Shown here: one piece after another, positions 1-64,000 of the stretch
Layout of the letters: each line of letters starts with the position of its first letter
Numbering within the stretch: the stretch's first letter is position 1
Origin: Bolinopsis microptera
Taxonomy: Eukaryota; Ctenophora; Tentaculata; Lobata; Bolinopsidae
DNA: 64,000 nt
Assembly (NCBI RefSeq): GCF_026151205.1
Contig: NC_087079.1
Location: 2,637,730 to 2,701,729 of the forward strand
Direction: 5' to 3'
Notes under the pieces: generated by a model
The model's input: the letters and a program-made list of their open reading frames with translations, nothing else
Told to the model about the DNA's origin: nothing
Databases searched by the model: none
Program-made: the position numbers and the translations under genes

Positions 1-85
1 TAAAATCATCTAATTTGTTCAATTTTAGGGAGGGGCGCCAAAGCCCAAAAGGGGACGGGGCGCCAACAAGGGGGCGATTTTTCAG

Positions 86-125
<40 letters not shown>

Positions 126-158
126 GAGGGGGCGACAACAGGCAACGTTACGCCACTG
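1..158. mobile_element. Right end of a hAT-type MITE (copy 1, truncated by window edge)
   Basis: This stretch matches the right halves of the complete copies at 26088-26376 and 29846-30131 (shared TTCAATTTTAGGGAGGGG block, GGCGCC-rich spacer, terminus CGTTACGCCACTG). The left end lies outside the window. It holds a run of about 37 G at 87-123 where the other copies have a short G run. Non-coding; mobilised presumably by a hAT transposase elsewhere (inference from the 8-bp target duplications of the two complete copies). Confidence 0.8.
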
Positions 159-279
159 GACGATATGTCAATATGTGACTGACAAACATTGCACTAAAAA
201 CATACCGCTACTGCCTACTCGTGTATACAATATATAATATATATATATATTTATATCATTCCTAACTTTCTCAAACTAG

Positions 280-3803
<3,524 letters not shown>

Positions 3804-3804
<1 letters not shown>

Positions 3805-4199
3805 ATAGGATTCCACAACATTGCGTGGCTATCGTGACTCAATTTTGTGACAAAGGGTCAGGACAGACGGGCCGTGACTCGAGCCGTGACAACTCTCACG
3901 AAGAGTCACGAAGTGCCAAACAGACTGTGAGATTAGACTGAGGATTCATTAAAATTACCCATCATCTGTGTTCCTGGAATTTTAAAACACTCCAAAAACA
4001 AATGCTTGAATATCGATGAAAAGGAAGTAAACGGTGTAGACGAAGTGAAGCTTAGCAAATGGTTCAACATCGAATGCCTGGAGGTCGCATCAATAAAAAA
4101 GCTATGGACAGAAGCCTGCATTAAAGAAATGAACCCTTGTGTAGTTTCTTCCTAGTTTTAAAAATATATATGACGCTGATGAATAATATTCCCCTTCCA
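3804..4199 (+). repeat. Dispersed 0.4-kb repeat, copy 1
   Basis: About 390 bases nearly identical to 7028-7430, beginning CATAGGATTCC and ending near GCTGATGAATAATA. Copy 1 abuts the hexanucleotide array directly. Both copies share the same orientation and, over the coding-like part, have no indels. Origin unknown; no terminal inverted repeats seen. Confidence 0.8.
3937..4155 (+). CDS. Open frame inside the dispersed repeat (exon-like, no Met start)
   Basis: A 72-codon open frame preceded by ATTAG (possible splice acceptor at 3932-3936) and ended by TAG. It contains LPIICVPGILKH and GVDEVKLSKWFNIECLEV, Lys- and Glu-rich and protein-like in composition. The matching frame in copy 2 (7162-7380) is the same length but has two Trp-to-stop changes. 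I do not recognise the family. It may be the last exon of a multi-copy gene or part of a mobile element. Confidence 0.3.
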   Translation, partial: TEDSLKLPIICVPGILKHSKNKCLNIDEKEVNGVDEVKLSKWFNIECLEVASIKKLWTEACIKEMNPCVVSS

Positions 4200-5513
4200 G
4201 TAATCGAATCCTGCCATATATAATATGGCAGGTTTTGTAGTAAGGCTGATAATCAATTTAAAGCCTTAATTTTATTCCTGCAAAAATAAATTTCCTATCC
4301 TGCCTATTCATTTAAAATTGACCTTGCATAGATTAATTAAGCTTGCAAAAGCTGTAATATCTTAGCAAAATATAACTTGCAGCAGCCCCATACCTTGTCA
4401 TGAATATAATATCGAAACTACCTCTGTGATCACATCTTTCTCTGGGTGCAAAATGAATATATATAGGTTTATTAGTTTTATAGAAATTTAAAAGTTCTAT
4501 AGAAATTTATATATGGATTATAAACATTTTGTTTGTGTGTTTTGTGTTATGCATCTTTATACCTATTTTAGAAGAGATTTTTATAGAATGTTAGAAGTGC
4601 AGTAGGGTCAGTTTCAGACGAATTAAGCAGAATGACATCATTGCCATGTCTGAAGTGGTTTGTAAATGGGCCATTGTTAGCCCCAAGCGTTTTGGTCCCT
4701 CATTCCTGCCACTCAGCATTGCCTACTGTAAAGTAGACATATTTCTAAGACAATAGAGAAACTGACCCTGTCTCACTAAATTCAACCACTTGCCATAATA
4801 AAAATACTAACAATCAAATAAAATTTTAAAAATAATTATATACAATCACCGAATAATATTTCCTCAAGTTTACTTCTAGTTAACTAATTCGTGGTTTAAG
4901 CTCTTATTTTATTTATGATTAAAGGAATGTAAAATAAAACTTATTGTTTCATTGAAAAATTATTGTTTCATTGATTTTATTTGCGCAGATATGAACTTAT
5001 TTTGTCGTTGGTTATTTTTAATTCCGAGAAGGACTAACTCCATTATGAACGAATAAGAAGCAGACTATGTCATTGTTATTTATTTCAGTCTCTCAGTTGG
5101 GGGTGTTAAGTAATTTCTCTTATAACAATATGTGTGTTCACACTCAACAGCTTTATTCGATATTTTAATGTTGAATTATCCTCACGGCCGGAAGTTGAGA
5201 ATTCTATTCGTGTCCGCAATTTCTACATATATTGGGCGTACTTAAGGATCAAAAACTATAACTATAAGGTCATTAGCTAATACCTTTTACAATTATAATA
5301 GATTAAGGACTAAGGAGGACTATGTGGAGCAATACCTCGATAAGTTTAAGACTCGTGCACGTGCTAGACCTACATGACACACACTTAACCGATATTCCCT
5401 GCTACTAGAGTAATGTTCATTATTCAAGCATAATGGTTTCCTGGTTTTGCGAACACTGGTTTTGCGGATGACATTGCTCTGATAGTGGATACTGTACATG
5501 AGGCAAGAGAGTA

Positions 5514-5577
5514 GATATAATATAGGTAAAGTCCTCGTCACTTGTTTGATATAATATAGGTAAAGTTCTCGTCACTT
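5514..5577. repeat. Two-copy 34-bp tandem duplication
   Basis: GATATAATATAGGTAAAG is repeated with one change in the following bases (TCCTCGTCACTT versus TTCTCGTCACTT). No associated gene seen. Confidence 0.7.
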
Positions 5578-6097
5578 CATTGAATCAGTAACGGTCCCCG
5601 TTGCGCAAGTGCTGTGGGTAATTTGAGTAATGAGTACGTTCAGTTCTAAATTGTGTACAGTTCCCCAGGTTTATGGTATAACGAATAATTTATTTGGGTG
5701 TTTAAGAATCGTTCAGAGCACGATACATGTGTTTATACATATGAAGCAATGTGTAGAGGTATCCACTATCCACCCCTCGAATGCATTGAGTGAGACTTTG
5801 TTTCATGTTCAACACAGTAGGTAGCTTTGCTGGTTGATATTAGATCATCGATATAATATGAAAACCGTCCACTCAGAGCTTACTTTAGTAATCACATGAC
5901 TTTATTATATCTACTAGTACGTCGTTTTGTTACCACAGCACTAGGAATATAACTGATTTACTCGTTGTCCCACTGATGACTGAGGGGGAGACCACAAGTG
6001 ACGCCTCATGCTTCGCACACCATTGTCCTTCTTGATCCGTATGTGGCCTAAAATTATGACTTAAAATTATATTGTTGAATTGTGACTCACAATGTGA

Positions 6098-6193
6098 ATG
6101 AACTACGGTCGCCGCGGTGGACACTATGGTGGATTACGGTATGAAGGAGGTTCTGGTTACTACTACTACAGACAGTACAGCGGAATTGAATGA
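6098..6193 (+). CDS. Possible 31-residue Gly/Tyr-rich peptide
   Basis: An ATG directly after an in-frame TGA opens a 31-codon frame with composition MNYGRRGGHYGG and SGYYYYRQYSG. Gly/Tyr-rich short peptides exist in animals as cuticle, adhesive or antimicrobial peptides, but this one has no signal peptide and no obvious splice sites. It could be chance. Confidence 0.15.
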   Translation: MNYGRRGGHYGGLRYEGGSGYYYYRQYSGIE

Positions 6194-7027
6194 CACTCAC
6201 ATTAGTACAATGGACAGTACGACGAAACCAGAAATATAACCTATGATAAACTCATATACCAATTGTTCGAATTATACTATAATGAAAGGACTCAATTTAA
6301 ATCTGATGAGGGATTGCGATACAGCTTAATAAGTTGTTTATTTGCCAAGATCCACTCTCTTTAAATTTAAAGAGTTTAATAATGCATGGATACTATGAGA
6401 AGTCGATTCATTATCAATGCAACATGCTATCCGATGATAATACTAAACAACTTTCTGAATATCTTTTTCCTGATTTTAGGAGAGGATTACTAATTTCAGA
6501 TGTTTTTGATTTGACGTCATGATAAACGTGTAACCCTAACCATAGTTATGGGCATGGAAATGTGCAAAAGGATGCAGTGATAGATCAATAGTGCAGTTAT
6601 ATGGTGCCTCTGGTTCGTGGTAGAATATTTTTGGGAAAAAGTTTAACAAACGTTGACTTGGACGGACCGCAAACTGGCAGACTTTATTCAAACAGACATT
6701 AAAATTAACGTTAGGGCCTCCAGCGTCCAATTAATGTCCGTTCAAATAATGACGGATATATAATATAAAGTCCAGTAAGGTATTTATATTAAGTTTAACA
6801 GCGTACCTAGTATATATCGTTCATGCCTAACACTATTGTTGTGTTTAACATGACAATTAACTTACAAGGTGTGATCTTACGTAATGTCTTACATCGAGTT
6901 TATTAAAGATTTATTAACTTAGAATTATCCTCATAGATAGTTGTACAATAGGATGGGCAGGATGGCTGGGGCTAGTTGAGCTGGTGGTCAGCACAATTGA
7001 ATTGTAGAATAATATTATAACTTTACA

Positions 7028-7430
7028 ACATAGGATTCCAAAACATTGTGTGGCTATCGTGACTCAATTTTGTGACAAAGGGTCAGGACATACGGGCCGT
7101 GACTCGAGCCGTGACAACGCTCACGAAGAGTCACGAAGTGCCAAACAGACTGGGAGATTAGACTGAGGATTCATTAAAATTACCCATCATCTGTGTTCCT
7201 GGAATTTTAAAACACTCCAAAAACAAATGCTTGATTATCGATGAAAAGGAAGTAAACGGTGTAGACGAGGTGAAGCTTAGCAAATAGTTCAACATCGAAT
7301 GCCTGGAGGTCGCATCAATAAAAAAGCTATAGACAGAAGCTTGCATTAAAGAAATGAATCCTTGTGTAGTTTCTTCCTAGTTTTTTTATAAATACAACGC
7401 TGATGAATAATAGGCCCCCGCACCCTTCCA
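7028..7430 (+). repeat. Dispersed 0.4-kb repeat, copy 2
   Basis: Same unit as 3804-4199. Substitutions dominate the differences. The surrounding bases are unrelated to those of copy 1, so the unit itself was copied. Confidence 0.8.
7162..7380 (+). pseudogene. Broken version of the repeat-borne open frame
   Basis: Colinear with 3937-4155, same 219-base length. TGG became TAG at 7285-7287 and at 7330-7332, giving two internal stops. Confidence 0.4.
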
Positions 7431-8040
7431 GCAATTCAATGAAACTAATAAATCAATGAAACTAATAAATCAATGTTTTAGCTCATTTTACAAAGTCAAA
7501 TATTTAAAACAATTAAAATTGTATAGTGCTCAATTTGTAAATGACTAGTTGATCTTTGCTATTGGAAGTTTGTCAAGGACTGGCAGCTAGCGGGGCAAGG
7601 AATGCACGGGCTTAGGGGCTTTTGTGCACACCAGAACACTAGCTCGGTAGATTTTTGGAAACTAGAAGGACTGAAAACTAAAATTGTTTTTGATGGAGGC
7701 TGAGGCATGTTTTTGAGAGGGACGGTATAATAGCTTGTGGTAACAACTGGCCTTTACTTTAATAGGATGAAGTTTTAGTTTTAGGACAGGAAGAAGGCAT
7801 TAAGAAGATTTGCTCTTTGTTTACAAGGCAGAATATAAGCAATGTTGGTTATAATAATAAATATAATTGGATCCTGCCATCTAATATGTTAATTAAATGT
7901 TCATAAATATGGATTATGGAGAATATTAAGATTACATTCACACATAGCTGAGCATCATGAGAGAAGTGGAAAACAAACAAACGAATAGATTTTAAGCTCG
8001 TAAAGAATCGTCGCTTGAGATCGGAGATTTCAAAACTCTA
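7431..8040. other. Non-coding, nothing recognised
   Basis: AT-rich with a short local duplication of AATGAAACTAATAAATC near 7438-7470. No splice sites joined to an open frame were found. Confidence 0.5.
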
Positions 8041-8245
8041 GTTCGACAGTCGAAGTTCTCTTGTCGAATTTTAGTACGTGTCGAACTTGAATCCAGGTAG
8101 CGCACTTTAGCTTTAGTTCGACAGAGTCGAACCTTAGGGTTTGTAAAACTACAGTACGTGTCGAACTACAGTACGTGTCGAACTAGAGTGCGTGTCGAAC
8201 TACAGTACCTACGTGTCGAACTAGAGTGCGTGTCGAACTTGAGTA
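8041..8245. repeat. GTTCGAC / GTACGTGTCGAAC motif cluster
   Basis: At least eight copies of TCGAAC or GTTCGAC within 200 bases, several in the form AGTACGTGTCGAACTA, in both orientations. The same motif cluster recurs at 62379-62520 next to a MITE end, so this is a recurrent repeat family. Confidence 0.75.
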
Positions 8246-8590
8246 ATTAATATGTGTACCTATAAGGTGACGATTGCCCCGATCTTTTGGTTTCAGCTCT
8301 ACCCCCTAGGCCCTAAGTCATGAGTAGAACCGAAGGATCAAAATACATTTTGCTTGTTGCTCGAATTAACTATAAAACATCAATTTTGATGGATAAGGAA
8401 GTATTTATAGGTTCTGAAACCTAGTTAAATCGATTTCTCGTGCAATTTTAGGTCAAGTACAGTCATCAAAATGAGTTAATAACAAGGTCGATTTCTCGGT
8501 TATTTTTAAGCTTTCGTTCAGAAAATAATTCCTTCAAAGGGGGGTAACAAGAAGGAGTTAAAAGCGTTACAAGCGTTCCATAGTACAAAA

Positions 8591-8762
8591 TGTGCATCAC
8601 CTCTTTTCTCTGCTGAGCAGGTACTTACTATTAAAGTAGACAAATGTGCATCACCTCTCTCCTCTGCTGAGCAGGTACTTACTATTAAAGTAGACAAATG
8701 TGCATCACCTCTCTCCTCTGCTGAGCAGGTACTTACTATTAAAGTAGACTAATGTGCATCTC
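8591..8762. repeat. 54-bp minisatellite, three units plus a partial
   Basis: Units start with TGTGCATCACCTCTCTCC at 8591, 8645 and 8699, with a partial at 8753. Each holds CTGCTGAGCAGGTACTTAC, which looks like a splice-donor-like GTACTT but belongs to no seen exon. Confidence 0.9.
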
Positions 8763-9106
8763 CTCCCCACGAGAATCCACATCTATATTTTCCATAACTG
8801 ACCACTTTGAGAACGGTTATTGAAATTGATATGAGTTTCTTTTGTTTGGAAAAAGGAAGCACTGGCGAAGGTCCACTAGCTAACCTACCCTCCATTCCGT
8901 GATAAATTAATTCGTGACTAAGAGTACGGTTTCCAAAGTGATCACGTTCATCGAGCACAGTAGCTTACACGTGATCTACCTGCCCATATTCAATGTGAAC
9001 GCGTGAATGAGAGCAACTATAACACCCCGTCAGGCTCAATCCTCACTTTTAAATTTTCCAGTTTAGATTTTATCAATTAAGGTATAGTGTTTCTGTTTTC
9101 TCCATC

Positions 9107-12100
9107 ATGAAGATGTTATCGCTAGTGCTCATCGTGATCGCTTGTTTTTCAGTTGCTGAGTCCGCGTGTAAGTTTTGCTTATTTTTATTTCAAAATAAAT
9201 CTGTTCTTTATTAAGAAGCTGTTTTACTATATCACTCGCCAAGGATTTTTTAAATGTTTGTAAAAGGGCGTGTATGTGAGTATAAAAGTACAATCTTAAT
9301 TGTACGAGAAAGAGATATGCAAAAAAGTACTTTTAACAATAAGATCGGAATACTATTCACGAGTCACATTTGTAAATATACTGCTGAATATTCGAATTTT
9401 CTGGTATTATCATTATCACGTTTAGTTGAAACTGAAAAGATAACATTACAATATTTCTCAGTCGGAGATGGGAAATTGTTAGCAAACCTTTATAAAGATA
9501 GACTTAGTAACGGTGATGGTATAACAGAGATTTTTGAAGGTGAGTCTTGATGATTTATAACCCATCAAATTAATGTTCTCATGTATTTATCTGGTTCAGC
9601 ATACCTAATCAGTGCGCTTGCAAGTACTCCGTTGCTGTTACAGAAGTTCAGCCCCAAATTGTGTAACAAATCCGACGTGTTACATAGGTTTTGGAGTTGC
9701 TAACATTACGACAGCACTATATTATGACTAGATTATTGTTAGAGTTAGGATCAAGTAGGGTTAGGGGTATTGTTAGAGTTAGGGCCATTATAGAGCTGTC
9801 GTAATAATAATAGTGCTCAGATGCGACAATAATACTGCTCGCGGGTTTTATTATTGCGGTTAAAAATAATCAATAATGGCGGGTTAAAATATGGTGGAAT
9901 TTCCGAAAACCGCCGAATTTAACCGGCCATTATTAAACAAACTAAGTTATTAAATACAATGATAACAATAATTACATTGATTACGGTAACATTTCTGCAG
10001 GTATACTGAATGATCTAGTTCAGAAAGCGATCCAGTGCAGAAAGGACAATGCCGATGATATTGCTAATGTGAATGGAGGTAAGATTCATGGTCTGCAGTT
10101 TTGACCCGATTATGACAAATCTATTGATATAATATTATAGATTACTTGAGAAATGATAAATAAAGTAAAAGTGGTTCTACCGAACTTCGATTCGATAGAA
10201 ATAGAAAACAACAAATGGAATAAATTGAACAAATGACCATAAAATTAAGGGGGGGGGCCAATGGATATTTTTTTGTGAAACTTGATTTCGAGATAGCAGT
10301 TGACCAACAAACTAGGACCAGTGACCGAACTTTTGAGGGGGTCCCGGACCCTAACCGCCAAACGGTGCCTGCGGGGCAGCCACGCCCATATTTGGTCCAA
10401 ATTAGGCCCAATTTAGCCAAATACCCTGAACATGCCCAAAACCCAAATTTTAGGTGCTCTACTTGTAGCTAGTGGTCTCCTGAACTCGTATATGAAATTT
10501 CATCAAGATTGGACAAAAAATGACTGAGTTATGAGCCAAAAACCATATGCCCATATTTGGGCATACGCACCAAATTTGGTAGATTTCGTCCCATAAATTG
10601 GTCAAATATCAATATTTTTCACTGAAACTTACTTTATATGAAAGGTAAGCCTAAACTACATATTCTCTGTAAGTTATAGCTTTATATCTGTTTAAATGTG
10701 GATACTAAGGCGAAAAGACCACAAAAAATGAACTAAATTGCCCATATCTTGGTTCGCGATATTCGCGGAATTGATCTCATTAAAATTGTAACAACTCGAT
10801 CAGTTTTCAAAATTTTTCCATGAAATTTTCGGAATCGACTCGAAATCGCATTTCCACCTTAGTTTGAGAACAGATTTTTGATTTAGGCCTCCAAAAAAAA
10901 TTGGCGGCCAAATTCCAAACTTTTCCCGGAGAAATTCAGAATTTGGCCGCCAAATTTTTTTTGAGGCCTTAATCAAAAATCTGTTCTCAAACTAAGGTGG
11001 AAATGCGATTTCGAGTCGATTCCGAAAATTTCATGGAAAAATTTTGAAAACTGATCGAGTTGTTACAATTTTAATGAGATCAATTCCGCGAATATCGCGA
11101 ACCAAGATATGGGCAATTTAGTTCATTTTTTGTGGTCTTTTCGCCTTAGTATCCACATTTAAACAGATATAAAGCTATAACTTACAGAGAATATGTAGTT
11201 TAGGCTTACCTTTCATATAAAGTAAGTTTCAGTGAAAAATATTGATATTTGACCAATTTATGGGACGAAATCTACCAAATTTGGTGCGTATGCCCAAATA
11301 TGGGCATATGGTTTTTGGCTCATAACTCAGTCATTTTTTGTCCAATCTTGATGAAATTTCATATACGACTTCAAGAGGCCACTAGCTACAAGTAGAGCAC
11401 CTAAAATTTGGGTTTTGGGCATGTTCAGAGTATTTGGCTAAATTGGGCCTAATTTGGACCAAATATGGGCGTGGCTGCCGCGCGGGCACCGTTTGGCGGT
11501 TGGGGTCCGGGACCCCCTCAAAAGTTCGGTCACTGGTCTTAGTTTGTTGGTCAACTGCTATCTCGAAATCAAGTTTCACAAAAAAATATCCATTGGCCCC
11601 CCCCCTTAAGCAGAATCGGAAATGAGTTTTATAAAACCATTAATTCATAATTCCATAACTTTTGATGAGATGTTTTAAATTTTCTTTATGGTGCAACAAT
11701 AGCTATTTAACCACATAAGGTTGTGTTGATATCATTACATTACATTATAAAGTAGTACATTAAGTACAATAATCCACCAGATTTTGTCAAAGAAGTCGTT
11801 CAACGCTGGAAGGATCAGACTCTGTTCAAACCGGAAGATGATACTGACCAAGGAGGTAAGGAATTTTACTTTGCATAATCTTATAAAATTAATTTGATTC
11901 ATTTAATGTAGAATTGTTTCAAACTTAAGTTAGTTAACTACTATACAGGTTTTAACCCGATTTATGAAAAAGTTATTAAAAGCAAATAACAATTATGTTA
12001 TTATGTACTCCAAGTCCAATAGCTCGAGAGTGACCAGCGCTGGTCACATGGCCAGCGCTGGTTTAATACAATAATTAAGTGCTCTAATTTCGTGTTACCA

Positions 12101-15100
12101 TGGTTACTTCCCACCAGCAATGATAAGGAAGGCTATTGCTGCGTATAAAAACCAAGTAAACGGTGTCGAGGTTACATATGAGGAGGGTAGTGAGGAAGGT
12201 GAGTAATTTATTTTGCAGAGTCAGAAATAAAATATGATTTCAATTAATTCTCTTCTTAAATACCACAGTGAAACCTCTATATACCAGGCCTCTCGGGCCC
12301 CTATATATACCAGGCCTCTCGGTATATCGAAGTACCCGGTATAGAAAGGCACGGAGTATATAGGTTTAAATGTATATTATATACATACTTCTTTGGCTAT
12401 AATTTAACGTTTGTGAAAAGACAAGACAAATCGAAACTACATTTAAATGCAATAAATTTGAGAAATTATGAAAAACAAAGAGTAAATTACTCCCTTGCAG
12501 GTGCCAAAATCAAAGCCATGGTTGCTAAGATCGCGGAAGTGGTGACCTGTTTAAAGGAAGCAGCGGCCACGAAAGTTGCTGCCGCCGGTGAGTCTTAATG
12601 ATCTAAAATAACTATAAAATATATAAGTTGAACTGTTGTGCACTGTGTGTATCTGCTTCAGTATACCAATAGTAGAAGCTGATTGGTTTATAGTTGCCAC
12701 GTGTCAAAACAGATGCCTCCCACCACAATCCACATTTATATAACATTAATATTAACAACTCTTAATAGGTGTACGATTTCCCAATTTGAGAGCACGCTTC
12801 AGAAAGAATAAAGCTGCTGCTGATGCCGCTGGTGAGTCTTGATTTGTATTAAATACTTTTAAAACTGCATAGCGTATCAAATTACAAAGGCCCGTTATAC
12901 TTATACGAAATTTTTGATTTTAAAAACTATAAAATACGAAATTCTAACTGTAGTGCTTTGTGCGAATCTTTACACTTATCGGATAAATTTAACATTTAGA
13001 ATGGCTCGTTAGTCCCCATTTGCCCTCAACTACTAGTACTAAGTACGCAGAAAATTTCATTGAAAGTCAATAATTTGAACTATTATAGGCATGTGAAATA
13101 TCATATGCCTATCTCAAAAGTTCTTCCAGTGAAAATATTCAAAAGTCAAATTGTGAAAAACGTGGTCCATCTCGTGCGAACTTTCTTAAATATACACTCA
13201 TCTTACACTCATCGGGCAAATTCTAATGTTGAATTATCCTCACGAGAATTATAAGTTTTTTACTCGTAGCGTACCCAAAAGAATTCTAGTTCTACTCTTG
13301 CCCTTAAGATCATAATGAATGTACATCAATGTACACCAACACATATCTATTGTTCCATAATATGCAACAATTATCATTAAAGAGTTGGCTATTAGTATTA
13401 CATTTATAAACGCTGACCGAGCCCTTGTGCTTTGGGAAAAAATACCGGACCCCAGCTTTTAGCTAATCAACTAATGTTAAATTGAGTTGGAAAATTTGAA
13501 TTTTGACATTTGGAAATTTACGGTCGCTTACTTTGGTCATACAGATTTTTTCTAAATTCTGAGAGCACATAACAGTATAATCATCAAAGATGTGTTATAT
13601 GCATTAAGAAAAGGTTCACGAAAAATAAAATTCATACTCAATCTCAATTAGTCTCAATCTTATTTTTAAAACGTAAGTTTTACTTAATCTATATCGTCTC
13701 TCGGTCGTAATTCTTGTTAGAAGCAAGAGACGGTTCAATTAACTTTATTAAAATCGGGCTTTTTAAAAGTAAGATAACAGTTATTTTTAGCTCTACTTTT
13801 AAGTTTAACAGGTGATATTCATAAAATATTTGTTCCAAATATTAGACCGTTGACGAGCTTAACTCAGCGCGCGTCTTGGTAGGTTATAAACCTACAAGCT
13901 CTCTTATACTAGCTGTGCTCATAAAGTTATAAAATGATTAACTCATTAAGTGAACAAAAGCCACTCCTGCATCAGCATGTAGGGGAAGCTGGGGTTAAAT
14001 GAAACACCAGGGTCAAATGAAACACGGCTATATCTCTAGTACTATTAACTTGTCATGGCTTAAAACAGGCGGGATCGACTTCTATTGAATTACCTATTAC
14101 ATATACCTTTCCTAGAATATATGAGAAAAGTTGATTATAGAGTTACAATCTACTTCCTCTCCACTTCATCTTTCCCTAGAATGTTGCGCTTAACATTTGT
14201 TACCTCTGTGCTTGAACCAATTACATTTACCGAATGTTTCTTGATTTAGTCTTCAACATTAATGATCGTATTTAAGTATTCTAGTGGTTTTTAAGCATAG
14301 GAACATACAATTAACATGCTGTATTGAAAAACTCTCACCATATACGATTTGGTCAAATGAAACAGTACCCCTTAGGGTCAAATGAAACATCTAATTAAAT
14401 AAACAATTATTGAATTTTAATGAATGAAGTGGGTTGATAGTGTTTAGAACGTTCTTAAGAGCTTGTGTACCCAATATGAGTATATCCCAATGTATGGTAT
14501 TGATGTTGCATCCAAAAGTTTGTACCCGTTTCATTTGACCCTTACTTCCCCTACAGTTCTCAACCTGTAGGGGAAGTCATTTGACACTGAGGAGGCCTGT
14601 TTCATTTGACCCTGGTAATTTGAAATGCAGTATTTCTTAGGGTCAAATGAAACATCTAATTAAATAAACAATTATTGAATTTTAATGATTGAAGTGGGTT
14701 GATAGTGTTTAGAACGTTCTTAAGAGCTTGTGTACCCAATATGAGTATATCCCAATGTATGGTATTGATGTTGCATCCAAAAGTTTGTACCCGTTTCATT
14801 TGACCCCTACTTCCCCTAGTGTGATTTCACGTGCAAAATCAATATTTGATTTTCAGCTTTTTTGCTGTTGAACTATTGTTGAATGTTGATGGCGAATGTT
14901 GATGGCGAATATTGATGGCGAATGTTGATGGTGAATGTTGATGGCGAATGTTTTAGCCTCTGAAAAGATGACCTTTACCACTGAGTTGCAGCGAGCTCTT
15001 ATTAAAAGCTTATAAATGTATTAAAGTATTAGAAACACACACCACACACCGCAGTCCACTAAAAAATTCCGTAGAATCACACTCTCCAGTCTCCTCTTAC

Positions 15101-15185
15101 ACACAGTTCAACTGATCCATTATTATTTATTTGTCTATTTCCAGAACAAATTTTACCCACTTTGAAAACAATAGTACCCTCATGA
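9107..15185 (+). CDS. Secreted modular protein built from phase-1 mini-exons
   Basis: Proposed exons: 9107-9167, 9462-9539, 10001-10078, 11781-11855, 12118-12198, 12501-12587, 12769-12831 and a terminal exon 15145-15185. Every intron is GT-AG and phase 1; the summed length is 564 bases (187 residues). Exon 1 is a signal peptide (MKMLSLVLIVIACFSVAES). Each internal exon of 63-87 bases encodes one segment of 21-29 residues beginning near Gly, Asp or Ala, for example ILNDLVQKAIQCRKDNA, DFVKEVVQRWKDQTLF, AMIRKAIAAYKNQVNG, AKIKAMVAKIAEVVTCLKEA and VRFPNLRARFRKNKAAA: Lys/Arg- and Ala-rich, mostly amphipathic-helix-like, some with acidic tails. The donors after 9539, 12587 and 12831 share GTGAGTCTTGAT-like starts, which suggests exon duplication. 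AATAAA follows the stop at 15199. Function unknown; a secreted multi-peptide or host-interaction/antimicrobial-like product is inference only. Equal phases allow exon skipping without frame change. Confidence 0.65.
9872..9934. repeat. Hairpin, 17-bp arms
   Basis: Arms AATAATGGCGGGTTAAA and TTTAACCGGCCATTATT (one mismatch) around 29 bases, in an intron of the mini-exon gene. A second inverted pair (TTACGACAGC / GCTGTCGTAA) flanks GTTAGAGTTAGG repeats at about 9708-9805. Likely remains of a small foldback element. Confidence 0.6.
10245..11609. mobile_element. 1.37-kb near-perfect palindrome with TTAA ends
   Basis: Two arms of about 660 bases are near-perfect reverse complements around a 30-base centre near 10927 (TTCCAAACTTTTCCCGGAG). 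The ends read TTAA then a G run and GGCCAATGG, mirrored at the right as CCATTGGCC, a C run and TTAA. TTAA is the target site of piggyBac-type elements; whether these are true target duplications is inference. No transposase is encoded; the short frames over the arms mirror each other. It lies in the intron between the third and fourth exons of the mini-exon gene. A diverged relative of one arm is seen at about 27030-27360. Confidence 0.85.
12266..12367. mobile_element. Short pogo/Tc1-like MITE remnant
   Basis: Starts CAGTGAAACCTCTATATACC and ends GGAGTATATAGGTTT, imperfect terminal inverted repeats of the kind seen in pogo/Tc1-type elements. About 100 bases, in an intron. Similar one-sided phrases occur near 15845 (TTAAACCTCGCTAAAACG) and 54461 (CAGTTGAAACCTCTCTTATT). 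Confidence 0.4.
13721..13768 (+). other. Candidate extra mini-exon of the modular gene
   Basis: Flanked by a pyrimidine-rich acceptor (TTCTTGTTAG) and a strong donor (GTAAGA), open in the required phase 1 at both ends, and encoding ARDGSINFIKIGLFK. A further phase-compatible acceptor follows at 13812, opening 22 codons to a TAG at 13880. Neither is needed for the gene model; RNA data would decide. Confidence 0.3.
13979..14554. mobile_element. TIR element with own motif GGGTCAAATGAAAC, copy 1
   Basis: Ends GTAGGGGAAG and CTTCCCCTAC are inverted repeats, followed inward by GGGTTAAATGAAAC and its reverse complement. The motif GGGTCAAATGAAACA recurs inside (13999, 14351, 14375) and inverted at the right end. 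No coding potential. It lies in the last intron of the mini-exon gene. Confidence 0.75.
14567..14818. mobile_element. TIR element with own motif GGGTCAAATGAAAC, short copy 2
   Basis: Begins GTAGGGGAAG 13 bases after copy 1 and ends CTTCCCCTAG. Its right 183 bases (14636-14818) are almost identical to 14371-14553 of copy 1, so it is a deletion derivative or a partial tandem copy. Confidence 0.75.
14881..14953. repeat. Short tandem repeat, GAATGTTGATGGC units
   Basis: Five imperfect units of GAATGTTGATGGC and variants, directly before the candidate terminal exon at 14957. Confidence 0.8.
14957..15015 (+). other. Candidate alternative terminal exon of the modular gene
   Basis: Acceptor AATGTTTTAG, phase 1, then 19 codons to TAA (SEKMTFTTELQRALIKSL). 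The segment LQRALIKSL resembles the helical segments of the upstream exons. ATTAAA follows at about 15019. It would give a 193-residue product instead of 187. Confidence 0.35.
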
Positions 15186-15198
15186 AGATCAACCAAAA

Positions 15199-15204
15199 AA
15201 TAAA
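15199..15204 (+). terminator. Polyadenylation signal of the mini-exon gene
   Basis: AATAAA 14 bases after the stop at 15183-15185. Very short 3' UTR implied. Confidence 0.45.
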
Positions 15205-17665
15205 ATATCAATTTACATTGATATTTACATAGTTAAAGGAATGCGAGCAACACCGAACTATAACTCAAGTAGCTTCAGTCAGGATGACCCCCCCCCCCTG
15301 GCAGACGAAACACCTGGCCTGAAGCCAGCTTCAATCTTTTTATGTGTATTTAATCTGTGTCACTGTCGCCCATATAATGATAAATGTAATGAATTGTGGA
15401 AATAGACGTATAAAACTACAATAATAATAATCACCAAACTGTTCCATGTACTGCATGTTACTATTAGAATTAGTTTTCAATATTCCTTGACGCTCAGTAC
15501 CCGCTTTGCTCTAACCATGAAGCCCTCTCGCCTGCAGTAGCGCTCGACCGCCGAGGGCACCACAGGAGGCGGCACCATGGCTAAGTGAAATACTACACCC
15601 GCTTATAGTTACACATTATAGCTTCAATCATTTTGATTCGTCAGTTAAAAGTTAAAACCAAACTGTCTTTCATACAAATACTGAGAGAGAAGCGAGCAGT
15701 AGACTTTGTATCACGTCGTGACCCCCACGGTCGTTTCACTAACTTTATCGTTTTTACGATACATGACAGGGGGAGCCGCGCACTCGTGCGCGGCAGGTCA
15801 TACAACGTATGACAAAATAGAATTGCAAGCTAGCTAGGTAAAGTTAAACCTCGCTAAAACGCGGTTTTTCGGTATAAATTCTTTCCTCTCTTGATCATGA
15901 TGTACATTATAACGAGGTACGACTGTAATTTACAGCAGTGTGCTTTTCAATACTCTCACAGTCACATGACAGATTACTTTTTCAGATGTTCCTGAATAAT
16001 CGATAAACGACGCAAAAATCCTTGCATGCAGAGAGAGGACACATCGAAGCACAATTAGTAATACTAACTACAATATTTACAACTTAGAGACTAAAATTAG
16101 TAAACTTCTTGGTGAAGAAGACAAATGAACATATATATACTAGAATATTCTATACTAGAAGTAGAACTGAATTTAAATGCATGATATGAATGGAATGATT
16201 TTAATTTTTATATTATATTAAGCTCGCAGAACTTTAAATATTGTATTTTCATTTTATCCAACTCTTTTAAATCAAATGTTCGTTTTATTTAGTTTAGCAA
16301 CTTATTTGATTAATTATTTAAATTAATTGTTTGATTAGAATTAAATAATTAATTGTAGCGAGATGCACCACTGGGGCTCGCCGAGTAAAGCTAGAAAGCT
16401 GCGAATGATTGATATCGTGAATCAATTTTTCCGTTTGTTGCAACAATCCGAGAAGGCTCTAAGCTTTGCCAAATAAAGAAAAGTTTAAATTTTGCCACAG
16501 AATCATTGCATGAAAATTGGAGAAAAGTTGTTATCAGAAAAACTTCGAACAAATTGTGACTTAGAAAATTTTCGGTCCGACTCATTCTCGATACGTACCT
16601 CCTGTATCGAGAGCTCCCGCTTCCGAGCTCGTGTTACAAAGGGGAGGCCGGCCTTCCGAGATCGCATTACCAGGGAGAAGCCTCGAGTCTAAAATTGTGT
16701 ACCGAGGGGTAGGTGCAGACTATGAAAAACCGAAAAAATCTTATTACGAGCTGTAGCTCTAGTATTGTTCTTTATCACGTTTTACTGTGCAGACAGCAGA
16801 CTGCTGTCTAGTAAAAACGATCCAGTGATAAAATATGCTTGCATGCAAATCAGGATACTATCGTGGCCTGAATCGGGTACTACTGTGTCGCTTAATTGGA
16901 ATTAATTACCAGTGATTAAGTGCACCTGCGTGCTAAAAAGGTACAATTATGTCCTGAATCTGGAACTATTGTTCTTTGATACTCAGACCTGCATGACAAA
17001 AAGGGAACAACTGTGTCTCACACGTGCAATCGCGCTCAAGGGTCTAGTAGGATATGCCAATTACATATCATTTCTGATAATAACTTGCCTACTCTTGTTA
17101 CAACGTTCTGCTTGTTGATTTGATATTTTACATATTAATTCTACTGCTAGGCATAAACAGTAAACATCATTGGTCTGGTCGTATAGCTCTTAGAAATTCG
17201 GAACTTATTGTTTAATTACAAACTATGGCTTATAAGGATTAATATCATAATAGATAATGACAAAAGCCCAATAATAAGGATTAATTTAAATTTTCCGGCA
17301 AGATCCGGCAAGATCCTGCAAGTTCCGGCTGCCTTATATTTCACCCTCCTAAAACAGGCTCCGGTCCGGCAGAATCTGGCTAACCGGATAATAAATTGAT
17401 ATCCGGCAAGATCCGATCCGGCAGCCAAAAGCCCATTCCGGTCGGTTCCTAGCCCTTGTATTTCTCATTTTTCAAACCATCGTTGCAATAGTAATACCAA
17501 TTTATCGGAAAATAAAACGTCTATTAAGGTCCATTGGCAAATTTAATATGTATATAAGTATATAGTTAGCTTCAGGAAAGTAGCATAATGTCGAACATTT
17601 TAAGAATAGGGTTCATTCAATTGTGTTCGACTGTTGGAATGTTTATAAATATATCACCGTCGGCG
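15205..17665. other. Intergenic, no gene recognised
   Basis: A C-run near 15289, a hairpin-like GCCGCGCACTCGTGCGCGGC near 15776 next to TCATACAACGTATGACAAAA (a similar phrase occurs near 29252), and clustered TCCGGCAAGATCCGGCA units at 17295-17430. These look like eroded mobile DNA. Confidence 0.5.
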
Positions 17666-17757
17666 TCAGTCGTCACAGGGCTCGTCGATGTGATTTTTCC
17701 TAAAATGCTTGATTATTCCCCTGGTCATCTTAACGCCAATGAATTCATCTGAAAGAA
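17666..17757 (-). pseudogene. Duplicate of the terminal exon at 17871-18100
   Basis: Read on the minus strand it gives FLSDEFIGVKMTRGIIKHF, colinear with FISEEFVGVNVTEGVINHL of the neighbouring exon, then stops at 17666-17668. Upstream of the homologous part the frame has stops, but a usable acceptor (TTTCTTTCAG) sits inside it. Either a second, alternative terminal exon or a decaying copy. Confidence 0.45.
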
Positions 17758-17870
17758 ATTTCTATTAAACTGGGAACGTCGGATACAAGAGGAGATTGGG
17801 GGTTCCACCCATGAGGAAGCTAATAAAGTGAAACACAAATCGAAAGTAAAATTTGCGTATTAACTATTAA

Positions 17871-18100
17871 CTAACCCCACATTTCCAGAATATCACTCGC
17901 GCTCTTTTCACCGCACTCCGCTTTTCCAACATCATGTTTTTGTAGGTGGTTTATAACTCCCTCTGTGACGTTTACTCCAACAAATTCCTCTGAAATGAAG
18001 AAGTTTTCACAACACTTCGGATGGATTGATTGTTTTAACTTAGATAACAAATGAAACTTGCGGACATAACTGTCATGGTCATTCGAGCAAATGCTTAATT
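17871..18100 (-). CDS. Putative terminal exon, probably of the LamG/coiled-coil gene
   Basis: Begins after a strong acceptor (TTATTTTTCCAG, minus strand) in phase 1 and runs 76 codons to TAG. It contains CSNDHDSYVRKFHLLSKL, two Cys residues and EEFVGVNVTEGVINHL. It lies 148 bases downstream of the stop of the LamG open frame; a donor GTGAGA ends at 18225, which could join the two if the LamG frame is spliced before its stop. The join is not proven; it could also belong to a separate gene. Confidence 0.4.
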
Positions 18101-18248
18101 CTGGAAAAATAAAATAAGTTAGAAAATATAAATAATAAATAACTAATATGCATGTCAATGGATAGCGAGACCTTACAACTGGATACTGGATAGTTGGCTA
18201 CAATCATAATTTTATATATCTCACCCAGTAAATCCCATGACCAGGACT

Positions 18249-20063
18249 TCAAATCATCAGTAGTTGCCCAGTAAATATTTTATGATAGAACGAGTCTGTG
18301 TATAAAATGTCCCACATAGTTATATTACTGAACTTTCTGGCCCCTTTCAACTGAGATTTAGTGTCCGTTAATTCTGCAGAGCACGTGATCAGTTCTTCTT
18401 CAGTTCGGTTAGATCTGGCGGTTACAGTCTCCAGGCTTTCTCTAGTCCTACTCAACTCTTCTTTAGTTCGGTTAGATCTGGCGGTTACAGTCTCCAGGCT
18501 TTCTCTAGTCCTACTCAACTCTTCTTTAGTTCGGTTAGATCTGGTGGTTACAGTCTCCAGGCTTTCTCTAGTCCTACTCAACTCTTCTTTAGTTCGGTTA
18601 GATCTGGCGGTTACAGTCTCCAGGCTTTCTCTAGTCCTACTCAACTCTTCTTTAGTTCGGTTAGATCTGGCGGTTACAGTCTCCAGGCTTTCTCTAGTCC
18701 TACTCAACTCTTCTTTAGTTCGGTTAGATCTGGCGGTTACAGTCTCCAGGCTTTCTCTAGTCCTACTCAACTCTTCTTTAGTTCGGTTAGATCTGGCGGT
18801 TACAGTCTCCAGGCTTTCTCTAGTCCTACTCAACTCTTCTTTAGTTCGGTTAGATCTGGTGGTTACAGTCTCCAGGCTTTCTCTAGTCCTGCTCAACTCT
18901 TCTTTAGTTCGGTTAGATCTGGTGGTTACAGTCTCCAGGCTTTCTCTAGTCCTGCTCAACTCTTCTTTAGTTCGGTTAGATCTGGTGGTTACAGTCTCCA
19001 GGCTTTCTCTAGTCCTGCTCAACTCTTCTTTAGTTCGGTTAGATCTGGCGGTTACAGTCTCCAGGCTTTCTCTAGTCCTACTCAACTCTTCTTTAGTTCG
19101 GTTAGATCTGGCGGTTACAGTCTCCAGGCTTTCTCTAGTCCTACTCAACTCTTCTTTAGTTCGGTTATGTCTGGTGACTTCGTACTCAAGACTAACTTCA
19201 GTGCTATCTAGCTCTTCATCTGTTCGGTTTAGCTGCCCTGTTACTGTGTGTAACTCTTCTTGTGTGCTATTTAATAGACCTGTTGTTGTTTTCAGGTCAT
19301 CATTAGTTCTGTTAAGTTGTCCTTTGACCGTATCCAACTGTTTTCTCATCATTCTTAATTCTTTTATCAAATAACAGTCAATTCCAACTTCGACCACTAA
19401 CCCAGTTCTTGACTTTTCCAGTACGTCCTCCCAGCGAAGTGTTCTACTACCAATAGTCTCCTCTACTTCAGCACACAAACCCCCGTATGCTATTCTTTTT
19501 ATCGTACCCGAGCTGAGTATTTCATTATACAGATTAAATCTGTACAACTGACCACCAAATATCCAACTACTACCGGCACTGTAACCCAGTCTATTAAACC
19601 ACACAGTCCCGCTAGCGTGCAGTTCTCTCCAGTTCCCGGATGAAGTCTGGCCGCTAGCTGCTAGTTCCCCGTCCAGGTAGATCTGAATAGTCCGTGAGGA
19701 GGAGGACCAAGTCAGACAATAATGGAACCATTGTCCGGCCGGGGTAGTGAATTTACTGTGTGAGTTCTCTAAAACCCCATCACCTAGTACTCTGTTGTAT
19801 TCCCCGACAGATCCAGTCAATATCTCGTAAGTAGTAGAGCTGGTTTGGTAATGAAACACGACTGGGTAGGAGGATGAGGTGTACACTCTCTTAATCCAGG
19901 TACACAGGGTTAAAGCATTACGGAACGGGGACATATTGTGGCTGAAGCTTATGTAGTCGCTTGAAGTGGTCCCAAACTGCAGGGCAGTGTACTTTCTGTC
20001 CACTGTTTGAGCAACGGGAGATACAATGCAGAATGTGAGAACGAATAGGAAAAACATTTTCAA
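18249..20063 (-). CDS. Secreted pentraxin/LamG protein with 21-residue coiled-coil repeats
   Basis: A 604-residue frame. Residues 1-20 are a signal peptide (MKMFFLFVLTFCIVSPVAQ). Residues about 25-205 form a pentraxin/laminin-G fold: ALTLCTWIK, GQWFHYCLTW, IQIYLDGELAASG and GGQLYRFNLYNEILS, with Cys pairs in the usual places. From about 235 the chain is helical; about 12 nearly identical 21-residue units (NRTKEELSRTRESLETVT plus A/T-R-S) follow. Twenty-one residues is three heptads, so a continuous coiled coil is expected, and each unit carries an NRT N-glycosylation sequon. A tail with FSNITMWDILYTDSFYHKI follows. Role inferred: a secreted, oligomeric lectin-like or matrix protein. Start chosen at the Met of the signal peptide; the 3' end may be spliced further (see 17871-18100). 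Confidence 0.8.
   Translation of the reverse strand: MKMFFLFVLTFCIVSPVAQTVDRKYTALQFGTTSSDYISFSHNMSPFRNALTLCTWIKRVYTSSSYPVVFHYQTSSTTYEILTGSVGEYNRVLGDGVLENSHSKFTTPAGQWFHYCLTWSSSSRTIQIYLDGELAASGQTSSGNWRELHASGTVWFNRLGYSAGSSWIFGGQLYRFNLYNEILSSGTIKRIAYGGLCAEVEETIGSRTLRWEDVLEKSRTGLVVEVGIDCYLIKELRMMRKQLDTVKGQLNRTNDDLKTTTGLLNSTQEELHTVTGQLNRTDEELDSTEVSLEYEVTRHNRTKEELSRTRESLETVTARSNRTKEELSRTRESLETVTARSNRTKEELSRTRESLETVTTRSNRTKEELSRTRESLETVTTRSNRTKEELSRTRESLETVTTRSNRTKEELSRTRESLETVTARSNRTKEELSRTRESLETVTARSNRTKEELSRTRESLETVTARSNRTKEELSRTRESLETVTARSNRTKEELSRTRESLETVTTRSNRTKEELSRTRESLETVTARSNRTKEELSRTRESLETVTARSNRTEEELITCSAELTDTKSQLKGARKFSNITMWDILYTDSFYHKIFTGQLLMI
18395..19165 (-). repeat. 63-bp coding tandem repeat, 12 units
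   Basis: Encodes the 21-residue coiled-coil unit. Units differ by GCGGTTACAG versus GGTGGTTACAG-type (Ala/Thr) and TACTCAAC versus TGCTCAAC changes, with blocks of identical neighbours, so the array expanded recently by unequal exchange and copy number probably varies between alleles. Confidence 0.95.
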
Positions 20064-20520
20064 CTTTCAAGTCAGAAATAAAACTAGGGTTGATTTCTCG
20101 AGACTGTATTCACGAGGTTAACAGGAAAATGTAATCTAGAGAATCTGAGGAGCTACAGTTATTACTGCAAATGTGAATTTTACCAGAACCGGAAAAGTTG
20201 TAGCGTTATATAATCTAGCAAGGTGGCACGACAAAGCCCAGCTGGTATTAACTAGAAATATGACGATTTATCTTACATATTCTAATATTTATCTTACACA
20301 TTCTGTATGTTAATACCTGGATTCACCAGAAGTTCATTAACGTAAATGCCGATAAAATTGCCATCGAGTGATTAGTGGACTTTTTACGATTATATGGTAC
20401 AGAATATTGTCTCAGATGCTACGCTACTCGATAGTCGATAAATTAACAATATTTTTGGTGGCGCAGTTCCAACTTTTTGAAATAGCCCTCAGATGTGTTA
20501 AATTAGACATTTCGTCACCT
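20064..20520. other. 5' flank of the LamG gene
   Basis: AT-rich, no open frame of note and no clear TATA box. Confidence 0.4.
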
Positions 20521-20527
20521 CCAAATA

Positions 20528-20815
20528 GAAAGGGTACAAGTTAAGATATACCCTTTCTATTTGTTCACCGGTTTTGGAACCCTCGGGTCATGAGTCATCA
20601 TGTCACCAAGTATCAACTTGATTTGATGAAATTTTAGGTAACCCTAATTTTTAGAAAGGACATAAGTCAACTTAACCCCTTTTTATATCTAAAATAGCGC
20701 ACCTAGACCGATAAGTAAAAAGGATACAAATTGAGATGGTCCCTTTTAATAATTCATTCTTACCAAATTGTATATAGGCTAAAAGGGTATAAGTCTACAT
20801 GTACCCCTTTAAACA
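20528..20815. repeat. Four spaced imperfect hairpins of AAAGGGTA...TACCCTTT type
   Basis: AAAGGGTACAAGTTAAGATA with CCCTTTCTA near 20530, AAAGGACATAAGTCAACTTA near 20656, AAAAGGATACAAATTGAG near 20728 and AAAAGGGTATAAGTCTACAT near 20787, each followed within 15 bases by the complementary CCCCTTT. Spacing 60-125 bases. Confidence 0.5.
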
Positions 20816-21035
20816 CAAGACTTAATGTCACGTTATGTGAATAGACCCGACACTGCAATCATATATATGAATACATATAGTAGGTTTATGATGTTATTTG
20901 GCTCCAGAAGGGTCTATAGATCAAAAAAAATTTGGGTGGAAAAAAAGTTATGTATCTTCGAAGTCTGTGGCCACGCCCTTTTATAAGATCGTGGGAAAAT
21001 CTTACAATTTCCTGAAATAAATTCATATTTTGATA

Positions 21036-21364
21036 ATTTGACCAAAACCCATAATCATGGGTAGAGTGTACCGCTGCCAGTGTCTCTCTTTTCCAAACAA
21101 AAGGAAATGATATTAATTTGAGGAACCGTCCGCTAATGCAAATTGATACCGAGAATGAAATCGGTCGCTCGCTTTTCCCATTCATTCACGGCTTACGAAT
21201 TGTAATAAAGCTTATTAAATGGGAAAAGCGAGCGACCGATTTCATTCTCGGTATCAATTTGCATTAGCGGACGGTTCCTCAAATTAATATCATTTCCTTT
21301 TGTTTGGAAAAGAGAGACACTGGCAGCGGTACACTCTACCCATGATTATGGGTTTTGGTCAAAT
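21036..21364. mobile_element. Foldback element, 147-bp inverted arms
   Basis: Left arm 21036-21182 and right arm about 21218-21364 are almost exact reverse complements around 36 bases. Ends read ATTTGACCAAAACCC and GGGTTTTGGTCAAAT. Non-coding; a foldback or MITE-type element. Confidence 0.85.
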
Positions 21365-22824
21365 ATCATCTCTTTTTGATTATAATGTCAGGATAATTTA
21401 CACAATCGAAACTTCATTAACAAGGAGGTAATTCCGACGATTTCGAAATTCTGCCTTTGAAAACGTTTCCTTGTGTTAAGTTAGGTATATCTGTCGATAA
21501 CCGACTGAATATGGCACTTTTTACTCATTCAAGTTGGCATTAAATTAATATATAATGCCATTTAAATATCGTGGAAAGCAGAATATATTCGAAATCACGA
21601 ATGAGCAAAATTCTCACCTTTCGCACGTGCAATCTTTGAGCGGACGTTGCGTGCGCATACAATATTGAATCACCGTAAATTTTTGCATAGTGGTATTTAA
21701 TATATAGTTTGATAAGCATGCAAAGTTTCAGAAGATTTCAAAAAGAACTTGGATCACAACGGGACTCCAAAGTTGATAAAAATCGTGAAAATCAAAATTT
21801 TTAGTGATTTTAGCTATTTTAAATAAATTTGGGCGTGTCCCCACGTGTGCAAATTTTCGATTTTTAACTTTAAAACTAGCCTATAACACAATTTACACCT
21901 TTAAGAAGCAAAATTGAGCTCCACAACCCAAGGGATGACCCAACACCAGAGAATACTAATTCACAACTTTTGTGTTTTTATAAAATTATTCTTCAAAAAA
22001 GCACTAACTTCAATAGCAAATATCTTTATGAAGGAGCAAGGTAGGAAACTATTCCGGTAGATTTTCGGAATGCTTGAACAATTATCTAAGATGAAAATGT
22101 CCTCAGATTTTGAATAAAATTACTCCTTAATAGCGTAAAATCGATTTGAAAAGTTGTTACTTTGTCAAAAATCAAGTTATTAAAACACTTAATTTGATGA
22201 CGTCATCAAGTGATGATGATGACGTTAAATTATTTTTCAATACAATGTAAACTAAAGCTTAAACGATTATCTTTAAAACCTGTGGTTCGAGATGACTGTA
22301 TCGTTTATACTTTCGACTCTACGGACACTTAAATGTAGGCTACAATTGACTGCAAAAAGCGTCTATATTATATATTATATATCTTCACGACAATCTGTTG
22401 TAAAACAGGGGTTCCAGAAAACCCACTTCCCGATACTCCTGAAACATGAAATTTTTTTAACAGTCGATTTGGACAAGGTCTAGACGCCCTGCAAAGTTTC
22501 AGATCTCTAACTCAATTTTAACATGGTTTTTAAGGCACCTGAATATGGCGATTTTGGGTTTTTTACCTAATTTCGTACCTATAACATGCTGGCGCGTATT
22601 TTGCGCAAATTTCTTAAAAACCTCCATATAACTATTTCTTATTCCTGTCATCTTTAACATTGAATTAGAATGTTTTGAACTTAAATGTACCTGCTGATCT
22701 ACTTAGTCTTAATGCCTGGAAATCAATAAAGGGGATATAATAGTATAGGGGGTAAATAGTATTGTGAATATAAGGGCGACGGTAATGCTTGCCAGCATTG
22801 TGATAAAAGCATATAGGTTATCCA
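21365..22824. other. AT-rich non-coding, probably eroded element arms
   Basis: No exon recognised. Composition and phrases (ACCTGAATATGGCGATTTTGGG, CAAAGTTTCAGA) resemble the arms of the palindromic elements nearby. A perfect palindrome TGACGTCA occurs near 22198. Confidence 0.4.
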
Positions 22825-23215
22825 AACCATTGTTTTTTGGCTCGGGAAATCGATTAGTGATGTCTATTTGAATCTCAGACCACTCTCTGCTAAGATAACC
22901 ACGCCCATATTCATAATTCATAATTGAGCTTCAAAATTCCAAAAAATTTAAGTGATTTTCTTGGACAAGTTGGGTGTCAAAACCAATGTTTGTTGGCACG
23001 GGAAATCGATTGGCGATGTCTATTTGAATCTCAGACCACTCCCTGATAAGATAACCACGCCCATATTCACAATTAATCTTCAAAATTTACAAAAATTTAA
23101 GTGATTTTCTTGGACAAGTTGTGTGTCAAAACCAATGTTTGTTGGCTCGGGAAATCGATTGGCGATGTCTATTTGACTCTAAGACCACCCATTGATAAGA
23201 TAACCACGCCCAATT
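22825..23215. repeat. About 150-bp tandem repeat, 2.5 units
   Basis: Units begin AACCAATGTTTGTTGGCTCG at 22825 (variant), 22981 and 23130, each with GGGAAATCGATTGGCGATGT and GATAAGATAACCACGCCC. Ends just upstream of the transposon-type ORF remnant. Confidence 0.85.
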
Positions 23216-23822
23216 TTAACTAAAATTTCCGTTAAGAGTGATTAATGTGAGATAGGATAAAATCTACCTGCAGCAGCCAGAACTGTTCTTCAAGATATTC
23301 CCCATGCTTGGTGGATTCCACTTGACTAAAACGGCCTTGCAGCTTGCACTGCGCGGGAAAATTTTTGAAGGGGTCTGGAGTCGAGGAAATATTCATAGAA
23401 TGTGGAATCTTTGGTCCGAAGACTGTAGATTCAGTAATGAATGGAAAGCATTACTATCGTTCTTTAGGGGGTCTTACAATTCTAAGTGATTCTATGACGA
23501 GAATGAAAATGAAGGCTTTTTGGAAAGAGCACCCACCGCAAAACTACTCTGATGCTATAGTTAAGCTGGAACGATTTCAGGAAGCTCTCTGTGACAACAA
23601 TAAAGCATTTTCTCAATCGTAAATGTCTGATCTCTTGCAATACTGTCAATAAGTTAAACCAGGATATTGGTCGTTTTGAGAAAATTTGTTCGGAAAGCTC
23701 GTCACAATGCAAGTATTGGTTCAACTTTCTGATAATCATGAACCTCATAAGAAACTTCATACGATCAGAAAGAGATGGAGATCTGAATATGAAGACCATT
23801 CAAGACCTTTTACCTTTCTTGG

Positions 23823-24927
23823 CAAGTTGGTCGTTTAGCTCCGGACAGTCTATGCACGGTCCCTGCACGGTCCATGCAACAACAAAAGAACACTCCATGC
23901 ACGGTCCCTGCACGGTCCCTGCACAATGAACACTAGATGCACGCTCCCTAACCGGCTACTAGCCGGCTAGTGACCACAAAGCCGGCTACTAGGCGGTCAC
24001 TAGCCAGCTATTAGCTGAGCTCTAAAGCAGACCTACTTTCTCGAGGTCCCAAACCGGCTACTAGCCGGCTAGTAGCCGGCACTTTAAAAGCGGTCACTAG
24101 CCGGCTACTAACCGGCTACTAACCGGCTAGTAGCCACCAAGTGGCTACTAACCGGCTACAAGGCGGTCACTAGCCGGCTATTAGCTGAGCTCTAAAGCAG
24201 ACCTACTTTCTCGAGGTCCCAAACCGGCTACTAGCCGGCTACTAGCCTTTAGAGCTCAGCTAATAGCCGGCTAGTGACCGCCTAGTAGCCGGTTAGTAGC
24301 CACTCGGTGGCTACTAGCCGGTTAGTAGCCGGTTAGTAGCCAGCTAGTGACCGCTTTTCAAGTGCCGGCTAGTAGCCGGTTGGGGACCTCGAGAAAGTAG
24401 GTCTGCTTTAGAGCCAAGCTAATAGCCGGCTAGTGACTGCCTAGTAGCCGGTTAGTAGCCACTTGGTGGCTACTAGCCGGTTAGTAGCCGGTTAGTAGCC
24501 AGCTAGTGACCGCTTTTCAAGTGCCGGCTAGTAGCCGGTTGGGGACCTCGAGAAAGTAGGTCTGCTTTAGAGCCAAGCTAATAGCCGGCTAGTGACCGCC
24601 TAGTAGCCGGTTAGTAGCCGGCTAGTGACTACTTTTTAAGTGCCGGTTAGTAGCCGGTTTGGTAATGTGAAGTTGAGGAGCTGTTATTACAAAAGTGGCT
24701 ACTAGCCGGCTAGTAGCCGGCCAGTAGCCGGTGTTCATATGCTACTGTGCAGGGACCGTGCATAGACCGTGCAGGGAGTGTGCAGGGACTGACCGTGCAG
24801 GGAGTGGGCATCAAGTGTTCATTGTGCAGGGACCGTGCAGGGACCGTGTATAAATTGTTCTTTTGTTGTTGCATGGACCGTGCAGGGACCGTGCATAGAC
24901 TGTCCGGAGCTAAACGACCAACTTCCC
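23823..24927. mobile_element. 1.1-kb palindromic element rich in GCCGGCTACTAG, 10-bp target duplication
   Basis: Inserted in the transposon-type ORF; CCTTTCTTGG flanks both sides (23813-23822 and 24928-24937). Long inverted ends begin AAGTTGGTCGTTTAGCTCC and continue with TGCACGGTCCCTGCACGGTC. The interior is dozens of copies of CCGGCTACTAGCCGG in both orientations plus inverted copies of AGCAGACCTACTTTCTCGAG. No ORF. A 9-11 bp target duplication with long ends is typical of Mutator-like elements (family knowledge); assignment is inference. Confidence 0.85.
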
Positions 24928-26087
24928 CCTTTCTTGGTTGTGACAGTCCAAACTATTTGAGAAACGACTCTTTTTACTTGGAGCTTCTTAAAAATGTCAA
25001 GCACACTCACCCAGAGTTACATGACTCCTTTTTGAAAAAGAATTTTGTAGTAAAGAGAACCTCGGGATCTTTTAACGCAGTGTCGCCAGATCTTGCTCTT
25101 GAACAAACAATACAACGTAGTTCAACGAGTTCACACGGAATCATAGGGCAGACTAGGAAACAGGAATACGTTGCGGAATGGGCCCTCATTTATCACGAGG
25201 TTATCTCTATAACCAACACCTTTAGGGAGATAACAAACTCGGATAAAGGAGGGAACACAGAGACTGCCAATGCATCTTCCCATCATCATTTAAGTCCTAG
25301 AAGAGAGATCAATGCTCGCACTGACAGTATCTCAAGTTATACAAGTAGTCAAGGAAATCCATTCTGCAAGGAGAATCACGACAAAGTAAAAACCTTGTTA
25401 CGCAAATATATGCCGAAGACAGTGTTGCCAAGATGCAAGAGTTCTTAAGTATGAGTAGTACGCGTAGTACGCTCTTCAAGAAAGCATCCTTCAAAACTGA
25501 CGATCTTATATGTAATCCTTCTAATATATAACGATGAGGCTGTTGTGGTCGACTTTATGTTGCTGTTACACTACTTTGAAGAATTTCATAGTCTTGGGTT
25601 ACAGAGCTTATTCTTGCAGCTTGGTAAAGGTGAGAAGCGAAGGATGTTGCCAGTGCACATAATGTTTGAAAGATTCGGAAAAGACTTTTGTCAAGAAATT
25701 CTCAGTGCACATCTAGCAACAGGATCTGATCACCTAAGCAAAGTGGGGTCAAAGAGATGTGCACTGACTGCTGACCCAGAGAAAAGTCTTTGTAATTTTG
25801 GCAAAACGGCAATTTTAGACGAGGATCAACCAAAGGTCGCAGAAGAATATCTTGTGAATATGTTATCAGCTTCAAATGGAGTCAAAACATTTGATGACCT
25901 TAGAGTTCAGGTTCACAAAAAAACTGGTTCTGCTCTTGGTCTTCCTCCAACCTCTAATTCTATTAGGAATGGGTATATAAGGAGATGGTGGTACCTTTTG
26001 AAAGAAAGTTACAATCTTTTAACACCAGAACATGTACGCTGCCTCCTTAATGTTCTTGAATACGGTTGGGAAGATCAGGAGGGCGGT

Positions 26088-26376
26088 CAGTGGCGTAACG
26101 AAGGGCCCTGCTGACCCCGCTGTGCAGGGGGGCGCCGTCTTAGGGGGGCGCCAAATCGTCGTTTGAATGTGGGACAATTTCGAAAACTTAACTAAAGTAC
26201 TAGCAAAACTGCGCGTTTTGCTCTAGATGCACACTTTTTTAGAGATTTTTACCAGGGTATCCTCTAAAATCACCTAATTTGTTCAATTTTAGGGAGGGGC
26301 ACCAAAAGGGGAGGAGGCGCCAACAGGGGGGCGCCTTTTCGGCAGGGGGGCGCCAACAGGCAACGTTACGCCACTG
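26088..26376. mobile_element. hAT-type MITE, complete copy 2
   Basis: 289 bases from CAGTGGCGTAACG to CGTTACGCCACTG (13-bp perfect inverted ends) with an exact 8-bp target duplication AGGGCGGT at 26080-26087 and 26377-26384. Eight-base duplications are diagnostic of hAT elements. The interior is non-coding and GGCGCC-rich. It interrupts the transposon-type ORF. Confidence 0.95.
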
Positions 26377-26511
26377 AGGGCGGTCTTTACGCCAACAAGC
26401 AACTTCACCTTATTCCTGATGAACTTTGCAACACTTGCCGATGTAAAATGGATGCAAAACTAAACATTATCTTTGTGTTAAAGCGGAGGGGTCAAAATGT
26501 TCAAACTTTTG

Positions 26512-26512
<1 letters not shown>

Positions 26513-26570
<58 letters not shown>
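26513..26570. repeat. CA dinucleotide microsatellite
   Basis: Twenty-nine CA units. The Cys-Val frame read from the other strand is an artefact. Confidence 0.98.
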
Positions 26571-26571
<1 letters not shown>

Positions 26572-26651
26572 CGTAATGAACTTAGTCAAACGCAATTTTT
26601 TCCCGATCCATGACTCAAAGTGCCGAAGGCACAAAACAGTCAAGGACAAGG

Positions 26652-27804
26652 CTGCCGTTTTCTCAGAAAAGGCAGTAAGTCCAATTTTTCGAATTATGAC
26701 AATATTGGTATCAAAATTTTCAGAAGAAAATTCTCTACAACATGAGCTACATATTAATGTATAGAAACATTGTTGCATGCAATTTCTAAGGAAGTAAGTC
26801 CCAGTTGAGAAACATTATGTTCGGTTTTGGCCAATTATTTTCTGAGAGAAGGACGTAAGTCCGGACTTACTGCCTTTTTTGAGAAAATCTTGAAAATCTT
26901 CTGACATAAGGAAGTAATTCCGTGGACTTACTGCCTTTTCTGAGATAAATTATCTGTGATAGGAAGAAGTAGCTGGACTTACTTCCTATAAAAGCATGCT
27001 AAAAGCGGAATTTTAGAAAGCGATTTCCCAAAAAGAACATAACTTTACTGCCGATTGATATTTTCGCTTGAAATTTTCAGAATCGATGTAAAATTACATT
27101 TCAACTTTACTTAAGTGATCAAAATTTTCATTTAGGCCTCAACAAAAATTTGGTGGCCGATTTTCAAAAACGCCGGATGTATTTTATTCGCAAAACATAA
27201 ACATTGGAGCAGTTATTGAGCTGTTATAATCGCAGAGAATGTTTAGTTTAGGTATATTTTTTAGATCAAGTTCATTTTCATCAAAATATTGATAAGATAT
27301 CATTTAATGCACTGAAATCTTTCAAAATTGGCGAGTTTGCCTAAATAAGGGCATACTATTATTCAAAAACATTTATTATATGATATGGAGCAATTTAGAT
27401 TTACCTAATTGTTTATATTTTACAATATAATCCAAAATACATAGATCCAAACCACAAAAATGTAGTAAAAAGCTTGGACTTACTTCCTTCTCAGAAAAAT
27501 ATTGAACAGAGATTTTTCTCAGAAAAGGAAGTAAGTCCAAGTTTTCTCAGAAAAGGCAGTAAGTCCATCCAATATGAAAAATAAGCTCGATTATTTGGCA
27601 TAAAAATGGTTATATCTAAGCTTATGGACGGCTCAAAGCTTAAATTTTTTCGACAAATTAAAATTTTACAAATTATTGATAACTCAACGTGTTTACTTTT
27701 GATCTTACGCAAAAAGTAAGCGGAGAAAAAAACCATAAACGCAAAAGTCGCAATATCTCGAAATGGCAAATATGGACTTACTGCCTTCTCTGAGAAAACG
27801 GCAG
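26652..27804. mobile_element. TIR element with own motif GGCAGTAAGTCC
   Basis: Ends CTGCCGTTTTCTCAGAAAAG and its near-complement (31 bp, with GGCAGTAAGTCCA inward) are flanked by a 4-bp AAGG repeat at 26648-26651 and 27805-27808. GGCAGTAAGTCC or GGAAGTAAGTCC, usually after TTCTCAGAAAA, occurs about nine times in both orientations, including near 26850, 26920, 26975, 27480, 27525 and 27555. No coding potential. Part of the interior (27030-27360) is a diverged relative of an arm of the 10245-11609 palindrome. Confidence 0.75.
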
Positions 27805-27808
27805 AAGG

Positions 27809-28737
27809 GTTAGCGAACGAAGTTTTTTTGTATATGGTAGCTTGCGTCCGTGCGAGCGTGCGAGCGTACGTGTCGCCCACGTGTCTGCCTGTGCAAATTT
27901 ATATTGCGCGATCATCTGAATTAAACAATTGTTGGCGCGCGGTACTGAAATGTTCAAGTACATTATTAATTTCACCAAATGTACGCATCCCGCTAGGGAC
28001 TAATTGATAGCATTGTATTATTATTAGGGGGTGCACCATAAAAATAAACTTGATCGGGTTTTTAAAATTTTTGTACCATTGTTTTCTAGAGACTGTGAAA
28101 ATTTTCACAATACCAAATTTGTCATACCTTTTTGGAAAAATCAGTGAGTTTCGCCTAGGTGCCATATTTGATGGTGCGCGGCTTTTGGAGCAAAATTAGC
28201 TGTAAAACTTGCGTAATTTGACCAAATTTGACCAAATTCGTTGATTTTTGTCGTATTATTTGGATATATCTTCAGTTCCTTGTATGAGATCATTCTGAAA
28301 ATTGGCGACGACCTTCCAATAGAGCTTTCAAAACTGTCCGAAAAATTTGGTGGATATCGGAGTTGATATAGTGATCAAAATGGGGCAAAATACGCTGCTT
28401 TTAGCTGTAACATAATGTTTGATGATTGGATATGCTTTAAACTTTTCGGACACTTTCCTTGTAAGTCTATGAGTAAGCTTACAAATTTTTGTTGCAATCG
28501 GAGGTCGGGAAGAATACTTAATATCTATTTGTTTGAAGAAAATTGTGCTGGCCGAAATTAGCGCTAAAAAACCATCCTACAGTCGGCACGCGCGGCTCAC
28601 TGTCGATGGCGCACTACCTATTATTATTTTGAGTTAGTATTACTATTTTGCACAGATCCGTGCCACGTTGCATATATAACCTTACCTGGGGACCTCAGGC
28701 TATTATGTTCATAAACATATATTCATAAACATTCCGC
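27809..28737. other. Non-coding, element-like AT-rich sequence
   Basis: No exon seen. GTGCGCGGC phrases (near 27926, 28171) and GGCACGCGCGGC (near 28585) hint at another eroded element, but I could not set ends. Confidence 0.4.
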
Positions 28738-29110
28738 CGAATAGAGATTCGGCGGAATGACAGGCTGAGCGCGGCCCAGTAATGCTTACCTCGGGACCCA
28801 CAGGGGGGGGAGGGGGCTGAAACCAGGTTTTCGATCAAACGCTGCCATTTGTAGTCAAACGTCGCCAACAGTTGCTCTCGTCCAATGAAATCGCTGCATT
28901 TTGCCTGCCATTATGCATAATTGAATTACATATATTCGTATGCAAAGCTTGGCTTTCATAATGCAGCGATTTCATTGGACGAGAGCAACTGTTGGCGACG
29001 TTTAACTACAAATGGCAATGTTTGATCGAAAACCTGGTTTCAGCTCCCCCTGGGGGGGAGCCGAATAAAGATTCGGCGGAATGACATGCTGAGCGCCGCC
29101 CAGTAACTCA
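28738..29110. mobile_element. Foldback element between 50-bp direct repeats
   Basis: Inner inverted arms, about 28805-28917 and 28955-29055, run from GGGGGCTGAAACCAGG inward through CGTCGCCAACAGTTGCTCTC to CATTGGACGAGAGC and back. They are flanked by direct repeats at about 28738-28785 and 29061-29108 containing ATTCGGCGGAATGACA and GCTGAGCGC. The repeat itself holds a small hairpin (CCGCCGAAT / ATTCGGCGG). Confidence 0.7.
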
Positions 29111-29118
29111 CTGCATGT

Positions 29119-29213
29119 TGCTGCTCACTGCTGCTCACTGCTGCTCACTGCTGCTGTCAGTGAGCAGCAGTTATCAGCAGTGAGCAGCAGTGAGCAGCGG
29201 TGAGCAGCAGTTT
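29119..29213. repeat. Inverted GCTGCTCACT / AGTGAGCAGC repeat
   Basis: Four GCTGCTCACT units followed by inverted AGTGAGCAGCAG units, able to form one long hairpin around GCTGTCAGTGAGC. Confidence 0.85.
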
Positions 29214-29689
29214 CTTTGCACTATAGTCCTCCTGTGTCATCCGCGGCGGGTTATACAACGTATGGCAAAAAGTTATAAGCCGAAAACTAAAAATTTGTGC
29301 GAAAAAAGCACGCACTGTGAACAAGCGCCGTGTAGCATTTTTAGCGAATCTTGCCACACTATGAATTTATTTTATTCACATTTTTAGACAACTTTTGGTA
29401 CCAAATTTATCGAAATCGGAGAAAAAAAGTTCATCATCCAAATTTCAATCGCCCAAAAATTTTGAAAGCGAAAAGTTTTTAATACATACCAAAACATGAA
29501 TATCCTCTTTCTACTGGAGCACATAGTGGAATTCACCAAATTCGTCGCTTAGCTATACAGAACACGATTTCCTATCAAGAAGAAACAAAAACATTGTGTT
29601 TCATCACTTTTCCTCCGCATCCCCTTCATTTGCACTCTACATTTGCACTCCACAACTCTAAAGCTCTAAAGCGTATGGGAAACTTCCTT
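29214..29689. other. Non-coding gap before the retroelement
   Basis: Contains TTATACAACGTATGGCAAAA, similar to TCATACAACGTATGACAAAA near 15797. No gene recognised. Confidence 0.4.
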
Positions 29690-32101
29690 TTCAACTCTGC
29701 AGTGCAATAGCTGAATTCGCAAAGCGTTTGTGTGTAGAGGATGTTAACCCAGAGAGTCTGAATGAGTTTGTGGCCTGTAGACTGGTACCACTGAATAAGG
29801 GTGACGATAAGAGAGGTAATCCTGGTGTATGGCCGGTGGGGTAGGCAGTGGCGTAACGAAGGGCCCCGCTGACCCCGCTGTGCAGGGGGGCGCCGTCTTA
29901 GGGGGGCGCCAAATCGTCGTTTGAATGTGGGACAATTTCGAAAACTTAACTAAAGTACTAGCAAAACTGCGCGTTTTGCTCTAGATACACACTTTTTTAG
30001 AGATTTTACCGGCTCATCCTCTAAAATCACCTAATTCGTTCAATTTTAGGGAGGGGCACCAAAAGGGGAGGGGCGCCAACAGGGGGGCGCCTTTTCGGCG
30101 GGGGGTGCCAACAGGCAACGTTACGCCACTGGGGGTAGGAGAGGTTCTTCGGCGTATTGTTGGCAAGGTGGTTATTGGGGTAATTAAGGATGATATACAA
30201 GAGGCTGCAGGACCTCTTCAGTCATGTGCTGGGCAAGAGTCAGGCATTGAGGCATCCATCAGAGCAGTTAAGAGGACATGGGAAGATCCTAAGACAGAGG
30301 CAGTGCTTCTTGTTGATGCTGATAATGCGTTTAACAGGCTTAATCACAAAGCAGCTATTCTCACAACATCAGGCAGCTATGTCCTCCGTTTCACCAATAC
30401 CTGAAAAACACCTATCAGAAATCAGCCAAACTCATTATCGACGACACATATTCGTGTGAGATAATTTACTCTGATGAAGGGGCAACACAAGGGGATGTGG
30501 CAGCAATGGCAGAGTATGCTATCGGTATTCGTCCTCTTATCAACATCCTGGCCAGCGTGACAAAATTAGGAGAATTGATGCAAGCGTGGTATGCAGATGA
30601 CTCTGCAGCAGCAGGTACCCTGAAGAAACTCCGGCTGTGGTGGGATTTACTCAGTGTGAACGGTCCTAAGTTAGGCTACTTCCCTAAAGCAGTGAAGACT
30701 ATTCTTATCCTAAAAGAAAAATCGCTACTACCAGCAGCCACGTTTTTATTTGGAGAGACTGGTATAGAGATCACATGTGATGGGGAGCGTCATCTGGGAG
30801 CAGTGATGGAGAGGAGGCTAGAGAGATATATGTAAAAAAGAAAGTAGAGAAATGGGTGAAGGATGTAGAAGAGTTGTCAGATATTGCCCTCGATGAACCT
30901 CAGGCAGCCCTATCAGGGTATACCAAAGCCCTATGTCATCGGTGGACCTTTGTGATGCGTACCATCCAAGACACTAAAGACCTCTTTATCCCATTGGAGA
31001 AGTGTATAAGAGAAAAGTTCATCCCTGCAATTATTGGTAGGAATGTTTCTGATCTGCACAGGAGAATGTTTGCGCTACCTGTAAGATTAGGGGGGCTTGG
31101 TATTGTTAATCCAGTAGAGATCGCGGAGAAGGAATACCAGACGTCACTCAAGATAACAGAGGAGCTGGTTGACCTTATCTATCACCAGGAGACATCCCTG
31201 ATGAAGTTGGATAAAATTAAGATAAAGGGCAGAGTAGATTGCCTCAAGTTAGTTAAAGAATTACGCTTGAAAAAGTGAAGTGGATGAGAATACTAGGGAG
31301 TCATTGCAGCTGGTACAAGAGCATGGGTCAGGAGCTTGGCTAACATGTCTCCCCATTCAACAGCTAGGGTATGCTTACAGCAAGCAAGACTTCAGAGATG
31401 CTGTTCATCTCCGGTATGGTTGGGACATCCCTAACACCCCAAGATTCTGCGATTGTGGAGCCAAGAATGATCACAATCATATCCTCAACTGTAAGAGAGG
31501 TGGGTATGTGAACTACCGTCATAACAATGTGAGAGACTCCGTTGCTGAATACCTTAGGCTGGTGACCAAGGATGTGAGGATTGAGCCCCTTTTAACACCT
31601 ATAGAATTGGCCAACTTCCAACAAAAGGGCAACAATGCTGATAAGGCTAGGCTTGATATATCAGCAAGAGGAGTGTGGAGCACATTTGAGAGGACTTTCT
31701 TTGATGTGCGCATTTTCAATCCTAAATTGCCTACATATCAAGGAAAGACCATGCCACAGCTCTACACTCTGCACGAGAATGAGAAATAGAACCAGTACAT
31801 GAACCGAGTGCTACAATTGGAGAAAGGGTCATTCGTCCCCCTTGTATTTACCACTACAGGAGGAATGGCACCGGAGGCCAAGCGTTTCATAAGGAGACTT
31901 GCTGTGTTGATAGCCACCAAGACAAAGGAGGACTACAGCCAGGTGATGTGTAACATCAGGACACGCCTGAGCATGGATATAATGAGGAGTGTGCTAGTAG
32001 CAGTTAGAGGTGTACGTGGAAAGGAAAAGAAGGCATGGACTGCCCCTATATCCAATGTCTCCTTCAACCTGATACCTGAGGAGAAGAGCTATGAGGGATA
32101 G
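29690..32101 (+). pseudogene. Decayed retroelement: reverse transcriptase plus C-terminal zinc-knuckle/nuclease
   Basis: In order: FVACRLVPLNKG, VGEVLRRIVGKV, VLLVDADNAFNRLNHK (RT), YSDEGATQGDVAAM, VWYADD-type core seen as AWYADDSAAAG (catalytic Asp pair), PVRLGGLGIVNPVEIAEKEY, WLTCLPIQQLGYAYSKQDF, then CDCGAKNDHNHILNCKRGG (Cys/His knuckle) and ARLDISARGVW with FFDVRIFNP, which looks like a PD-(D/E)XK-type nuclease. The layout recalls non-LTR elements with a restriction-like nuclease and a family I recall as abundant in cnidarians. Truncated at the 5' side. Breaks: the hAT MITE 29846-30131, frame changes near 30360-30400, 30830 and 31270, and an in-frame TAG at 31787-31789. Confidence 0.8.
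29846..30131. mobile_element. hAT-type MITE, complete copy 3
   Basis: 286 bases, CAGTGGCGTAACG to CGTTACGCCACTG, with an exact 8-bp target duplication GGGGTAGG at 29838-29845 and 30132-30139. Sequence close to copy 2 (26088-26376). It splits the conserved RT phrase PVGVGEVLRR. Confidence 0.95.
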
Positions 32102-33249
32102 ATGTTATCTATTGCTCAGTATTTATGATTGTGCTCTGCCAATTGCATCACTTGATTTAATTTATTGTATAATTCTATTTCACGATTTAACTCCACAACA
32201 CAATCACATCGTCGACTCCTTTACCACACTCACACGGACATATCTCAAGCATCTTCATTCTTCACACTTCGCTTTGCTTTTTATAAGGGTTTGCGTGCCT
32301 TTCTTTCTCTTTGTTAGCTATTAGCTTGATCGATTTGCACTCACCTACAATAAAGCGACATCATGACTTTCTTTTGGTTTAAACACTTTAATGGTAACGG
32401 ATTTTCTACTCGGATTTCGGACTATAACTTTTTAGCAACGCTGATCTGACATTGTTTCACTGTACAATAGATTCCAGATCGATAGATTACAGATTTATAT
32501 ATTTTTAAACTAATATTTAATAAACGATTAAAAGAACCAATTTTAAAGTTGCCATACTGAAGCCTTTAGGTCCAAAAATATACCCATTATGGCTTATGCT
32601 CACTTAAAAACAACTCTAAATCAGTAGGCTGTCACTCTATTAATCATTGTAATCAAACAGTATATTATACATTCAATTAAATCAAGTGATGCAATTCAGT
32701 AATTGGCAGAGCACAATCAAATTTTAAGTGTTACAATTGGCAGAGCACAATTCATACTCCCCAGGCAAGATATCACTCAGGGCCACCTGGAGGACTTTTT
32801 AAAAAGACACATGACAGTCGAGCATAGATTGATTCATCATGATCCGCCAGACCACGAGTCTTCCCAGTACGGCTCCTATTAATTCGCTTGCCTTAAAATT
32901 ATCACGTTACTTTGGTTTTCATGGTTTTGCTTAAACTAATCAGTAATCCCAACCCTAACCATAACCCCAAAGCTATCTATATCCCTAACCACAACCTTAA
33001 CACCTAATCCGAGCTGTAAACAACAGAACTTGTGTTTAACTAGCCTGTCACGTGGCCAAAACATTTTTTTGACCATAACTCTCCAGGAAAGCATTTTTAC
33101 CCTACGTCATCAGTCGACTGGGGGTAATTCTGAATCAGCCTCCAAAATACATTGATAATAATTACCTTCGTACAGACCCCCAGTGCCTGTTCACAAGAAT
33201 TTTTTTAAATTGAGGTGATCAATTCAGTGGGAGCGTCCCGGTATAATAT
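32102..33249. other. Non-coding after the retroelement
   Basis: No gene seen. AATTGGCAGAGCACAATC and similar phrases occur at about 32704, 32736 and inverted near 32133 (GTGCTCTGCCAATTG), so the retroelement tail may be bounded by an inverted copy. Degenerate CCCTAA-like units near 32950-33005. Confidence 0.4.
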
Positions 33250-33255
33250 AATAGT

Positions 33256-34450
33256 GGGGGGGGGGGGGGGGGGTTGGCTGACCATATTAAAGTATATAAT
33301 AATATTGAAATCGGACAAAACCTAGGCTATCCACTCCGATAATCGTTACCGATAATTATCTCCGATAATTCGTTAAAAAGGGTTATCTGTTTATCTAGAT
33401 AAAACATATTTTTATCGGTATAAAAATTTACTAGAAATTACCGAAAAAACTGCCACAATACCGTAAAATTTTAAAGAAATATTAATGTTTTTTTTAATAG
33501 TATGATAGAAGAGGTAGTTTACTTAAATGTGAGCTACACAAATTTTTATTTACATTTGTATACCTATGGAACTGTAGAACTGTAGAACTGTAGAAGTCTA
33601 GAGAAAGTTATTGACATTGTTATCTTGAGGCTAGGGTGCTGGCGTTCTACCTTATAACCATTCTGGAGACAGGAACGAGCATGTTACTGTTAACAAGAGT
33701 CAAAAATACCGGCAGGGCACTCAATTAAATTCCGTAAGTGTTCTAGGCGTGAAACATTGTCTTCAGGAGAAGGAATCTGTTGCTCCAAGTTATCCACAGG
33801 ATAAGGAAACGGTTCACTGAATCACTTTAAATGTTTTACTGTTTCGAGGAGAATTGGTATTTGTTGCACTACTGTTCTCAGGAGAAGGAAACCGGTGGTC
33901 TACTGTTTTGAAGAGAACTGGTGCACTACTGTTCTCAGGAGAAGGAAACCGTTGGTCTACTGTTTTGAAGAGAACTAGTGCGGTACTACTTACTGTTCTC
34001 AGGAGAAGGAAACCCTTGGTCTACTGTTTTGTAGAGAACTGGTACACTACTGTTTTTAGGAGAAGGAAACCGGTGATCTACTGTTTTGAAGAGAACTGGT
34101 ACACTACTGTTCTTAGGAGAAGACAAACCGTTGGTCTACTGTTTTAAAGAGAACTGGTACACTATTGTTCCCCGGAGAAGAAAACTGATGCTCTAATATT
34201 TTCAAAAGAAAGGAAGTTGTACTTTAGCAAGATTGCTGGTAAACAGTAATAAAAGTCGACAATCAGTTTTTGTGAAATTTGGAAAACATTTTGGCTTTGG
34301 CCTTCAGCAGAAAAATTATCGGTTTTATCGGTTTTATCTAGATAAAACCTAAATTTGTATCTGTTTATCTAGATAAAAGATTTCATACCGATAATGGATA
34401 GCCTAACAAAACCTACATTTTAATATACTTTAATATGATCAGCCCCCCCC
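33256..34450. mobile_element. TIR element with own motif TTTATCTAGATAAAA
   Basis: 1195 bases flanked by AATAGT (33250-33255, 34451-34456). Ends are a G run then GGCTGACCATATTAAAGTAT and, inverted, TACTTTAATATGATCAGCC then a C run; GGCTATCC follows inward on both sides. The palindrome GTTTATCTAGATAAAA and CCGATAAT phrases recur near both ends. No coding potential; the interior holds a 57-bp tandem repeat. Confidence 0.8.
33850..34195. repeat. About 57-bp tandem repeat inside the TIR element
   Basis: About six units of CTACTGTTCTCAGGAGAAGG plus AAACCGGTGGTCTACTGTTT and GAAGAGAACTGGTGCA, diverged by a few bases each. Confidence 0.85.
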
Positions 34451-34456
34451 AATAGT

Positions 34457-35089
34457 ATTTAATATAGTAGTATTACCTGAATCTCCAATCTCTGTGTGCG
34501 GCACTCTTCTATACCCGAACTGAGCTGAGAAAACGAGCAATAGACTGGCAAGCTAGGTAATTCTAGTACCTCAGGGCTAGGCTCACCTCCCTCATCAATA
34601 CTTAAGGGAGGAACTAATGAAACTGACAAAAAGCATTTGCATTGATTGACTGATGGGAATAATGAAACAAGAAAGTAAAACAGCCAAATTAGGCGCCAAA
34701 TTAAAAATCTGGTTGTTTTGTCGTTAAACAACCAAATTTTGAGAGCGCAGCTTGAAGAAATATTTTTATACGAATTGGAAAGTATGTGTGGTGAACGACC
34801 AATTAATAATCGTATGGTACAAATAAAAACAGAGGTTTGATATAAAAACTGGGCAAGTGGACGGTTAGATTGTAGATAGTTAAGGATAAATCTTAGTCAC
34901 AATTTTATGTAAAAGAAAACTCAGATTTACCATGTGCAGTTTGGGAAAGGCAAATAAATTATCAAATTAGGGTGTTGACTTTTGAGTCCCAGTCGGATTT
35001 GAGATTTCTTTTGCACAGCACTGGTTCCTTATCAGGGCCTAGTGGTTTTGGTTCACATTTGTTCAAAAGTAAGGGATAGACAGCAAGGG
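34457..35089. other. Non-coding, nothing recognised
   Basis: AT-rich; no exon could be supported. Confidence 0.4.
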
Positions 35090-35352
35090 TCGACAGAGTC
35101 CTCGGCCTCGGTTTTACCGAGGAATAGCAATTTTACCGAGGAATAGCAATTTTTCCTCGGCCTCGGCCTCAGTCAGGAGGACAATTCCTCGGTTTGTCTC
35201 GGCCTCGTTAAATTTTGAAGATTTTAAGGGTCGACCAAGTCCTCGGCCTCGGTTTTACCGAGAAAAAAGCGATTTTTCCTCGGCCTCGGTTTTATCAAAG
35301 CAAAATTTCCTCGGCCTCGGCCTCGGTCGCAAATCCTACCCTCGGTCGAACT
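35090..35352. repeat. CCTCGG-rich low-complexity block
   Basis: Many CCTCGG and CCTCGGCCTCGGTTTTACCG units, some separated by AGGAATAGCAATTTT; two larger units start with GGGTCGAC(A/C) near 35088 and 35229. Confidence 0.8.
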
Positions 35353-35363
35353 TTGATAGACAG

Positions 35364-37023
35364 GCTAGGAGAAGTGACCTGCCAGAAAAGGGACCCATTT
35401 ATAAGCTGTATTTCAACACATGATATCTTACTATTATATATAAAGCGAGACGTTATATGTATGTGGGCAATTTCGGGCAAATGGTAACCAGGATTAAAAT
35501 ATAAAATTTTTAGCAATTTATTTTTCTTTGATTATATTTTGAAGCCAACCGTTTGCACTACCAGACATAAAAGACCGTTTGTAAATATCTTAATTTTCCT
35601 TTTTCCTATCGCATTTTGAAATTGCTGCAATTATTAGCAATTTTATATGTTAAAACTGCCATTTCTTAGAGATGGATAGATCGAAAATGGAGAATATAAC
35701 TTCCTAACAAACCATATTATCTTTTTCTATTAGCTACATCAGGTAACATTTAACGATTACAAACTTTTTGATACATGATTTATACCATTTCTGATTTATG
35801 CGCTCCCAAATATTTTTATTTTTTGAGTGAATTACTTGACAGCGATTACCAAAAAGTTTTTTTCTGTGCCAAATTTCCATCCCTTTTACCTTAAAACTGC
35901 CTTGTACTTCTAACTTTTATTGCAGGACATGATCAACTAGTTTTTTGAATGGATGGGCCTTCCAGTTTGTCAGTATAGGTGTCCAGTAATTCACATTGTC
36001 AAGTAATTCACAAGTTTTGTCCTGTAATTCACATTGACTTGAAAGAATTATATAAAGCAATTTACGATTATGTAATGCAATAAGTGATGTCAATAAGTAA
36101 TAATACATTGAAACTGGTAAAAATAATGAAGTTTATATCAAATTTTGATAATTCAATTCCATTAAAATGGTAAATTTAATTGTATTAAAAATTGTTAAAA
36201 TACTTTTAAAACATGTAAAAACTGTGGTTACCTTTTTTTGTTCCAGGATATAATACCGATTACTATGCATGCTGATAGAAAGAAATTTATATCAAATTTT
36301 AATAATTTAACCCCATTAAAATGTTAATAATTGCAATAAAAAATACCAAACAGTAATTGGCCAATTAACAAATTAGTAGAAATTGAAAAATCATGAATTA
36401 TACTGATATCTCTTCATTAACTCAAAAGAACGTAAGTTACAAAGCAGGGTGCAAACAAGAACCTCTTAAAGCAGCAAAATCTGCACTGAAAAGGCACACA
36501 GTGAATTACTGGACACAGGAATGTGACTTACTTGACATGAATGATAACATGTATATAACAATTAGAGTTTACATGGATAAACTTTTCAGTAAAGTAACCA
36601 TACATACTTGCAAACAATGATTTAGTGTTTATGTACACCGCTTATTACACATTCAGTGTACACACATGGGCACAAAACGTGATGTTTCTGCAGAATTATA
36701 AATAGTGTAAATTTTGCCCTGTGAATTACTTGACATTTTCAAATGCCCATAACTCATGAACTACAACACATAAAAGGTTGTGGTCTTTTGCATCATCAAG
36801 CAAATGGTTCCACCTTGCTTTATAACACCTTTTCATGCTTGTATATTATTCAGATGGCCCTGTGGGACCATTAGAATCTACAATTTCTATGCAAATGGTG
36901 AATTACTTGACGCGAAATTGCTGCTAGGAGAAGTGACCTGCCAGAAAAGGGACCCATTTATAAGCTGTATTTCAACACATGATATCTTACTATTATATAT
37001 AAAGCGAGACGTTATATGTATGT
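35364..37023. mobile_element. 101-bp direct repeats around an element with motif GTGAATTACTTGAC
   Basis: 35364-35464 and 36923-37023 are the same 101 bases (GCTAGGAGAAGTGACCTGCC to TTATATGTATGT). Between them the motif GTGAATTACTTGACA or its complement occurs near 35826, 35985, 36002, 36028, 36500, 36720 and 36898. Weak inverted ends (GGCAATTTCG / CGAAATTGC). No coding potential. Very short terminal direct repeats or a duplication during insertion are both possible. Confidence 0.6.
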
Positions 37024-37309
37024 ATATATCCAAACCATTTTACTGACACCACGGCATCAACTTTGACACAAATTTCTGCAAAAAACCGTTAATGATATAC
37101 AACTTAAACTTTTTTGACTGGTTCAAATGCTTTAATGGCCTTCGAATCAGCATGAAAAAAAATTAAAAATTGGCCAAAAAACAAGAATTTTGGTGCCCAA
37201 AATTTCCAAAATGCGAATTTAATAGGTAATACTTATTTTGACACCACTATAGGGTTAAGGGTTCCTGCTAGTTATTATAAACTAAAACTGTGGACAATTT
37301 TTCAAAATT

Positions 37310-39054
37310 TTGGGGAAAGGAAAAAGGAACAGTATATCAAGGTTTTACTGTTACATGTAGTGTATAACCTTGATTTACAGTAAAATATCGGTTTACTGTA
37401 CGGGTATCGGCCTTACAAAATGACAGGCCTCACAAAATGACAGCCTACATAGACCATGCTGTAGCTTAGGTTCCCTATACATTGAATACCCTATTCCTTT
37501 TACTGTATGAAAGAAAAAGCATTAATTAACACTTCCCAAGGAATGATAATGACATAGAATCTATATTTCTTACATAAATATGGACGTTTTTGCTGTTCAG
37601 TCATTGCCCCGCCTAACTGTTACCCAGAATAGAGACCAAAGTTTTGAATTTAACCCCAGAAAACCAGGTACTACCATGACTTATGTCAATCAAAGACTAC
37701 TCTGGTCAAATAAAAAAACTGATTTAGTGACTTTGGTAGAAGAAATGACAAAAAAATGACCTAGCCTCACAAAATGACAGTGTTATGCCACACAAAATGA
37801 CAGTTTTATTTTATGATACAAAGATGGCATATTTATATTGGATGCCCCTTGCCTAATTATTGGTATTCTTAAACCCAGTAAGCTCATGATGAGCCTAAAT
37901 GTGTTTGTTTGATCATCAATTTTGATCAAAATGCCTCACAAAATGACACCGAAAAGCCTTACAAAATGACAATGTTTCAGATTGAATTATTTTCATCATC
38001 TAAAATGGATCAGAGACAGTCAATACAAGAAGGAGTTAAAAATAATCATAATCTGACAGTTAACAATCAAGTAGCATTAAAAAAGTGCAGTTCTGATATC
38101 AAAACTTTGATTTCAAACTCTTTGATTTCAAACTCTGATTTCAAAACTCAACGAAATAAAGCTTCTATTTTGTGAAAGCAGAGAGTAATAACAACTCCTA
38201 AAACATGTCAAACGTTAACTAAACACTGAAAAGTGATCTATCCAGTCATAGAAAATATCAAATATAACCAAATACTGTGTTCAAGTATGAAAACAAAAAA
38301 TGATTTTTACGCCTCACAAAATGACGTTTTTTAAATTTTTTCAAAGTATAAAAAATGTTCCTTTTTAAATATATTTTGGTAAAAACAGAACTGGTATAAT
38401 ATAAACAACATATATATCTAACAGTAAGACACGTGAAGAATAATGAAATTTTTTCCCAAATCGGATTTGAAGTGATGCCGTTTTGGGTTGTCATTTTGTA
38501 AGGCACTATCTCACGCGAAATTGCCCAACTTTTTTTAATCATCCTTTTTCCTGTAAAAGCTATTCTAATCTTCAATCTATTATATTTATCTAACTGTCCT
38601 AGGTGAAATCAAATTTCTATAGGCTGCTGTTAAAAAATGACAGCCGTGACGAAATTGTCATTTTGTAAGGCATGTTTTTTTGGAAGATTTCAAAGATGAC
38701 AATTTTTATCGCAAAATTTACGGTTTTTCAATCAAATCAACCCCCGGGAAGAAAAATATACCTGTTGAACTACCTATCTGGATAATAAAACATGAACAAA
38801 ACTCATTTTTGTGCATTTCAGAGCCATCTCCTTTTTCGTGTCATTTTGTAAGGCCGATACCCGTAAGACCTTAATTTACTGTAAAACTTTAATTTACTGT
38901 TAAAACTTTATCTACTGCACCCGATTTACTGCAAACCCTGATATAGCACCATTTCCTTTCACCTAATCAGGCTTTTAACATACATAATGTAAACAATTGA
39001 AACCCTGATTTTGCCATAAACTCTGATTTACTGTAGCTGTTTCCTTTTCCCAAA
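37310..39054. mobile_element. Outer TIR element with own motif GATTTACTGTAAA
   Basis: Ends TTTTGGGGAAAGGAAAAAGG and CTGTTTCCTTTTCCCAAA are imperfect inverted repeats. TTTACTGTAAA-type motifs occur on both sides (37345, 37373, 37391, 38873, 38889, 38927, 39028 and others), but not in the 1.46 kb between, which is a second inserted element (37401-38863). Confidence 0.6.
37401..38863. mobile_element. Inner TIR element with own motif CTCACAAAATGACA, TA-flanked
   Basis: Perfect inverted ends CGGGTATCGGCCTTACAAAA and complement (with TGACA inward, 25 bp) flanked by TA, as in Tc1/mariner-type insertions. The motif CC(T/C)CACAAAATGACA or CCTTACAAAATGACA recurs about ten times in both orientations (37427, 37755, 37787, 37933, 37954, 38311, 38490, 38655). 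No coding potential. Confidence 0.85.
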
Positions 39055-39430
39055 CTCCGTGGTAAATCAGTGTTTTACTATATTATGTATTGTGATGTAT
39101 CAACACTATACCTGGTGTCTTATTAGATTGTAAATTTTGGTTTATGTTAAGCATGCTCTCCCATGTTATGATTAATTATCATATTATGTTGAAGTCATAT
39201 CCGGTTTGCCCTATTAGATGCCACTTTAAACTTGCATAATGAACTTGTGTTTAAGATTATAGAGGCAAAATATTTTCAGTGTAGGAAATTCAAAACACTT
39301 AGTGTTGTTGCAGCTTTAAAATATGTACAACACACTAAAAACACTAAGTGGGACATTAGTCACGATATTGTAGTCTTCCATCTCAGGATGTAGTAACTTA
39401 CACACTAGTTGGAAACTAAAGACCACTCTG

Positions 39431-42400
39431 ATGTTTTCGTTGGGAGCTGATGAAGATGACCTGGATTTTACTCCTAGCAATGGGTCTGGTTTAATGAGCT
39501 TATTTGGGAGGACTTCAAGCACTGGCAGCAGTAAAAGTGACAGTCTCAAGTTCAGTGCTCCCAAACAACCGAAACCAGAACCCAAATCCGATGGAGCTGG
39601 CAGCGGTTAGTATGATAACTACAGTTAAAATGTTTTAATACAATAATAACTCTACCTGAAATCTTACTCTCACTGAACGAAAGTTGCTGACTTGAACTTG
39701 CATATATTGATTAGATTTATAGTTTTATACTTTTTCCTAACAGGATATATTTTCAGGAGTCCTATTTGCTAGTGTCTGTCAAACATATCTCTACCAAGAT
39801 AACAGCTACAATCCTAAGGGGAAGCTTGGAGTAGCTCTAACGGGTTCCAAAAGTGTCATTATATACGGCCAGAAACAAAGAGTTGTCTCCAACTGCAAAC
39901 TGTCTCCAGACACATTGTTCACTATAACTGCTGCTAACTTTCTCACCTACTATGACGACGCCCAACAATGCTGGGCTGTCATGTTCACCAATGAGAATGA
40001 TCTGGAAACGTTTCTCCAGAAAGTTTCCGTTGTGAAGTTTGGATTGGGTAAAAAACTATCAAAACAGCAAGTTAACTTTGTAAAAGATAAAAGCAAATCA
40101 GTGGGTACCACAGATAATGTCACGGTAGGGTATGTTGGACACCTCATTGAAAACGATCAACTTGGCACACAGTTTGACACCAATGAGTCCTTTCTTGTGA
40201 AGTTATCAGCACCAACAGTAATTAAGGGCTGGGTTGAGGCCTTACCGCAGTGTACAGAGGGAGGTGTATACTGGGTGTGTATTCCTGCTTCACTCGCTTA
40301 TGGAGACAAAGGTGTGCCTAACCGCATCCCCCCAAATAGCGATCTTTCCTTCAGAATCACAGTAAAGGAAATCACACCGATCACTGTAGCAACTGCTCCT
40401 AAATCGCCCATCTCCACCTCCCAAAATATGAACGATTTCACTGATAGTTCTTCTGTGGACAGTCTTCCCACACCCAAGAAGAGTGCTGTCAATGGAACGC
40501 AGAAGAACGAGATCTTATCCCGAATGGCTAGAATGGGTGCCCAGCCTGCTATGCCCACTGCTGCCAGAGTAACTTCTAGCCCTGACCAAGATCAGCCAGA
40601 TCACACTGATGAACTTAGGTCTCGAACGTCGTCAGTTAAATCAAACAGATCAAAAAGAAAGTCCCGATCATCAAGTTGCGTTGTTGGAGAAGAGAAACCC
40701 CCTTTAATCCCAGCCAAACCAGGGCCTCTGGTACCCCACTATACCCACGCAGGGTATCCTTCTTCTGCCTTTCCTGCTTTTTCAGCAGTCTCACCACATG
40801 TTATGGCAGCTCCTGAGATTAAAGAAAACCTGGACATTAGTAAGAATACGGATAAAAGTGTTTCTGCTATTGAGGCTTCGCTAAAAGGGGTAGAAGCAAA
40901 GCTAAACATGCTTTCAGAGCAAGCTATATTCTTTAACAGCACTGTAGCAAGTTGCCCTACTGTTGACACACAGCTCCTGATGTACAACTTGCAACGAATC
41001 GTTTCAGAAAATGACAGTTTGAAAACAGATGTGAAGAAGAAAACAGTAACTTTGGAAGAGCGTTCAGGAAAATAACCGAGTTGCTGAATAAGAATCAAGA
41101 GCTTTTGAACCTGAAGAATGAGGCCCTGGAAATGTCACAAAACAATTTTATGGCTACCTCGACAAATTCTTCTAATGAAATTCAGCGGTTGGAACAGGAA
41201 AATGAACAACTGAACAGCGAGTTGAAAGTTTTCAAATCTTCAAGCAATAATCGCCAATTTGAGATAGATGCAAAACATGACCAAATAAACGCTTTAAAAT
41301 CTCAAATTGAGACCATGTATACAGAGAATAACAAAATGCAAGCCAGCATGTATGAGACAAGAAACGAATTGTCGGCCCTTAGATTAACATCTTCTGATAG
41401 TGGTGGGCAGGAAGCGATCCTTCAGAAGGAAATAGCAAAACTCAAAGAACGAGTCCAGTCTTCTTTAGTTGAAAAACTTGAAATTTCCCAGCAGTTGGAT
41501 GACCAGCTTTTTAGTGAAAAGCAGATGAAAATGAAATTTGAAAAGAAAATTCGACAGCTCCAAAGTCTTCTCGAAGATAGCCAATCTGAAAATGGTAACG
41601 AAAGTTTGGTCCAGGAAAATCGTCAACTCAACGAAGATCTTCAAAGAATAACCAACAAACTATCGGCAGAAAAGGTTACAACGGCTAGTCTTGAAAAGCA
41701 GCTGAAAGAGGAAAAAGCCACCAGCTCGAAAAGGTTAACAGAAGAAAGTGATAGATTATCAAGTAGGGAGGAGGAGTTCAGAGAAACTGTCAGTGCACTC
41801 AACAGAGAGATGGAAGATTTGAGTAAGGAACTTCGTGATAGGGACGATCAGATTAAATCCATGGCACTGGAGCTTGAAGACAGAGGCACCAAGTCCGATA
41901 AACCACTTTCTCAAGCCAATAATAACTTAAAAGAGATGATCAATGTGAAAGTGAAAGGGATTCTGAACGTCGTTTTCAGACAGTTCAAAGAGAAAGTTGA
42001 TTTGGAAGGTTCGTATGATGGTCGCGATGTTCTTTCTCTTATCATGAATGTTCTAAAAGAGGCTACTCTGTCTTTATTAGCTGACAGTTCTGATGAGGAA
42101 TCTGAATCCGATGAAGAAGATACTGATAATGATGATCCTGATGAAGATGATGATCCTGATGAAGGTGGCGATCCTAATGATGGTGCTGATGATTCACCTC
42201 TTGCTGAGGAAACAGCTCAGATGCAGACTATTAATTCTACCGAATTTGAGATCCCTGAGGCGATTGGCTCTGTATTTCCACATGAACAGCCTAATGCATC
42301 AACTGCCAATAATGATACGTTTTACTCTGCCTTGGATCAAACAGCAACTACAGAGGAAGGTGAATCTTCCAACAGATCTATTGAAGCAGCTCCTCAAGAC

Positions 42401-43554
42401 GAACATCCTGCTGATAATGCTGATAATGCTGAAAATCCAGTTCAGAACGATTTAGATCCCTCTCAAGTGCACCAGCGCCAGGGTCTGAACACTGAGGAGT
42501 TTGAAGCGCGGGAGGAGGAGGATTTGTGGATGGCAGCGCCGCCAAGCGAACCACCACACAGTCCAGCACCAGCCACTTTCGAACCCAATTTTCAGCATAA
42601 TACAGTCAGTGTGGAAGATATCACTCATCTGTCAACCGAGGTTTGTTTCTTTGTAATTCCTGAGCTTAATCAAGTTATACTTAATAAATAATCATTGGAA
42701 TTCAATACATTTAAATCATTAATCGCCTAATGAATTAGGGTTAACTCCTGAAGGATTAAAATGTCAAGTCATTATCTTTTTTAATTAGCTGGTAAGGATT
42801 AATTCTACTGACTGTTTGACTGGGGATGTGATCTGTTAGCCAATAAATAGTCTAGATACTATATCTTTTTGATGGCTTCACATCTCTGATCACCCTAGTG
42901 TAATCGAATGTCAATTATAATTACAGCTTGGCTTCAGACACATGTATTGACCGGCGTCAACAAATCGACCAGGGTCACAATAAGGCCAGGTTCTGCGTGT
43001 ATATTGTACAACATACAGCCATGCGTCTCCCTTCTGCCTCTTTGTTTTTCTGTAAATTACAGCTCATTGTTGCTGTAATGTGAAGACATTAGGAGTGCAC
43101 ACGTGGATAGCACGTGGTTAATGGCTGCCACGTTACACTGGGACCAAGTGGACGATTAGAGAGTTCTGTTTACTAAGGATGGGGTCGACAACAATTGGCT
43201 TTGTGTTCTGTGTGGGGCCCAGGACTTGGCGCTGGGCCTATGACCTTAGGGAATTGTTACAATGGAGATGTGTAGCAAAATTGTAAAATCTCACAAACCT
43301 AAGTTTAGTATTGTTAAACTTAAAGTATGCAAAATCACATTGCAGGATTTCTATCATGCAAGGGCAGTTAATTTACAAAAGTTAACAGTAAACAGAAAAA
43401 GTGAAAGTGAAACTCTCAGGTATTCGGAGCTCGTCCAGAACAAATGACGACGAGTCCCTCGAACACGCGAAGAGAAGGAGCTAGTACCACACGACGGGCG
43501 GACGGACCGCCTCCCCTTTTTAGCGACAGTGAGGATGATTTACTAGACATATAG
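39431..43554 (+). CDS. FKBP15: FKBP15 (WAFL) orthologue, with one frame break
   Basis: Endosome/actin-associated scaffold with an FKBP-type domain. Exons 39431-39605, 39757-42640 and 43420-43554; intron phases (1, 0) agree. Start MFSLGADEDDLDFTPS matches the acidic FKBP15 N-terminus. A WH1-like segment (about 60-165) precedes the FKBP domain (about 170-266: TVGYVGHL, TVIKGWVEALPQ, IPASLAYGDKG). A long coiled coil follows (about 470-790), then the conserved helix VKGILNVVFRQFKEK with SYDGRDVLSLIMNVLKEAT, an acidic Asp/Pro region, and a last exon ending PPPLFSDSEDDLLDI, the expected C-terminal acidic motif. About 1064 residues. At 41069-41072 a run of four A puts the frame out by one; with one more A the frame continues KITELLNKNQELL. 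Because both sides are well preserved, a sequencing or allelic error is likelier than a pseudogene. Confidence 0.9.
42641..43419 (+). other. Last intron of FKBP15
   Basis: GT at 42641 (ACCGAG|GTTTGT), AG at 43418-43419 (AACTCTCAG). Holds no other gene. Confidence 0.7.
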
Positions 43555-43593
43555 AAGTGAACAATCAGACCTCATTTTCTATAACTGAATCCG

Positions 43594-43599
43594 AATAAA
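43594..43599 (+). terminator. Polyadenylation signal of FKBP15
   Basis: AATAAA 40 bases after the stop codon. Confidence 0.7.
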
Positions 43600-45438
43600 A
43601 GACACGTTGGTGTTGTATTGAGTGTTTGATTGATGATTTTGAATTTGCGAGCTGATGTTGGTTGAAGGTCTGAGATAATGTCTTGTGAAGTAATGATTGA
43701 TGGCCAGATTTTTATCGATTTTTACGTATTTTATGTGTGATTAAATTTAATTTTATACTGTTTTGTACCTGATTTTGTCACAGTTTAAAGACAACATGCC
43801 AACAAAAGTCATGTTGTGCAAGATTTGTCCGTTTATGAATTTCGGTGTCATGTTAGGTATATATAGATAGATTAGGATTATACAATGATTTCGATGAAAA
43901 TTAACATTAATTGACGTTTATGTTTGAATATCCATTTCTTTGAATTCTCATGAGTGTTGTTTACAGTTTATCTAGGATTTTTGTGAGACATTTCAAAGTT
44001 ATCGTGTGTGAATATAATTGATGTTATGGAAATTGTTCTATTATGTTCTGTCGAAGGAACGACCTTAAATGAATATATGTAACGTACTTAGTGACACTCT
44101 CCAAAGCAAAAGTAACACATAGAGAGCAAAGAAATTAGGTCCCTAAATTCTACCCTAACCTTAATCCTGGTGTCGGATATGCATATAAATGTATGTATCT
44201 ATATACATATGAATGTATGTATCTTTTATAGTAAAAACTAAAAGCAAGTAATTCACAATCTTTAATTTCACGGAAGTTAAATCAATTTTCCCGAAAATTA
44301 GGGTCTACTTAAAATGTTCAACGGAAGGCGCATCGTCGGCTTATTATAAAACGGTGCGCGCACGTGCCGTCACATTGCATGATTAAATGTTTTATTCCGA
44401 TCAGCTGAGAGCATGTTTCCACCATTTACGTTCCAAACTTACCATAAAAAAGGAACATAAGGAATGTTCCTACTTTGTTCTAGAATCAGTAAATTCTCTC
44501 CAGACAATGGGAAAAAACGGTTTATATAATTTCCCTGCATAACTGGGTCTTATTTTTAAAATAGGCTACCAGATTACGGTCCTACTTCAAAATATGGCCC
44601 TTTACTTCTACAATCGAGGTCCATTTGACTCCTAATTTGTAGTGTTTTAATAAAACGCTTATTTTTCGGTATAATTTTAAATGTAGCTCGTTTGATCCTC
44701 ATACCTCAGTTTAAGTATCGTGCGGATACCTATTGGAGAGCTACTGCAGTTAGGTCGCATAATTTTCAAAGATTTTACTATCCTTCACGGTGAAATATTT
44801 ACGTACCGTGCTCAAATGAAACAGTAAAACAATCAAATTTGCTGGTTAAAATATTCTCAAGGACCTCAACACGTTGAAGTGACGTCACGAATAATACACA
44901 ATTTCGGAGTACCTCCAAATATACTTCCTAAAACTATTGGTAAACACGTTGCATGTTCATCTTCTTTCACGAGCTGACATTACCAGCCATTCATATGTAT
45001 ATATACAAAATTTTAATCTACTATTAAATAATCTAGATTAATATTAAGAGTTCATTTTGGTGATTATGATGTCAAATCAATTTCAAGTGCAGGTTCGTTC
45101 ATAATCTAGTTACATTAAATCGTCATCGGAAAAATCAATTGTCAGAACATACATATAATTTAGAACAATCGAAATTTTTAATACATAACAAATATGAACA
45201 ACCACAATATGCAAGTAAATCAATAAATTTAAATAAACGCATCAAAGTGATAATATATTTGTCCATGAGTCGTATCTGCTCTAAGTCTAATCGTGACTAA
45301 ATTCACAATTCAGGCCGCTGTTAATTCATCATTCTGGGCAAATCCTCCGTCAATAAAAGATCCAATGACCTATGTGAACTGTGAGTCATTATTTGGTTGA
45401 AATTGTAGCTGAGATGGTCTCCTCCGCAGTGATTAGTG
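43600..45438. other. Intergenic between FKBP15 and the Rab-like gene
   Basis: Convergent 3' ends on either side. AT-rich; no exon or clear repeat found. Confidence 0.5.
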
Positions 45439-47461
45439 TCACAGAATGACGCAGCAGGAGGCCTCTGAGTACTCTTTCGTGGGGGGACGTGTCACTGGGA
45501 AGGAACTGTCGGCCTGCCTCGTGTTCACTGCTCTCCGTTCCACTAGTTTACTGTGGGTAATAGACAAATTAGAAATAGTCATATACAATGAAGTAATCCG
45601 GTCAGAGGCCGGATTGAGCTTGACGAATTTACAAAAATAAACCAACGGTAAAATTATAATTTGTCATAAAACTGCTGTGGTGGTGAGATTGGATATTGGA
45701 AATTACGTGTTAATATATAATCTCACTTTACCTGACTAAATCATATCCTAGTTGGTTGATGTTCCGTCCATCTTTAGCACTCACTTCAACGAAATCGGCC
45801 TCGTAAAACTGGGGATAATCCAACGTTACGGGTCCTTCACATATTACGTAATCACTTTTTGGACAACTTTTAACCCCCCCCCCCTCCGTAATCAGTTTCA
45901 CACATAGCTGTTGTATCAAAATTACACTAGCGTAATCATTTCGAAGCCCCCCTCCTCCCTTTATCAAACATCTTTATCCTCCGTAATCACAAACCCATTG
46001 CACATATTATGTATTACATAGCATAAACATTTCCAAACCTCGCCCTCTAGGTCGCTTACATAACAAGTGCCGAATGACACACTGAAGTGTGAACTTCGTA
46101 CATAATATGTAATATAGAAAGCTTTCTTGAGAAACACAATGACAGATGAAGGTACTTACATTTGCGAGCTCAGTAGCCATTTCTCTAGACACACACCGCA
46201 AGTGTTCGAGGTCTAATTTGTTGCCTATGATTGTCATTGGGGCTGAGAGTTGGCCGGACTCCTGGGGAGTGATAGGTAATATAGATAGGGAGGGTTGAAT
46301 TTTGAAAGCTTGTTGCAATGAAAGTTATGGATATGATTTTTTTCATTATAATAGAAGTTTTAAGGTTGAACTATATTGACTAACATTGGCAAAGTATAGT
46401 GTGCAATACCTGAATGCAGGTGACCCAGTTTTGAAGGTTGAGAAAGGATTCTTCGTGAGTAATGTCATAAACTAGGATTATACCGTCCACCTGGACAGGT
46501 TTTACGTTAGCTAATTAAATAATCAATTACACCTTCTAAATATGAATAACTTAATATATGAATAACTTAAATTCCAAAGCTAGTCTGATTTTTAGGATTC
46601 AAATATATTGCTACTCAAAAATATATCCATTATTAATTAACGAACCTTTCTAAAGTAGCTTTGCGTTATTGATCTGAATCGCTCCTGCCCGGCCGTGTCC
46701 CATATTTGAATGTTCTCTTCTGTTCCGTTAACTGATATCACTTTCGTCTTAAAATCTAAACCTGCCAAGTATTACAACCATTAGTTACTGATTGTGTAGA
46801 AAATGTAAAAAAAAAGTGACCGTTTTATTTGACCGGATGGAACACTGAAACAGATTATCATTCACGTTATTACTACTTACCAAAACTAGGGTTCATCTTC
46901 TCGTTGAAGGCATCATCACAGAGTCTGAGCATGAAACTACTTTTGCCCACCCCGCTGTCTCCCACCAGGATTACTTTATGAGGTCCAAGTTGAGGCGTCT
47001 CCTGAAATGGTGAAAGTGAACATCTCTGCATGAAAATTGTAGATCTTTTACATTGAAAAGTGGGATTGAAAAACAGACAATTCAAGGCACATGATATTTA
47101 TACATGTAGGACGTATTTCAGTCAGACAATTTCACACACTTGCACCAAGAACTATTTACAGTTTCTTTTCAGAGATTTATCTGTAACTATCTAAATGTCT
47201 AAAGAAAAAACTGTTGACCTCAGCTAGGTCTACAGCTAGGTCTACTTCAGTGCTGTTTCACGTGTTATTAAGCTAGGTTACAAATAAAAATTCAAAATAA
47301 AAGCGGCGCACTTCAGGAGTTCAGGGTTGTGATGAGTTTATAACAGTAGTATTACTTGCAGAACATCTTACAAAACCACAGAATAAAGAGAAATTAATTA
47401 AAATGGCTGTCCATATTACAATTACCTTAACATCGGGCTTGTTGGGAGCCTCAGGTCCCAT
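45439..47461 (-). CDS. Rab-like small GTPase, RASEF/Rab44 type, CAAX-ended
   Basis: Seven exons on the minus strand: 47461-47426, 47001-46881, 46761-46646, 46490-46410, 46261-46160, 45808-45732, 45550-45439; all GT-AG, total 645 bases (214 residues). GTP-binding motifs in order: P-loop [22 protein letters not shown] (switch II), NKLD, and SAK. SFMLRLC, SYFRK and the phrase [15 protein letters not shown] resemble the GTPase part of RASEF/Rab45, Rab44 and CRACR2A. The C-terminus ASCCVIL is a prenylation box (CVIL, geranylgeranyl expected). The seen start [12 protein letters not shown] gives a GTPase without EF-hands or coiled coil; a longer isoform from upstream exons is possible. Role inferred: membrane-traffic switch. 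Confidence 0.9.
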
Positions 47462-48186
47462 AACAACGGTTACCAAGCAACAGTATTGAAAATCACATGG
47501 CCAGGTTAAATATCGACCAGTCTGTACGACCAAAACTACAAATTACTTGAAATTAGGAAAAATCTTGTACGAAATGAAAACTTGATAAGATTCGAAATAA
47601 ATGTTATGCGAGTATATTAAAGAAAATGAATCGGAAGAATAATAGAACGCTGTATTTATTATTTAAGTAAAATGCTAATTACTATATAAGTCGACTATCT
47701 GCTAGTAATGATGGACTCGTAGAAAACTATACGAGCCACAAGGTTACATACAATGTAGCCTAAGGATTGTAAAGGTTGTAAGGTTGTTTAGATTGTAGTG
47801 TTCAATTGGGAGCATTGTTTAATTACTTAAGTACAGTATCGTCAAATCATGAAAATTGTTTGCGTCTTTATGTACCGCGGATGGGAGCACTTTAATAAAT
47901 CATATGCATTGTAATGATGAAGTTTGGTGAATGATGAAATTGGATCACTAAATTAATGTGTCTCATTCAATTTAACACCCTACCCACACGATTTGAAAAA
48001 TTGAGATGAGGTGATGTGACCCTTACTGTCACCAAGATGTAGCCAATTTCGTTCAACGTTGAGATCGTTCACAATTAACGAATGCAACATTTTAGCTGTT
48101 TAAGACCCCCGTCACTGCGAGTCCATCATAAACAGCCTAACACGTATTAACCAACTTCAGTAGAAGTTGCCTATATCACTGTAGCT
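47462..48186. other. Intergenic, nothing recognised
   Basis: AT-rich upstream region of the Rab-like gene and downstream region of the 48187-48762 gene. No exon supported. Confidence 0.5.
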
Positions 48187-48762
48187 TTAGGAAAAATTAT
48201 ACACAATTCTGTGACCATGGCAGCATGGCACGACAATACTAACACTAGCAGAGGTCGGGACAGCAGCAAAGTTAGTCTGATGGAGACGAGGGCTGCTGTT
48301 AGCGTGGTTCTGGTTCCTGTTAATCACCAGTCTCCTAGTCTTGCCAGTCAGCACCAGGGACCTCGCCCTCAACCCTCCTCCTCCTCCTCCCTGGTTCAGG
48401 TTCTCTTGTGAGGGGAACGCTTCCTGTCTGCACAGGTTCTGTTTCTTCGCTGATTTCTTCCCCCGTTTACATTTCAGGTCCCGGAAAGATTTTTCAGTGG
48501 AACTGGCTGTGTCTGGTTTAGACAGATCTTCTAGACTTTTCCAAAGTTTCGCTTCTGTTTTCACATCAAGAAACTGCCTGATTTCTCCCACTGGGGTTTT
48601 ATCATCGTCTGCATCTGGTTGCCAAGATAACCTACGCTGGTTACCATGATGATACACATCCCCACCATCAAACTGATATCCATTTAACTCCAACATTTCT
48701 CTGGAACAGACACAAAATCCAAAACAGCACCAGGTAGAAACCACCAATAACCAGCGAGACAC
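48187..48762 (-). CDS. Putative secreted basic protein, unknown family
   Basis: A single-exon-looking 191-residue frame. Residues 1-20 (MSRWLLVVSTWCCFGFCVCS) form a signal peptide. The rest is hydrophilic, with DVYHHGNQRRLSWQPDADDD, a basic stretch CKRGKKSAKKQNLCRQ whose two Cys could pair, a six-Gly run, and GKTRRLVINRNQNH; several dibasic sites suggest a possible processed precursor. No domain recognised. A TATA-like TATATATAG lies about 95 bases upstream. It could be the first exon of a longer gene. No homologue comes to mind. Confidence 0.5.
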   Translation of the reverse strand: MSRWLLVVSTWCCFGFCVCSREMLELNGYQFDGGDVYHHGNQRRLSWQPDADDDKTPVGEIRQFLDVKTEAKLWKSLEDLSKPDTASSTEKSFRDLKCKRGKKSAKKQNLCRQEAFPSQENLNQGGGGGGLRARSLVLTGKTRRLVINRNQNHANSSPRLHQTNFAAVPTSASVSIVVPCCHGHRIVYNFS

Positions 48763-48850
48763 GGAGCAATAAATAACAGGTAAACTATAGCAGGTCCTTG
48801 AATCCTGGGGTTATTCGCCTGCTGCAGTGGAGCTCTAACAACCAATACAC

Positions 48851-48866
48851 ACTATATATAATATAC
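48851..48866 (-). promoter_or_regulatory. TATA-like box upstream of the putative secreted gene
   Basis: Minus strand TATATTATATATAGTG. About 95 bases upstream of the ATG at 48762. AT-rich context makes chance possible. Confidence 0.25.
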
Positions 48867-49849
48867 TCTTGTCTCCCGGGGGATCATTTTTCAAAATAGT
48901 AGATTGAGTAGTAGTAGAGAGCTCCCGCTCACACGTGAACTTTATCCGCGTCTTGTCTTCAGAATTAGGTAGCTGTACGCTATAATCACAGATAATCATG
49001 TAATCTGATAATTATCAGCAGCACGTGAGGACCCCAGTAGAAAAAGAGGAAATAATGAGTGATTAGTGGGGTTTAAATGATCCAGTGCCGAAAATAGGGC
49101 AATGTGGGCGTAAGTCAGTATGTCAACAGGTGTTGTGGGGAAGATAACATTGCAGGTAATCGGACAGTACTTTGTCGAGAGGGAACCTCCATAATAACAA
49201 ATAAATCACACACCGCCCCCCCAAATATTCGTGGAATAACGGCTGCCAAATCTTAGTGGAATTACGACTGCCTGCTACAGAGCATGGTTCTGTTATTATA
49301 CGTCACGATACTTTTTGTTGAGATGAGAAGACCTCCCCCGATAACACAACTCTGATACTTAATACTATTGTCAAGGTTGGTAGCTATGACGGTGGAAGTT
49401 TCCATTGTAATGATTTAACAGATGACAGGGGGAGAGCCGCCGGTTAGTGTGTAGACGGTTATCCGGTGCTAACCGGCCCATTATCATTACCCACTAAATC
49501 CCGGACACTTAGGGGCCCTTAATCGGGGCCGCCCGTTCCTGATCTTTTCGTACCAAAATGTCCAGAATGATAGTCAGATATTAAAGTATTAATGATTATT
49601 GAAGATTATAGATTGAATATAGCATGGATATGTGGTATGACAGCAACCATTGGTGAGCTGCAGCTGACTGCCGTACCCCAGAGACCGGGGGAGTTGACAA
49701 AAGAGTGCCTTGACCACACAACGTGCAGGTAACCAGGGTAACAGCTGGTGAGGAATCCAGGGGTACCACAACACGTGATAACCACGTGACCTTGTGTTTA
49801 GAGGAATACAATAGAATGGCAGATCAACAGGGGTTACATGTGTAATACC
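48867..49849. other. Intergenic with CACGTG sites
   Basis: No gene. CACGTG occurs near 48934, 49022, 49774 and 49783, leading into the repeat at 49850. Confidence 0.4.
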
Positions 49850-49945
49850 TTAAAACATGTGGGCGGCTGTTATCACGTGGGATCTTAAAACACGTGGGTG
49901 GCTGTTATCTTAAAACACGTGGGCGGCTGTTATCGTGGGATCAAG
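49850..49945. repeat. Tandem repeat carrying CACGTG E-boxes
   Basis: Three units of CTTAAAACACGTGGGCGGCT with GTTATC, the first with CATGTG. Together with neighbouring sites it makes a cluster of E-boxes about 1.1 kb upstream of the 48762 start. Confidence 0.8.
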
Positions 49946-50133
49946 TGTTAAATTGTGCAGACGGGTTCTGGTGTAATTTGAGTGTATGTTTTTGTGCATT
50001 TAAGATTTAATCATTTAGTGCATTTAGTGCATGGAAATTGTAGTGTACAGAGCTGTAGAAGTTTAGAGTATGATCTATGAAGACTTTCTGTTAACCCAGT
50101 GCACATGTTAAAGAATGATAAGAGGCCCACTAC

Positions 50134-50235
50134 CTGACTGACGGACCGAGTAAACCGAACTATAGTAGAACTTGTAAAGTTGGCTGCTGGCTCCTCCAGA
50201 TCATCTTGTAATGGCAGAGTCATGTACATCTCCAC
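50134..50235 (-). CDS. Possible first coding exon of an unidentified gene
   Basis: ATG then 34 codons (MYMTLPLQDDLEEPAANF, SSTIVRFTRSVSQ) to a donor CAG|GTAGTG in phase 0. The composition is protein-like, but no partner exon was found. It might be an N-terminal exon of a longer Rab-like isoform or chance. Confidence 0.2.
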
Positions 50236-51090
50236 CGGGAATCAGCTTTTAAACGAGGGAAGAAGCTTCTAGAAAACTAGCTCCACAAATGCAACAGAGA
50301 ACTAGCAGGCTGAGTACATTCGGAGAAGCAATTAATGTGTATTACAGGCTGATTCAATTAGCTAGACTTGTCCTGAGTGAGTTGAGTTCACACTGGAGAT
50401 ACAGCTTACAAACTGTGTCATATTTAAAAGTTTATTAAGTGGGTGGAGCTGGCTGAATCTGAGCTTAAAATCTCGGTGGGTCGGTGGAGTGTTAAGATTG
50501 CTGTGTTTACAGAGTCGAACAATGAACTGAATTAAAAACGTTTGGTAGGCTTTGTGGGAAGTATATATACATCTTTAAGCTGAAGCGATACGATTTAAAT
50601 ATGAAATAGAAAAAATAATGAATATTCAATTTAGAAAATAAAGAAACCGCGTAAAAATAAGAGTGGAATATGTAAATAATAACCACATAAAATTAAACTT
50701 ATGTCCAATTTAAAAGGAAATGTAGATCATGAAGGAACACAGAAGTTAGTAAAGATCGAATAGTCATTCAGGTCACACAAACACACGACAACTTCGCCAA
50801 ATGCACTGAATAACCGGGGTAAATCTTGTCTGCAATAATACAGTTAGCGAAGTATAGGAAATGAACGATCATCTAGCTGCGTTAATCACGACTATCAAAG
50901 GAAATGGGAAGAAAATAAAACGATTCGAGCAAGGAGGAGGAGGAGGAGGAGGAGGGGATGCAAATAATCATATTATATATGTTATAAATTAATTACAAGG
51001 AGGGGTCTATAAGAGGCTTGTGACTGTACAAAAGAGGCTGTATGTGCAGTACATACAGTCGGTCAGCTGTACAATATTCAATACAAATGG
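50236..51090. other. Non-coding with a short GGA microsatellite
   Basis: (GGA)n at about 50934-50955. No exon supported. Confidence 0.5.
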
Positions 51091-51095
51091 AAATG

Positions 51096-52108
<1,013 letters not shown>

Positions 52109-52687
52109 GGCTATATCTCTACGGCTATATCTCTACGGCTATATCTCTACGGCTATATCTCTACGGCTATATCTCTACGGCTATATCTCTACGGCTATAT
52201 CTCTACGGCTATATCTCTACGGCTATATCTCTACGGCTATATCTCTACGGCTATATCTCTACGGCTATATCTCTACGGCTATATCTCTACGGCTATATCT
52301 CTACGGCTATATCTCTACGGCTATATCTCTACGGCTATATCTCTACGGCTATATCTCTACGGCTATATCTCTACGGCTATATCTCTACGGCTATATCTCT
52401 ACGGCTATATCTCTACGGCTATATCTCTACGGCTATATCTCTACGGCTATATCTCTACGGCTATATCTCTACGGCTATATCTCTACGGCTATATCTCTAC
52501 GGCTATATCTCTACGGCTATATCTCTACGGCTATATCTCTACGGCTATATCTCTACGGCTATATCTCTACGGCTATATCTCTACGGCTATATCTCTACGG
52601 CTATATCTCTACGGCTATATCTCTACGGCTATATCTCTACGGCTATATCTCTACGGCTATATCTCTACGGCTATATCTCTACGGCTA
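52109..52687. repeat. 14-nt minisatellite GGCTATATCTCTAC, about 41 units
   Basis: Essentially perfect units over 579 bases. Because 14 is not a multiple of 3, each frame reads the same 14-residue cycle (GYISTAISLRLYLY) with no stop, which creates long spurious frames. Confidence 0.97.
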
Positions 52688-53050
52688 AATGTTCACAACC
52701 GGACCAAACACTGGCGAGCATTTCCCAGAGCAGAACAAGACAGCAGAAGAGAGCAAAACAACAAAACTCAGCTCCCACAGATGTGCAACAGCCATTTCCT
52801 CTACTCGGAGAGGGATGAGATGCACGACCTATATCATTCGCTCTGCACGCTGGTAATTAGTGATTACCACGCAGATTTCCAGGGTAATTAGAGATCTGCA
52901 AATCACTGGAACTCATGTGGCCATTCTGTGTAAGAGTTCTGGAGAATCAGTTAAAGATAGTCGCAAACAAAACGGTTATCGGAGACGTTTGGACTTTTGG
53001 AGGCTCTTTCTCTTTCTCTCTGCTAAGGTCGACGGTCGCTGGCCTCCTGC

Positions 53051-53176
53051 GGTAAGCGGTAAGCGGTAAGCGGTCAGTGGTAAGTGGTAAGTGGTAAGTG
53101 GTAAGTGGTAAGTGGTAAGTGGTAAGTGGTAAGTGGTAAGTGGTAAGTGGTAAGTGGTAAGTGGTATGCGGTAAGC
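53051..53176 (+). repeat. 7-nt array GGTAAGT, 18 units
   Basis: GGTAAGC x3, GGTCAGT, GGTAAGT x12, GGTATGC, GGTAAGC. The unit is the consensus 5' splice site (G|GTAAGT). No exon could be assigned to it. Confidence 0.95.
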
Positions 53177-56100
53177 CTTCTCGCTATGCCCTCAGGTTTG
53201 GAGGCAGGTTCTCCAACGAATGGTTAGCAAGTAGACTCTTACAAGCTTTTACTGGTACTTTATCAATGCTTTATTATTAATGCTTTAAATTATTATTTTT
53301 GTCCATGGGTGCTTTGATATCCGCAAAATATTTGATTAATAATAATATCAAATTAGGAAATAAAACGCTCTCAGATGAATTGTGCTCAGTGCTACACAGG
53401 AAAGAAACTGGACCTCATTCACGATTATTCACCTTTATCATTAATAATCAATAATAATTAATAATTGTATAAATATTATTATTACAACGATATTATCAAT
53501 ATCATCTTCAGATCAGAATGTCTGAGGATATGACCCCAGGACCTAACAAAATATCGGAGTATCAGGTACTGGTACATGTATAAACGGTATCTTATCGGCG
53601 TTATAATTTAGACAACAGGTAAGATGAACACGGTGGGGCCCAAATGCTCATTTCTTCGGTATCCTCATGCAATTTCATGCTCATATCTCAATTAGATTGT
53701 CAGAATCGAGGCAATAAGCCAAAGTGATAAGTCTTCGCGATAGCACTGATCACATACATAAAAGTAGAAATGTGTATAGCCATACGTCTGGGATGAGCTA
53801 GAGATTAGTATTCAAACAAAATAAAAGTAGAAATGTGTAGAGGTATGGGATAAGCAAGGGATTAGTATTCAAACAAAATAAATGACTTGAGGCGCATGAG
53901 AGTTAGACTTAGCAATTGACGTTGTACTGCAGGTAAACAACTAAACAAGCAACAGTAACACACAAGAGCAGTGATGTAACACACTGTGCCAAGGAACCAT
54001 TACGCAGACAGAGCACGATCTAACTGGTTGCCTGGGGAGGTATGTTGGCAGACAGCTCCCGGCCACGTGCAAACAATCTTAATCTATGGTTGGTCACGTG
54101 ATGTATTGCGCGTTGCACGTGCAATGATTTCCAGAGATTACGATCACAGCAGGTATGAGGTATGTCTATGAAGCTGTCAATTTCGTACTAGTAACTTACT
54201 ATAAATAGTAGGTGCGATTATAAGTTACAGTACAGTTGCATTCATGGAGGGCCACAGTATAATATGTTGCAGTGAATTCAGAAACTAGTGTACCGATTCC
54301 GTCATAGATAAAACATAGATTCAGGATGTCAGAAGATCGCGCATCAAAAAAAAAGTATTCGACTAATTTAAGCTACCAGCTATGGTAGCAAAAACTCAAT
54401 AAAAATGGAACAATTTACAAGTTATGACACAATAAAATCCTTTATACTTTTGTAGGATACAGTTGAAACCTCTCTTATTCGTGTATTTTTACCTTCAACG
54501 GGTCACTTTGCACGACATTCTGAAACTTAATCAAATCCAAAAGAAACTCACACTCAAGCACTGTGACTCCTGTGAAACAGAGTTCCTCTGGTCAATGGGG
54601 AGAAAGTTTGGTGAACGAGGCGATCTGAACAACCGGTTCTGATCACTTGGTGGCGAGCACATTTCAGACGTGCAAGTGACTTCGTCAACCAAACAGTCAA
54701 GGAGCCATAAGAATTAATTCAGATCACAAGAATGATCATTTTGTGAACAGTAAACCAAAAGTTATGAAATTCACTTTCTTGGGAGGGTGACAAATTCTTA
54801 ACTGAAATTGAACACCAATAACGCCGTGTCTACTTGGTATTTTTTAAAAAGCCTACTCATTAATTCTCAGAGTACGTGGAGAAACATGGTGCAACATAAT
54901 AGATCTATTATCTTATTGAATAACTTAAACAATACACAGACAAGGAAAAAAGCTATTTTTTAGAAAAAGAGCATTTTTTTTGTCGCAATAAACGGGATCA
55001 CTAAATATTTTGCATCAGAATGATCACAAAAATGCGACGAATAAACAATGTTCCGGATATTAATACAACTTTACAATACAGAAGAACACGAAGTAACTTA
55101 CACAGAGACAGGAGCCCGGAATGTTGGGGGTATCGTCAGGTTTAGAGGATATGAGGGAGTTTACCCAGTCTCTGATCTGACACCACACCCTCTCACAGCA
55201 GCCTGCATCAAACATCAGACTGTTGCTGATTGGTTGGTATTGGTTCTTTGGTGTGATTGGTCAGGTGTGATGTTGATTCCTTGCTGTGATCGTTCTTTCT
55301 TTTCAGGAGATGATGATTTACTTTATTGCTGTGCTTGGAAAATTTTATTCAAAACGATGGATAAGATATTATAAAAATCAGTCAAATGTAACAGCGTATC
55401 AAAAGCAAAAACGCTGAAGAAACAAACCAACAAACACGCGAAAGAAAAACGGGGTAACAGTGTACGAATGACCATAAATTATTGATGAATATTTGGCAGT
55501 TTAAATCTGAATACAACTACAAGTGGGTATAAATTTTAACCGTTCATAATTTTTCTAAAACGAACCAAACAATTTTGCAGTTGTCCAAATTATCCCCACT
55601 AAGGTTACCACAGAAAGTCAAAACAAAGCTAAAGGACTAAAAAAGTTCACCATTAGTTCGTAGTTCTCTGTGAGGTTTGAATCTAAGATAAAAGTAATTA
55701 AAACAACGACCGTTGTGTGACAAGTGTTCAGCTGCAACCGTTTGTGCAGTACCTGCAAAACAGCTGTTCTACAAAGTCAAATACATTGACTCCGTTAAAA
55801 CATTCGAAACAGAATCGATTTTAGTGTTGCCGTATTATGATTTTAACAGCTGTATCAGCTTACCTACAAATCTTACGGGGGGCGAACAAAATCAACTGTA
55901 ATACGAAAACTAGTAAAGATATCGAGTAGAAATTGATAATTATAAAGGCTTTGATCATTAGAGTCGTGATATTAAGCCCTGGGATCAATATAGAGGATAT
56001 AACCGCCCGAGCGACACCACTGTTATAATCCATATAAGATTTCTTTGAGAGAAGATTTCGAATACCCGTTGAATAACAGATAATGATCACAGGAATCATT

Positions 56101-58938
56101 TTTAGAATACATATGCGTGCTAGAGACTGTAATTATTACAAAGAAATAGGACTGATTGAAATAGGACATCCCTCTGAAACCAAGACTTCTTACCTTTTTA
56201 AGACGCTCCCATTTCCAATCCAAACTTGATTCCAGACCATAAGGGAAACTATTCATGTACACATCAATGTATTCAACAGGAACTCAAACGGGCGCTGGAT
56301 TGTAAAATGCAGAAATACTGGAACACTTCCACCACCAATGACTAATTAAGACAGCTGCTGTATTCTGTAAGACAAATTGAAAAACCACGATCACTTGATC
56401 TACCTCTCACTAACCAGCCTCTAGTAATCTAATAGCTCCAGTGACCTGGAAATGAACTAGTCTAATTGATAAAATCACCTTGAAGTTCACCAAAATTGAT
56501 TCCGATATGCTCTAATAGTTGCCGACGAGGTGGCATTTTTATCGTCCACTTAATTTCTCGGCACATCTTAAAGTTACAGCTAGTTCCACGTACCTGTCGT
56601 ACCCACAGATTTAAAGCTAGAAATACTTGTTCCAAACGAAATGCTAACAACACTAAATCAGTAAATAAGATCTAAACTCAGGTAAGTAAGTCTGGAGTAC
56701 TTATGGAATGTGGGTAGTACTACTTATGGAATGTGGTGAGGTTTCAGTGGGACCACCTGACACAAACCGTATAATTATAGTCTCTATTAATGTGAGGGTA
56801 TGATCAGCTACAACATGTGGTTCCAAAATACAATCTGAGGTTACCTAGTATATACTTGTTTATAGGCGTGTACCTAAAATTGCGTTCTTATACGGGAATG
56901 GTTCCATAAAATTGAGCGTCGGAGATTAAGAGCATCAATTATCACGTGAACAAATCTTGAAGTAATCAACGGAAAGTCCAGAGAGAAATTTGATCAGACG
57001 AAAAGAAATGAACGGTGTACTACCAGTGCAGCTGTATGGAGTAAACATAAACATTCCACAACACCTGCAGATCCTATTTCCTTAACACTAGTGTGCTGCC
57101 CGGCAAAATAAAAACAAGCAGCTGCCACAACATGACTGTTAGTAACAGCAATGCTAGCGGTGCAGAGTGCATTATTTGCTTTAGCTTGAAAGTAAACACA
57201 ATAACCGTGAGAATATACCTCCAAAGAACACACTAGCATATTATGAGCATTGCAAAGCTTTACAGGACACGTCTTGATATTTATAACTCTATAATGTTAT
57301 ATAATGTTAAAGATGTGGTTTGCTTGGGTGCCGGAAGTCAAGAAGCCAGATGTAGAGGCTGCTTGATTGTTGTATGGGGTGAATATGGTGCAAATTAATT
57401 GGCTTGGCTAATTAATCGACTTTGGCTGAGCAATGGAGATCGGGAGATGTAGCGTTATCGTATTGAAACGGGAAAAAATATCTTGATTGAATGAAAACAG
57501 TCTAAAGATTGCAAGTCTTTAAAAAGTACCAAATATACCAAAATATATAGTACGCCGTACCTAACCATTACCACCTATCTGGGAGGTATTATTGATTGAC
57601 CCAAATAAATGAAACTTTTGATTTCCATACTGTTACCACGAACTCAGTGTAAAACCCCCTTAAACAAAGCAACATCGGAATTGCAGTGCTGGCAAGCATG
57701 ACCGTGCCTCTTATATATTATTACATTAACGGAATAATTGGTACTATGTGCAGGTTTTCTATGTGTGTACATAACGTACCATAGCTTGGAAACTGAAAAT
57801 AATAAATGCTATTAAAAATTCTATGCACAAAAAAAACAAAAAACGTTATCAGCAGTAAATATTGCTTGACTGTCGACGACGACTGATAAATCTTCAAACC
57901 AAATTTTATTTTGTAACTTCATGACTGATTCCTTGCCAAATTGTGTAACAATACACATATAAAGCTGAATTATTTCTTGGATGGGAAACACCCAGTTTCC
58001 TGAAGTCATACACAAATTCATAAGCTAAGAATAACGACATAGAAACATCGCCTAAACGGAAACATTCATAACTAAACAAGTTAGACAGATTGAGTGCTAA
58101 CCTAATAATTCAACTTATGTTAGTTTAGATACAGATATAAAGATCTGGGAGGAGCCACATATTTTAGGCCACCCCGTATAATGTGGCCTAATAATAACAA
58201 TTAGCAACCCAACAAGTTAATAGTTACAAGTTAATAACAACCCAACTAGTCCCATTACCAAAACATTAACATGAGGATATGGACCAATTTAACATTCACC
58301 AGGAGGAGGAGGAAACTAGGCCCACCTAGCCGGGACCCTGCTATTGACGTTAAATTATCGCACAGCTGTGAAATGAGAATAGTAGCAACTGAATTAGCTC
58401 TGAAGGGAAAACGAGACAATGTATCGGAAGTACAGTCAAGGACCGCTTAACAACGCTAATTGTTCGTAACCATAGTAACTGGTTGGTAACCATAGCAACT
58501 GATTGTTTGCCACAAAACCCCGTCCAGTCGACTACTTCCGTGATTCTCATAAGAAAGAGAAAAAGAGAGCTTTACCAATGTAGTAATATTTATTGAAACC
58601 ACATTAATGTCAAATGTATCGACCAGTCTACAAGTACAACAGTTCCTCAAAACAAACTGATTCGCCAGTACCATCCCTGGGTTGCAGTTTAATATCAGAG
58701 CATTATACACCCCTAACTGCTGCCACTTTGACTTGTATTAGCAACAACTGAACGCGGTGCTCAAATCTCCAGTTTCTTATACGTTGTAAAATAAACTACT
58801 ACCACTTCCACAATCCAAATACTGATAACGATTATTGTAAAACAACAAATTCGTGGGCTAAAAGTAAACCTTTAGGCAATGTCTCCATGAGGCGGGTATC
58901 TCGGTTAACGTTCAGGACATCACAGAATTTCTAACCTG
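53177..58938. other. Long gene-poor stretch
   Basis: Only short frames without supporting splice sites or recognisable motifs. AAATAAAAGTAGAAATGTGT phrases repeat near 53757 and 53820. Could be intronic to the gene at 63.1 kb or intergenic. Confidence 0.5.
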
Positions 58939-58985
58939 GCACCACCACTCCCACTTAGAATACTGCAGAGTGGGAGTGGTGGTGC
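58939..58985. repeat. Perfect 17-bp hairpin
   Basis: GCACCACCACTCCCACT and its exact complement around 13 bases. Related phrases (GTGGGAGTGGT near 59229; ACTCCCACAACTTC near 59070) lie close by. Confidence 0.85.
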
Positions 58986-59820
58986 GAGTTAGACAACCTA
59001 CTACACTCTCTAAACTCTAAAAACTAATCCTGAACCATGGTACCTAACTACAAGTTGTTATAATCTCTTACTCCCACAACTTCTACCACCGTGGACTCTC
59101 CTAGCTGCCTTAAAATGAGAAGTGTGGTACTACAACCTCTTAGTGAGGTGCCAACACTAAGTCCTTGCAGATAAATGCAGCTCCAGACAATTATACCAGC
59201 TTGCAGGAGATCTTACAAGCCGAACTAAAGTGGGAGTGGTATTGAACTAAATCTTCCAAATTAAGAAGTTACTGCAGATTCAACATGAGACTCCTTGCAG
59301 AAGATGCAGCAGCAAAGTAACAGTCAACTCGAGACAAGCACCCACACTTATAGTGGAGACATATAGAGATATAGACTGCTGTACTGGTTTACTTTAATAA
59401 CGATTATTAAAGTTTAGAGTGGTTGCAGCATTAGTGTAAGCGTCCACCACATTGAGTTAACGGGTTGAGAACGTTGTCTAATCGTTCTAACGAGAAATGT
59501 TGGTGATTAAAAACTGCACGTGTAGCTAGTGTCCAGTACTGATGAAGTTGTGCTCTAGTTTTTGTTGTTTTTGATCGTTATTCGAAGATATGAAAGAGCT
59601 ATGATAACAACATAAGATGAGTTTAAAAAAGAAGTTCTGAACACTAAGGAAAGGGAGACCGCAAAGAATTGTTTTTACTCGTAGCTACAATAATTATAAG
59701 ACGATACATAATATGTAGCACCCTTTGTTACACATTATGTAACACAGTATGTAATATTCACATATATACACGTGAACTATTACAATATAACATACTAATA
59801 CTATAATACTATAATACTAT
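58986..59820. other. Non-coding around the hairpin
   Basis: Contains repeated TGCAG and GTGGGAGTGG phrases and an ATACTATAATACT microsatellite just before 59821. No gene. Confidence 0.4.
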
Positions 59821-60454
59821 AATCACCGAGTCTAGTAATTGTTTAAGAGAGTTCTCTGGCAGTTACGAAGCTCGAGAGACTGTGGGATACTGAAGGGAAA
59901 GGAAGCAGTTCTAACGAGCTCTTCTCAAACACAAGGATATATCTTGTGAACTTAGCTAGTATATATGAAACATTTGATATGGAGTTGTAGAGGGAGTTAT
60001 GTGCCTCGCCGGGCTAAAGTAGTGGATGACCTTGCTGTACGACAAGTTAAACAAGGATCTGAAACTACTAGGTTCCGTACAGACTCAACTCTGCACCCGT
60101 GTCAATATGTTCATTATATGCAAGCCTCTTGATTTATAATCACCGAGTCTAGTAATTGTTTAAGAGAGTTCTCTGGCAGTTACGAAACTCGAGAGACTGT
60201 GGGATACTGAAGGGAAAGGAAGCAGTTCTAACGAGCTCTTCTCAAACACAAGGATATATCTTGTGAACTTAGCTAGTATATATGAAACATTTGATATGGA
60301 GTTGTAGAGGGAGTTATGTGCCTCGCCGGGCTAAGGTAGTGGATGACCTTGCTGTACGGCAAGTTAAACAAGGATCTGAAACTACTAGGTTCCGTACAGA
60401 CTCAACTCTGAACCCGTGTCAATATGTTCATTATATGCAAGCCTCTTGATTTAT
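59821..60454. repeat. 317-bp tandem duplication, two copies
   Basis: 59821-60137 and 60138-60454 start AATCACCGAGTCTAGTAATT and end CTCTTGATTTATA-like. I count four substitutions and no indel, so the copy is recent. No ORF or known RNA structure recognised. Confidence 0.95.
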
Positions 60455-62378
60455 ACTTTAAATATCGTTATATTAGTCGAAGCTATGAAAAGTCAACTAT
60501 AATACCATTCATAATACAACGAATATTCAAAATTGATTCAAAATTGATCGAGCAAATGAAGACACTGCAGAATTGCTCAACAATCAAACTTGAATAGAAG
60601 GGGGACCGAACGGCTATTTAAATTCATCATTTAGTCGTATTTATGATATATTTATAATATTCAAAATGAGTCGATCTACATACTTATGAATCACAGAATG
60701 TACATTGAATACATCAAGCGGCCTGTAAGGGTTTAGAGAGAAGGCTAACAATCACCCTCTTTGAAGGTAGCGCTAGTCATGAGCTTTTTACTTACGCGTC
60801 ACACTAAATTAGTCTTACCTGTTGACACAGATTAGTACAAAGGGAGACGATAAGGGGGTGAGTATAAGATGGTTTATATTTTTAAATTATGCTACATTTT
60901 GATGATGTTTATTTCGAAATCTATCATGGATCAATAGAAATAGTTGACATAATTGAAAATTAAGAAAATGTCGTATCTGACTCGGCTATCGGGAGTTAGG
61001 TACGAGACCCCAATATCACTATAATATTACGATTCGATATTATACGATTCTAAATCTATCTATCTATTTATAGTACCAACTATAAATAAAATTGTAGGGT
61101 TGACATCGAATGAAGGGGAGCTTATATTTATATATATCTAATATCTTGAATAATTCAAAGACACACATTTTAGGTATGCAAATACTACAGGTATACAAAT
61201 ATTACAGATATGAAAATATCGTAGGTATCTAACGAGGGACGATCTGAATAAAGATTAAAGCTTTACTCGGCGAATACCGGGAAATGTCTCACGAGGAGAG
61301 CCTGTTAGATTTATACCGCTGGAATGTGTCCGGTATAATCTGGTGGAAGGCAGGCATTGGGAGAATGTTGCAATTGTAGAGATAATCACATACTCGTACC
61401 ATTACAAACATGGAAAATATTTCAAGAAATGTACCGTGATAACACTCACGTGGCTGATTTTGATCATTCCTGTTTCTAGGCACGGGTATTCAAATAACAA
61501 CAACAACACTGTGTGTGAATTCCTAGTGGGCTTTTGAGGGAGAGATATAAAGCCCTTGAAAACTAACGAAAAATATTATAATCACATCTTAACCAAATGT
61601 AGTCTCTTCTGAACAGAATTGACGGATTTCAATTTTCGTTTATATTATGTTTATTTTTTTGCCTGAGCAGCTGACCTCTGACTTATATTAGTTTCATTGG
61701 ATGAACAATATTATTAATATTATAACAAATATCGTAAATTTGACTAGGTTAGCGTCTAAAACAATATCTCACGACTCACTGTAGTTTCAAGCTCAGTTTT
61801 ACGTCACAATTCCTGTCGAGCGGAAGATACGGCAGTTATATTTGCTGAATAATAAAAACTACAAAAATATGGTTGGATTGTAAAATTCATTGTCCATTAG
61901 CTCACAAAAACCATGCGAAACAATGAAAATTTTAAAAAATTTACTGAAAGATAAGATCCCATAAGCTATAATACAGGAAAAGTGAAATAATCACTATCAG
62001 AAGGGTTCCAAAGAACTTCAAGGTCCCCTAATGACTCTTTAGAAGACTTTACTTCCCAGACTTACGTACAATACACTGCACACTGCAGAACATATAATTG
62101 AAGGTCCACAACAATCAGAAAGGACCCTGCAGTTCATACAGTAGCGTGGAACACACCGGAGTTCGTTATATAGAGCAATTATGCTAATAATCAATTATGT
62201 GAATAATTAATTATCTTAACAGAGGCTATAATTACAAGGGTAATAACTACAGTAAGTATACAGCGGGAACTAATCACCAGTGCGAGAGCAGCATGTGGGG
62301 AGATTGAGAATCTGTGTACACTCCAGTGCAGGAGTAACAAATAAGGGTCCCCACAGATCGAGGTGCATGTACTGATGT
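60455..62378. other. Non-coding, nothing recognised
   Basis: AT-rich, with only short frames. No splice-supported exon. Confidence 0.5.
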
Positions 62379-62520
62379 TCGACACGTAGTGACGTGTCAA
62401 ACTAGGGTACGCTACTTGGACTCTAGTTCGACACGTACACTAGTTCGACATGTACCGAAGTTCGACAAGGGTGATCTCTGGCGAACTTGAGTTGTCGAAC
62501 TAGAGTACGAGTCGAGCTAG
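62379..62520. repeat. GTTCGACACGTAC motif cluster, second locus
   Basis: GTTCGACACGTAGTGACGTG, AGTTCGACACGTACACTAG, GTTCGACATGTACCGAAG and TTGTCGAACTAGAGTACGAG within 140 bases, the same family as 8041-8245. Confidence 0.75.
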
Positions 62521-62625
62521 AGCACATGATTTTTTTTCAGGACCTAAGAGATTTTTGAAGGGACGCCAAAAACTTTCAGTGGGGGGGGGGGGGGGGGGGG
62601 GGCAGATGGTAACGTTACGCCACTA
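62521..62625. mobile_element. Right-end fragment of a hAT-type MITE relative
   Basis: GAAGGGACGCCAAAAACTTT, a run of about 22 G, then GGTAACGTTACGCCACTA, matching the right end of the MITE family at 1-158, 26088-26376 and 29846-30131 but with a changed last base. No left end seen; the motif cluster adjoins instead. Confidence 0.7.
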
Positions 62626-63134
62626 GTAGTGGTACTGGTAGACTCTCATAACAACATTTAGAGACTTAGCCACTATTAGTGACGTCGAAATAATATTATT
62701 CAAGCTTATATTTATTAATCAAGATTAAAAGGCTAAAGTTAATGTTTAAATGGCCCGGCAGTGCGTTTTAGCTGGTTCTCATGGGAAATGGAGTAGTTTA
62801 GCAGAATCTAAACGGACTGACAGCAGCTGTGCACGCTACGCAGACACGCAGCTATTAACCGTGCAGCTTCTCGCTTTAAAATAGAATTCTGCAGATCCTG
62901 TAGGTACAACTACTCCAAAATAAACTGTTATGTGCAGCTTAAACCTGTTAATAAAGAGTCGAGAGGATTTGAAGAGTTGCATGGGATAGCAATTATTCAA
63001 TAAATAAAATTCCTTTTTAATATCAAGACTCGGTATTTACGAACGACTAAATAATCAAGATTTGTCAGAATCTATGAAGCAAAATGAGGATTTTCAAACT
63101 CTACAAAAATTTATAATTTATTATAATAACTCAC
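62626..63134. other. Non-coding upstream of the LADRLF exon in map order
   Basis: Would be the intron 3' of the exon at 63135-63629 on the minus strand. Nothing else recognised. Confidence 0.4.
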
Positions 63135-63629
63135 CCAAATAAGATAGTCCACTCCTTGAAAAGGTGACCTAACAGGCCCCCCCTCCTCCTGCTTCTCACT
63201 TCTCTCCTGATAGAAGGAGTCGTAACACAGTACAGCACAGTCTGGTATGAGCTCTAGAAAGAGCCGATCAGCAAGACACCCGTCTGGGGAACTGAGGAGG
63301 TCTGCGAAACAGTCGTCCTCTATCACTGGGGTCAGATTATCTGAGGGCTCGGCTGGTGTAGTGGGGAAAAGTCGATCTACTAAACTGTGGTCTGTGTCTG
63401 AGGTGGCGAAGAGTCGATCTATTAGATTCTGTTCTAGTTCAGAAGTGGCGAACAGTCGCTCTGCTAGACTTTGTTCGTTTTCGGAGCCGGCGAACAATCT
63501 GTCTGCTAAACTTTGCTCAATTTTGGAGGGGGTGAACAGTTGATCTGCTAACGTTTGGTCAATTTCAGAGGTAGCGTACAGTCGTTCTCGTTTATTCTTT
63601 TTCCTTTTATAGCTTCTACAGCTTCGCAT
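63135..63629 (-). CDS. Exon with 14-residue LADRLF repeats, unknown protein
   Basis: On the minus strand, a frame opening at ATG 63629 with a basic start (MRSCRSYKRKKNKRERLY), then five 14-residue units: ATSEIDQTLADQLF, TPSKIEQSLADRLF, AGSENEQSLAERLF, ATSELEQNLIDRLF, ATSDTDHSLVDRLF, a degenerate sixth (DGCLADRLF), and a Cys/acidic tail. A strong donor (GTGAGT) after 63135 suggests the exon ends there, in the phrase DYLIW, and that more exons lie at lower coordinates. An acceptor-like TTCTACTCTAG-type phrase precedes the ATG, so the true start may be further upstream. The units are amphipathic with a fixed Asp-Arg-Leu-Phe end; a repeated short binding motif is inferred. No family recognised. 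Confidence 0.55.
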
Positions 63630-64000
63630 TCCACGAAACCCCTAGAGTAGCAATGTTGAGTTTTTCAGTTGAGAAAAAGATCAAGAGAAAGCTGAAAGGG
63701 TTCCAGGGTTTTCAAATCAGCAGAGATATTTGTGCTTCAGATAAAAGTCCACGGATGCCTTCCCAAATCACATGCAAAATGTAAATGCAAACTCGTTCTT
63801 TTAGAATGTTATAGTTGGAGTAATTCCAGCAGAAAACAAAGGAAAACAAGAGCTGTGGATTTGCTGAAATCCACTTGACTTAGTTGGCCTTGATTCTCAA
63901 AATATTATTCCAATATGATCCAGAGAAATGTTTACACTCACGGAAATCTACCGCAGACATCTGATTAACAAGTGTAGAAGAGTGTACTTGTAGTTAACAA
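63630..64000. other. Window end, nothing recognised
   Basis: No exon supported; may be intron or 5' flank of the gene above. Confidence 0.4.

Follow-up and report, generated by a model that had tools for sequence, protein, structure and literature searches.

The 64,000-nucleotide stretch of the Bolinopsis microptera genome analysed here (hereafter, the window; contig NC_087079.1 of assembly GCF_026151205.1) contains, on the forward strand between positions 9107 and 15185, a candidate gene of eight exons whose joined coding sequence forms a 564-nt open frame of 187 amino acids. All seven introns begin with GT and end with AG, and all seven interrupt the frame in phase 1. The first exon (e1, 9107–9167) carries the start codon and a signal-peptide-like segment, MKMLSLVLIVIACFSVAESA, judged by eye, and ends in phase 1. 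It is followed by six small internal exons that are symmetric, with phase 1 at both ends: e2 (9462–9539, 78 nt), e3 (10001–10078, 78 nt), e4 (11781–11855, 75 nt), e5 (12118–12198, 81 nt), e6 (12501–12587, 87 nt), and e7 (12769–12831, 63 nt). These mini-exons supply 462 of the 564 coding nucleotides. The last exon (e8, 15145–15185, 41 nt) ends with a TGA stop codon, and a polyadenylation-like signal, AATAAA, lies at 15199–15204 on the same strand. The exon coordinates, sizes, and uniform phase proposed in the initial annotation were thereby reproduced in an open model. Both alternative forward frames contain stop codons in five of the six internal exons, the remaining one, e4, having one alternative frame open, and e5 has a possible alternative donor, also in frame, 9 nt upstream of the modelled one. 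The exon layout and phases, like the coding signal and the duplication traces in donors and introns described below, are read directly from the sequence.

Other features flank this gene in the window. About 340 bases 5′ of the start codon lies a 54-bp tandem repeat of 3.3 copies (8588–8765). A large open reading frame (ORF) at 198–3941 contains LDLa domains according to Pfam, is apparently 7TM by eye, and continues into a long EQ repeat in which several frames are open on either strand. On the reverse strand, a secreted-looking ORF (18249–20066) combines a Laminin_G_3/pentaxin-like domain with many subsequent repeats of about 20 residues of the NRTKEELSRTRESLETVT type, and a tandem repeat reading YGYISTAISLRLYL, with three overlapping open frames, occupies 52000–52891.

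Coding potential was scored with a codon model trained on 2054 codons from other ORFs of the window (LDLa-containing, FKBP15-like, and Laminin-G-like). The spliced coding sequence reached a codon LLR of 35.4 in the modelled frame, compared with −4.5 and 14.5 in the two remaining forward frames and 12.7, 10.3, and −12.7 in the reverse frames, and the frame is supported because this value exceeds the best-frame value of every one of 1000 background stretches from the window (maximum 18.4). Each of the six mini-exons scored positively (4.7, 6.5, 6.8, 4.6, 6.2, and 4.3 for e2 to e7), with e1 being weak (2.0) and e8 negative (−2.6). Additionally, a naive scan for splice-bounded open segments of 45–105 nt was run across the window plus a total of 200 kb of flanking sequence. 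In the gene region, 6301 bases of forward strand yielded seven phase-1 candidates, or 11.1 per 10 kb, compared with a background density of 1.48 per 10 kb (264 kb read on both strands, 528 kb in all, the gene included). When non-overlapping candidates of the same phase were counted, the stretch containing the gene came first among 408 stretch-by-phase counts, with six; these comprise five of the mini-exons and a segment at 13721–13768 that is within chance expectation. The exon missing from the scan is e4, because its acceptor fails the pyrimidine rule. The only rival cluster and next best count, five candidates on locus L029, counted in two phases, was rejected as a 405-bp tandem repeat: at positions 7036–8721 of that locus, a splice-bounded open segment of 66 nt recurs five times without change, spaced 405 bp apart.

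The peptides encoded by the six mini-exons can be aligned on a common 12-residue core, in which hydrophobic residues recur at helix-like spacing, followed by K-[DNE]. The score of this core was reached by none of 700 shuffles and by four of 700 rotations or reversals; it was also reached, in its raw form, by 280 of 400 window sets taken from a coiled-coil ORF and by 15 of 300 from a mixed set, and its rotation-corrected z-score by six of 70 coiled-coil sets. Because coiled-coil controls reach the score, the peptide-level support for a repeat is weakened, and we regard it as only moderate and suggestive. The mature protein, taken as residues 21–187, is neutral, with 25 K+R, 25 D+E, and a pI of about 6.6. 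Its segments had been described as mostly basic and amphipathic, a description that neither property bears out: the net charges of e2 to e7 are −2, −1, −3, −2, +3, and +5, so that e2–e5 are net acidic and only two of the six, e6 and most strongly e7, are basic, and the hydrophobic moment does not exceed that of an exon's own shuffles in any case (p 0.07–0.90). The mature protein contains just two cysteines, Cys59 in e3 and Cys141 in e6, and since both occupy the same column of the core, a single disulfide between equivalent units would be allowed.

Clearer signs of shared origin lie in the DNA around the exon ends. As had been remarked, three donors have a common start, GTGAGTCTTRAT. In its extended form, the pattern GGTGAGTCTTRATGAT has exactly two matches in the whole assembly (264,652,675 bases in 232 contigs; 264.65 Mb), namely the donors of e2 (GGTGAGTCTTGATGAT, 9539–9554) and e6 (GGTGAGTCTTAATGAT, 12587–12602), both on the forward strand, and the reversed pattern used as a control has none. 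Similarity continues into the introns: on the forward strand, the start of intron 6 (12595–12654) resembles a block in intron 7 (12911–12969), a likeness reached by none of 4000 simulations (Gumbel 1.5e-5; 21 intron pairs tested), and its beginning also resembles intron 2. Because 21 pairs were tested, two further similarities are borderline, that between introns 2 and 6 beyond position +6 (10 of 4000 simulations as good) and that between introns 3 and 4 (eight of 4000, and out of register). An earlier alignment, whose gap costs were too lenient for most pairs, had likewise placed e2/e6 and e6/e7 at the top (empirical 1/1001 each). Three other pairs that had appeared among the most similar, e5/e6, e1/e2, and e4/e5, were rejected as artefacts of overlapping units. 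As is expected under tandem exon duplication, the similarity of exon–intron units exceeds chance; that of the exons themselves is weaker and mixed. Shuffles as good as the observed exon DNA likeness numbered one of 300 for e3/e4, none of 300 for e3/e7, and 10 of 300 for e6/e7, and for e2/e6 the exon DNA is not alike, as 240 of 300 did equally well or better. The earlier suggestion that exon and donor had been duplicated together is borne out by the donor string found only at e2 and e6 and by the like starts of introns 6 and 7. On these comparisons, duplication of the donor and intron start is well supported for e2, e6, and e7; that all six exons descend from a single one is plausible but not proven.

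We consider it reasonably probable that the gene encodes a secreted helical-repeat protein, probably lineage-restricted, which arose, at least in part, when a mini-exon of symmetric 1-1 phase was duplicated in tandem. The alternative that survives best, and that we nonetheless judge unlikely, is a plain helical secreted protein in which the likeness among the peptides reflects helix composition, and duplication or conversion affected only the donor and intron pieces at e2, e6, and e7. It is favoured by the coiled-coil controls, which attain the peptide score both raw and by z-score, and by the unlike exon DNA of e2 and e6, but it sits poorly with the failure of shuffled peptides, and of nearly all rotations, to reach that score, and with exon DNA that is more alike than shuffles in e3/e4, e3/e7, and e6/e7.

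The favoured account of a duplicated helical unit also has to be set against a combinatorial gene, in which mini-exons would be skipped or included in many combinations to yield a pool of secreted variants, as in the micro-exon genes (MEGs) of schistosomes. Every internal exon is symmetric, and 27 of the 28 possible forward joins between exons keep the frame without a stop; it had been proposed that any combination would do so, which is true except for the direct join of e1 to e8, where a stop codon is created. The alternative donor of e5 and the segment at 13721–13768 in intron 7, a 48-nt in-frame candidate for an optional exon, point in the same direction. However, exons with one phase in common are compatible in this way whether or not the joins are ever used, and the candidate extra exon does not rise above chance. 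Combinatorial splicing would be possible as far as the frame is concerned but is unsupported, and we rate the combinatorial gene as quite unlikely.

Searches for relatives bear on whether the gene model is sound at all. With two protein queries, no other locus was found in the assembly among at most the best 40 candidates scored, and six queries with DNA stretches, which within intron 7 lay outside 13021–14999, returned only the locus itself and dispersed intronic or upstream repeats, the best 40 of 1921 and the best 40 of 186 candidates having been scored in two of them; one of the DNA queries failed to report the similarity between introns 6 and 7 within itself. Because this first look was limited to at most 40 scored candidates, diverged paralogs may be missed. 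In the window plus a total of 200 kb of flanking sequence, tblastn with the exon peptides found no second gene, only weak matches (best E 0.52, to e1), and what blastn matched with the gene were dispersed or internal repeats. Pfam gave no match above its curated cut-off (best hit 15.7 bits, where 23.5 is the threshold), and matches to PDB sequences were at chance level (E 0.61 and E 0.26). A literature search for three of the core peptides found no mention of them, and among the literature matches listed for ctenophore mini-exon, precursor, and exon-duplication genes, nothing had this layout, which is no proof of absence. Cnidarian and sponge proteomes, which had been recommended as search targets, are probably the wrong ones, as the host is a lobate ctenophore. 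The failure to find homologs in the assembly, Pfam, and PDB, together with the weak e8 and a large element within intron 3, would fit a locus that is decaying or a model in which some exons are false; the maintenance of the frame across seven introns and a codon LLR above all background stretches argue against this, and we hold a non-functional gene or a wrong model to be improbable.

A last alternative, a precursor cleaved into several basic or regulatory peptides, draws on the signal-like first exon and the basic e6 and e7 but is highly improbable because the protein contains no KR, RR, or KK and just three RK pairs, each inside a core and none after Gly. Nor do dibasic sites separate repeated peptides, as they would in a neuropeptide or prohormone. 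A combinatorial source of peptides, one of the two functions initially proposed, draws no positive support from this distribution of basic pairs, and the other, a secreted helical protein of several segments, fits.

The duplication account of a helical-repeat protein can be spelled out as follows. A symmetric phase-1 mini-exon would, at least in part, have been duplicated in tandem along with the beginning of the intron that follows it, so that each of the six exons would now represent one short unit, consisting of a probably helical core of about 12 residues and a tail of polar or small residues that would carry the exon junction. All exons would most likely be spliced in order into one transcript, whose product, once the signal is cleaved off, would be secreted with a length of about 167 residues. 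The units may then pack or polymerise as a small helical-repeat protein in a secretion, in mucus, or in matrix, where a disulfide joining Cys59 and Cys141 could hold them. We infer splicing, secretion, helicity, the disulfide, and the site of action from the features of the gene. A role in gland cells or colloblasts would be one guess among several: in Mnemiopsis, candidate genes of colloblasts and tentacles are described as enriched in signal peptides, and the colloblast set as enriched in ctenophore-specific genes as well (PMC6278862, 2018). These candidates offer a possible setting only, the likeness being that of a ctenophore gene with a signal-peptide-like exon.

The layout recalls several known systems. 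Extracellular modules of class 1-1, such as EGF, Ig, and LDLa, combine a signal exon with symmetric exons of phase 1-1, for which tandem duplication is possible, and the gene described here, with its signal-like first exon, is built similarly, but the present units are only about 21–29 residues long, contain two cysteines in the whole mature protein, and have no Pfam match above cut-off. Schistosome MEGs are described as encoding secreted, fast-changing, lineage-restricted proteins from a signal peptide and mostly very small symmetric exons (PMC4350168, Philippsen et al. 2015); they form 25 families, are restricted to platyhelminths, have secreted or membrane-anchored products, and are alternatively spliced into variants. 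The present gene would resemble them in general design: its first exon is signal-like, judged by eye, and 462 of its 564 coding nucleotides lie in small symmetric exons. Unlike MEGs, it was found as one gene rather than 25 families, and its host is a ctenophore, outside their platyhelminth restriction. Its exons also measure 63–87 nt, and MEG micro-exons are smaller than this. In aphid bicycle genes, many small internal exons of the same phase, almost all phase 2, encode divergent proteins tied to secretion, with an average of about 17 exons per gene, and gene structure is reported to be more informative than sequence (PMC9168663, 2022). The resemblance lies in many small single-phase internal exons in a divergent, secretion-linked protein, and the difference in a family with phase 2 in aphids versus phase 1 (seven of seven introns), eight exons, and one locus here. 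We assign the gene to neither group, because its host is a ctenophore rather than a flatworm, the exons are larger, and the phase is 1 rather than 2. The principle of a signal exon followed by small, single-phase symmetric exons in a divergent secreted protein is already known from both, and the initial statement that no family has this layout was too strong, given what is described for MEGs (PMC4350168) and bicycle genes (PMC9168663).

If transcripts confirm the model, the gene would add one more lineage to those known to assemble secreted proteins out of mini-exons that share a phase, and it would bear on the origin of lineage-specific secreted proteins in an early-branching animal phylum. 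Signs of exon duplication are still visible in it, among them a donor string absent elsewhere in the genome, and, once confirmed, it would permit a direct comparison of exon and intron divergence after duplication. The best local intron pieces are identical at 30 of 35 positions for introns 2 and 6 and at 42 of 55 for introns 6 and 7 (local alignment selects the best-preserved pieces), while the core DNA of the same exon pairs is near chance, with 11 of 36 nt for e2/e6 and 12 of 36 nt for e6/e7, a contrast that is not easily accounted for. The opposite pattern occurs in e2/e7, whose cores share 18 of 36 nt while introns 2 and 7 match little past the donor. It is conceivable, at low probability, that the exons diverge faster than the introns, in a diversifying secreted protein that gains new helical units through exon duplication and rapid change; that this has, moreover, arisen in a comb jelly independently of the flatworm MEGs and aphid bicycle genes is part of the same rather doubtful proposal. 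Gene conversion or partial duplication could also leave introns better preserved than exons, and it is because of this, the bias of local alignment, and the counterexample of e2/e7 that rapid exon diversification is given little weight.

Two introns also contain repeated sequence outside the coding gene. The element in intron 3 (10245–11609) is a dispersed, near-perfect palindrome of 1365 bp, with 682-bp arms that are 98% complementary and separated by a 1-nt spacer, and has TTAA at both ends. Among the best 40 of 1921 candidates scored, it occurs at least 40 times in full or near-full length, this copy included, on all of contigs C1–C13, to which the hits of the genome searches are confined, and with 96–100% identity; the TTAA ends are present at seven of eight loci checked and absent in L004. 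It looks like a recently active, non-autonomous element of the piggyBac type, and in the pre-mRNA it could fold into a hairpin of about 680 bp. In intron 7, sequence of the GGGTCAAATGAAAC type (13970–14820) is present in direct and inverted copies, including a 191-nt direct repeat of 97% identity.
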